DNA of 42,196 nucleotides, taken from assembly GCA_947624775.1 (NCBI GenBank), contig CANQLT010000011.1:1-42196 (forward strand). The letters run 5' to 3'. The notes under the pieces were generated by a model. That model had not been told where the DNA came from. It did not search any database and saw only the letters and a list, made by a program, of their open reading frames with translations. Position 1 is the first letter of the stretch; each line of letters begins with the position of its first letter. Made by a program: the position numbers and the translations under genes. Below are positions 1 to 42,196 of the stretch, piece by piece. Source of the stretch: an uncultured Monoglobus sp. (GTDB lineage: Bacteria > Bacillota > Clostridia > Monoglobales > Monoglobaceae).

Positions 1-850
1 CGCGGATCGAGTTGCAGCCGTGGGCGATGTTGGCGAACGGGCCGCCGTGCATCAGGCAGGGCGTGTTCTCAAGCGTCTGCACCAGATTGGGCTTCAGCGC
101 GTCGTGCAGCAGCAGCGTCATGGCGCCGTCCACCTTCAGCTCTCCGGCGGTCACCGGCTCGCCCGACAGGTTGTAGCCTATGACTATGCGGCTGATGCGG
201 GCGCGCAGATCGTCAAGATCGGTCGAGAGACACAGGATTGCCATAATCTCGCTGGCGACCGTGATGTTGAATCCGTCCTGACGGGGAAATCCGTTTATCT
301 TGCCGCCCAGACCCACAACTACCTCGCGCAGGGCGCGGTCGTTCATGTCCATGCAGCGCTTCCATGTTATCCTGCGGGCGTCGATATTCAGCTCATTGCC
401 CTGGTGGATGTGGTTGTCGATAGCCGCCGACAGCAGGTTGTTAGCCGCGGTTATCGCGTGCATGTCGCCCGTGAAGTGCAGATTGATGTCCTCCATCGGC
501 ACCACCTGAGCATAGCCTCCGCCTGCCGCGCCGCCCTTGATTCCCATAACGGGACCCATCGAGGGCTCGCGCAGGGCGATTATCGCGTTTTTGCCTATCT
601 TGGGCATCGCCTCGCCGAGGCCGACGGTCACCGTTGTCTTGCCCTCGCCCGCGGGCGTGGGATTTATCGCGGTCACAAGAATAAGCTTGCCGTCGGGCTT
701 ATCTTCGAGGCTCTGCAAATAATCTTCGCTGATCTTCGCTTTGTATTTTCCGTAGAGTTCGATGTCGTCTGCGCCCATTCCGAGAGTGCGGGCGATCTCG
801 CCGATTGGCAGCATGCTCGCGCTTTGAGCGATCTCAATATCGGTTTTCAT
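1..850 (-). CDS. fhs: Formate--tetrahydrofolate ligase, N-terminal 283 residues (runs off window start)
   Basis: The enzyme joins formate to tetrahydrofolate using ATP, giving 10-formyl-THF for purine synthesis and, in acetogens, the Wood-Ljungdahl methyl branch; it is cytosolic. Read on the minus strand, the frame opens with [11 protein letters not shown] and carries the family nucleotide-binding loop [11 protein letters not shown], then [21 protein letters not shown] and, at the window edge, [13 protein letters not shown], all typical of FTHFS. The full family length is about 550 residues, so roughly half is present and the 3' end lies outside. The ATG at 848-850 follows a perfect AGGAGG (858-863 on this strand). 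It has its own promoter (921-949). Product is certain; there is no sign of damage in the visible part. Confidence 0.97.
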
Positions 851-920
851 AATTTTGCCTCCTTTTTAATAGCGTTTTTGTAAAATCACAGCCGATTTTG
901 TCACGTTCTTTCTAATCAGA

Positions 921-949
921 ATAATACCACAGTTTGTCCGTGATGTAAA
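921..949 (-). promoter_or_regulatory. Vegetative-type promoter for fhs
   Basis: On the minus strand TTTACA (944-949) and TATTAT (921-926) are separated by 17 bases, about 70 bases upstream of the fhs start. It is divergent from the promoter region of the cysteine-rich peptides. Confidence 0.65.
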
Positions 950-968
950 TAATTTTTTGAAAAAATTT

Positions 969-998
969 CACCAAAACGCCGTTTTGTCATAGTATAAA
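969..998 (+). promoter_or_regulatory. Possible promoter of the cysteine-rich peptide genes (sigma-K-like)
   Basis: CAC (969-971), a 16-base gap and CATAGTATA (988-996) fit the Bacillus sigma-K pattern (mAC, 16-17 bases, CATAnnnTA). A vegetative reading is weaker: TATAAA at 993-998 has no good -35. The match is short and could be chance, so this is only a suggestion of mother-cell expression. Confidence 0.3.
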
Positions 999-1024
999 TT
1001 GAAAACAGTTTAGGAGGTGCTTAC

Positions 1025-1129
1025 ATGAACGGATGCTTTGGAGGAAACAACTGTCTGTGGATAATTATTCTGATAATTCTCATCAGCTGCTGCGGCTGCG
1101 GCTGCGACAACAACAACGGCTGCTGCTGA
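1025..1129 (+). CDS. 34-residue cysteine-rich membrane peptide, copy 1
   Basis: The peptide opens MNGCFGGNNCLW, has one short hydrophobic stretch of Ile and Leu (about residues 12-20) and ends in a cysteine-dense tail with CCGCGC and a final CC, eight cysteines in 34 residues. The start has an excellent ribosome site (AGGAGGTG, 1012-1019, 5 bases upstream). It resembles the short Clostridia proteins annotated as 'chorion class high-cysteine HCB protein'; their function is unknown to me. A paralogue with the same NNCLWIIILIILIS core lies 107 bases downstream, so the two are a tandem duplication and probably co-transcribed. The hydrophobic part suggests membrane insertion with a cysteine tail that could bind metal or cross-link; this is inference. 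Translation is likely real given the ribosome site and conserved core. Confidence 0.8.
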   Translation: MNGCFGGNNCLWIIILIILISCCGCGCDNNNGCC

Positions 1130-1144
1130 TGCGGCACGAGTGAC

Positions 1145-1202
1145 GCGGCGGCGCGCGGCGTATTCTTTGAAAAATACATAAGTCTATGCCGCGTGCCGCC
1201 GC
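1145..1202. repeat. Long GC-rich inverted repeat between the two cysteine-rich peptide genes
   Basis: The arms at 1145-1162 and 1185-1202 pair over 18 positions with one G-T type mismatch and enclose a 22-base AT-rich loop. As RNA this would be a very stable hairpin in the intercistronic space. No T-run follows, so it is not an intrinsic terminator; mRNA stabilisation or attenuation are possible roles. Confidence 0.7.
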
Positions 1203-1236
1203 GAGGTACAGCACATATTCAAAGGAGGTGCGAAGT

Positions 1237-1356
1237 ATGTTCGGAAACGGATGCGGAGGAAACAATTGCCTGTGGATTATAATTCTTATTATCCTCATCA
1301 GCTGCTGCTGCGGCTGCGATAACGGCAACGACAATGGCTGCGGCTGCGGCTGCTAA
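1237..1356 (+). CDS. 39-residue cysteine-rich membrane peptide, copy 2
   Basis: This is the paralogue of the peptide at 1025: it begins MFGNGCGGNNCLW, keeps the same Ile/Leu stretch followed by ISCC, and ends in an alternating GCGCGC tail. It has nine cysteines in 39 residues. The ribosome site AAAGGAGGTG (1221-1230) is strong and optimally spaced. The N-terminal half is almost identical to copy 1, while the tails differ in length and in the Asn/Asp spacer before the last cysteines, as expected of a duplicated gene with a repeat-rich, slipping 3' end. It is followed at once by an intrinsic terminator, so the pair ends here. Function is unknown; a coat, envelope or metal-binding role is conjecture. 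Confidence 0.82.
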   Translation: MFGNGCGGNNCLWIIILIILISCCCGCDNGNDNGCGCGC

Positions 1357-1367
1357 CAACAAAAATC

Positions 1368-1392
1368 GCGGAGCCTCGGCTCCGCTTTTTTG
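1368..1392 (+). terminator. Intrinsic terminator after the cysteine-rich peptides
   Basis: GCGGAGCC (1368-1375) pairs with GGCTCCGC (1378-1385) and is followed by six Ts. The reverse reading also has a T-rich flank, so it may serve the convergent glycosyltransferase gene too. Confidence 0.9.
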
Positions 1393-1431
1393 TATATTTT
1401 TTGTCACGAGTGAGAATTAAACCGTTTAAAA

Positions 1432-2367
1432 TTATCTCAGCTCTTTAAATTTGTTTTCCGCTTGGATTAATCTGTTCTCAAAATCCTGTCTGTCCTTTTC
1501 GCAAATTGTGGACAATATAAGTCCCGAAAAGTAGGATTGTATCGCGGCGACGGCGACAAAACCGCAAATTATCAAGGTTGGGATCCTCGGAACGATACCC
1601 GTTTCGATATATTCTATCAGCACGGGGATGAAAAACGCCGCGCTTATGAGCATAAGAATCAATGCGATCGCGGAAAAGAACCTTCCAGGTTTATAATTTT
1701 TATAAAGGCGGAGTATTGTTTTAATTACCTTGAAACCGTCAGAATAGGTGTTGAGCTTTGACTCGCTGCCGTCGGGACGGTCCCTGTAATCAATAACCAG
1801 GTTCTCAACGCTCATATTTTTGTCCACGGCGTGGATTGTCATTTCGGTTTCTATTTCAAAACCGCACGACAGCACGGGAAACGTCTTGACAAAATTATAG
1901 CTGAACGCCCGATAACCCGTCATCACGTCTTTTATGTCGTTTTTGAAAAGCGTGTTTATACTTTTTCTGACTATGGAGTTGCCGAAGTTATGAAACGCTC
2001 TTTTGTTTTCGGTAAAATATGTGGACGAAAGGCGGTCGCCCACCACCATGTCGACATTTCTTTCAAGCACCTTGTTTGCCATTTCGCGGGCGCATTCGGC
2101 AGGATATGTGTCGTCGCCGTCGGTCATAATATAACACTCCGCGTCAATTTCGCGGAACATTCGTCTTATCACGTTGCCCTTGCCCTGTATGTGCTCATAG
2201 CGAACAACGGCACCGCAGTGCTTTGCGATGTCGGCTGTGCCGTCGGTCGAATTGTTGTCATACACATATATGACCGCTTCCGGCAAAGCGGCTTTGAAAT
2301 CTTTAATTACTTTTTCAATAGTTTTGCTCTCATTGTAGCAAGGGATCAAAACAGCTATTTTATCCAT
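1432..2367 (-). CDS. Membrane-anchored GT2 family glycosyltransferase (polyprenol-phosphate type)
   Basis: A family 2 glycosyltransferase of 311 residues, similar in layout to dolichol/polyprenol-phosphate mannosyl- or glucosyltransferases. The GT-A fold starts with VLIPCYNES (6-14), then DNNSTDGT (37-44) and the metal-binding DGDD (83-86); an acceptor-site region with VMTGYRAF follows near 146-153. Two hydrophobic segments at about 230-255 and 263-290 anchor the C-terminus in the membrane. It probably loads a sugar from a nucleotide donor onto a lipid carrier for envelope glycosylation, but donor and acceptor cannot be read from sequence. It is monocistronic on the minus strand with its own strong promoter, overlapped by a palindrome and a phased repeat array (2428-2525), so it appears tightly regulated. 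The ribosome site AAAGGAAC precedes the ATG. Confidence 0.9.
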   Translation of the reverse strand: MDKIAVLIPCYNESKTIEKVIKDFKAALPEAVIYVYDNNSTDGTADIAKHCGAVVRYEHIQGKGNVIRRMFREIDAECYIMTDGDDTYPAECAREMANKVLERNVDMVVGDRLSSTYFTENKRAFHNFGNSIVRKSINTLFKNDIKDVMTGYRAFSYNFVKTFPVLSCGFEIETEMTIHAVDKNMSVENLVIDYRDRPDGSESKLNTYSDGFKVIKTILRLYKNYKPGRFFSAIALILMLISAAFFIPVLIEYIETGIVPRIPTLIICGFVAVAAIQSYFSGLILSTICEKDRQDFENRLIQAENKFKELR

Positions 2368-2431
2368 AATGAGTTCCTTTATTGTTTAAAAATTCGTAGT
2401 CGGCGCGGAATATGATCCGACTTAACCGAAG

Positions 2432-2453
2432 TAATATTTCACTTGAAATATTA
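2432..2453. promoter_or_regulatory. Perfect 10+2+10 palindrome overlapping the glycosyltransferase -10
   Basis: TAATATTTCA (2432-2441) and TGAAATATTA (2444-2453) are perfect inverted arms with a two-base centre. It overlaps the -10 hexamer (2450-2455) and covers the expected transcription start, as a repressor operator would. I cannot assign the regulator. Confidence 0.7.
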
Positions 2454-2478
2454 TATAGAAATAATGTTTCTTTGTCAA
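2450..2478 (-). promoter_or_regulatory. Strong vegetative promoter for the GT2 glycosyltransferase
   Basis: On the minus strand a perfect TTGACA (2473-2478) and perfect TATAAT (2450-2455) are 17 bases apart, about 80 bases upstream of the start codon at 2367. Confidence 0.85.
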
Positions 2479-2594
2479 TAGGGAGCCGAAATAATGTTTC
2501 CTTTTTTGTCCGTGACGGAAATAATCAAATATAATTATATAAAATGATAAAAGTTTAGGCTCCGCTTTTTTGTTGGCGTATTTTTAACAAATAC

Positions 2595-2623
2595 TTGAAA
2601 TGCGCGGCGGGTCGTGGTATAAT
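2595..2623 (+). promoter_or_regulatory. Promoter of the DUF4160-DUF2442-ppk-mgtE operon
   Basis: TTGAAA (2595-2600) and a perfect TATAAT (2618-2623) are 17 bases apart and lie 22 bases before the DUF4160 start. No other clear promoter is seen before 9029, so it may drive seven genes. Confidence 0.8.
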
Positions 2624-2645
2624 ATAGTTTAAAGGGGTTGGTTAT

Positions 2646-2906
2646 ATGCATACGATTTGTATGTTCAGAGGAATAAAAATTTTTATAAATTGGCGCGAGC
2701 ATCGTCCGCCGCATTTTCACGCGACATACGGTGGAGACGAAGTTATTGTGCTGATAAATGAGCTTGAAGTTTTAGAGGGAACTCTTCCGAACAAGCAGCT
2801 TAAAATGCTTCTTGGTTGGGCTGCTCTGCATCAGGAAGAACTTATCGAAAATTGGAATTTAGCCGAAAAGAACCAAGAGCTGTTTTCGATTGATCCTTTG
2901 AAATAA
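2646..2906 (+). CDS. DUF4160 family protein
   Basis: An 86-residue protein with the family hallmark REHRPPHFHA near residues 19-28, followed by a small alpha/beta body and a helical C-terminus (LLGWAALHQEELIENW). Length and motif fit DUF4160; the biochemical role of the family is not known to me. AAAGGGG (2631-2637) lies 8 bases before the ATG. It is first in the operon, 25 bases upstream of a DUF2442 gene. DUF4160 and DUF2442 genes are often found as neighbours, which has the look of a toxin-antitoxin-like or two-subunit pair, but that is inference. Base composition is visibly more AT-rich than ppk and mgtE, compatible with later acquisition of the pair. Confidence 0.88.
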   Translation: MHTICMFRGIKIFINWREHRPPHFHATYGGDEVIVLINELEVLEGTLPNKQLKMLLGWAALHQEELIENWNLAEKNQELFSIDPLK

Positions 2907-2931
2907 TATCACGAAAAAGGCGGTGGGATAA

Positions 2932-3282
2932 ATGGCAAAAAATACAGAATACTATATGTCAAAAGGGCTTGACAGACCGATGGCGGAATATTTCGCGTCG
3001 GGCAGAAAAAAGATCGTTTCGGTTGTCCCCCAAAAAAATTACACGCTTATTCTTGGGTTTGATAACGGAGAAAAGCGCCTTTTAGACTGCGCACCGTTTT
3101 TTGAAAACGGTACCGTGTTTGAAAAGATTAAAAACTATGACGATTTCAAACGGGTTTACCTTGATTCGACACATTGCGTTTCGTGGGATATTGACCCGAA
3201 TATTGACAGCGAGACCGTGTGGAGCAATAAAATTGATTTATGTCCGGACAGCTGTTATGTAGACAGCGTGCCGATACAATAA
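2932..3282 (+). CDS. DUF2442 family protein
   Basis: A 116-residue protein. Residues about 25-110 have the compact beta-rich DUF2442 arrangement: KIVSVVPQKNYTLILGFDNGEKRLLD, broken here as a strand-turn-strand unit, then FEKIKNYDDFKRVYLD and CVSWDIDPNIDSE, a common DUF2442 ending. An extra N-terminal stretch of about 25 residues (with KGLDRPMAEYFASG) precedes the domain. It is the partner of the DUF4160 gene 25 bases upstream and ends 18 bases before ppk, so all three are probably co-transcribed. Function is unknown; DNA binding or partner neutralisation would be guesses. AT-richer than the downstream genes. Confidence 0.85.
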   Translation: MAKNTEYYMSKGLDRPMAEYFASGRKKIVSVVPQKNYTLILGFDNGEKRLLDCAPFFENGTVFEKIKNYDDFKRVYLDSTHCVSWDIDPNIDSETVWSNKIDLCPDSCYVDSVPIQ

Positions 3283-3300
3283 AAGCGAGGGTGGTTTTAA

Positions 3301-5487
3301 GTGGCTGAGAATGCAGCAAAATCAAAGTATAAGTATATGCAGAACCGCGAGCTTTCGTGGCTCCGGTTCAATGAGCGCGTGCTTCAGGAGGCGGTCGGCA
3401 AGGACACGCCCTTATATGAGAAACTGAAATTTATTTCGATTTTCGTCAGCAATCTGGACGAGTTTTTTATGGTGCGCGTGGGAAGTTTGTTTGATTTGTC
3501 TATAGCCGACAAAAAGGCGATCGACAACAAGACAGGCATGACGCCCAGCGAGCAGCTTACCAAAATTTATGAGGCGGTCGCGCCGCTTTACAAAAAAAAG
3601 GACGAGATATACGACACGGTCAGCCGCAAGCTCAAAAAGCACGACATAACCCACTTAAAGCCCGACGACCTGACGGCCGACGAGGTCAAGTTCGTGCGGG
3701 ATTACTACAACAACTACGTGGAGCCGATACTCTCGCCCCAGCTTCTGGACGAGCACCATCCGTTCCCGTTCATTGCGTCCAAACAGCTTTGCGTGATCGG
3801 CAAGATACAGCGCAAAAAGAACCAGTGCGTGGGATTCGCGGCTGTTCCGCCCACGCTGCCGCCGGTGCTGTTTATGCCCGGCAAGAAAATCAGATATATA
3901 CATATCGAGGACATAATATATATGTACTTCGATTCCCTGTTCGGGAAGTACACTATCACCAAAAAGAATATTATCTGCGCCACCAGAAACGCCGACATCA
4001 ACCCCAACGACGAGGCGTATGAGATAAACGAGGATTTCCGCAGCAAGATGAAAAAGGTGCTCAAAAAGCGCCGCCGTCTGGCTGTGGTGCGGCTTGAGAC
4101 CGCGTCGCCACTTGAGGATGATTATACCAAAAAGCTGCTGCGCGACAAGCTCAGCATAGGCGACTCGCAGATATTCGTCACCCGCTCGCCCATAAGCCTT
4201 GGCTATGTTTTCGACATTGAGTCAAGGCTCACGTCCGAGCAGCGGCTGGGATTGTGCTATCGGCCGTTCGAGCCCCAAGTGACCCGAGGCGACATAATGA
4301 CCAATGAGAATGACGGCGACGTGCTGCTGTCATACCCATACGAGAGCATGGAGCCGTTTCTGAATATGCTCAAGCGGGCCGCGCGCGACCCGGAGGTCGT
4401 TTCGATAAAGATCACGATATACCGTCTCGCGAAAAACGCCAAAATAATCGAGCACCTGTGCGCCGCCGCCGAAAACGGCAAAGAGGTGCTGGTGCTGATC
4501 GAGCTGCGCGCCAGATTCGACGAGCAGAACAACATCGACTGGTCGGAGCGGCTGGAGCAGGCCGGCTGCACTATCATATACGGGCTTGAAAATTACAAGG
4601 TACACTCCAAGGTCTGCCTTATCACCAAGAACGTGGACGGCGAGACCCGGTACATAACCCAGATAGGCACCGGAAACTACAACGAAAAGACAGCCAAGCA
4701 GTACACCGACTTTTCGCTTATTACTCAAAACCGCGAGATCGGCGAGGACGCGGCCGACTTTTTCAGCAATATTTCGATCTCAAATCTCGACGGCGAGTAC
4801 AAGCACCTTTGGGTGGCGCCAAACGCCATGAAGGACAAGATCATCGGCTATATTGACGAGGAGATCAAAAAAGGCCGCGACGGTGAGATTTTCATGAAGG
4901 TCAATTCGGTGACCGACAAGGACGTTATCAAAAAGCTGCGCGATGCCAGCGTGGCGGGCGTCAACATAACCATGCTGGTGCGCGGCATCTGCTGTCTGCT
5001 GCCTCAGATCCCCGGCGTGACCGAAAATATACGGGTCTACAGCATTGTGGGAAGGTTTTTGGAGCATTCGCGGATTTACAGCTTCGGCAGAGGTGACGAG
5101 GAAAAGCTGTTCATAGCCTCGGCCGACATCATGACAAGAAACATGGACAACCGCGTCGAGGTGGGCTGCCCCATATACTCCGATGAGGTAAGGGAAAAGA
5201 TACACCACTATATAAAAATATGCCTGAGCGACACGCTGCAGGCGAGGGTCTTAGGCAGCGACGGGACCTACTCCGTTAAGGCCGACACGCTGAGCTCGGT
5301 AAACGCCCAGGAGGTGTTGATGAACGAGGCAAAGCAGGAGGCGAAGGCCCTGCTTGCGGCGCCAAAGCCGCAGCCTAAACCCGAACCTGAGCCTGCGCCC
5401 GAGCCCGCGAAAAAGACGGGATTCTTCCGCAGTCGTTACAACGCGTTTATCGAGCGGCTGTACAACAATATACAAAATCAAAAATAA
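3301..5487 (+). CDS. ppk1: Polyphosphate kinase 1
   Basis: PPK1 reversibly transfers the gamma-phosphate of ATP to inorganic polyphosphate and needs Mg2+. The 728-residue product has the N domain (NRELSWLRFNERVLQEA, 15-31), the middle domain and both phospholipase-D-like C domains. The autophosphorylated histidine is H435 in YKVHSKVCLI, the same number as in E. coli, and the second conserved histidine is H589 in FLEHSRIYSF. IGTGNYNEKTAKQYTD (455-470) is also characteristic. A Pro/Glu/Lys-rich linker of about 20 residues and a basic tail extend the C-terminus beyond the usual end. The start is GTG with an AGGGTGG ribosome site. mgtE follows after 34 bases without a terminator, coupling polyphosphate and Mg2+ genes. 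A Ppx/GppA phosphatase gene is at 31935. Confidence 0.97.
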   Translation: MAENAAKSKYKYMQNRELSWLRFNERVLQEAVGKDTPLYEKLKFISIFVSNLDEFFMVRVGSLFDLSIADKKAIDNKTGMTPSEQLTKIYEAVAPLYKKKDEIYDTVSRKLKKHDITHLKPDDLTADEVKFVRDYYNNYVEPILSPQLLDEHHPFPFIASKQLCVIGKIQRKKNQCVGFAAVPPTLPPVLFMPGKKIRYIHIEDIIYMYFDSLFGKYTITKKNIICATRNADINPNDEAYEINEDFRSKMKKVLKKRRRLAVVRLETASPLEDDYTKKLLRDKLSIGDSQIFVTRSPISLGYVFDIESRLTSEQRLGLCYRPFEPQVTRGDIMTNENDGDVLLSYPYESMEPFLNMLKRAARDPEVVSIKITIYRLAKNAKIIEHLCAAAENGKEVLVLIELRARFDEQNNIDWSERLEQAGCTIIYGLENYKVHSKVCLITKNVDGETRYITQIGTGNYNEKTAKQYTDFSLITQNREIGEDAADFFSNISISNLDGEYKHLWVAPNAMKDKIIGYIDEEIKKGRDGEIFMKVNSVTDKDVIKKLRDASVAGVNITMLVRGICCLLPQIPGVTENIRVYSIVGRFLEHSRIYSFGRGDEEKLFIASADIMTRNMDNRVEVGCPIYSDEVREKIHHYIKICLSDTLQARVLGSDGTYSVKADTLSSVNAQEVLMNEAKQEAKALLAAPKPQPKPEPEPAPEPAKKTGFFRSRYNAFIERLYNNIQNQK

Positions 5488-5505
5488 CCAAGAATAACCA
5501 AACCG

Positions 5506-6898
5506 GAAAGAAGGTGCCCTTATGCCCGATATTATAAATATAGACGAGACAGCCGAGCTCATAACCGAGTATTTAAAAGAGCGAAAGTTTGGGAGCATAA
5601 GGGAGCTGTTTGTCTCTATGGAGCCCGCGGACATAGCGCAGCTATTAGGCGAGGTTGACGACAGCCGTCTGCCGATACTGTTTCGGATACTGCCCAAGGA
5701 ATTGGCGGCGGAAGCCTTTGTTGAGATGGACAGCGACGAGCAGGAGCTCTTGATAAACGCATTCAACGACCGCGAGCTCAAGGACGTTATAGATGAGCTG
5801 TTCGTGGATGACGCGGTTGACCTTATAGAGGAAATGCCCGCCAATGTGGTAAAGCGCATACTGCGCCACACCGACCCCGAGACGCGCAGCGCAATAAACG
5901 ATATACTTCGCTATCCCAAGGACAGTGCGGGCAGCATAATGACGACCGAGTATGTGAGCCTTCGTCCCGACATGACCGTGTCGGACGCGTTTGAGCGAAT
6001 ACGCCGCACGGGAGTCGACAAAGAGACGATATACACCTGCTATGTGATAAAGCCCAACCGCAAGCTGCTGGGGCTGGTGTCGGTGCGTGAGCTGCTGCTC
6101 TCGGACTACAACACCGCGGTCAGCGACATAATGGAGACCAACATAATCAGCGTTGAGACCACAGAGGACAGAGAGGACGTTGCGAACAAGTTCGACAAAT
6201 ACGACTTCATATCCCTGCCGGTGGTCGACAAGGAAAACCGTCTTGTGGGAATCGTCACGTTTGACGACGCTATTGACGTTCTGCGTGAGGAGCACAGCGA
6301 GGATATCCAGAAGATGAGCGCGGTAAGCCCCAGCGATGAGAATTATTTTAAGATTCCCGTTTGGAAGCACGCCAAGAACCGCATAGTGTGGCTGCTGTTG
6401 CTGATGCTTTCGGCGACGGTCACGGGAACCATAATCAACAACTATCAGACGGCTTTCACAGCGGTGCCGATACTGGTGGGCTTTATACCCATGCTTATGG
6501 GAACCGGCGGAAACTGCGGCTCCCAGAGCTCGACCATGATAATCCGCGGTTTGGCTCTCGGTGAGATGCGTCCGAGGGATATTGCGAAAATATTGTTTAA
6601 AGAGGTCAGGATAGCGCTGATCTCGGGCGTCACTCTGGCGCTTGTCAACTGCGTGAGGATATTTATTATGTACAAAGGCGACAACCCGCTGTTCCTGTCG
6701 GTGACGACTGGTCTCAGCCTCGTGGGCATTGTTGTGCTGGCCCAGTGCCTCGGCGCGCTGCTGCCGGTTCTGGCCAAGCTGTGCCGCCTGGATCCGGCGC
6801 TTATGGCGCAGCCGCTGATCACCACGATAATGGACGCGTTCTCATGCTTTATATTTTTCAATATCGCATTGTTCATCATGACCCGCGGCTTTGTGTAA
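5506..6898. repeat. Direct repeat copy A: mgtE and its ribosome site
   Basis: Copy A of a duplication whose partner is 2114 bases downstream. 5506-5748 and 6107-6453 are base-for-base identical to the partner. 5749-6106 differs at roughly 20 sites with only one amino-acid change, and 6454-6898 differs more. The homology starts in the ribosome-site region with a fading tail further upstream. Confidence 0.95.
5522..6898 (+). CDS. mgtE: MgtE-type Mg2+ channel, copy 1
   Basis: MgtE is a homodimeric, Mg2+-gated Mg2+ channel in the cytoplasmic membrane. The 458-residue protein has the cytosolic helical N domain (about 1-130), two CBS domains (about 133-255; DSAGSIMTTEYVSL, then AVSDIMETNIISV and ISLPVVDKENRLVGIVTFDD), a linker helix, and five membrane helices from about residue 285. 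The pore signature MGTGGNCGSQSSTMIIRGLA is complete. The TM5 region LDPALMAQPLITTIMDA contains the aspartate equivalent to the Mg2+-binding residue in the Thermus protein. GAAGGTGCCCTT precedes the ATG; ppk ends 34 bases upstream. It is nearly identical to copy 2 over the regulatory half. No M-box riboswitch fits in the short leader. Confidence 0.96.
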   Translation: MPDIINIDETAELITEYLKERKFGSIRELFVSMEPADIAQLLGEVDDSRLPILFRILPKELAAEAFVEMDSDEQELLINAFNDRELKDVIDELFVDDAVDLIEEMPANVVKRILRHTDPETRSAINDILRYPKDSAGSIMTTEYVSLRPDMTVSDAFERIRRTGVDKETIYTCYVIKPNRKLLGLVSVRELLLSDYNTAVSDIMETNIISVETTEDREDVANKFDKYDFISLPVVDKENRLVGIVTFDDAIDVLREEHSEDIQKMSAVSPSDENYFKIPVWKHAKNRIVWLLLLMLSATVTGTIINNYQTAFTAVPILVGFIPMLMGTGGNCGSQSSTMIIRGLALGEMRPRDIAKILFKEVRIALISGVTLALVNCVRIFIMYKGDNPLFLSVTTGLSLVGIVVLAQCLGALLPVLAKLCRLDPALMAQPLITTIMDAFSCFIFFNIALFIMTRGFV

Positions 6899-6922
6899 AA
6901 TCAAAAATGGAGGCGGTTTGAT

Positions 6923-7213
6923 TTGAAATACAATATTCCCGACAGGGTTTTGAAAGATATCTGTGTCGCTGCCGAAAAACGAGGTGTCGGCAAGATCATT
7001 TTGTTCGGTTCCCGGGCGAGAGGTGATCATACCGAAAGAAGCGATATCGATATTGCCGTGAGCGGCGGCGACTTTGACGAGTTCTATTGGGATATAAAAG
7101 AGGACGTTCACTCACTGCTGATGTTTGATGTGGTCGACCTTGACTCGGGGATATCCGATGATTTAAAGGCCGAGATCGATCGTGAAGGAGTGCTGATATA
7201 TGAAAAAGCTTGA
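6923..7213 (+). CDS. mntA: MntA-type minimal nucleotidyltransferase antitoxin
   Basis: A 96-residue minimal nucleotidyltransferase. It has the complete GSX10DXD signature: G29-S30 in LFGSRARGD and D41/D43 in RSDIDIAV. A third acidic strand, FDVVDLD, follows, as in the DNA polymerase beta fold. In characterised HEPN/MNT pairs, MntA transfers AMP from ATP to a tyrosine of the HepT toxin and so neutralises it. The start is TTG at 6923 with GGAGGCGG nine bases upstream, giving MKYNIPDRVL. It begins 24 bases after mgtE copy 1 and its last 14 bases overlap the HepT gene, a typical coupled pair. The pair is more AT-rich than the mgtE genes around it, suggesting insertion. Role as antitoxin is inferred from family and partner. 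Confidence 0.9.
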   Translation: MKYNIPDRVLKDICVAAEKRGVGKIILFGSRARGDHTERSDIDIAVSGGDFDEFYWDIKEDVHSLLMFDVVDLDSGISDDLKAEIDREGVLIYEKA

Positions 7214-7595
7214 TAATTTTATAAACAGCTTAAATGTGCTAAAAAGCGCGGATTTTGAATATGCAAATGAAAACGAAATATACAGAACCGGAATTATCGG
7301 TCAGTTCAGTTTGACCTTTGAACTCGCTTGGAAAGCTCTGCAGGCGGTTCTGAGACTGCACGGCGTTGCGGAGGCGGAAACCGGCTCGCCGAGAGAGATC
7401 TTGCAGCTCGGTTATAAATGCGGATTTTTGAACGACTCCGCAGTATGGCTTGCGATGCTGAAAAAGCGAAATGCTTCCGTGCATATTTACGATGAGGAAA
7501 GTGTAGACGAACTTATATTGCTGATCCGCGGCAGCTTTATCCCCGCCTTCGGTGCGCTTGCTGAAACATTGAAAATTAAAATAATTGCCGAATAG
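7200..7595 (+). CDS. hepT: HepT-like HEPN toxin (HI0074-type nucleotidyltransferase-associated protein)
   Basis: A 131-residue all-helical HEPN protein of the 'nucleotidyltransferase substrate binding' family. The signature RX4HXY is intact as R90, H95 and Y97 in RNASVHIY; in this family R and H form the RNase site and Y is the residue AMPylated by MntA. The upstream segment QFSLTFELAWKALQ and the SPREILQLGYKCG region are also typical of HI0074 relatives. AAGGAG (7186-7191) inside mntA and an ATG at 7200 give a 14-base overlap. The next gene, the second mgtE, starts 40 bases later. Likely an ribonuclease toxin kept silent by MntA; with all catalytic residues present I see no sign of decay. 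Toxicity is inferred, not shown. Confidence 0.9.
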   Translation: MKKLDNFINSLNVLKSADFEYANENEIYRTGIIGQFSLTFELAWKALQAVLRLHGVAEAETGSPREILQLGYKCGFLNDSAVWLAMLKKRNASVHIYDEESVDELILLIRGSFIPAFGALAETLKIKIIAE

Positions 7596-7619
7596 TTAAG
7601 TCCGGGAATAATCGTACAA

Positions 7620-9012
7620 GAAAGAAGGTGCCCTTATGCCCGATATTATAAATATAGACGAGACAGCCGAGCTCATAACCGAGTATTTAAAAGAGCGAAA
7701 GTTTGGGAGCATAAGGGAGCTGTTTGTCTCTATGGAGCCCGCGGACATAGCGCAGCTATTAGGCGAGGTTGACGACAGCCGTCTGCCGATACTGTTTCGG
7801 ATACTGCCCAAGGAATTGGCGGCGGAAGCCTTTGTTGAGATGGACAGCGACGAGCAGGAGCTTTTGATAAACGCGTTCAACGACCGCGAGCTCAAGGACG
7901 TTATAGACGAGCTGTTCGTGGATGACGCGGTTGACCTTATCGAAGAAATGCCCGCAAATGTGGTAAAGCGCATACTGCGCCACACCGATCCCGAGACGCG
8001 AAGCGCCATAAATGATATACTGCGCTATCCAAAGGACAGCGCGGGCAGCATAATGACGACCGAGTATGTGAGCCTTCGGCCCGACATGACTGTGTCGGAC
8101 GCGTTTGAGCGAATACGCCGCACCGGAGTCGACAAAGAGACGATATACACTTGCTATGTGATAAAGCCCAACCGTAAGCTGCTGGGGCTGGTGTCGGTGC
8201 GTGAGCTTTTGCTCTCGGAATACAACACCGCGGTCAGCGACATAATGGAGACCAACATAATCAGCGTTGAGACCACAGAGGACAGAGAGGACGTTGCGAA
8301 CAAGTTCGACAAATACGACTTCATATCCCTGCCGGTGGTCGACAAGGAAAACCGTCTTGTGGGAATCGTCACGTTTGACGACGCTATTGACGTTCTGCGT
8401 GAGGAGCACAGCGAGGATATCCAGAAGATGAGCGCGGTAAGCCCCAGCGATGAGAATTATTTTAAGATTCCCGTTTGGAAGCACGCCAAGAACCGCATAG
8501 TGTGGCTGCTGTTGCTGATGCTTTCGGCGACGGTCACGGGAACCATAATCAACAACTATCAGACGGCCTTCACCGCTATGCCGATCTTGGTCGGTTTTAT
8601 CCCTATGCTTATGGACACGGGCGGAAATTGCGGAGCTCAAAGCTCTACCATGATAATCTGCGGCCTGGCGCTCGGCGAGATGCGGCCCAGAGACATTGCG
8701 AAAATTTTGCTCAAAGAGTTCGGGATAGCGCTGATCTCGGGCATCACTATGGCGCTTGTCAACTGTGTGAGAGTTTTTATCATGTACAAAGGCGACAATC
8801 CGCTGTTCCTGTCGGTGACGACGGGTCTCAGCCTTGTGGGTATTGTCATGCTGGCTAATTGCCTCGGCGCGCTGCTGCCGGTTCTGGCCAAGCTGTGCCG
8901 CATGGACCCGGCGCTCATGGCGCAGCCGCTTATCACCACGATAATGGACGCTTTCTCTTGCTTTATATTCTTCAACATAGCGCTGTTCATCATGACCCGC
9001 GGATTTGTGTGA
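7620..9012. repeat. Direct repeat copy B: second mgtE and its ribosome site
   Basis: Partner of 5506-6898. Identical blocks are 7620-7862 and 8221-8567; the part between has almost only synonymous differences, and the part after 8567 has about a dozen amino-acid changes. The 721 bases between the copies hold the MntA-HepT pair. Confidence 0.95.
7636..9012 (+). CDS. mgtE: MgtE-type Mg2+ channel, copy 2
   Basis: A second full-length MgtE of 458 residues. The N domain and CBS pair (residues 1-about 310) match copy 1 except for one Asp-to-Glu change. The membrane domain differs at about 13 positions. The pore signature reads MDTGGNCGAQSSTMIICGLA: Gly-to-Asp is a common variant in clostridial MgtE, but the usual Arg of IIRGLA is Cys here, which is unusual. 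The TM5 motif MDPALMAQPLITTIMDA keeps the pore aspartate. The reading frame is intact and almost all differences outside the membrane domain are synonymous, so it is probably functional rather than a pseudogene. It is last in the operon; a separate promoter follows at 9029. Confidence 0.95.
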   Translation: MPDIINIDETAELITEYLKERKFGSIRELFVSMEPADIAQLLGEVDDSRLPILFRILPKELAAEAFVEMDSDEQELLINAFNDRELKDVIDELFVDDAVDLIEEMPANVVKRILRHTDPETRSAINDILRYPKDSAGSIMTTEYVSLRPDMTVSDAFERIRRTGVDKETIYTCYVIKPNRKLLGLVSVRELLLSEYNTAVSDIMETNIISVETTEDREDVANKFDKYDFISLPVVDKENRLVGIVTFDDAIDVLREEHSEDIQKMSAVSPSDENYFKIPVWKHAKNRIVWLLLLMLSATVTGTIINNYQTAFTAMPILVGFIPMLMDTGGNCGAQSSTMIICGLALGEMRPRDIAKILLKEFGIALISGITMALVNCVRVFIMYKGDNPLFLSVTTGLSLVGIVMLANCLGALLPVLAKLCRMDPALMAQPLITTIMDAFSCFIFFNIALFIMTRGFV

Positions 9013-9028
9013 TTTTTAGTAATAAGTA

Positions 9029-9057
9029 TTGACACCGTTATAGTTTTTTGTTATAAT
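9029..9057 (+). promoter_or_regulatory. Consensus promoter for the SH3b protein
   Basis: Perfect TTGACA (9029-9034) and perfect TATAAT (9052-9057) with a 17-base spacer, about 65 bases before the gene start. Confidence 0.9.
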
Positions 9058-9121
9058 ATGCCAATAAGAACCGATTTATTAAAGTGAGATAAAAATATAA
9101 TATAAGAAAGGGCGGATTAAA

Positions 9122-9826
9122 ATGTTAAAAAAGTATATTGCCGCAATATTGTCGGTTATAACTATAATATCAATAATTGCGGTTCCGGTTTGCGCGAGCG
9201 AAACCATGTATGTTTGCAATGTGAAAGACTCGGTCTATTTGAGAAAGTCTCCCGGTTCCGGCAGCTATTACACGACCATTCCGGTAGGCACCGCGGTTAC
9301 CAGCTTGGGCTGGCAGAAAGGCAGTGACGGAATCGGATATAATCAGGTTTTATATAACGGTCAGAAAGGCTGGGTCAAATCGGAATATCTGTCCAAAGCC
9401 AGAAATAATGCACTTGCCGGCGAAACCGTGTATATCGCCAATGTGAAAAACTCGGTGTATTTGAGAAAATCCCCCGGCTCCGGCAGCTATTACACGACCA
9501 TTCCGGTGGGCACCGCGGTGCTCAGCATCGGCTGGCAAAAGGGCAGCGACGGGATCGGATACAATCAGGTTGTGTATAATGGCCAAAAGGGTTGGGTCAA
9601 ATCCGAATATATCAAAAAATCGTCGTCATCGAATGTTGTGACATCGGCAGAGCAAGCGAAACAAATAGTAAGGCAGCGCAAGAAACTTAGCGGAAATTAC
9701 ACAATTACTGCCAAAGATATGGGAAGTTACTATTTGGTTAACGTCAAAAAAAGCGGTTCCGAATACTCGTGTCATGTTTCAAAGGAAACCGGTGCTATTT
9801 CAAACGAAGCGGGCGGCGGTGTTTAA
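9122..9826 (+). CDS. Secreted protein with two tandem SH3b repeats
   Basis: A 234-residue exported protein. Residues 1-25 are a signal peptide (basic start, hydrophobic core, cleavage near VCASE). Two bacterial SH3 domains follow at about 28-92 and 100-164; they are nearly identical, each with SVYLRKSPGSGSYYTTIP, broken off here, and YNGQKGWVKSEY. Such near-identity suggests recent internal duplication. After a Ser-rich linker, residues about 176-234 form a small domain (ITAKDMGSYYLVNVKKSG) that resembles a PepSY-like or inhibitor fold, uncertain. SH3b domains usually bind peptidoglycan, so it is likely a wall-associated protein. No catalytic domain is present. It stands alone between its own consensus promoter and a hairpin. 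Confidence 0.85.
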   Translation: MLKKYIAAILSVITIISIIAVPVCASETMYVCNVKDSVYLRKSPGSGSYYTTIPVGTAVTSLGWQKGSDGIGYNQVLYNGQKGWVKSEYLSKARNNALAGETVYIANVKNSVYLRKSPGSGSYYTTIPVGTAVLSIGWQKGSDGIGYNQVVYNGQKGWVKSEYIKKSSSSNVVTSAEQAKQIVRQRKKLSGNYTITAKDMGSYYLVNVKKSGSEYSCHVSKETGAISNEAGGGV

Positions 9827-9850
9827 AAAGGATTTCGAATAATTTCGCGA

Positions 9851-9880
9851 CTCCGAGGGTTTTAAACCTCGGAGCCGCTT
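9851..9880 (+). terminator. Hairpin terminator between convergent genes
   Basis: CTCCGAGG (9851-9858) pairs with CCTCGGAG (9867-9874), followed by a short T-run (CCGCTTTT). The T-run is weak but the hairpin lies exactly between the convergent SH3b and SLH genes. Confidence 0.65.
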
Positions 9881-9896
9881 TTGCTATTGGATTTTA

Positions 9897-12746
9897 TTAT
9901 TTTACTATAACCATTTCTTGAACTTCGTCCTGATATATCTTCACGAACAGTCTGGCTTCGTTGCCTTCCTCGTAAATTTCTATATCGGCCGCGGATACCA
10001 CGGATATGGGATTTCTGCTCCTTGCGGAATCATACATATAGACCGTGGCGTCTCCGGTTGAGTAGTTGTATATCTCGCCCGACACGTCGATGTTCACGCT
10101 GCCGCTGAATTTGCGGGTCACCTTGCCGTAGACCGTGGTGAGATCGTTTGTGACCTTTGTGAGCGTCTCGGATTCCTTGTTGTCGGAATTAAACAGCACG
10201 GTTATTCCGTCGATCTCGCCTTTCGCGTTGGTCTTGTATTGGATGATGTCGCCTGTCTCAAGAGCCTCGCCGCCCTTTCTGAGCACGCTCTTGTCCGCCG
10301 CCAGCAGCTCGACTTTTTCGCCGCCGCTGTAGCCGTACAGCTTGTCGGTGTACTCGTAGTCCTCGTTCTGGACCTCCGCGATATAGTCAACGACCGTTAT
10401 CGGGGATTCCGCGGCAGTGACGCCTACGGAGCTTGTTATAACGACCGCATTGGCGGTGTAGTTTTCCTGCAGGTCGTAGATGATCGCGTCATAGGTCGAG
10501 TCGTTGGAGAGGGTCGCCTGTGTTCTGATCGAGTATTTGTCGGTATCGTCGCCAGCGGATGCGGGAATGTCAAAGATTATCGTGTCGTCGGTTATTCCCA
10601 CGTTGCCCAGCTTGCCTGATGCGCGCTTGTAGACCATGCCGTCGCGGCTGATGTTCTTGGTGAACTTGTCTATCGCGGGCGCGCCCGTTCCCGTGCCGTC
10701 GGCCGCGGTCTCGATCGCGGTGATCTTGCCGTCGCTGTTGGTTTCGTAAACTATCAGCTGCTCGGTCGTGTCTCCGCCGGGAGCCAGAGCCGTTACAACT
10801 TCCTCGGGCGTCTTTGAGTAGTTCTCGTTAAGTCTCATTCTGGTTCCGCTCTCCAGGATCACGGTCTCGCCGTCCTTGGTGAACAGCATGAACTGAGCCG
10901 TTTTGTCAAAGCCGTCGTTCATAGCCGCGCCCACAAGGTAAGCGTAGTTGGTGGTGATTGCCGAGTCGGAGCCGGTCCTTGTGTTGACCGCCGCGATCTT
11001 GTCCTCTATATCAAGATAGAAGGTTCCGCGGTCGCGTATTTTTATCTCGTTGGGATAGCTCGAGGCCTTTTCGTAGATCTCCGAGCTTTCGCCGATCCTG
11101 TAGCCGTCGTCCGATACCTCGGTTACCGAGCCGGTTACGGAAGCGTCGGAAACGTAGGCCTTGATGAGGTTGCTGTCCTCGCTAACGGTGTACGAAAGCA
11201 CGTTCCATTCCTTGAGGTCCTCAAGTCCGATCCTGTAGCCGTCTTTCACAATGCTGTATTTTACTTCCTCGTTGTTTTCGTCAAATACCAGCGAGCCGTT
11301 CAGATACTTGTCGGTCACTCTGCCTGTCACATCTGATACGGTGTCGATAACCAGATTCTTGAAGTGGTTCACGAATACAATATCATAAACTCCGTTCACA
11401 TCCGAGTCAAGCAGAACAAGGTTGCCGCTCTCGGGTTTTAAGTCGTCAAGGTCCGTATCCGATTTATATTTGCCGTTGTAAATATAGACCGCGTCTTTTG
11501 TGATTGTCGATGTTCTGGTTCTTCTGTCGTTTACTCTGTCGGCCCAGTATTCAACCGTTCTGTCATCCTCGCCTGTCACGTCAACTATATCCGACGAGTT
11601 GAGAGTCAGGGTGTTGTTCTTGCCCTGCTGCTCGGTTACGAGAATCAGGGTCTTTTCGTCCGTCTGCTTGTCTATTCTGGCATAATATAAAACGTTGTAG
11701 CCCAGCATCTGAGCCGCGGTAGTGTTTCCTGCCAGATAGGTCTGTTCGCCAATCTGTATTCTGTCCTCGGCGGTCGTGGAGCCGCCTTTCAGCGAGGTTT
11801 CATCCGTTCCGGTTATCTGTCCGTAAGCCTTTTCAACGTTCAGCCTGTCATAGAGCAGCGTTTTGTCAACGACTTCGTATCTGCTCTCCGAGCCGTAGCC
11901 CACCTGCTCCATCAGGTTGACGGTCATGGCGTTGAACACCAGCTGAGCGATGTCGCCTCTCTTGGCGGGCTCGGACGCCGCCGCGTCGATGCCGCGAAGC
12001 AGCTGGTTAGACGAGGCGATGAACATATATCCGGTCGGATATCCGCCCTTGTCGTTGGCGGCGGGCTCATAGCCCAGCGCGCGGACGATGATCGTCACAG
12101 CCTCCTCGAACGTCACATAGTCGTCGGGTCTGAATGTGCCCTCGGCGTCGCCCATGACCATGCCTTGCTGATCGGCAACGTTTATCGCGCCGGTCGCCCA
12201 GTGGTCGTCGGGCACGTCGGGGAATCCGGTTGCGCCGCCCGAGCTTTTAACGACGTCCTCAAGTCCGATCGAGTATACCGCGACTTTTGCCATTTCGCTT
12301 CTGAGTATCGGGTCGTCGGGTCTGAAGGCTCCGTCCTCGGCGTCGCCCACCATTATGCCCAGCGCGCCCAGAAGTTCGGCGGCTTCGGCGTATTTGGTGT
12401 CGGCGATATCGGGCGACAGTGCCACGCGCACATTGCTGTATCTCGACTGCGCCTGATCGCCGCTTATCGGCTGCGCCGCCATGCCGTTGTACTTCGAGCC
12501 GTTTTCTATAAGGTTGGTGCTCACTCCGTTTGTAACGTCGACCGTGCCGTCGGCGTTGGTGCCGTCAAAGGAGATTATCTCGGCTTCGCGGCCGTTGTTT
12601 ATGCCGGGTCCCGCGGCAGTAGGCTCGCTCGAAGCCGCGGTGTCCGTTCCTTTATTGGGCATTATGTCGGCGTACGCGGTGATGCCCGCCGCCGAATACA
12701 GAGCTATGCTCAGTGCCGTGATAAAGGAAATGAAAGTTTTTTTCAT
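9897..12746 (-). CDS. Large S-layer-homology domain protein
   Basis: A 949-residue exported protein. Residues 1-27 are a signal peptide; a low-complexity spacer follows. Three SLH domains occupy about 115-285: the first with LLGALGIMVGD and FRPDDPILRSEMAKV, the second with FPDVPDDHWA and GTFRPDDYVTFEEAV, the third degenerate (SNQLLRGI, AKRGDIAQLVFNAM). SLH domains bind pyruvylated secondary wall polymer. The remaining 650 residues are beta-rich with many short strands and Asp/Gly turns and no enzyme motif I recognise; repeated phrases such as DGYRIG suggest internal repeats. It is likely an S-layer or surface-coat protein. An AGGAGG site precedes the start. It is divergent from another SLH gene and shares a 264-base control region with it. 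Confidence 0.9.
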   Translation of the reverse strand: MKKTFISFITALSIALYSAAGITAYADIMPNKGTDTAASSEPTAAGPGINNGREAEIISFDGTNADGTVDVTNGVSTNLIENGSKYNGMAAQPISGDQAQSRYSNVRVALSPDIADTKYAEAAELLGALGIMVGDAEDGAFRPDDPILRSEMAKVAVYSIGLEDVVKSSGGATGFPDVPDDHWATGAINVADQQGMVMGDAEGTFRPDDYVTFEEAVTIIVRALGYEPAANDKGGYPTGYMFIASSNQLLRGIDAAASEPAKRGDIAQLVFNAMTVNLMEQVGYGSESRYEVVDKTLLYDRLNVEKAYGQITGTDETSLKGGSTTAEDRIQIGEQTYLAGNTTAAQMLGYNVLYYARIDKQTDEKTLILVTEQQGKNNTLTLNSSDIVDVTGEDDRTVEYWADRVNDRRTRTSTITKDAVYIYNGKYKSDTDLDDLKPESGNLVLLDSDVNGVYDIVFVNHFKNLVIDTVSDVTGRVTDKYLNGSLVFDENNEEVKYSIVKDGYRIGLEDLKEWNVLSYTVSEDSNLIKAYVSDASVTGSVTEVSDDGYRIGESSEIYEKASSYPNEIKIRDRGTFYLDIEDKIAAVNTRTGSDSAITTNYAYLVGAAMNDGFDKTAQFMLFTKDGETVILESGTRMRLNENYSKTPEEVVTALAPGGDTTEQLIVYETNSDGKITAIETAADGTGTGAPAIDKFTKNISRDGMVYKRASGKLGNVGITDDTIIFDIPASAGDDTDKYSIRTQATLSNDSTYDAIIYDLQENYTANAVVITSSVGVTAAESPITVVDYIAEVQNEDYEYTDKLYGYSGGEKVELLAADKSVLRKGGEALETGDIIQYKTNAKGEIDGITVLFNSDNKESETLTKVTNDLTTVYGKVTRKFSGSVNIDVSGEIYNYSTGDATVYMYDSARSRNPISVVSAADIEIYEEGNEARLFVKIYQDEVQEMVIVK

Positions 12747-12827
12747 TTTCAGTCCTCCTATTAAAAAATAGTGTTGTTTTATTTTTTTACAAAGTTAGTA
12801 TTCACTGAGCAAATGAAAATACACCGA

Positions 12828-12857
12828 AAACATTATGGTAATATTGACATAATGTTT
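12828..12857. promoter_or_regulatory. Perfect 10-bp inverted repeat between the divergent SLH genes
   Basis: AAACATTATG (12828-12837) and CATAATGTTT (12848-12857) are perfect inverted arms around a 10-base centre. The arms overlap the probable promoter of the minus-strand SLH gene. The core ATAATGTTT also occurs twice in the repeat array upstream of the glycosyltransferase. Confidence 0.65.
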
Positions 12858-12860
12858 GAA
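12832..12860 (-). promoter_or_regulatory. Probable promoter of the large SLH protein gene
   Basis: On the minus strand TTCAAA (12855-12860) and CATAAT (12832-12837) are 17 bases apart, about 85 bases before the start codon. The -35 match is only 4 of 6. Confidence 0.45.
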
Positions 12861-12911
12861 AAATGTGTATTTGTTACAAAATTGTAAAGAAAAACACAAA
12901 AAATTAAAATT

Positions 12912-12942
12912 TTGACAGTTGCATTATTATAGAACCTATGGT
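12912..12942 (+). promoter_or_regulatory. Possible promoter of the second SLH protein gene
   Basis: A perfect TTGACA (12912-12917) is followed after 19 bases by TATGGT (12937-12942); the spacing and -10 are poor. It lies 68 bases before the start codon. Confidence 0.35.
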
Positions 12943-13010
12943 ATATTTAAATGAGACAAGTATCAACATAATGTGTATGTAATTATGTAATTATATAGGA
13001 GGTAAAATCA

Positions 13011-14855
13011 ATGATGAAATTCAAGAGAATTATCGCATCGGCGCTGTGCGGCGCGGTTATCGCGATGTCCGCGGCGGTCCCGGTTTTGGCTAAAACCTTT
13101 CCCGATGTTGAGGACGACGCGTCGGTATCCTGGGCCAAGGCCTCCATCAACAGCATGACCGACAAAGGCTACATAAAAGGCTATGACGACGGAAACTTCA
13201 AGCCCCAGCAGGCTATCACCAAGGTGGAGGCGCTGCTGCTTATGTCCAGAATCATGGGCGTTGACGAGCAGGATTATGAAATGTCGGTCGACTGGGCAAA
13301 AGAAAATTACGAGGACACGGTGACGGCTATCAATTCGCAGTATCCGAGCGAGCTGAGCTATCTCATGTATCTCAACGTGCTCAACCTGACTGATCTGCGC
13401 AATTACGCCTCGAGCGCCAATGCCAATACCTCGCTGCTCAGGTGGCAGGCGGCGTACCTGATGGTGAAACTGGCCGGAAAAGATTACGACGCGCAGCAGC
13501 TTGAGATAACGGACAAGAGCGTTTATTCCGATTTTGACAAGATCCCGGCGGAGGCTCAGAAGTACGTGGTATACGCCACAAACGCAAACATCATGAACGG
13601 TATGGGTCAGGACGAGAACGGCAAGGATTATTTCTCGCCCGATACGACTTTGACGCGCGCCCAGATGGCGGTGCTGCTCGACCGAATGATCACCATGCTC
13701 GGAAAGACAGCTACGCTGGGAACGGTTGACTCGATCGACTACGAGACAGGCGCGATCGAGATCGCGACCCAGGACGGACGCACCGAGGGCTGCGAGACCG
13801 AAATCGGCACAGTTATCAAGTTTGATGGCAAAGACGCCAAGATCGACGATATAGAAAAAGGCGACGAGATCATGGTTACTTTCACAAGCGACTCTCCCAG
13901 ACTTGTTGAGGCGATAGCGGGCCAGACGGTCGAGACGGTTTACGGCGTTATCGGTCAGCTCAGCGAGAGCGGCGGACGCCAGCAGTTAATTATCAGAGAC
14001 CCCGAGACCGACGACAAGGGCACGACTTATGACGTTTCGCCTTCCTGCGTTTACAGCATAAAGGGTGCGCGCGGTACGTTTAAGGACCTCAAGGTCGGCA
14101 ACAACATCGAGGCGGTCCTGACGGGCGGCACGATCACATCGGTCACTGTGAACGAGAAGGAGACCTCGGTCAGCGGCGTGTTTGAGAGCTTGCAGGGCGA
14201 AAATTCGAGTGATTCCTACATAGTTCTATATGACGAGAAAGCCGACAAGACGACGAATTATCAGCTCTCTACGGGAACTGTTTCCGTAAAGCGCAACGGT
14301 GCTATCGCAAATCTCCGCGACCTGAGCCGCGGCGATGAGGTCACTCTCACAATGACAAACGGCAGAGTTACGCAGGTCAGCGCCAAGAGCGACACATCCG
14401 AGCATGTGGGCACGATCAGAGAGATCGTGCTGAGCGACAAGCCCGAAATCACAATAGAGATTGACGGTAAGAATGAGACATACTATATGTCAACCGCCAC
14501 AAAAGTCAAGGTGAACAACGTTGACGGAACGATCTACGATCTCCGCCCCGGCAACTCGGCCAGCATAGTGGTTGACGGCAGCATGCTGTCGAGCATAGAG
14601 TCAAGCGCCACCGCTACATACGGAAAGACTTCCGTTTCCGGCAAGGTCCAGAGCGTCAACAACACGCTGAAGGTCATCTCGCTGCAGGGCGTGGGCGGAT
14701 CAACCGAGACGGTTTACTACGACTCGTCAACGACGTTCCTCAAGTCAAACGGCAAGTCCGCCACGGCTAAGGACATAGTTGCGGGAAGCAACCTGAGCGT
14801 GACAGGCTCCGACACGACCGGCTACTTCGTGGCAACGATAATCATTATAGACTAA
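13011..14855 (+). CDS. S-layer-homology domain protein with C-terminal beta repeats
   Basis: A 614-residue exported protein. Residues 1-28 form a signal peptide ending near PVLAKTF. Three SLH-type units follow at about 29-230: the first with FPDVEDDASVSWAKAS and GYDDGNFKPQQAITKVEA, the third with ATNANIMNGMG and FSPDTTLTRAQMAVLLDRM; the middle unit is degenerate. From about 235 the protein consists of short repeated beta modules of about 75 residues with phrases like GTVDSIDYETGAIEI, VYSIKGARGTFKDLKVGN and VKVNNVDGTIYDLRPGN, each a strand pair followed by a 'D(L/I)xxGD' turn. It is probably an abundant S-layer or outer wall protein. The ribosome site AGGAGGT lies 7 bases before the first of two ATGs. 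A strong terminator follows. Confidence 0.9.
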   Translation: MMKFKRIIASALCGAVIAMSAAVPVLAKTFPDVEDDASVSWAKASINSMTDKGYIKGYDDGNFKPQQAITKVEALLLMSRIMGVDEQDYEMSVDWAKENYEDTVTAINSQYPSELSYLMYLNVLNLTDLRNYASSANANTSLLRWQAAYLMVKLAGKDYDAQQLEITDKSVYSDFDKIPAEAQKYVVYATNANIMNGMGQDENGKDYFSPDTTLTRAQMAVLLDRMITMLGKTATLGTVDSIDYETGAIEIATQDGRTEGCETEIGTVIKFDGKDAKIDDIEKGDEIMVTFTSDSPRLVEAIAGQTVETVYGVIGQLSESGGRQQLIIRDPETDDKGTTYDVSPSCVYSIKGARGTFKDLKVGNNIEAVLTGGTITSVTVNEKETSVSGVFESLQGENSSDSYIVLYDEKADKTTNYQLSTGTVSVKRNGAIANLRDLSRGDEVTLTMTNGRVTQVSAKSDTSEHVGTIREIVLSDKPEITIEIDGKNETYYMSTATKVKVNNVDGTIYDLRPGNSASIVVDGSMLSSIESSATATYGKTSVSGKVQSVNNTLKVISLQGVGGSTETVYYDSSTTFLKSNGKSATAKDIVAGSNLSVTGSDTTGYFVATIIIID

Positions 14856-14870
14856 GACAAAACAGAACAA

Positions 14871-14901
14871 GCGGCCCCAAAAAACACGGGGCCGCTTTTT
14901 T
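14871..14901 (+). terminator. Intrinsic terminator of the SLH gene
   Basis: GCGGCCCC (14871-14878) pairs with GGGGCCGC (14888-14895), followed by six Ts. Confidence 0.95.
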
Positions 14902-14924
14902 ATGCGTTAAATTTTAAGATTTAT

Positions 14925-16058
14925 TTATACCTTTGCTTTAATATCGGTATAATTTGATATCGTGTATTTGTTTTTGCCGCCGCGCTTTGATTTGTATAGA
15001 AGAACGTCCGCGGCTTTGTAGAGCTGCTCATATAGCGGGCGGGGGCTTTCCTTCGGTACTATCACGATGCCCATGCTGACTCCGAGGCGGGTGCCGAACG
15101 TCTCGTTTAAGACGCCGCATATTTTAAGCACGCTTTGGGCTTTTTGCTCGATGATGTCTTTGTCGCCGATGTTGCGCAGCAGTACAAAAAACTCGTCGCC
15201 GCCTGTGCGGCTCAGTATATCGTCCGACCTGAACGCTCGCTTGAGCTCGCGGCCGAACGCCGCAAGTATTTTGTCGCCCTGTATATGGCCGTACATATCG
15301 TTGACGTTTTTAAAGTCGTCGAGATCCAGCATCATGGCGGTGTAGGCCTCATTTGTACCGTTTGATCGCATGTATCTCAGAGAGTTGTACTCACCCGAAC
15401 GCTTGTTGAGCAATGATGTCAGTGAATCGGTGCTGCTCAGCTTGTAAAGCTCGTTTTGAGCGGCGTAGTCCTTCATGCGCGTGTAATACACAAAATACGA
15501 CGCGAGCCACGACATCATCAGCGCACCTGTTGCCGATATCGTGTCATAGTCGGCGATGTCGGGCGTTTTGAACCGCTGCGACAGAATTATAAACAAAACG
15601 GTCATCACCGCGGTGAGCAGGTCCATGGCGATCGGCCGCACCACAAACGCGGTAGACAGCATGATTATCAGCAGCGGATAGAAAACCGCGGGACTGTCGG
15701 GGCTCAGAAAAACGCCGGTAAGTATGGCGGCGCCCAAGGTCAGCGCGGACATCAGGACGCACATGGTCCGGATAAGAAACGAGTTTGATAACCCGCGTTT
15801 GAGAGCTATAGCCGAAAATATTCCCGCCGCCAGAAAAACGGGATAGAACACGAGCCTTGCGGGGTTCGGGCTCAGCTCCGCCAAAAAGAACGGAGCCGGC
15901 AGAAGCATCAGGGTCGAGATAATAAGACCCGCCGCGGACGAGATCAGCATATAATAAAGGTTCAGCCGCGCCTTACCCTCGGCATATTTAGAAAACCGCA
16001 CCGAGCGGATCTTTAATATTTCCAAATTGCTTTTTATATTAAATTTGATCTTGTTCAT
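14925..16058 (-). CDS. Membrane-bound GGDEF diguanylate cyclase
   Basis: A 377-residue protein that should make cyclic di-GMP from two GTP. Residues about 35-195 form roughly six membrane helices without a recognised sensor domain. The GGDEF domain spans about 205-370: SSTDSLTSLLNKR (208-220), LDLDDFKNVNDMYGH (244-258), and the intact active-site loop GGDEF at 286-290. An RXXD inhibitory site (RSDD, 277-280) sits exactly five residues before it, so the enzyme should be product-inhibited. It is monocistronic and convergent with the SLH gene at 13011. No EAL, HD-GYP or PilZ gene is visible in this window. The start has GAGGAG 12 bases upstream. Confidence 0.93.
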   Translation of the reverse strand: MNKIKFNIKSNLEILKIRSVRFSKYAEGKARLNLYYMLISSAAGLIISTLMLLPAPFFLAELSPNPARLVFYPVFLAAGIFSAIALKRGLSNSFLIRTMCVLMSALTLGAAILTGVFLSPDSPAVFYPLLIIMLSTAFVVRPIAMDLLTAVMTVLFIILSQRFKTPDIADYDTISATGALMMSWLASYFVYYTRMKDYAAQNELYKLSSTDSLTSLLNKRSGEYNSLRYMRSNGTNEAYTAMMLDLDDFKNVNDMYGHIQGDKILAAFGRELKRAFRSDDILSRTGGDEFFVLLRNIGDKDIIEQKAQSVLKICGVLNETFGTRLGVSMGIVIVPKESPRPLYEQLYKAADVLLYKSKRGGKNKYTISNYTDIKAKV

Positions 16059-16090
16059 AACGGTTAGTAGCTCCTCGTTTATTACTCTTT

Positions 16091-16119
16091 ATTTTACTAA
16101 TTTTTTGAGGATTAGTCAA
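16091..16119 (-). promoter_or_regulatory. Promoter of the diguanylate cyclase
   Basis: On the minus strand TTGACT (16114-16119) and TAAAAT (16091-16096) are 17 bases apart, about 35 bases before the start codon. Confidence 0.7.
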
Positions 16120-16166
16120 GTGTTTTTTGATTTGATCACCGCGCGGGCAGTCTGTGAATTAAGGGC

Positions 16167-16195
16167 TTGCATAATTCGATGTTTTATGTTATAAT
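16167..16195 (+). promoter_or_regulatory. Promoter of the envelope operon 16235-22920
   Basis: TTGCAT (16167-16172) and a perfect TATAAT (16190-16195) with a 17-base spacer. Transcription would start near 16202, which argues for the ATG at 16235 rather than the one at 16205. Confidence 0.75.
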
Positions 16196-16234
16196 ATATT
16201 CAGTATGTATAAATATGGGCAAGGAGTTAAAAAC

Positions 16235-16969
16235 ATGAGAAACACAATTGAAATTTTGGGAGTAAAAATCGACAGGGTAACCGCGGCTTACGCTCTTAAA
16301 AGAGCGGAACATCTGGTGCGCACGCCGGGGGTATCCATGATATTCACTCCAAATCCCGAAATAGTTATGGCGGCTTATGAGGATCCCGAGTTCAGAGATA
16401 TACTAAACTCGGCGGACATGTGCACGCCCGACGGAATAGGCGTGGTGTACGCGGCGAAAATGCTGGGAACGCCTGTGCCCGAGAGAGTGGCGGGGTTTGA
16501 TCTGACCTGCGGCCTGCTTGAGAGCCTGCGCAAGACCGGCGAGGGCGTGTTCCTTTTCGGAGCCAAACCGGGGGTCGCCGAGACCGCGGCCGACAAGCTC
16601 AGGGAAAAATATTTCGGGCTCAACGTGTGCGGCGTGCATAACGGATATTTCACCGACGACGAAAACGACGAGATCATAAGGCAGATAAACGAGTCGGGAG
16701 CCAAGCTGCTGCTTGTGTGCCTGGGCGCGCCCAAGCAGGAAAAATGGATATACGCGAATCGTGAAAAGCTCACGAGCGTCAATCTTTGCATGGGCGTCGG
16801 CGGAGCGCTGGACGTGTTTGCGGGAGTGGCGAAGCGCGCGCCCGAGATATTTATTAAAATGAATCTGGAGTGGTTCTACAGATTTGTCACTAATCCCAGC
16901 AGGCTGGGCCGCTTTGCGGCGCTGCCGAAATTTATGAGAACCGTAAGAAAAGACGCCAAAAAGCGGTGA
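16235..16969 (+). CDS. WecG/TagA/CpsF family glycosyltransferase
   Basis: A 244-residue GT26 family enzyme. Family members transfer N-acetylmannosamine (TagA) or a related sugar to undecaprenyl-diphosphate-GlcNAc in wall teichoic acid or polysaccharide synthesis at the membrane's inner face. Signatures seen are FTPNPEIVMAA, TPDGIGVVYAAKMLG, the loop LLVCLGAPKQEKWI and MGVGGALDVFAG near the end, then RAPEIF and LEWFYRF. The ATG at 16235 is preceded by AAGGAG with eight bases spacing; the in-frame ATG at 16205 has no ribosome site and nearly coincides with the transcription start. It is first in a seven-gene run. The exact sugar and polymer cannot be told. A UDP-GlcNAc epimerase is not visible here. 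Confidence 0.92.
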   Translation: MRNTIEILGVKIDRVTAAYALKRAEHLVRTPGVSMIFTPNPEIVMAAYEDPEFRDILNSADMCTPDGIGVVYAAKMLGTPVPERVAGFDLTCGLLESLRKTGEGVFLFGAKPGVAETAADKLREKYFGLNVCGVHNGYFTDDENDEIIRQINESGAKLLLVCLGAPKQEKWIYANREKLTSVNLCMGVGGALDVFAGVAKRAPEIFIKMNLEWFYRFVTNPSRLGRFAALPKFMRTVRKDAKKR

Positions 16970-17021
16970 GCGTTTTTTGAAATTATATTGACGGAATTGA
17001 CAAGGAGAAAGGATTGTTGTT

Positions 17022-17567
17022 ATGCTTTATTTATTTTTAGCGGACGGATTTGAGGAGACCGAGGCTATAGCCACGCTCGACGTGCTGCGCCGCGGAAACA
17101 TAAAGACAAAGACCGTGGGAGTCGGAGGCGAGTTTATTTTCGGCACCCATGAGATAGTCGTTAAGGCCGATACCACCGAGGTCGATTATAACGATATAGA
17201 TGGCGTTATACTGCCGGGCGGAATGCCGGGCACGCTCAATCTTCAAAAGGATGAGGGCGTCACCAAAGCCATAAACTATTGCATGGAAAACGGAAAGCTG
17301 GTGGCGGCTATCTGCGCTGCGCCGATGATAATAGGCGAGATGGGATACTTGGACGGCAAAAAAGCGGTCTGCTTCCCCGGCTTTGAGGACAGCCTCGGCG
17401 AAGCCGAGATAATGCCCGATGGCGTTGTGGTAGACGGCAACATAATAACCGCAATGGGCGCGGGCCGCGCTCTGGAATTCGGGGCCGCGATCTGCGACTA
17501 TATTTCAAACGAGCCGGGCAAGGGAGCGAAGGTGCTCAAAAAGATGATGTTCCCGCAGCTCGCGTAA
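17022..17567 (+). CDS. DJ-1/PfpI family protein (YajL/ThiJ-like)
   Basis: A 181-residue single-domain protein of the DJ-1 clade with the features LADGFEETEA (6-15), ILPGGMPG (63-70) and the nucleophile elbow AAICAAP with Cys98. The conserved acid near Glu14 that tunes the cysteine is present. Family members act as glyoxalases, deglycases or chaperone-like stress proteins; the true activity of bacterial YajL-type proteins is debated, so no substrate is assigned. Its stop codon is separated by one base from the ATG of the next gene, implying tight translational coupling with the 5-formyl-THF cyclo-ligase. Confidence 0.92.
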   Translation: MLYLFLADGFEETEAIATLDVLRRGNIKTKTVGVGGEFIFGTHEIVVKADTTEVDYNDIDGVILPGGMPGTLNLQKDEGVTKAINYCMENGKLVAAICAAPMIIGEMGYLDGKKAVCFPGFEDSLGEAEIMPDGVVVDGNIITAMGAGRALEFGAAICDYISNEPGKGAKVLKKMMFPQLA

Positions 17568-17568
17568 T

Positions 17569-18129
17569 ATGGACAAGATCAAACAAAGAAAATTACTGAG
17601 ATCCGTCAGAGACTGCATGAGCGAGAGCGAGCGCGTAAAAAAAAGCGCCGCCGTCTCAAGGCTGCTGACGGATTGGGAAATATACAAAAAGGCCGACGCT
17701 GTCATGACATATGTCTCGTTCGGCAGCGAGGTCAAAACCGACGCGGTGCTCGAAAAAATTTTGAGCGACGGCAAAACCGCGGCCGTGCCCCTGTGCGGAG
17801 ACGGGGCGGAGATGATCGCGCGCGTCATAGGATCAAGGGATGAACTGAGCCCCGGCGCCTACGGCGTGCCCGAGCCGCCCGAGACCGCTCCTTTGATCGT
17901 TAAGGACAAGATCGACCTGATAATCGTGCCCGGATTGGGCTTTGACAAAAGCGGGTATCGGATAGGATACGGCAAGGGTTACTATGATAGGTTTTTGAAG
18001 GATTATCGGGGCGCGGCGGTCGGTCTGTGCTTCGGCGCGTGCTTGCTCGAAAAAATATGCCGCGGCCCGCACGACCGAAAAGTCGGTTTTATAGTTACCG
18101 AAAATAAAATAATCAAGACGGGGAATTAA
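17569..18129 (+). CDS. 5-formyltetrahydrofolate cyclo-ligase
   Basis: The enzyme converts 5-formyl-THF to 5,10-methenyl-THF with ATP, returning the stored folate to the C1 pool. The 186-residue product matches the family length. It has the N-terminal basic helix KIKQRKLLRSVRD, YVSFGSEVKTD, LIIVPGLGFDKSGYR and the hallmark nucleotide-binding GYGKGYYDRFL (133-143). The ATG sits one base after the preceding stop. The gene is placed in an envelope operon without obvious functional link, apart from the folate enzyme fhs at the start of this window. Confidence 0.95.
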   Translation: MDKIKQRKLLRSVRDCMSESERVKKSAAVSRLLTDWEIYKKADAVMTYVSFGSEVKTDAVLEKILSDGKTAAVPLCGDGAEMIARVIGSRDELSPGAYGVPEPPETAPLIVKDKIDLIIVPGLGFDKSGYRIGYGKGYYDRFLKDYRGAAVGLCFGACLLEKICRGPHDRKVGFIVTENKIIKTGN

Positions 18130-18162
18130 ATCAGCATAAATCTCGTAACGGAGGGAAATCAA

Positions 18163-19320
18163 GTGGAACAAAAAGTCAGAACTCTGGAGGAGCTTGAGGC
18201 AAAGAAGGCCGCCAGGGAAGCGGCGAAAAACCTAAAGAAAAAGCGCAGAAAGCGCAGAAAGAGAATTTTTATATGCTCTGTGATCGCGATACTGGTTATC
18301 GCGGTTGTGAGCCTTGTCGGTTATGAGGTCTACAGCGACATAAGCGGCAGAGACGGAGACGACAAAATGTACGTTATCGACGTGCCGGCGGGTGCGGGTG
18401 CTTCGACCGTCGCCAACCTTCTGGCGAATCGCGGAATTATCAAATACGCGCCGCTGTTTCGGATGTACGCGGGCAACCGCTATATGTTCCAGCAGGGACG
18501 GCATTCGGTATCGTCGTCGATGACATACGACGAGCTGCTGACAACATTCGCCAGCTATGCGGACGGCGGAGTAGGAGACCAGATCGAGGTGGTTATTCCC
18601 GAGGGCAGCGAGCTCAAGCAGATCGCCGCCATACTCGAGGCGAGCGGCCTGGTGACGACGCAGGATTTTATGAACGAGGTAAACTATGGCGTTTTCGACT
18701 ATAATTTCGTGAACGTGATACCCAGAGCGGAAAACAGGCTGGAGGGCTATCTCTATCCCGCCACGTATCAGATATATCCGGGCACATCGCCCCACGATAT
18801 AGTGACGATGATGCTGGACGCTTTCAACGCGAAGGTCATGCCGGTCTATAACGCCAGCAACACCACCGACCCTGTGGACTACGTTGTGACAATGGCGTCG
18901 GTGATCGAGCGCGAGGCCGCTTCGGAGGAGGAAATGCCTATCGTATCGTCGGTGTTCAATAACCGTTTGTACGAGGGCAGAAAGCTTGAATCCTGCGCGA
19001 CCGTTCAGTATATTCTGGGCGAGCGCAAGCCTGTTCTCAGCGAGGAGGACACCGAGATAGACTCGCCCTATAACACGTATATTAACAAGGGTCTGCCGAT
19101 AGGTCCCATAAGTTCGCCGGGACTGGCGGCGGTGCGCGCCGCGCTCTATCCCGAGGCCACACCGTATATGTACTTCCTGGCGGCCCCCGACGGCTCGAAA
19201 AATTATTTCTCAACGACCTATGAGCAGCACGAGCAAAAAATGGAGCAGATCGCCAACGGCGAGCCCGTGACCGATACGCCGATCGAGACGCCCGCGCCCG
19301 AGAGCGATGAGGACGAATAG
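18163..19320 (+). CDS. mltG: Endolytic murein transglycosylase MltG
   Basis: MltG cleaves nascent glycan strands at the outer face of the membrane and may set glycan length. The 385-residue product has a charged Lys/Arg-rich cytosolic start (1-34), one membrane helix (about 35-55), a LysM-like module (70-125) and the YceG catalytic domain. The catalytic glutamate is E249 in ASVIEREA, followed by SVFNNRLYEGRKLESCATVQY and SPYNTYINKGLPIGPI, each shortened here, all diagnostic. The C-terminus ends in an acidic Pro/Glu tail. The start is GTG with GGAGGG eight bases upstream. The mltG-trmR order is conserved in many Bacillota. RodA two genes on supports a wall-elongation role. Confidence 0.95.
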   Translation: MEQKVRTLEELEAKKAAREAAKNLKKKRRKRRKRIFICSVIAILVIAVVSLVGYEVYSDISGRDGDDKMYVIDVPAGAGASTVANLLANRGIIKYAPLFRMYAGNRYMFQQGRHSVSSSMTYDELLTTFASYADGGVGDQIEVVIPEGSELKQIAAILEASGLVTTQDFMNEVNYGVFDYNFVNVIPRAENRLEGYLYPATYQIYPGTSPHDIVTMMLDAFNAKVMPVYNASNTTDPVDYVVTMASVIEREAASEEEMPIVSSVFNNRLYEGRKLESCATVQYILGERKPVLSEEDTEIDSPYNTYINKGLPIGPISSPGLAAVRAALYPEATPYMYFLAAPDGSKNYFSTTYEQHEQKMEQIANGEPVTDTPIETPAPESDEDE

Positions 19321-19328
19321 ATTTTGCC

Positions 19329-19991
19329 ATGATCGACGACAGTATTAACCATGAGTATATAATAAGATATATTAGAGATGTGCTGCCTGAGCGCGCCGGC
19401 CTTTTGGCCGAGCTGGAAAAGTTCGCCGCGGAGCATGAGGTGCCGATCTCGCAGCCCGAGACCATAAGACTTATAGAGGTTTTGATACGCTTGGGCGGGA
19501 TCAAAAATATCCTGGAGGTCGGAACGGCGATAGGCTATTCGGCTCTTCGTATGGCGCGTATCGCGCCCGATATCACGGTCGACACCGTTGAGATAAATCC
19601 CGAGGCTGCGGCGTACGCGCGGCGGGTGTTTGAGCGCGCCGGCGTGAGCGGGCGCGTCACTCTGTTTGAGGGCGACGCGGCCGATATTCTGCCAAAGCTC
19701 AGAGCGAATGGCAGAGAATACGACATGATATTTGTGGACGCCGCCAAGGCGCAGTACGGCAGCTTTTTCGAAAGCTGCCGCGATATGCTGAGGCCGGGCG
19801 GACTGCTTATCTCGGACAATATTTTATACAAGGGCATGACCGCCACCGATGAGCTGTTGCTCCACCGCAAGCGCACAATCGTCAAAAGACTGCGCGAATA
19901 TGTGGACATGCTGTGCCGAGACAAAAATTTTGATACAGCGGTCGTTCCCGTGGGAGACGGCATGGCGCTCAGCGTCAAGAAAACAGACTGA
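19329..19991 (+). CDS. trmR: TrmR-like class I SAM-dependent O-methyltransferase
   Basis: A 220-residue Rossmann methyltransferase of the O-methyltransferase 3 family. SAM-binding motif I is ILEVGTAIGYSALRMA (61-76), followed by VDTVEINPEAAAYAR, the catalytic-loop FVDAAKAQY and a GGLLISDNILYKG strand. In B. subtilis the gene after mltG (yrrM, trmR) methylates 5-hydroxyuridine at position 34 of tRNAs; the same position and similar length make this the best assignment here. The usual downstream U32 peptidase genes are absent and RodA follows instead. It starts eight bases after mltG. A catechol-type O-methyltransferase activity cannot be excluded. Confidence 0.87.
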   Translation: MIDDSINHEYIIRYIRDVLPERAGLLAELEKFAAEHEVPISQPETIRLIEVLIRLGGIKNILEVGTAIGYSALRMARIAPDITVDTVEINPEAAAYARRVFERAGVSGRVTLFEGDAADILPKLRANGREYDMIFVDAAKAQYGSFFESCRDMLRPGGLLISDNILYKGMTATDELLLHRKRTIVKRLREYVDMLCRDKNFDTAVVPVGDGMALSVKKTD

Positions 19992-20009
19992 ATTCAAAGG
20001 AGCATAAAA

Positions 20010-21125
20010 ATGCTTGAAAAAACCCGAGGCGTTCGCGACGCGATACGCAATATTGACTTCTTTTTGATAGTGATAACCGTTCTTGCCGCGGTTTTCGGGA
20101 TCGTGATGATCTCAAGCGCGGCGGGCGACCATCCGACGCGGTACGTGATCACGCAGAGCGCGGCCCTTGTTTTGGGTCTTATCGGAGTTATCATAATCAG
20201 TATTCTGGACTACGACTATCTGGCGCGGCTCTCGAAGTATATCTATATCGCCTGCGTGGTTCTGTTGGTGCTGGTGCTTATCCCTGGTATCGGCTCACTG
20301 CGCAACGGCGCGCGGAGCTGGTTCAGCCTGGGCCCGCTCAGCTTTCAGCCCGCCGAGCTCGTTAAGGTCGGATTTGTTATCACGTTTTCCAAGCATTTGA
20401 GCGAGGTCGGAAACAAGCTCAATGAGCCTAAGGTTTTGTGGAAGGTGCTGCTGCACCCTGTGATACTCTGCCTTTTGATGCTGCTGCAGCCCGATTTCGG
20501 CACGGTTGTGGTCTTTGTGATGATGACCGCCGCCATGCTGTTTATGGCAAAGCTTAACTGGAAATACTGGCTCGCGGCTTTCGGTGCGCTTCTGGCGCTA
20601 TGCCCGATCGCTTGGTTTTTCCTGCTGCGGCCCTATCAGAAGGACAGGATAATCGCGCTTTTCAATCCCGACATCGACCCCACGGGCAGCGGCTACCACG
20701 TTACCCAGTCAAAGATCGCGGTGGGCAGCGGCAAGCTGACCGGAATGGGGCTTTATAACGGAGCCAGCCGCTATAGCAATCTGCTGCCCGAGCGGCACAC
20801 CGATTTTATATATTCGATCGTTTGCGAAGAGCTGGGAATGATCGGCGGCGCGCTGGTTATAATCCTGCTGACCGCCCTGATCCTGCGCTGCCTCTATATC
20901 GGCATAAACGCCAGAAACAGCGAGGGCATGTATATCTGCACCGGAGTGGCCGCGATGCTGGCGTTTCAGGCCTTTGAGAATATCGGCATGTGCATAGGCA
21001 TCTTTCCGGTAACCGGAATCACGCTGCCGTTTTTCAGCTACGGCGGCTCGTCGCTGATAACAAACATGCTGGCGGTCGGCCTGGTCCTAAACGTCAGGTT
21101 CAGGTACAAGCGAATAAACTTTTGA
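20010..21125 (+). CDS. rodA: SEDS family peptidoglycan glycosyltransferase RodA
   Basis: RodA polymerises lipid II into glycan strands during cell elongation, together with a class B PBP. The 371-residue protein has about ten membrane helices and the family signatures GARSWFSLGPLSFQPAEL, shortened here, LLQPDFGTVVV, the large outer loop with GSGYHVTQSKIAVGSGKLTG, and the C-terminal FPVTGITLPFFSYGGSS. The aspartate in QPDFGT region and the LPERHTDFIYSI motif are as in RodA rather than FtsW, though the two are close. The AAAGGAG ribosome site precedes the ATG. The matching PBP2 is not in this window. Confidence 0.92.
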   Translation: MLEKTRGVRDAIRNIDFFLIVITVLAAVFGIVMISSAAGDHPTRYVITQSAALVLGLIGVIIISILDYDYLARLSKYIYIACVVLLVLVLIPGIGSLRNGARSWFSLGPLSFQPAELVKVGFVITFSKHLSEVGNKLNEPKVLWKVLLHPVILCLLMLLQPDFGTVVVFVMMTAAMLFMAKLNWKYWLAAFGALLALCPIAWFFLLRPYQKDRIIALFNPDIDPTGSGYHVTQSKIAVGSGKLTGMGLYNGASRYSNLLPERHTDFIYSIVCEELGMIGGALVIILLTALILRCLYIGINARNSEGMYICTGVAAMLAFQAFENIGMCIGIFPVTGITLPFFSYGGSSLITNMLAVGLVLNVRFRYKRINF

Positions 21126-21156
21126 TTGATTTTATTGATTTTATTGAGGTGGATTT

Positions 21157-22920
21157 ATGAATGAAACGCGTCAGCCGATGAAGCTCGGCTATCTGATAAA
21201 AAGATTTGTGCCCTATTTCGGGCGCTATAAGCATATTTTGATACTCGACCTGCTCTGCGCGTCGCTTTCCACGGTGTGCGAGCTGGTCTTTCCTATGCTG
21301 GTCCGCTACATAACCGATATTGCGATAAACGACATAGCCGCTCTGACGGTTGCGCTTATCCTCAGAATAGGACTGTTCTATCTGATTCTGAGGCTGATCG
21401 ACGCGGCGGCCAATTTCTATATGGCCGACACGGGCCACATCATGGGAGCCAAAATGGAAACCGACATGCGCCGCGACCTGTTCGATCATCTGGAGCGGCT
21501 TTCGCACGCCTATTATTCCGAGCACAAGGTGGGCCAGATCATGGCGCGAATAACCTCGGATTTGTTCGATATAACCGAGTTTGCCCACCACTGCCCCGAG
21601 GAAATTTTTATCTGCATGCTCAAGATCGTCGTGTCGTTCGTTATACTCTGCGGCATAAACGTGCCGCTCACGGTGATAGTTTTCGCGGCGCTGCCGCTGG
21701 TTATTTTATTTGTTAAATTTTTTAACATCCGCATGAGGGCGGCGTTCAAGCGTCAGCGCGACAAGCTCGGCGAGATAAATTCTCAGGTCGAGGACACGCT
21801 GCTGGGCATACGCGTGGTGAAGTCGTTCGCCAATGAGGACATAGAGGCCGAAAAATTCGAGGACGGAAACGAGCAGTTTTTGGACGCCAAAAAAGAGGGA
21901 TATTTCTATATGGCGGGCTTCAACACCTCGAACCGCTTTTTCCAGGGCATGATGTATCTGATCGTGACTATCGCCTGCGCCGCATTTTTGATGAAGGGAA
22001 AGATCGAGGCGGCCGACTTCACGGCGTATCTGCTCTATGTCAGCACGCTTTTGACTACTATCCAGACGATAATCCAGTTCACCGAGCAGTTCCAGAGGGG
22101 TATGACGGGCATCGAGCGTTTTCTTGAGATAATGGACGCGCCCGTTGATATCCATGACGCGCCCGACGCGAAAGAGCTGGGCGCGGTGCGCGGCGACATC
22201 AAATTCGACAACGTGGGGTTCCATTATCACGATGACAACACAAACGTGCTGAGCGGTATAAACCTTGATATAAAAAAGGGCGAAAAGGTGGCGCTTGTGG
22301 GCCCGTCGGGCAGCGGCAAAACCACGCTGTGCAGCCTGATACCCAGGTTCTACGACGTGACCGACGGCAGGATAATGATAGACGGCAGCGATATTCGCGG
22401 CGTCACGCTCAAATCGCTGCGAAGCTCGATCGGAGTGGTACAGCAGGACGTGTATATGTTCTCGGGCACGATTTTTGAAAACATAGCCTACGGCATGCCC
22501 GGCGCATCCCGAGAGGAGGTCATAGCCGCGGCCAAGCGTGCGGGCGCCCACAGCTTTATCTCGGAGCTGCCGAGGGGTTACAATACCTATGTGGGCGAGC
22601 GCGGTGTCAAGCTGTCGGGCGGCCAGAAGCAGCGCATAAGCATAGCGCGCGTGTTCCTCAAAAATCCGCCGATAATTATTCTCGACGAGGCCACCTCGGC
22701 CCTTGACAACGAGAGCGAGCGGCTCGTTCAGGAATCCCTCGACGAGCTCGCCAAGGGAAGAACGGTGTTCATAATCGCCCACCGCCTCACCACGATACGC
22801 AGCGCGGATTTAATACTCGTCCTCACCGAAAAGGGAATAGAGGAAAAAGGCACCCACAAAGAACTGCTGGAGCAAAAGGGCATATACTATAATCTATACA
22901 GTATGTACGAGAATATGTGA
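21157..22920 (+). CDS. ABC exporter half-transporter (membrane domain fused to ATPase)
   Basis: A 587-residue type IV ABC half-transporter, expected to work as a homodimer or with a partner. Residues about 25-320 carry six membrane helices; the ATPase domain begins near 345. Walker A is GPSGSGKTTL (about 382-391), the Q-loop is VVQQDVYMFSGTIFEN, the signature LSGGQKQRISIARVF (from about 486), Walker B with catalytic Glu is IIILDEATSALD, and the H-loop is IIAHRL. Similar to MsbA/BmrA-type multidrug or lipid exporters; the substrate is unknown. Its place after rodA in an envelope operon could hint at a lipid or wall precursor, but this is weak. Short tandem 9-base repeats (ATTGATTTT) lie just before its ribosome site. 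No terminator follows. Confidence 0.93.
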   Translation: MNETRQPMKLGYLIKRFVPYFGRYKHILILDLLCASLSTVCELVFPMLVRYITDIAINDIAALTVALILRIGLFYLILRLIDAAANFYMADTGHIMGAKMETDMRRDLFDHLERLSHAYYSEHKVGQIMARITSDLFDITEFAHHCPEEIFICMLKIVVSFVILCGINVPLTVIVFAALPLVILFVKFFNIRMRAAFKRQRDKLGEINSQVEDTLLGIRVVKSFANEDIEAEKFEDGNEQFLDAKKEGYFYMAGFNTSNRFFQGMMYLIVTIACAAFLMKGKIEAADFTAYLLYVSTLLTTIQTIIQFTEQFQRGMTGIERFLEIMDAPVDIHDAPDAKELGAVRGDIKFDNVGFHYHDDNTNVLSGINLDIKKGEKVALVGPSGSGKTTLCSLIPRFYDVTDGRIMIDGSDIRGVTLKSLRSSIGVVQQDVYMFSGTIFENIAYGMPGASREEVIAAAKRAGAHSFISELPRGYNTYVGERGVKLSGGQKQRISIARVFLKNPPIIILDEATSALDNESERLVQESLDELAKGRTVFIIAHRLTTIRSADLILVLTEKGIEEKGTHKELLEQKGIYYNLYSMYENM

Positions 22921-22958
22921 TAATATTCGCATTTGGGCGCTAGTCTGCCTCAACATAG

Positions 22959-22986
22959 AGACTAGGTATTAGTGACTAGGGACTAG
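22959..22986. repeat. Heptad array, NNNNTAG orientation
   Basis: Four in-phase heptamers: AGACTAG, GTATTAG, TGACTAG, GGACTAG. They are the reverse-complement type of the CTANNNN heptads found at 23091, 23201 and 26670. It opens the 390-base gene-free stretch 22921-23310, which otherwise holds the elements listed next and a GC-rich inverted segment near 22990-23015. Confidence 0.65.
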
Positions 22987-23043
22987 GGCGGGACGTCGAG
23001 GGCGCCGTCCCCTACACACCTATTTTACATCAATTCCTACATT

Positions 23044-23118
23044 CGCGGGGATACGCAAATGATTTTTGCCAAAATCTCTCCGCGTAATTACTATTCGCTA
23101 ATCGCTAATCACTACGTT
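23044..23118. repeat. 75-bp dispersed repeat element, copy A
   Basis: It begins CGCGGGGATACGCAAATG and ends in four heptads CTATTCG, CTAATCG, CTAATCA, CTACGTT (23091-23118). It matches copy B (23154-23228) at 70 of 75 positions. A short GC-rich hairpin (23123-23142, arms broken by one mismatch) separates the two copies. Confidence 0.9.
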
Positions 23119-23153
23119 GGCAGCTCTCCCCAAGGGGCGAGCCAAACACATGA

Positions 23154-23228
23154 CGCGGGGATACGCAAATGATTTTTGCCAAATCATCTCCGCGTAATCG
23201 CTATTCGCTAATCGCTAATCACTACGTT
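23154..23228. repeat. 75-bp dispersed repeat element, copy B
   Basis: Second copy, exactly 110 bases after copy A. Its left part (23154-23194) can fold: CGCGGGG with CTCCGCG outside and ATGATTT with AAATCAT inside, around a five-base loop. The right part is the same four heptads (23201-23228). No open reading frame is present; it looks like a MITE-like or REP-like intergenic element. Confidence 0.9.
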
Positions 23229-23310
23229 CGTCGGCACACAAAGGCACGGGGATTGTTATATAATAGTATCGGGGCGAAATATTAATTGAATCAAAAGAAA
23301 GGTGATACAA

Positions 23311-23595
23311 ATGAACGGCAGTGAATTTTTGGGTATGCTTATCGTGGCTCTAGTGTCTGTGGGCGGATTTGCCGGGCTGCTGCTCAAATGCTTCAAGCCC
23401 ATAAGCGACCTGAATATGAACATCGTGCGTTTGACCGACGCCATCGATCAGCTGAACCGAAACTACGACAAGCACGAAAGGCGGCTCAACTCTCACAGCA
23501 GGGAGCTTGACGAGCTGGCCGGAATGCTCAGCAAGCACAGTCAGGAACTTGGCCGCCACGACGAGCGGATCAAGGCTCTGGAGTGCAAAGAATGA
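23311..23595 (+). CDS. Small single-pass membrane protein with coiled coil
   Basis: A 94-residue protein: residues 5-27 form one membrane helix (FLGMLIVALVSVGGFAGLLL, from about 6), and 30-92 form a charged helix with heptad-like spacing (LNMNIVRLTDAIDQLNRNYD, ERRLNSHSRELDELAGMLSK) that should be a coiled coil. In size and layout it resembles the XhlA/hemolysin-type accessory proteins of phage-like lysis cassettes and other small bitopic proteins, but no lysis gene is nearby. The ATG at 23311 is chosen because GAAAGGTG precedes it; an in-frame GTG nine bases earlier overlaps that site. A TATAAT at 23259-23264 may be its -10. A hairpin terminator follows. Function unknown. Confidence 0.75.
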   Translation: MNGSEFLGMLIVALVSVGGFAGLLLKCFKPISDLNMNIVRLTDAIDQLNRNYDKHERRLNSHSRELDELAGMLSKHSQELGRHDERIKALECKE

Positions 23596-23600
23596 AAATA

Positions 23601-23635
23601 GCCGCGGGTTCGAAAAAACCCGCGGCAAAATTTTT
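23601..23635. terminator. Intrinsic terminator between convergent genes
   Basis: GCCGCGGGTT (23601-23610) pairs with AACCCGCGGC (23617-23626), followed by AAAA and five Ts. The reverse strand also has a T-rich flank, so it probably serves the minus-strand pair that ends at 23634 as well. Confidence 0.88.
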
Positions 23636-24077
23636 AAAATAGATTTCTTTCGATTATCTCGGCGCAATCGCGGATATACTCGGCGCAGGGGCGCTTTTTG
23701 TAATATTCCGCGGTGCGTGCCTCGGGGCTCGGCCCGTTGTCTTTCGGCAGGGCGCTGCCCAGAAGCTCGCGGCAGATCAGCGAGCCGTTTTTTTCTTTAA
23801 ACTCACCAGCCATTTTTTGGACCGCCGCGTATACTTCGCCGCGGGTCTTTACGTCTCCGATCTCGCCTTTGCCGAGCTTCAGCCCCGCGACCATCGCCAT
23901 GGCCGACACCGCGCCGCAGGTCAGGCGCAGGCGGCTCATGCCTCCGCCCAAACCCTCCGAGAATTTCATCGCTGTTTTCTCGTCTATCCCGAAACGGTCG
24001 GCGAACGCGCAGACCACCGCCTGGGCGCAGTTCATTCCGCTTAAAAATAATTCCTTCGCTCTGTCGGGCGCGCTCAT
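23634..24077 (-). CDS. C_GCAxxG_C_C family protein
   Basis: A 147-residue protein with the family's cysteine pattern: GMNCAQAVVCAFADRFG (C-x-x-x-V variant of GCAxxG at about 15-31), LTCGAVSAM and C-terminal RPCAEYIRDCAEIIE. The glycine-rich GLGGGMSRLRLTCGAVS segment is also typical. Members are thought to be small redox or electron-transfer-associated proteins; the role is not established. I start at the ATG at 24077 because AGGAG is seven bases upstream; the alternative ATG at 24083 makes an ATGA overlap with the preceding stop but is only one base from the same site. Either way it is co-transcribed with the serine hydrolase upstream. Confidence 0.88.
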   Translation of the reverse strand: MSAPDRAKELFLSGMNCAQAVVCAFADRFGIDEKTAMKFSEGLGGGMSRLRLTCGAVSAMAMVAGLKLGKGEIGDVKTRGEVYAAVQKMAGEFKEKNGSLICRELLGSALPKDNGPSPEARTAEYYKKRPCAEYIRDCAEIIERNLF

Positions 24078-24079
24078 GG

Positions 24080-25192
24080 TCATTCTCCTTTCGGCTCTTC
24101 GCCGTTAAAATAATCATACGTCATTCTTGACACGGTTTGTATCGTTTCTACTCCGCTCGCCACGTCTCCGTTTCCTATCACGCATATAATATAGACGCAG
24201 GCGGGCGAGTAGACAATCGCCGCGTCTCCCTCGACTTTATTGTTCTCTCCGGTTTTGTTGGCGACCACAGTCCCCTCGGGCAGTGATTCGGGGATCTTCC
24301 AAGTCCGCGTCTGGTGCAGCAGCAGGTTCAGCATCTCCTCGCTGGCCTCTTCCGAAACCAGCTCCCTGTCATATATCTTTTCAAGCAACAGTCCGCAGTC
24401 CATGGGCGAGGTCAGATTTGCCGCCAAATAGATGGCGTGGTCTCCGCTCTCGTCGATCAGCTCCGACATGTGCTGCGTGTTGTTAAAGCCCAGGGACTTG
24501 ATTATCTTATCGTCCCTTTCAAATCCATCCGCCGTGCTGCCGCCGCCGAGGATTTCTGTCAGCCGGTTAAATGCGTCGTTGCTGCTTTCGGTTATCATCT
24601 GCTCAAGGTTTTCCGTTATCTCGTCAGTCTTTGTAAGGGAGCCGTCGTTTATCGCCGTATAAATCGCGTTCATGCAGAACAGCTTTATCAGGCTGGCGCT
24701 TGAATACGGGCGCTCGCCTATTGATAAATATTCGTTGGTGTCCGTCCGCTTTACGAAAACGCCCCATTCGCCCGCGCGCCCCGACAAGTATTCGACTATC
24801 TCGGATCTCAGATCGTCAAGGCCCTCTCTTGAGGGCGGGTCGCTTGTCCAGCCGCTTTCAATATATGCCGCCTCTTCGGTTTTCTTTATGTATTCTCCGT
24901 GTCCCTCCGAATTGTATAGCAGGACCACGGGCTCGGGGAACCAGCCGTCGCTTAAATAAAGATCGGCGTCGCTTTGATAGACGCATGAAACCATACCGTC
25001 GGCGCGGTATATATTGACGACGGGCGCGTCATACCAGCCGTCGCTTAGGTATGCGTTTATGTCCCTTGCGGGCACCTCGAGGCTTTCGCCCGGGCGGTAT
25101 ACCGTCGCGATCCTAAAGTATTCTTGTGCGAAAGTGACCGCCGTTATCAGCAGCGGCGCGATTATCAAACAAACAACTATTTTTTTCTTCAC
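24080..25192 (-). CDS. Class A beta-lactamase-like serine hydrolase with N-terminal YxSGW repeats
   Basis: A 370-residue exported protein. Residues 1-23 form a signal peptide or anchor. Three repeats spaced by 31 residues follow: YLSDGW at 48 and 79 and YIESGW at 110, the first two continuing into PVV-x-x-Y. From about 125 the protein has the class A beta-lactamase fold: S167-x-x-K170 (SASLIK), an SSN triplet (203-205) in place of SDN, and NKTGE. This fold is used by true beta-lactamases and by wall-acting relatives; the SSN variant and surface repeats do not prove antibiotic hydrolysis. The GTG at 25192 is preferred since GGAG is seven bases upstream, while the TTG at 25198 touches that site. 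First of a two-gene minus-strand operon with a strong promoter. Confidence 0.87.
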   Translation of the reverse strand: MKKKIVVCLIIAPLLITAVTFAQEYFRIATVYRPGESLEVPARDINAYLSDGWYDAPVVNIYRADGMVSCVYQSDADLYLSDGWFPEPVVLLYNSEGHGEYIKKTEEAAYIESGWTSDPPSREGLDDLRSEIVEYLSGRAGEWGVFVKRTDTNEYLSIGERPYSSASLIKLFCMNAIYTAINDGSLTKTDEITENLEQMITESSNDAFNRLTEILGGGSTADGFERDDKIIKSLGFNNTQHMSELIDESGDHAIYLAANLTSPMDCGLLLEKIYDRELVSEEASEEMLNLLLHQTRTWKIPESLPEGTVVANKTGENNKVEGDAAIVYSPACVYIICVIGNGDVASGVETIQTVSRMTYDYFNGEEPKGE

Positions 25193-25243
25193 TGCCAAGC
25201 TCCTTTCGGATTAATAATTTGTCGAATTTTGCAATACTTTGGT

Positions 25244-25272
25244 ATTATATCAGAAGAAAAAGATTTTTTCAA
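25244..25272 (-). promoter_or_regulatory. Promoter of the serine hydrolase operon
   Basis: On the minus strand TTGAAA (25267-25272), 17 bases, and TATAAT (25244-25249) with a TG one base before it (extended -10). Confidence 0.82.
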
Positions 25273-25353
25273 GCTTTATCATGGGCAAGTTTACCGCATA
25301 CAAAAAATAAAATTTACTTTGTTTGGCTATAACGCACAAAATCCAAAAAATGC

Positions 25354-25381
25354 TTGACAAACGGGGATAATGTGGTATAAT
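25354..25381 (+). promoter_or_regulatory. Promoter of the str cluster
   Basis: Perfect TTGACA (25354-25359) and TATAAT (25376-25381) with a 16-base spacer and an extended -10 TG. It gives rpsL its own start, separate from any rpoBC operon. Confidence 0.9.
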
Positions 25382-25390
25382 ATTAAAGTC

Positions 25391-25426
25391 GCTCATTGGG
25401 CGTAGTGCGCCCAAAAGGCGGCGAGC
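25391..25426 (+). promoter_or_regulatory. Hairpin in the rpsL leader
   Basis: TTGGGCG (25396-25402) pairs with CGCCCAA (25408-25414), and an outer GCTC/GAGC pair (25391-25394, 25423-25426) extends it. It lies just after the transcription start and before the ribosome site at 25441; a role in ribosomal-protein autoregulation is possible but unproven. Confidence 0.5.
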
Positions 25427-25453
25427 AAATCTATATGTACGGAGGTGAACATA

Positions 25454-25864
25454 TTGCCAACATTTAACCAATTAGTAAGAAGGGGCAGATCAACGGTTGA
25501 GAAAAAGTCAACGGCTCCCGCGCTGCAGAAGGGTATGAATACCATCAAGAAGCGCCCGACCGATCAGTCCTCTCCCCAGAAGAGAGGTGTTTGCACTTCG
25601 GTAAGAACCATGACGCCCAAAAAGCCGAACTCGGCGCTGCGCAAGGTTGCCAGAGTGCGTCTTACAAACGGTATCGAGGTTTCGGCATACATTCCCGGAA
25701 TCGGACACAACCTGCAGGAGCATAGCGTTGTTATGATTCGCGGCGGACGTATCAAGGACCTCCCCGGTGTGCGTTATCACATCATCCGCGGTACGCTTGA
25801 TACCTCGGGAGTTGATACCCGCAGACAGGGAAGATCAAAGTACGGCACAAAGAGACCCAAGTAA
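25454..25864 (+). CDS. rpsL: 30S ribosomal protein S12
   Basis: S12 sits at the decoding centre and is the classic site of streptomycin resistance. The 136-residue product is full length. It starts [12 protein letters not shown] from a TTG at 25454, eight bases after GGAGG (25441-25445); the in-frame GTG at 25445 lies inside the ribosome site and would add three non-conserved residues. The conserved loops [13 protein letters not shown] and [16 protein letters not shown] are present, with wild-type lysines at the positions linked to streptomycin resistance (KPNS and the K before DLPGVR). Codon choice favours ATC and other major codons compared with the ATA-rich genes around. First gene of the str cluster. 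Confidence 0.98.
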
Positions 25865-25964
25865 GTCTCGGCCGTGCGGAATTAAATGTGTGCACTATGT
25901 TTATATATAAAGATTTATATATGACCTATGTGCGCGACAGTGTATCAAAAGACATTGAGTACCT

Positions 25965-25983
25965 TAGCGGTGATAAGCCGCTA
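25965..25983 (+). promoter_or_regulatory. Hairpin between rpsL and rpsG
   Basis: TAGCGG (25965-25970) pairs with CCGCTA (25978-25983) just before the rpsG ribosome site. In E. coli the S12-S7 spacer carries the S7 repressor site; a similar role here is conjecture. An AT-rich near-palindrome lies at about 25902-25921. Confidence 0.4.
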
Positions 25984-26004
25984 TGAAGTAAGGAGGGGAA
26001 GAAA

Positions 26005-26475
26005 GTGCCTAGAAGAGGTCATATTGCCCGTCGAGATGTTTTGCCCGATCCTGTTTACAACAGCAAGATCGTAACAAGGCTTATCAACAACATCATGCTC
26101 GACGGAAAGAAGGGCGTAGCTCAGAGAATAGTTTATGATGCTTTTGACATCATAAAGGAAAGAACGGGAAAGAATCCCGTTGACGTTTTTGAGGACGCCA
26201 TGAACAATGTTATGCCGGTCTTAGAGGTAAAGGCTCGCCGTATCGGCGGAGCCAACTATCAGGTGCCTATCGAGGTTAGACCCGAGAGACGCCAGACACT
26301 GGGACTCAGATGGATAACACAGTTCTCAAGACAGCGCGGCGAAAGAACGATGGCCGAGAGACTCGCGAACGAGCTCATGGACGCCACAAACAGCACAGGC
26401 GGCGCGTACAAGAGAAAAGAAGACACTCACAGAATGGCAGAGGCGAACAAAGCCTTCGCAAGCTTCAGATGGTAA
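26005..26475 (+). CDS. rpsG: 30S ribosomal protein S7
   Basis: S7 nucleates assembly of the 30S head and lines the E site. The 156-residue product has the family opening [38 protein letters not shown] and [13 protein letters not shown], then the C-terminal helix ending NKAFASFRW. It begins with GTG after AAGGAGGGG. The spacer from rpsL is 140 bases and contains a hairpin. The spacer to fusA is unusually long, 246 bases. Confidence 0.98.
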
Positions 26476-26721
26476 TCTCGCTGTGAAATTTCACCCGTCT
26501 TTACCGCTTCGTCGTCCTTGCGTATCTCGATACGCGGCGGGCGGCCTAGCAGGAAAATCCGGGCAAAATTTCTTCGCGAAAGCTGAGTGTTACAAACTTA
26601 TACTTCAAGATCAGACATTATGGAATTTGACAACGTAATGTTTTTGCGAATGACCTGCGAATGGCGTTCCTATTCGCTATTCACTAATCGCTAATCACTA
26701 CGTTGTTGGAAGGAGTTTTTT
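26476..26721. other. 246-base rpsG-fusA spacer
   Basis: This spacer holds a small hairpin (GCGTAT with ATACGC near 26534-26549), a TTGACA-like hexamer at 26627 without a matching -10, and the heptad repeat at 26670-26704. I see no open reading frame. The spacer is much longer than usual for this gene pair and appears to have received inserted sequence. Confidence 0.6.
26670..26704. repeat. Heptad array upstream of fusA
   Basis: Five perfect-phase heptamers CTATTCG, CTATTCA, CTAATCG, CTAATCA, CTACGTT. The last three are identical to those of the elements at 23044 and 23154. It ends just nine bases before the fusA ribosome site GGAAGGAG. Confidence 0.92.
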
Positions 26722-28803
26722 ATGGGTAGAGCGTTTTCATTAGAGAAAACCAGAAATATAGGCATCATGGCTCATATAGATGCCGGTAAGACGACAACCA
26801 CCGAGCGTATTCTGTTCTACACGGGCCGCGTTCACAAAATCGGCGAGGTGCACGAAGGCGCCGCCACGATGGACTGGATGGAGCAGGAGCAGGAGCGTGG
26901 TATCACGATTACATCTGCCGCTACCACGGCGCAGTGGAAGAACCACAGAATCAACATTATCGACACACCCGGACACGTTGACTTCACCGTTGAGGTTGAG
27001 CGTTCGCTCCGCGTGCTGGACGGCAGTGTGACGGTTCTCTGCGCGAAGGGCGGCGTTGAGCCGCAGTCTGAGACCGTTTGGCGTCAGGCTGACAAGTATC
27101 AGGTACCCAGAATGGTTTACGTCAACAAGATGGACATCATGGGCGCCGATTTTTACAACGTTGTTGACATGATGAAGGAGCGCTTAAAGTGCAACGCGGT
27201 CCCGATCCAGCTTCCGATAGGAGCCGAGGACGAGTTCAAGGGTCTCATCGACCTGATCCAGATGAAGGCGTATGTTTATTACGACGAGCTTGGACAGGAC
27301 GAGCGTGTTGAGGAGATCCCCGCGGACATGGCCGACAAGGCCGCCGAGTACAGAGAGGCGCTGCTTGAGTCTGTCGCCGAGACCGACGAGGTGCTCATGG
27401 ACAAGTACCTTGAGGAAGGCGAGCTTACCGAGCAGGAGATCAAAACGGCGATCCGCAAGGCGACGATAGCCAACGAGATGGTTCCCGTGCTGTGCGGCTC
27501 ATCCTACAGAAACAAGGGCGTTCAGAACATGCTCGACGCGGTCATCGACTTTATGCCGTCGCCGCTGGACGTTCCGCCGATCACCGGTACGGTTCCCAGA
27601 ACCGACGAGGAGACGGTGCGCCACGCGTCCGACGAGGAGCCTTTTTCGGCTCTGGCGTTCAAGATCATGACCGACCCGTTTGTTGGTAAGCTGTGCTTCT
27701 TCAGAGTATACTCCGGAACCTTAAAGAGCGGTTCGCATGTGTATAACTCGGTTAAGGACAACAAAGAGAGAGTTGGACGCATCCTTCAGATGCACTCCAA
27801 CCATAGAGAAGATATCGAGATGGTATATTCCGGCGATATCGCTGCGGCGGTAGGTCTTAAAAACACCACCACGGGCGACACCCTCTGCGACGAGGATCAT
27901 CCGGTAATACTTGAGTCAATGGAATTCCCCGAGCCCGTTATCCGCGTCGCAATCGAGCCCAAGACCAAAGCCGGTCAGGAAAAGATGGGCATTGCGCTCG
28001 CAAAGCTGGCCGAGGAGGACCCCACATTCAGGACATACACAGACGACGAAACGGGTCAGACGATCATCGCCGGTATGGGAGAGCTTCACCTTGAGATCAT
28101 AGTTGACAGACTGCTCCGCGAGTTCAGAGTTGAGGCCAACGTCGGCAATCCGCAGGTATCCTACCGCGAGACCATCAGAAAGCCCGTTCACGTTGACCAC
28201 AAGTACGCTCGTCAGTCGGGCGGTAAAGGACAGTACGGACACGTTGTTATGGACATCGAGCCCCTTGAGCCCGGCGAAGGCTATATATTCGAGAACAAAA
28301 TCGTCGGCGGAGCGATACCCAAGGAGTATATTCCCGCTGTTGACGCGGGTATCCAGGGCGCTATGCAGACAGGCGTTCTCGCCGGTTATCCGGTTGTTGA
28401 CGTAAAGTGCACGCTGGTAGACGGTTCATACCACGAGGTAGACTCGTCCGAGATGGCGTTTAAGATCGCCGGCTCGATGGCGTTCAAGGACGGCTGCAAG
28501 AGAGGCAGCTCGGTTATTCTTGAGCCTATCATGAAGGTCGTTGTCACCGTTCCCGAGGAGTACATGGGCGACGTTATGGGTGACCTTAACGCCCGCCGCG
28601 GACAGATCCAGGGTATGGAGGCGAGAAACGGCGCTCAGGAGATATCGGCCAACGTGCCGCTTTCCGAAATGTTCGGATACGCCACAGACCTGCGCTCGAG
28701 AACTCAGGGCCGCGGTCAGTATTCTATGGAGCCCAGCCACTTCGAGGAGCTGCCCAAGAGCATCGCCGAGAAGATTATCAAGGAAAGGGCTCAAAACGAC
28801 TAA
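26722..28803 (+). CDS. fusA: Elongation factor G
   Basis: EF-G is the GTPase that drives translocation and, with RRF, ribosome recycling. The 693-residue protein is full length. Its G domain has the P loop [15 protein letters not shown], the switch II region DTPGHVDFT, and NKMD. Domain II includes [12 protein letters not shown]. Domain IV loop and C-terminal signatures HYARQSGG-type ([17 protein letters not shown]) and [20 protein letters not shown] are present. GGAAGGAG precedes the ATG. It follows the repeat-containing spacer and precedes tuf by 173 bases with a new promoter. Codon use is that of a highly expressed gene. Confidence 0.98.
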
Positions 28804-28872
28804 TTCTAACGAAATTTAGTCGGAAATTTATCAATTTTGTGCAAATATTTTAAAATTTTTCTTAAAAAAGAC

Positions 28873-28901
28873 TTGAATTTTTTCGGGTTTAATAGTACAA
28901 T
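28873..28901 (+). promoter_or_regulatory. Promoter of tuf
   Basis: TTGAAT (28873-28878) and TACAAT (28896-28901) with a 17-base spacer lie in the AT-rich fusA-tuf spacer, so tuf can be expressed apart from the cluster. Confidence 0.7.
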
Positions 28902-28976
28902 GAGAATTGATTTTGATATTGCATAAATAAATTTTGATTAAAAATAATTATAATAAATTAAGGAGGTCATTGGAAA

Positions 28977-30179
28977 ATGGCAAAGCAAAAATACGAAAGA
29001 AGTAAGCCCCATGTTAACATAGGCACTATCGGCCATGTTGACCATGGTAAGACCACTCTTACAGCCGCTATCACAAAGGTTCTGGCTATGGAGGGTAAGG
29101 CTCAGTACGAGGCTTATGACATGATCGATAAGGCTCCCGAGGAGAGAGAAAGAGGTATCACAATCTCCACAGCTCACGTTGAGTATGAGACAGAGAACCG
29201 TCACTACGCTCACGTTGACTGCCCCGGACACGCCGACTACGTTAAGAACATGATCACGGGAGCCGCTCAGATGGACGGCGCTATCCTGGTTGTATCGGCC
29301 GCCGACGGCCCGATGCCTCAGACAAGAGAGCACATCCTGCTTTCGCGTCAGGTTGGCGTTCCCTATATCATCGTGTTCATGAACAAGGTTGACCAGGTTG
29401 ACGACGAAGAGCTGCTCGAGCTGGTTGAGATGGAGATCAGAGAGCTGCTGACAGAGTATGAGTTCCCGGGCGACGATATCCCGATCATCAAGGGTTCGGC
29501 TCTGCAGGTTCTGGAGTGCGACTCGACAGACCCCAACGATCCTCAGTACGCTTGCATCCACGAGCTTATGGACGCTGTTGACAGTTACATTCCCACACCC
29601 GACAGACAGAGCGATCTGCCCTTCCTTATGCCTATCGAGGATATCTTCTCGATCACAGGCCGCGGCACAGTTGCCACGGGCCGTGTAGAGAGAGGTACCA
29701 TCAAGACAGGCGACGAGGTTGAGATCGTTGGTCTGGCCGACGAGATCCGCAAGGTTGTTGTTACGGGTCTTGAGATGTTCAGAAAGACTCTGGACTACGC
29801 CGAGGCCGGTGAGAACGTTGGCGCTCTGCTCCGCGGCGTTGCCCGCACAGAGATCGAAAGAGGACAGGTTCTGGCTAAGCCCGGTTCGATCACGCCCCAC
29901 ACTCAGTTCAAGGGCGAGGTTTACGTTCTGACAAAGGACGAGGGCGGACGTCACACACCGTTCTTCACGAACTACAGACCTCAGTTCTATTTCAGAACAA
30001 CCGACGTTACGGGCGTTGTTAATCTGCCCGAGGGCACAGAGATGTGCATGCCCGGCGACAACGTTACAATGACGGTTGAGCTGACAACGACCATCGCTAT
30101 CGAGAACGGACTGCGCTTCGCTATCCGCGAGGGCGGCAGAACCGTTGGCTCGGGCGTTGTAACCGAGATCATTAAATAA
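28977..30179 (+). CDS. tuf: Elongation factor Tu
   Basis: EF-Tu delivers aminoacyl-tRNA to the ribosome as a GTP complex. The 400-residue protein is full length: P loop [10 protein letters not shown] (17-26), switch [13 protein letters not shown], switch [24 protein letters not shown] (shortened here to DCPGHADY), NKVD, and SAL. Domains II and III contain [13 protein letters not shown] and [17 protein letters not shown] precedes the ATG. Codon use is strongly biased to ATC, GTT and CGC, unlike the ATA-rich average gene here. A copy of its final codons and downstream bases is repeated 66 bases later. A strong terminator follows. Confidence 0.99.
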
Positions 30180-30264
30180 TCAATTTTGATAAAAATCTCA
30201 AACAACGTTGCGATGCCTGCAAGTATGTAGTAGATCATCAAATAATCAATTTTGATCAAAAAGA
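30167..30264. repeat. Short direct repeat of the tuf 3' end
   Basis: 30167-30190 and 30233-30256 are the same 24 bases with one mismatch, including the codons for Ile-Lys-stop of tuf and the following CAATTTTGAT. The single change is ATT to ATC, synonymous in the tuf frame. The second copy is not part of any gene. Confidence 0.85.
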
Positions 30265-30292
30265 TCCCCCGGAATCCCCCGGGGGATTTTTG
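30264..30292 (+). terminator. Intrinsic terminator of the str cluster
   Basis: ATCCCCCGG (30264-30272) pairs with CCGGGGGAT (30279-30287) over a six-base loop and is followed by five Ts. Confidence 0.93.
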
Positions 30293-30310
30293 TGTGCGGA
30301 AATTTTGCTC

Positions 30311-30339
30311 TTGCTATGGACAGGCGGTTGTGTTATAAT
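30311..30339 (+). promoter_or_regulatory. Promoter of the DNRLRE-ppx-recQ-mtaB-nadE run
   Basis: TTGCTA (30311-30316) and a perfect TATAAT (30334-30339) with a 17-base spacer, about 40 bases before the first start codon. Confidence 0.75.
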
Positions 30340-30376
30340 CATAATAACAAAGTATGCGTGAAAGGCGGTGCGGTAT

Positions 30377-31918
30377 ATGGAAGTCGGATTATTCCAAAAA
30401 ATAATCGGCAGTATATTGGCGCTGCTTTTGGTTCTGGGCACCGTTCCGGTGGGGCTGCTGTATTTTGCCACTCCGGTCATAGCCGAGGACAGCGTGATAC
30501 GCCTTTCGCCCATCGACGAGACATTTGTGTACAGCGGCGCAAAAAACAAGAGCCGCGAGAGGCTCGACGGCGAGAATCTGATAGTGGGCAATTACTGGAA
30601 CACATATTTGAAATTCGATCTGACATCTCTGGGCAACCTCAAGCGCGCGGATATGCGCAGCGCCAAGCTGCGTCTTGCGGTGGTCGATACCGGAGCGGTT
30701 TCAGGCGGCGCCGACGATTGCACCTTCAACGTCAGCTATATTGACAACGACAACTGGAACGAGGGCATGACATGGGACGGCAGACCCATGGGCGAGGAGC
30801 AGTATCTCTGCACCGCGGGCGGCGCGGGCAGAGACAGTATTCTTGAGATCGACCTTTCGGAGTTCATCGCGGAGACCGCGGGATTTGAGGACAAGGTGAT
30901 AACCTTGAAGTTCAGCCCGAGCCTCAGCAACAGCGCCCCGGTGCGGCTGGGCTCCACTGCGAGCTCCGACCCGTCGTACCGTCCCTATCTCAAGGTGACG
31001 GTGGGGGACGCCGCGGATAACGACCCGCGTGACCTCAAAAAATCGTATTTGATGGAAAACGGCTACGTTTCCGCGGCGGAGCCCGGCAGACGGGCGGACA
31101 AGCTGACCGAGGCGAACGGAGGCCTGATGTCGATTGACAACGGCTCGACGGCTTATCTCAAGTTCGGGCTTGATCTTGAAAATATCAGGGGCGCGGTGAC
31201 TGGAGCGGAAATTATTCTGCGCCCTGAGAACGGGACCGCCAACACCGTGCTCAACGTTTATAGCCTTGAAAACGACGATTGGAACTGCGCGGACCTCACC
31301 TTTGATTCACGGCCCGAGGGCGAAATGACAGAGGTGCGCTCGTTTGACGGAATTGACACGGGCGGCGGGATCAGAATAGACGTCACCGACTTGGTTTATG
31401 AGGCGGTCAGCGCGGGAAAGTCGGTCATGAGCTTTATTATCGACGGCACCGCCACTCCTTCCGAGTCGACCGACAGTCTCAAACTGCGCTCGTCCTATTC
31501 GGACGCGGGCGCGCCCGAACTGAAAATAGCCTGCACCGACGAGCCGAATACCGTCGCTCTGCGCGAGGCGCTTGTGAACCTTAAAGGCATGAACGAGTCG
31601 TTTGATAATGTGACGACCGATCTGCCCTCGCAATACACGGCCTCAAACGGCCGACGCGTGGCGATAAGGTGGAGCATCAACGAGAACTTTTCACTTGAAA
31701 ACCTGCTCACGCTGCACAGGCGGATAATAACAGGCTCCGGCCGATTGAATCCGCCAACGGTATTTGAGGGCGCGCGTCAGGTCCAGGCAAAGGCGGAACT
31801 GAGCTGCGGCGGAGAGACGATGACAAGATTCGTGCTGATGACGGTTCGGCCAGACATAGGCGCGCCGGGCAGACTGCGTCCGCTCTACGACGCTCTGTGG
31901 GAAAACCAAGATATATAA
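30377..31918 (+). CDS. Secreted surface protein with two DNRLRE-type beta-sandwich domains
   Basis: A 513-residue exported protein. Residues about 1-36 are a long signal peptide or anchor (hydrophobic 8-30, then PVIAED). Two DNRLRE (CBM96-like) domains follow, about 37-210 and 225-390. Each has the pattern YLKFDLTSL or YLKFGLDLE, AKLRL or AEIILR, and NDNWNEGMTWDGRP or NDDWNCADLTFDSRP. The last 110 residues resemble an atrophied Ig-like domain (SNGRRVAIRWSINE). These domains are found on surface and polysaccharide-associated proteins, so the protein may bind wall or external glycans; no catalytic motif is present. The ATG at 30377 follows AAAGGCGG; an in-frame GTG at 30368 overlaps that site. 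First in its operon, 16 bases before ppx. Confidence 0.85.
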   Translation: MEVGLFQKIIGSILALLLVLGTVPVGLLYFATPVIAEDSVIRLSPIDETFVYSGAKNKSRERLDGENLIVGNYWNTYLKFDLTSLGNLKRADMRSAKLRLAVVDTGAVSGGADDCTFNVSYIDNDNWNEGMTWDGRPMGEEQYLCTAGGAGRDSILEIDLSEFIAETAGFEDKVITLKFSPSLSNSAPVRLGSTASSDPSYRPYLKVTVGDAADNDPRDLKKSYLMENGYVSAAEPGRRADKLTEANGGLMSIDNGSTAYLKFGLDLENIRGAVTGAEIILRPENGTANTVLNVYSLENDDWNCADLTFDSRPEGEMTEVRSFDGIDTGGGIRIDVTDLVYEAVSAGKSVMSFIIDGTATPSESTDSLKLRSSYSDAGAPELKIACTDEPNTVALREALVNLKGMNESFDNVTTDLPSQYTASNGRRVAIRWSINENFSLENLLTLHRRIITGSGRLNPPTVFEGARQVQAKAELSCGGETMTRFVLMTVRPDIGAPGRLRPLYDALWENQDI

Positions 31919-31934
31919 AACGGAGGTTGATATA

Positions 31935-32849
31935 ATGAAAACTGCGATCATTGATCTGGGCTCAAACTCGATCAGAATGGATATAGCGGATATAAACGAG
32001 GACAACGGCGATTACACCTACGCGGAGCGCAGGCGGATATTGGCGCGGCTCAGCGAGGGAATGGACATCGACGGCTGCCTTAGGCCTGAGGCGATCAAAC
32101 GGACGATCGACGCTCTGCGCGAGTTCAAAAAAATCATTGACAGACACGGAGTCAAGGATATAATAGCCGTCGCTACCGCGGCTGTGCGCGGAGCGGGAAA
32201 TCGCGACGAATTCCTGCGCAAGGTATACGACGAGACGGGTATAAATATCCGCGTGATAAAGGGCGAGCAGGAGGCGGAGTACGACTTTCTTGGCGTGACC
32301 TCCACTCTTGATATAGACGACTGCGTGATCGTCGATACGGGCGGCGGCAGTACCGAGATAATATTGGTGAACGACCGCGAGCCGTTGGCGCGCACAAGCA
32401 TCCCGGTGGGCGCGGTCAACATGACCGACAGATTTCTGTTCCGCGGTGAGAGCCCCGAGGCGCTGCGCGCCATGTCGGACTATATCAGCAGCTGCCTCGA
32501 TAAGGTGCATTGGCTGGACGACGCCGAGCTTTTTCCGATCGTGACAATGGGCGGCAGCATGTTCAATCTGGCCGTTGTGGAAAACGGGGTGCCCGGCATC
32601 AACCGCGCCGAGCTCCACGGCCACGAGATGTCTGCCGATTCGGTCAAGCAGACCTACGAGCGTATTCTCGATATGACCGAGACCGCCAGAGAGGACGTCG
32701 GCATAGAGCGCGGCAGGACCGATACTATCCCCGCGGGCGTCACTCCGGTTATAGAGCTGATAGACAAGATTGGAGCCGAGCGGGTGATTGTTTCCTCGGC
32801 GGGTCTCAAAGAGGGAATACTCGCCGAGTTTATTGAGGGAATAAGATGA
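31935..32849 (+). CDS. Ppx/GppA family phosphatase (exopolyphosphatase-like)
   Basis: A 304-residue protein of the ASKHA fold, comprising the two-lobe Ppx/GppA core without the C-terminal HD-like domain of longer forms. Phosphate-1 loop IDLGSNSIRMDIAD (6-19), VATAAVRGAGNRDEF, GEQEAEYDFLG and the phosphate-2 loop IVDTGGGSTEIILV are present, with MGGSMFNLA and the ending VSSAGLKEGIL. Members remove terminal phosphates from polyphosphate or hydrolyse pppGpp. The short form fits the Ppx2-type enzymes, so polyphosphate or a nucleotide could be substrate. ppk1 is in the same window (3301) but a different operon. Its stop overlaps the recQ start. Confidence 0.9.
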   Translation: MKTAIIDLGSNSIRMDIADINEDNGDYTYAERRRILARLSEGMDIDGCLRPEAIKRTIDALREFKKIIDRHGVKDIIAVATAAVRGAGNRDEFLRKVYDETGINIRVIKGEQEAEYDFLGVTSTLDIDDCVIVDTGGGSTEIILVNDREPLARTSIPVGAVNMTDRFLFRGESPEALRAMSDYISSCLDKVHWLDDAELFPIVTMGGSMFNLAVVENGVPGINRAELHGHEMSADSVKQTYERILDMTETAREDVGIERGRTDTIPAGVTPVIELIDKIGAERVIVSSAGLKEGILAEFIEGIR

Positions 32850-34699
32850 TGACAGATAAACATGAGATACTGAAGCATTATTTCGGACATACGGAATTCA
32901 GGCCGGGCCAGGAGGCGCTTATAGACAGCTGCCTCGGCGGTCGCGATGTGCTTGGGATAATGCCGACGGGTGCGGGCAAGTCGATCTGCTATCAGGTGCC
33001 CGCCCTTATGATGGACGGGATAACGCTGGTGATATCGCCGCTGATTTCGCTTATGAAGGACCAGACCGAGGCTCTCAGAGCCGCGGGCGTGCCGTGCGCG
33101 TGTATCAACAGTTCGCTTGAATACGGAGAGCTGTGTGATGTCTACCGCGCAGCCGCCATGGGAAAATACAAGATCATATATATCACGCCGGAGCGTCTGA
33201 CGAATGATGGATTTTTGAACTTTATTTTTGGCGCAAATGTGTCAATGGTGACGGTTGATGAGGCGCACTGCGTTTCGCAGTGGGGACAGGATTTCAGACC
33301 CGGATATCTGAAAATTGCGGAGTTTATAAAAAGCCTGTCCAAGAGGCCTGTGGTGAGCGCGTTCACCGCCACCGCCACGGGCGATGTGCGGCACGACATA
33401 ATAAATCTGCTGGAGCTTGAGGATCCGCTGGTTAAGACCACGGGATTCGACCGAAAAAATCTGTATTTTGAGGTGAGGCGGCCGAAGCCTTCCAAAAAGC
33501 TCGACGAGCTGATACATTTTTTAAACACCCGCGGTGCGGGCAAAAGCGGCATAGTCTACGCTCTGAGCCGAAAGAATGTGGAGAGCGTCTGTGATGAGCT
33601 GTGCGCCCGCGGCATAGCGGCGACACGGTACCATGCGGGCCTGAGCTCCGACGAGCGCAGGCGCAATCAGGAGGATTTTCTGTATGACCGAAAAACAGTC
33701 ATGGTGGCGACCAATGCCTTCGGCATGGGCATCGACAAGTCAAACGTGGGATTTGTTGTGCATTACAATATGCCCAAGAACATAGAGAGCTACTATCAGG
33801 AGGCGGGCAGGGCCGGCAGGGACGGCAGCCCCGCGGACTGCGTGATGCTTTATGCGCCCGGCGATGTGCGCAGCAACAAGTTTTTGATAGATAATACCGA
33901 AGAGAACAAGGAGCTGGCCGAGGAGGAACGCAAGCTGATGCGCGAGCGCGACTATGAGCGCCTGAAGCAAATGACATTTTATGCCACGACAGATGACTGC
34001 CTGCGTAAGTTTATACTGAACTACTTCGGCGAGGAAGCGCCGAGCGAGTGCGGAAACTGCTCAAACTGCCGCGAAAATTCCGAGTCGGTGGATATTACCG
34101 AGCCGGCCAGAATGATACTTAGCTGCGTTATGCGGCTTATCAGGCAAAACACGCCCTACGGCAGGCTTATGATAGCCGACATAATGGCGGGCTCGGAAAA
34201 CGAAAAGATAAAAAACAGGGGCCTGAATAAGCTTTCGACCTACGGTCTGCTTAAGGATTTTAAGAAAAACAGGATAATGCGCATAATTGACCGCATGATC
34301 GAGCTTGGATATATGAAGATCGACGATGAGCGCCACGGCGTGGTTGTCCCATGCCGAAAGTCGGCGCCGCTGCTTCGCGGCGAGGAAAAGCTGACAATGC
34401 GCCTACCGAAACCGCGCCCCGAAAAGATCGTTAAAAAGCGCACGGACGGGGACGCTGACGGCGAACTTATGGGCGAGCTCAAGGCGCTGCGGCTGGAACT
34501 GGCGAAGGCGCAGAGCGTGCCCGCGTACGTGGTATTCACTGACGCTACGCTCCGCGAGATGTGTGCCGCCCTTCCCGAGACTTTGGAGGAATTTTCTGAG
34601 ATATCGGGCGTGGGTGCCGCCAAGCTGAGACGATACGGCGAAGTGTTCGTTGATCTTATCAGTCAATACAAAAACCGAAAAAAACCTGATTTGGATTAA
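32846..34699 (+). CDS. recQ: ATP-dependent DNA helicase RecQ
   Basis: RecQ unwinds DNA 3'-5' in recombination and fork repair. The 617-residue protein has all parts: the RecQ motif 0 region FGHTEFRPGQEALID, Walker A PTGAGKSICYQ, DEAHCVSQWGQDFRP, TATA motif III, and the C-terminal helicase lobe with GMGIDKSNV and QEAGRAGRDG. The zinc-binding cysteines are TDDCLR and ECGNCSNC, followed by the winged helix. A HRDC domain is present at about 535-605 (VFTDATLREMCAALP, ISGVGAAKLRRYG). The start uses ATGATGA overlapping the ppx stop, so translation is coupled. 27 bases separate it from mtaB. Confidence 0.96.
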   Translation: MMTDKHEILKHYFGHTEFRPGQEALIDSCLGGRDVLGIMPTGAGKSICYQVPALMMDGITLVISPLISLMKDQTEALRAAGVPCACINSSLEYGELCDVYRAAAMGKYKIIYITPERLTNDGFLNFIFGANVSMVTVDEAHCVSQWGQDFRPGYLKIAEFIKSLSKRPVVSAFTATATGDVRHDIINLLELEDPLVKTTGFDRKNLYFEVRRPKPSKKLDELIHFLNTRGAGKSGIVYALSRKNVESVCDELCARGIAATRYHAGLSSDERRRNQEDFLYDRKTVMVATNAFGMGIDKSNVGFVVHYNMPKNIESYYQEAGRAGRDGSPADCVMLYAPGDVRSNKFLIDNTEENKELAEEERKLMRERDYERLKQMTFYATTDDCLRKFILNYFGEEAPSECGNCSNCRENSESVDITEPARMILSCVMRLIRQNTPYGRLMIADIMAGSENEKIKNRGLNKLSTYGLLKDFKKNRIMRIIDRMIELGYMKIDDERHGVVVPCRKSAPLLRGEEKLTMRLPKPRPEKIVKKRTDGDADGELMGELKALRLELAKAQSVPAYVVFTDATLREMCAALPETLEEFSEISGVGAAKLRRYGEVFVDLISQYKNRKKPDLD

Positions 34700-34726
34700 T
34701 CAGCGCTGCTAAAGGAGTGACGTAAA

Positions 34727-36016
34727 ATTACTGTAAAATTTATCACACTGGGCTGCAAGACCAATCTGTACGAGAGCGAGGCAATGGCCGAGCTGTTCAG
34801 AGAGCGCGGCCACGAGGTCATAAACGGCGCGAAACCGCCTGCCGATATCTGCGTGATAAACACCTGCACCGTTACGGGCACGGGCGCGGGCAAATCGCGG
34901 CAGGCAATAAGGCGCGCCAAGCGCCAAAACCCGAACGCGGTCATAGCGGTGACGGGCTGCTTTGCCCAGACCGAGCCCGAGGCGGTTCGCGAGATCGGGG
35001 CGGATATAATAATCGGCAGCGGCGCCAAGAGCCGCGTTGTGGAGCTGGCCGAGCAGGCTGCGTTGGGCAAGGCCGCCGACATCGTGGGCGACATAATGCG
35101 GGAGCGGGAGTACGAGGAGCTGCCGCTCACATCGGCGCAGAGCCGTGTCCGCGCCAATATCAAGATCGAGGACGGCTGCGATAATTTCTGCGCCTACTGC
35201 ATAATACCATACGCCAGAGGCCCGGTGCGCTCTCGTCGGCTCGAAAATATAACCGCCGAGGCCGAGGCGCTTGCCGCACGGGGCTACAAAGAGATCGTGC
35301 TGACCGGTATACATATCGGCTCATACGGCAAGGATTTAAAGGACGGCTCGCTGATCGATGTTGTTGAGGCGCTTGATAAAACAGAGGGCATTGAGCGGAT
35401 ACGCCTCGGCTCGATCGAGCCCCCGGTCATCACAGAGGAATTTATTAAAAGAGCGTCCGCGCTCAGGCATTTGTGCCCTCAGTTCCATATGTCGCTGCAG
35501 AGCGGCTGCGGCGCGACGCTCAAGCGCATGAGGCGGCGTTACACTCCCGACGAGTACATGGCGGCGGTCGAGGCGCTCAGAACCGCGATACCCGACACGG
35601 CGATAACAACCGACCTGATGGTGGGCTTCCCCGGCGAGACCGACACAGAATTTGAGGAATCCTATCGTTTCTGCGAAAAAGTCGGATTCATGCGGATGCA
35701 CATATTCAGGTACTCCGTAAGGCGCGGAACGGCGGCCGAGAAAATGCCGAATCGGGTGAGCGAGGCTGTCAAGGAAAGGCGCGCCGCGGAAATGCTGAAG
35801 CTGGCGGAGCGAATGAAAAACGAGTTTTATGAAAAATATAAGGGCAAAAGGGTCTCGGTGCTGCTCGAACAGCGAGACGAGGAAGGCATCTATCACGGAA
35901 CCACCCCGAATTACGCCGACGTTTATTTAAAAGCGCCTCCCGGCATGGAAGGGCGAATCGTTGAGGTCGAGTTTGAGCCCCGCGGCGAGAGCAGGATAAT
36001 AGATCAAAAAATATAA
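34727..36016 (+). CDS. mtaB: tRNA t6A37 methylthiotransferase MtaB, starting at ATT
   Basis: MtaB adds a methylthio group to t6A at position 37 of tRNAs that read ANN codons, using radical SAM chemistry. The family N-terminus (FxTLGCKxNxxE) is encoded from 34727 on: FITLGCKTNLYESEA, with cluster cysteines C10, C47 and C78. The radical SAM motif is GCDNFCAYC (C151, C155, C158), and a TRAM domain ends the protein (429 residues). The frame has a stop at 34718 and the only initiation-capable codon before GCK is ATT at 34727, nine bases after AAAGGAG (34711-34717). The first in-frame ATG (34784) would delete cluster ligand C10. The ATT start is therefore strongly inferred. nadE follows 10 bases later. 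Confidence 0.93.
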   Translation: MTVKFITLGCKTNLYESEAMAELFRERGHEVINGAKPPADICVINTCTVTGTGAGKSRQAIRRAKRQNPNAVIAVTGCFAQTEPEAVREIGADIIIGSGAKSRVVELAEQAALGKAADIVGDIMREREYEELPLTSAQSRVRANIKIEDGCDNFCAYCIIPYARGPVRSRRLENITAEAEALAARGYKEIVLTGIHIGSYGKDLKDGSLIDVVEALDKTEGIERIRLGSIEPPVITEEFIKRASALRHLCPQFHMSLQSGCGATLKRMRRRYTPDEYMAAVEALRTAIPDTAITTDLMVGFPGETDTEFEESYRFCEKVGFMRMHIFRYSVRRGTAAEKMPNRVSEAVKERRAAEMLKLAERMKNEFYEKYKGKRVSVLLEQRDEEGIYHGTTPNYADVYLKAPPGMEGRIVEVEFEPRGESRIIDQKI

Positions 36017-36026
36017 GGAGAGAGAC

Positions 36027-37907
36027 ATGAAAGACGGATTTATAAAGGCGGCTGCCGCCACACCTCAGATTAGAGTGGGCGACACAAAGGGAAACGCAGA
36101 AGAGATAATAAAACAAATAAAGTCAGCCGCAAAAGGCGGCGCGAAGCTCATAGTTTTTCCGGAGCTGTGCGTCACGGCCTACACCTGCGGGGATTTGTTT
36201 TTGCAGGACAGACTGATAAAAAACGCCATAGACGCGGTGTTTGAGATAGCCGAAAAAACCAAGGAGCTCGACATACTTATCGCCGTGGGAACCCCGGTTC
36301 CGCTCTGCGGCAGTCTTTACAACTGCGCCGCGGTCATAAAGGACGGCGAGGTGCTGGGCTTTGTCACAAAGACCCATATTCCCAATTATTCCGAGTTCTA
36401 CGAGGCGAGGCATTTCGCGGCGCTTGATGAAAACGCGACAGTTATGTTAAACGGCTCGGAGTACCCCATCGGCCCCAAGCTGCTGTTCGCGGCAAAAAAT
36501 ATGCTCGATTTTATTGTCGGGGTTGAGATCTGCGAGGATTTGTGGGTCGCGTGCCCGCCGTCGAGCGGCCATGCTGAAAACGGAGCGAGCGTTATATTGA
36601 ATTTGTCCGCCAGCGACGAGGTGATCGGCAAGGCGGAATACCGCAGGAGCCTCGCGGCGTCTCAGTCGGGACGGGCGGTGTGCGCTTATGTTTACGCCGA
36701 CGCGGGCCGAGGCGAGTCATCAACCGACATGGTTTTCTCGGGCCACAATTTTATATACGAGAACGGAAATCTTCTGGCCGAGTCCAAGCTGTTTGAAAAC
36801 GGGATCATTACCGCCGACATAGACGTCAGCCGTCTGGCGCTGGAGCGGCGGAAGATCAGCACGTTTAAAAATAATTTTGACGCGGGCTATAAAAAAATAT
36901 ATTTTGAAACGAAGATCACCGAGACCCGCCTCGAGCGGTTCTTTGACCCCCACCCGTTTGTGCCTAAGGACAAAGAGCGGCTGCGCGAGCGCTGCGAGCT
37001 GATATTCACCATGCAGGCCGAGGGGCTCGCGAAACGGCTTGAGCATATCGGCTTGAGGTCGGTGACTATCGGCGTATCCGGCGGGCTCGACAGCACGCTG
37101 GCGCTTTTGGTGTCCGTCCGCGCCTTTGAGAGGCTGGGCCTTGACAAAAGCGGCATAAACGCGGTGACGATGCCTTGCTTCGGCACCACCGACAGAACCT
37201 ACAAAAATGCCAAGCGCCTGGCCGAGAGCGTGGGCGCCAGGCTGATAGAGATACCCATAAGCGAAGCGGTCACCGTCCATTTGAAGGACATAGGCGCCGA
37301 TATAAACAACCACAACACCACCTACGAGAACGCCCAGGCCCGCGAGCGCACGCAGGTTCTGATGGACTACGCGGGTGAGACGGGCGGCATAGTTGTCGGC
37401 ACAGGCGACCTCAGCGAGCTGGCGCTGGGCTGGGCAACCTACAACGGCGACCATATGTCGATGTACGGCGTGAACTGCTCGATACCCAAGACCCTGGTGC
37501 GCTATCTGGTGTCATATGTGGCGGAGATCAGCGGCGATGAGCTCAAGGAGACGCTTTTTGACATTCTCGGCACTCCGGTCAGCCCCGAGCTGCTGCCGCC
37601 CAAAGACGGCGTGATCTCTCAGGTGACCGAGGACCTTGTCGGCCCCTACGAGCTGCACGACTTTTTCCTGTATAATTTTATCAGATTCGGATTTGAGAAG
37701 TCAAAGATATACCGCATGGCGAAGCTCGCGTTTGGGGACGCATATGCCGAAAAGACGATAGCGAAATGGCTGGACGTGTTCTACGACAGGTTCTACAAAA
37801 ACCAGTTCAAGCGCTCCTGCGTGCCCGACGGCCCCAAGGTGGGCTCGGTCACACTGTCGCCCAGAGGCGACTGGCGCATGCCCAGCGACAGCTGCGTGAT
37901 AGAATAA
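36027..37907 (+). CDS. nadE: Glutamine-dependent NAD+ synthetase
   Basis: The enzyme makes NAD+ from nicotinic acid adenine dinucleotide, ATP and glutamine, the last step of NAD synthesis. The 626-residue protein has an N-terminal nitrilase-type amidase (1-about 275) with the triad E46 (FPEL), K115 (KTHIPNY) and C169 (VEICEDLW). The C-terminal synthetase carries the P-loop GVSGGLDSTLALL, TMPCFGT, GTGDLSELALGWATYNGD and, near the end, KRSCVPDGPKVG. The two-domain form with ammonia channel is common in Clostridia. The start has AAGGAGAG before it. 34 bases separate it from the copper-amine-oxidase-like gene. Confidence 0.97.
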   Translation: MKDGFIKAAAATPQIRVGDTKGNAEEIIKQIKSAAKGGAKLIVFPELCVTAYTCGDLFLQDRLIKNAIDAVFEIAEKTKELDILIAVGTPVPLCGSLYNCAAVIKDGEVLGFVTKTHIPNYSEFYEARHFAALDENATVMLNGSEYPIGPKLLFAAKNMLDFIVGVEICEDLWVACPPSSGHAENGASVILNLSASDEVIGKAEYRRSLAASQSGRAVCAYVYADAGRGESSTDMVFSGHNFIYENGNLLAESKLFENGIITADIDVSRLALERRKISTFKNNFDAGYKKIYFETKITETRLERFFDPHPFVPKDKERLRERCELIFTMQAEGLAKRLEHIGLRSVTIGVSGGLDSTLALLVSVRAFERLGLDKSGINAVTMPCFGTTDRTYKNAKRLAESVGARLIEIPISEAVTVHLKDIGADINNHNTTYENAQARERTQVLMDYAGETGGIVVGTGDLSELALGWATYNGDHMSMYGVNCSIPKTLVRYLVSYVAEISGDELKETLFDILGTPVSPELLPPKDGVISQVTEDLVGPYELHDFFLYNFIRFGFEKSKIYRMAKLAFGDAYAEKTIAKWLDVFYDRFYKNQFKRSCVPDGPKVGSVTLSPRGDWRMPSDSCVIE

Positions 37908-37941
37908 TAGCATAAGAGTTTTGAGGAGATTTAATAATATT

Positions 37942-38628
37942 ATGAAGAAATTAGTATCTTTTTTGGCCGCTTGTCTGATCTTGGCGGGTTCGGTGTTCGC
38001 GGCGGAAAATATTTCGGTTTACATCGACGGCAACCCTCTAAACACCGTCCGCGCCCCGTATCTTGAGAGCGACCGCACGATGGTGCCTATGCGTTCGATA
38101 TTCGAGAGCCTTGGCTGCGCTGTCGACTGGGACGAAGCGGCTCAGAGCGTGACCTCAAAAAGGGACGGCAGGGTCATAATCATGTCGATCGGCTCCAAAG
38201 TCATGTATGTCGACGGCGGCGCGGTGGAGCTTGACGTTGCGCCCGCGCTTGTGTATGATACCACGTTTGTGCCGCTTCGGGCGGTATCCGAGGCGCTGGG
38301 CTGTGACGTGACATGGAGCGATGACACAAACAGCGTGTTTATAGTGACTTCGGTAAAGGCAGAGATTCCAATGTACCCCGAATTTGAAGCGGTGCCCGAT
38401 TTCGGTCAGATCGTCGGCATCACTCCGAATCCTGTGCTGGACGACGGAAAAATTTACTGCTACGAAAACGCGGACGCGGATGACGCCGAGAAATACGCGC
38501 GCGTTATGGAATCTCAGGGGTTTGCGGCGTTCGACGCCGGCGAGTATGTCATATACACAAAAGACAATATTTCGGTATTGGCGGGCTTCCGCGGTGGAAT
38601 ATTCAGGATAGTGATTACGAATTATTAA
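37942..38628 (+). CDS. Exported protein with copper-amine-oxidase-like N-terminal (stalk) domain
   Basis: A 228-residue exported protein. Residues 1-20 are a signal peptide (FLAACLILAGSVFAAE). Residues about 22-130 are the domain named after copper amine oxidase N1, also called a stalk domain: VYIDGNPL, DRTMVPMRSIFESLGCAVDWDE and TTFVPLRAVSEALGCDVTW (shortened), a duplicated beta-alpha unit. The C-terminal 85 residues (YENADADDAEKYARVMESQG) form a small alpha/beta part I do not recognise. There is no amine-oxidase catalytic domain; the module is a common surface module in Clostridia. The ATG at 37942 gives a clean signal peptide, though GAGGAG is 13 bases upstream, longer than usual. It may be the last gene of the operon. 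Confidence 0.82.
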   Translation: MKKLVSFLAACLILAGSVFAAENISVYIDGNPLNTVRAPYLESDRTMVPMRSIFESLGCAVDWDEAAQSVTSKRDGRVIIMSIGSKVMYVDGGAVELDVAPALVYDTTFVPLRAVSEALGCDVTWSDDTNSVFIVTSVKAEIPMYPEFEAVPDFGQIVGITPNPVLDDGKIYCYENADADDAEKYARVMESQGFAAFDAGEYVIYTKDNISVLAGFRGGIFRIVITNY

Positions 38629-38667
38629 ATCTTTTGTGAACTTTAGGTTAAAATAATATTTCATTTA

Positions 38668-38695
38668 TTGACAAGACTTTGAGTTGTGATATAAT
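38668..38695 (+). promoter_or_regulatory. Promoter of the LCP protein gene
   Basis: Perfect TTGACA (38668-38673) and TATAAT (38690-38695), 16 bases apart, with an extended -10 TG. The leader is about 95 bases long. Confidence 0.88.
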
Positions 38696-38797
38696 TAAAT
38701 AAATTGTCGGATTTTTTCGTGTATTAAATTAGGTGAACAAGCATTAAATAAAATATGAAAAACAGCGGAGCTACATATAGAATAAAAGGAAACATAT

Positions 38798-39964
38798 ATG
38801 ACAAAGAGATTTAAAAGAATTGCCGTTATTATTTCTGTAATAACAATGATGATTTCGACCTATGTCGGCGTGCTGGCGGCGCACAAGCTGGATAATATAT
38901 CTCTCGGCAGTACTGCCGACCTTGTCTCGCTCGATTCGCCCGATGAGAACGTGGGTATGGTTAACGTGCTCCTGATAGGCGTCGATGAGGACGGCTACAG
39001 AAGCGATACAATCATGCTTGTCTCGTTGGATGACTATTCCGACAGGGTCAGTGTTTTGTCGATTCCGAGAGACACCATGGTGAGGATAAACGGAAGCGTG
39101 CAGAAAATAAACGCCACAATGGGATTTGCGCTTTCAAAATCGACGCCCGAACCTGATTCTGACGACGCCGATACCGAGGACGCCGAGGAAAACGGCGATG
39201 CCGAGGAGAATAGCGAAAATCAAAACAAGATCCCCGAAAGCAAATACGACGATATTCACCCGTCCGATCTGGCGCTCGGCGAGGGTCACGAGGACCTGCT
39301 GATAAACAAGGTCAAGGAGATCACGGGCCTTCCGATCCACTATTATGTGACGGTCGATTTTGACGGATTTGTGGAGCTTATCAACGCGGTCGACGGTGTT
39401 GATTTCAACGTTCCCTACGATATGGACTACGATGACCCGATCCAAAGCCTTCACATTCATCTGGAGGCCGGAGAGCAGCATTTGGACGGCAAGCACGCTC
39501 ATGACTTCGTGCGTTTCCGCCACAACAACGACGGCACAGCGCCCGGCGAGTACGTTATGGGCGACGAGGGACGCGTGTACTGGCAGCAGCGCTTTATCAA
39601 AGAGATAGTCAAGCAGAAATTGAATCCTTACTATATTTCAAAGCTGGACAGAATATTTGAGGTTTTCCGCAACAACGTGAGAACAAATCTTACTATGAGC
39701 GATGTGGTGAAGAACCTGAACGCGCTTATGGGCATCAGCCTTGACGATATAAACACATATCAGCTGCCCGGCGAGGCGGAGTATATAAATGAGGTATGGT
39801 ACTATATTCAGGATGTGCCCTCGACGCGCAGACTGGTAAGCGAAGTGTTCCTGCCCCAGACCAGAGAGGAATGGGAAGCGTATCTTGAGGAGAACAAGGC
39901 GACATCGGAGCCTTCGGAAACCGAGAGCACTCCCGAGGCTGAGGACGCGGACGAGACCGAATAA
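38798..39964 (+). CDS. LytR-CpsA-Psr (LCP) family glycopolymer transferase
   Basis: LCP proteins transfer wall teichoic acid or capsule chains from lipid carrier to peptidoglycan outside the membrane. The 388-residue product has one membrane helix (about 7-28) and an extracellular LCP domain: NVLLIGVDEDGYRSDTIMLV (shortened), SVLSIPRDT with the catalytic-site Arg91, VQKINA, then HYYVTVDFDGFVELINAVDGV, AHDFVRFRH and GRVYWQQRFIKEI. A stretch of about 50 mostly acidic residues (112-162) replaces the short loop normally between KINA and the next helix. The C-terminus is a Glu/Thr/Ser-rich tail. It has its own promoter and terminator. It is a candidate partner of the TagA-like transferase at 16235. 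Confidence 0.92.
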   Translation: MTKRFKRIAVIISVITMMISTYVGVLAAHKLDNISLGSTADLVSLDSPDENVGMVNVLLIGVDEDGYRSDTIMLVSLDDYSDRVSVLSIPRDTMVRINGSVQKINATMGFALSKSTPEPDSDDADTEDAEENGDAEENSENQNKIPESKYDDIHPSDLALGEGHEDLLINKVKEITGLPIHYYVTVDFDGFVELINAVDGVDFNVPYDMDYDDPIQSLHIHLEAGEQHLDGKHAHDFVRFRHNNDGTAPGEYVMGDEGRVYWQQRFIKEIVKQKLNPYYISKLDRIFEVFRNNVRTNLTMSDVVKNLNALMGISLDDINTYQLPGEAEYINEVWYYIQDVPSTRRLVSEVFLPQTREEWEAYLEENKATSEPSETESTPEAEDADETE

Positions 39965-39978
39965 GCAGTTAAAAACAG

Positions 39979-40010
39979 GGAGCGCTGATTTGATCCGCGC
40001 TCCGATTTTT
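39979..40010 (+). terminator. Intrinsic terminator of the LCP gene
   Basis: GGAGCGC (39979-39985) pairs with GCGCTCC (39997-40003), followed after two bases by five Ts. Confidence 0.88.
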
Positions 40011-40076
40011 ATGGTTTTCAGGAATTTTCGGGAACTTTTTCGACGAAAAAACAGTCTTATATTATAGGTGATGATT

Positions 40077-41699
40077 ATGAAATTTGCTAAAACAATTATA
40101 TTGACGCTGCTAATTTTAATGCTCGCGCCGATCGCGCAGGCGGCGGATGTGTACGAGACGGGCGTCACAGTGACGCTCGACGGCGCGGCGATCGACTATT
40201 TGGGCGCGCATGAGCCCGTTATAAAAAACGGCAGGACCCTTGTGCCCATGCGAAAAACTTTCGAGGCTATGGGCGCCGAGGTCAACTGGAACGAAAGCGA
40301 TATGTCGGTAACCGCTGCCAAAAACGGCATGGTAATCGAAATGAGGATCGGAGCGGCCGAGATGACTGTCTCAAACGGAACCGACAAACGGAGTGTGACG
40401 CTCGAGGTCCCGCCCGAGCTGCTGCCCTATGACAGCTACGCCGAAACGACCATGGTGCCTCTCCGCGCCGTGTCCGAATCCTTCGGCTACAGCGTTAATT
40501 GGGACGAAAATAATTATCTGGTTTCGATAACGAATACAACCGCGATTTCTGCGACAATTCCGACTGCGGCTCCGACCGCGGTTGCCGAGCCCGCGTCTGA
40601 AACGGACGGCAATTTTGACCCGTCCGATATCCAAACCGACGGGCGCATGTCGGCCTGTCGGGACAAGCTTGCCTATATCAAGGACGACGGCACGGTTTGG
40701 TACTTGGGCGGCGGACGGGTTCCCGGAATAAGCCGCGCGGTGCGGATCGCGCTCGGCAAGAGCAGCGGATACGCCCTGACCGACGGCGGCGAGGTCTACG
40801 CCTGGGGCACATCGAACGAGTTCGGACAGCCGGGAAGCGAAACCGCGGCAGCAGACGGAACGGCCAAAAAAATCGAGGGCCTCAAAAATATAACAAAAAT
40901 CGCGGCGGGCGCCGATTTCGGACTGGCACTCTCGGATAGCAATACGGTATATGCCTGGGGCAGAAACAACAAAGGCCAATTGGGAAACGGCGGAACTTCG
41001 GATTCCGCGGACCCGGTCAAGACGAATTTGAGCGGCGCGGTCGATATAGCGGCCGGAGACGCTTTCGGCGCGGCTGTAACATCGGGCGGCAATGTCTACA
41101 CCTGGGGCGAAAACTCCGAGGGCCAGCTGGGCAGAGGAACCGAGCGAATAAAATCATCGGCGGAGCCCGCCATGCTTAAAGAGCTGCTGGGCGCCGTGTC
41201 GGTAAGCGCGGGCCCCACGGGCGCCGCCGCCGTCAGACAGGACAAAAGCGTGTACGCCTGGGGTACGGTCTATCTGGGCGTTCCGAATGATGACGAGGAA
41301 GTCATGTACCACGACAAAAACGAGGACATGCCTATAATAGTTGACGAGGACGGTTATTATCGCTACGATCGCCCGAGAAGGATCCCATATCTTGAGTACG
41401 ATATCGAGACGAACGAGCTTGTCGGGCATGTTCTGCTCGGGGTCGACGCGGTGTCCTGCGGTGAATATCAGTATGCGGCGCTCAGCGGCGGCAAGCTCTA
41501 TATGTGGGGCCGAAGCCCCGCCGTGCCGACGAGACTGCGCTCCCAGAAGGAACATTATTACGCCGCGGAATATAAGACTCTGAGCAATGTGAAGGCGGCG
41601 CTTTCGGCGGACGAGGGAGTGGTATACGCCCTTGCCGAAAACGGGAATATTGTTAAGATAACATACGGAAAAACAGAAACAGTCGCAAACGTGAGGTAG
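40077..41699 (+). CDS. Exported copper-amine-oxidase-N / RCC1-repeat fusion protein
   Basis: A 540-residue exported protein. Residues 1-23 are a signal peptide ending AQAAD. A copper-amine-oxidase-N1-like stalk domain follows at about 30-155 (NGRTLVPMRKTFEAMGAEVNW, shortened, and TTMVPLRAVSESFGYSVNWD). After an Ala/Thr/Pro linker, RCC1-type beta-propeller blades run from about 195 to the end: VYAWGTSNEFGQPG, VYAWGRNNKGQLGNGG, VYTWGENSEGQLGRG, VYAWGTVYLG, LYMWGRS. The fourth blade contains an insertion of about 50 charged, Tyr-rich residues. No enzyme motif is seen; surface adhesion or display is likely. AGGTG is six bases before the ATG at 40077; upstream GTG and ATG codons in frame overlap it. 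Confidence 0.87.
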   Translation: MKFAKTIILTLLILMLAPIAQAADVYETGVTVTLDGAAIDYLGAHEPVIKNGRTLVPMRKTFEAMGAEVNWNESDMSVTAAKNGMVIEMRIGAAEMTVSNGTDKRSVTLEVPPELLPYDSYAETTMVPLRAVSESFGYSVNWDENNYLVSITNTTAISATIPTAAPTAVAEPASETDGNFDPSDIQTDGRMSACRDKLAYIKDDGTVWYLGGGRVPGISRAVRIALGKSSGYALTDGGEVYAWGTSNEFGQPGSETAAADGTAKKIEGLKNITKIAAGADFGLALSDSNTVYAWGRNNKGQLGNGGTSDSADPVKTNLSGAVDIAAGDAFGAAVTSGGNVYTWGENSEGQLGRGTERIKSSAEPAMLKELLGAVSVSAGPTGAAAVRQDKSVYAWGTVYLGVPNDDEEVMYHDKNEDMPIIVDEDGYYRYDRPRRIPYLEYDIETNELVGHVLLGVDAVSCGEYQYAALSGGKLYMWGRSPAVPTRLRSQKEHYYAAEYKTLSNVKAALSADEGVVYALAENGNIVKITYGKTETVANVR

Positions 41700-41708
41700 A
41701 AAACGAGA

Positions 41709-42152
41709 ATGGGAAAAGCTATTTTAAGAGGCCTGCTGTGCGGGATATGCGCGGCGGTGTACATATTTATAGTGCTTGTTTCGGTGTATTTCAATTTGAT
41801 ACCCGAGCAGTATGCGCTCATCACCGAGCTTATAATGCCGATAGGCTGCGCGGTGATCGTGCCGGTGTTTTTGGAAAAAAGCAGGATATCAAGGTTTTTT
41901 ATGTCCGCATTGTTTTTCGCCGCGGTTTTGGCGGCGGGAGTGTATCTTGAATTAAGGTTTAATTTAACGGGTATGCTGTTCCGCGTGTTCTACGGCTTTG
42001 TGCCGGGTGAGATCGTCGGAAACGCCCAGCTGACGATCTTGTTCGCGGCAGTTCCGGCGGTATTTCTCGGCCTTTTGATTGCGTTTATAATAAGCGCGGT
42101 CAGTTCCGCCCGCACCAAAAAAATGATAGATAAATTGGAAGTTAAAAAATAA
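41709..42152 (+). CDS. Small four-helix membrane protein, unknown function
   Basis: A 147-residue integral membrane protein. Hydrophobic stretches at about 5-28, 38-55, 62-82 and 105-132 give four probable helices, with a basic C-terminus (TKKMIDKLEVKK) that should be cytosolic. I recognise no family. It starts nine bases after the RCC1-fusion gene with only a weak ribosome site (GAGGTAG, inside the preceding stop region), so translation is probably coupled to that gene. A short GGGGTGCCCC inverted repeat follows the stop at about 42156-42165. Confidence 0.75.
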   Translation: MGKAILRGLLCGICAAVYIFIVLVSVYFNLIPEQYALITELIMPIGCAVIVPVFLEKSRISRFFMSALFFAAVLAAGVYLELRFNLTGMLFRVFYGFVPGEIVGNAQLTILFAAVPAVFLGLLIAFIISAVSSARTKKMIDKLEVKK

Positions 42153-42169
42153 AACGGGGTGCCCCTTCC

Positions 42170-42195
42170 ACCGCAAGCGCGTCATGACCGCAAGC
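42170..42195. repeat. Short direct repeat at window end
   Basis: ACCGCAAGC occurs at 42170-42178 and 42187-42195, 17 bases apart. The window ends before it can be seen whether this is the start of a tandem array. Confidence 0.4.
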
Positions 42196-42196
42196 C

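Follow-up and report, generated by a model that had tools for sequence, protein, structure and literature searches.

Where does translation of mtaB begin in a Monoglobus genome whose copy of the gene encodes an essential cysteine upstream of its first ATG? A sequence-only reading of the window (the whole 42,196-nucleotide stretch analyzed here, contig C11 of a 182-contig assembly that is 96.26% complete) had proposed that the gene starts at ATT. In profile searches, the window protein scored 436.8 bits against the MtaB equivalog model TIGR01579 (cut-off, 357.05) over residues 5 to 414, while the MiaB and RimO models scored under their own cut-offs. The UPF0004 domain (PF00919, 85.8 bits) and the radical SAM domain (PF04055, 90.9 bits) were both matched, the CxxxCxxC motif was present as CDNFCAYC, and the Pfam TRAM domain gave no match at an E value of 0.001. 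By TIGR01579, the gene is mtaB, predicted to make ms2t6A37 in tRNA. The gene upstream is presumably RecQ-like, a name that comes from reading its protein. Features of the locus are collected in Table 1.

Table 1. Features at and around the mtaB start on the window
Feature	Position	Strand	Basis
Upstream RecQ-like gene (presumed name), ending 27 bases before ATT	32846..34699	+	ORF list
Shine-Dalgarno (SD) sequence AAAGGAG	34711..34717	+	core-to-start spacing 8; duplex about -10.6 kcal/mol
Out-of-frame GTG (GTG ACG TAA), corresponding to the GTG that relatives have in frame at -9	34717..34719	+	sequence
In-frame TGA, rules out an upstream start	34718..34720	+	sequence
mtaB, tRNA t6A37 methylthiotransferase, 429 aa from ATT (predicted)	34727..36016	+	TIGR01579, PF00919, PF04055
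ATT, inferred mtaB start codon	34727..34729	+	conservation, SD geometry
TGC, codon of Cys10	34754..34756	+	alignment to Cys27 of MiaB chain 7mjv_A
First in-frame ATG	34784..34786	+	sequence; the ORF lister also starts here

Layout of the start region

The region reads AAAGGAG, TGA, CGT, AAA, ATT, and then ACT GTA AAA TTT ATC ACA CTG GGC TGC AAG ACC AAT. The window sequence bears out the initial claims that the TGA closes the mtaB frame, that ATT follows AAAGGAG by nine bases, and that the codon for the essential cysteine precedes the first ATG. A further claim, that ATT is the only initiation-capable codon in this interval, held for ATG, GTG, TTG, and ATT but failed for a wider set of codons, as the frame also holds ATC 34742, CTG 34748, and CTG 34766 ahead of the ATG. 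In SD scoring, the SD core stood 23 bases from the first and 29 from the second, and the third had no SD; for none of the three is an SD suitably placed. Because no other start retains the N terminus with an SD in place, ATT 34727 is favored as the start.

The geometry of this SD is ordinary. Of 29 window genes, 25 had an SD that could be scored, and their core-to-start spacing peaked at 7 to 8. Among ordinary starts in 91 ortholog pairs, with spacing limited by design to 4 to 11, 53 of 182 values were 8 and 41 of 182 were 7. The spacing between the SD core and ATT in window mtaB equals this mode. Its duplex ranked at the 46th percentile of 170 starts; the strength is only average, and a specially strong SD is not supported. 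Together with the TGA, AAAGGAG gives GGAG-TGA, which is the extended SD GGAGGTGA minus one base, and the mtaB gene of G020 carries an exact AAGGAGGTGA 8 bases from its ATT. The 16S tail GGATCACCTCCTTTCT was found twice in G002, the one single-contig genome of the genus set, and in none of the 11 remaining genus genomes, which are fragmented. The 90 bases around the mtaB start folded less well than shuffles (z = 1.17), and no structure is claimed. Elsewhere in the window, the gene frame from 25405, which has a strong SD (GGAGGTGA), carries TTG at the aligned start in the window and in G008, and ATG in G009.

Conservation and codon-level selection at the start column

Comparison of the start codon in close relatives, which the sequence-only reading had suggested as a check, was carried out across the genus. 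mtaB was present in 12 of 12 genus genomes and ATT occupied the start column in every one, including the single-contig G002, so that independent assemblies close the escape of a corrected sequence with ATG or GTG at this place. The window genome belongs to a five-species clade (G000, the window genome, with G003, G010, G008, and G007) in which the other proteins are 91 to 95% identical to that of the window. All five carry the in-frame TGA at -9, and none has an ATG, GTG, or TTG ahead of the conserved TLGCKTN motif, though G003 has a TTG within it. The remaining seven genus genomes (65 to 74% identity to the window protein) have GTG in frame at -9.

Conservation extended beyond the genus. Matches to mtaB were obtained from 36 of 38 genomes in the family set (all except G021 and G025), with ATT at the start column in 20 genes, ATC in 1, ATA in 1, and ATG or GTG in 13; G031, with ATG two codons before the column, is the fourteenth ATG/GTG gene. 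ATT at this column also occurs in four genera beyond the Monoglobus genus set. In a wider set of 80 mtaB loci from genome contigs, which overlaps the genus set, the motif was readable in 75: 10 Monoglobus-group loci had ATT or ATC, and the 65 others had ATG or GTG, 62 of these at the same column and 3 one or two codons earlier. Among the readable loci, Clostridium mtaB typically had AGGAGG nine bases upstream of ATG. The order set yielded a match in 44 of 51 genomes, and seven of the eight outside the family had ATG or GTG near the column. In G048 (L186), from another family of the order, mtaB may start at an ATT one codon earlier (-3), with a GTG nine bases upstream of it. The tree required starts to switch between the ATT type and the ATG/GTG type at least four times; as far as these sequences indicate, the history of the ATT start is not one clean origin or single switch.

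Selection at the codon level was consistent with translation from ATT. Within the five-species clade, codons 1 to 19 after ATT included six that varied synonymously only and none that changed the amino acid, which argues that this N terminus is translated. Codon -2, upstream of ATT, varied among Arg, His, Gln, and Asn. The ATT itself looks constrained at the nucleotide level, because a rare Ile codon is fixed and few codon changes fall on the tree. At 12 other invariant-Ile columns in genus mtaB, ATT was the rarest codon (17 of 144, versus 65 ATA and 62 ATC), and a single codon was likewise fixed at only one of them (column 198, ATC). Over all invariant-residue columns of genus mtaB, a single codon was used at 12 of 181. 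Among the 22 ATT/ATC/ATA genes of the family, the start column required 2 codon changes on the tree versus 4 to 8 at five other invariant-Ile columns. Ortholog conservation, SD geometry, and purifying selection on the first 19 codons all support the proposed ATT start, as does use of the same column as an ATG or GTG start in sister genera and Clostridium. Taking these data together, window mtaB is very probably translated from ATT 34727, read as fMet.

The upstream GTG and competing readings of the start

In the 17 ATT/ATC/ATA genes of the family outside the five-species clade, a GTG lies in frame at -9 with no stop between it and the start column. Counting the out-of-frame copies, GTG stood at -9 (17 genes) or -10 (5 genes) in all ATT/ATC/ATA genes versus 1 of the 14 ATG/GTG genes. 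Two histories fit this association: a weak start codon may need an extended SD, or a true GTG start may have freed an old ATG to drift. In our reading, the GTG at -9 is a decoy: gene callers would take it for the start and overlook ATT. It would form part of an extended SD (GGNGTGA) rather than a start codon, and in the window clade a one-base register change would have moved it out of frame, exposing ATT. Before ordinary genus starts, GTG peaked at exactly -9 (26 of 170, with every other offset at or below 8), as expected if GTG belongs to the extended SD GGAGGTGA.

The strongest competitor holds that the 17 relatives start at the GTG, with ATT a plain Ile codon, and that only the five-species clade of the window fell back on ATT after the one-base change. 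The uninterrupted frame in all 17 and the codon association above both favor it, and in G004 and G009 the alignment can be read as a GTGA overlap with the TGA of the upstream frame that resembles coupled starts. However, this GTG either overlaps the SD core or lies right beside it (spacing of -1 or 2, with no SD of its own in g9), whereas ATT sits at a spacing of 8. Exchange of the GTG for ATG or TTG was absent from the 17 genes, although 8 of 15 non-ATG start pairs differed between two species, and G034 keeps the same GTG at -9 even though its start column is itself another GTG. Fixation of a rare ATT would be left unexplained, and in the five-species clade the gene could not have survived a frameshift just after a true GTG start; the same change would be harmless if ATT is the start. 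We therefore regard a GTG start in these relatives as unlikely. The end of the upstream RecQ-like frame varied among loci: it lies 27 bases before ATT in the window, L006 and L008 use the TGA at -9, and in L010 and L011 the stop is a TGA that overlaps the GTG. Given these end points, the SD lies in or next to the last codons of that frame.

The remaining readings concern the window gene itself. Initiation at the out-of-frame GTG 34717 with a +1 shift (GTG ACG T AAA ATT), or readthrough of the TGA, would give a product M-T-K-I-T-V-K, similar to the M-T-E-I-T-V-K that relatives would make from a GTG start. The codons after this GTG varied across the five species (ACG TAA, ACA TAA, ACA AAA, AAA TAA, and ACA TAA), the GTG sits within the SD, and we know of no precedent for a frameshift within two codons of initiation; with no conserved shift site, frameshift and readthrough were ruled out as extremely improbable. 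A shorter protein from ATC 34742, CTG 34748, or ATG 34784 is highly improbable. A chance GAGG lies 2 bases from ATG 34784, the first of the standard start codons, but this ATG was rejected since starting there drops Cys10; the poor SD placement of the ATC and CTG codons and the lack of amino acid change in codons 1 to 19 of the clade also stand against a shorter product. As for a sequencing or assembly error at ATT, or a decaying gene, the window assembly is fragmented, yet the same codon in all 12 genus genomes excludes a base error, and third-position differences exceeded those at first and second positions ∼3.4- to 5.5-fold in all ten pairs of the five-species clade. This last reading is next to inconceivable. 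Returning to initiation at ATT, the start is real and probably an expression-limiting feature rather than a sequencing error.

Precedents, infC, and a possible link to IF3

To our knowledge, reliable AUU starts in bacteria are few. One of the genes concerned, pcnB, encodes poly(A) polymerase. The accessible text of PMC9410913 gives AUU as the start of both infC and pcnB in Escherichia coli, and that of PMC6097659 gives ATT as the start of infC in Bacillus subtilis. In Staphylococcus aureus, AUU (cvfC1) and AUA (ccpN and infC) starts with extended SDs are described as giving, in one medium, about 10% of the expression obtained with AUG, and the cvfC1 and ccpN starts were mapped by Ribo-Ret, according to the available portion of PMC13009471. 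Like mtaB, cvfC1 and ccpN are Firmicute genes with conserved non-canonical starts; their SDs are extended (same portion of PMC13009471), whereas that of window mtaB is average in strength. The infC genes of the three species likewise pair an AUH start with an SD and conserve it between species. Window mtaB shows the sequence hallmarks of an AUU-initiated gene: AUU occupies the column where orthologs start, none of the standard start codons would retain the protein, the SD lies at the usual distance, and the start codon is conserved between species. Titles and abstract openings of literature on AUU/ATT starts, IF3, Monoglobus, and MtaB contained no mention of an ATT start for mtaB. This kind of start is thus already known (infC, pcnB, cvfC1, and ccpN), and mtaB is a new case in which the decoy GTG of relatives is instructive.

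By analogy with these systems, we infer that mtaB translation may be low and IF3-sensitive. SD pairing would hold the 30S subunit on an AUU start codon disfavored by IF3, and fMet-tRNA would initiate there with the help of the SD, at a reduced rate and under IF3 discrimination. In E. coli pcnB, the AUU presumably holds down translation of an enzyme that modifies RNA, as the accessible text of PMC9410913 has it; pcnB is an unrelated gene of another lineage, and its start was tested experimentally in E. coli. Streptomyces sigR, with an IF3-repressed GTC start, also uses a rare start codon for IF3-mediated control (available portion of PMC5472188), though codon, gene, and phylum all differ from those of mtaB. 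The product of infC regulates its own gene. MtaB, in contrast, modifies tRNA, and an influence of IF3 on mtaB would have to be exerted in trans. B. subtilis MtaB makes ms2t6A, and according to the accessible part of PMC5372745 its loss had no known phenotype, as would fit a gene whose low expression is tolerated. The ATT start raises a testable link between IF3 and tRNA modification. An AUU start was isolated here by comparative genomics alone, with the one-base register change in one clade serving as a natural experiment that separates the true start from the decoy GTG. Starts of mtaB may be miscalled in related genomes, and an SD-embedded GTG followed nine bases later by a conserved ATH offers a filter for hidden non-canonical starts.

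A similar arrangement was observed at infC. In all 12 genus genomes (L134 to L145; for example, L140:1501-2013, minus strand), a GAGGTG-type SD (GGGGGTG in L134) is followed by six bases and then ATA, with an in-frame GTG at -9. Read from ATA, the protein aligned with solved IF3 chains, in the best match from residue 4 onward, and genus infC appears to start at ATA. mtaB resembles it in having a non-canonical start (ATT versus ATA) and a GTG at -9. A tentative proposal, which we hold to be rather doubtful, pairs mtaB with infC in Monoglobaceae as IF3-sensitive genes that share conserved non-canonical starts and an SD-embedded GTG. If true, the IF3 level would set that of the enzyme adding ms2 to t6A37, tuning decoding by t6A37-bearing tRNAs, and the GTG at -9 would conceal the pair from annotation in most species.

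Hidden starts were surveyed in 115 gene pairs, comparing part of G008 (about 375 kb) plus the window with part of G009, a design that infC-like genes carrying GTG in frame may escape. When 113 of these pairs were scanned again, no further convincing ATT-type case emerged. ATT starts as a general habit of the genus were rejected, as this partial survey held no second clear case. mtaB alone combined a fitting SD with coding conservation reaching far ahead of the first standard start; most of the remaining flagged pairs appeared to be conserved SD and leader stretches or, in one mutS-like gene, an overlapping upstream frame.
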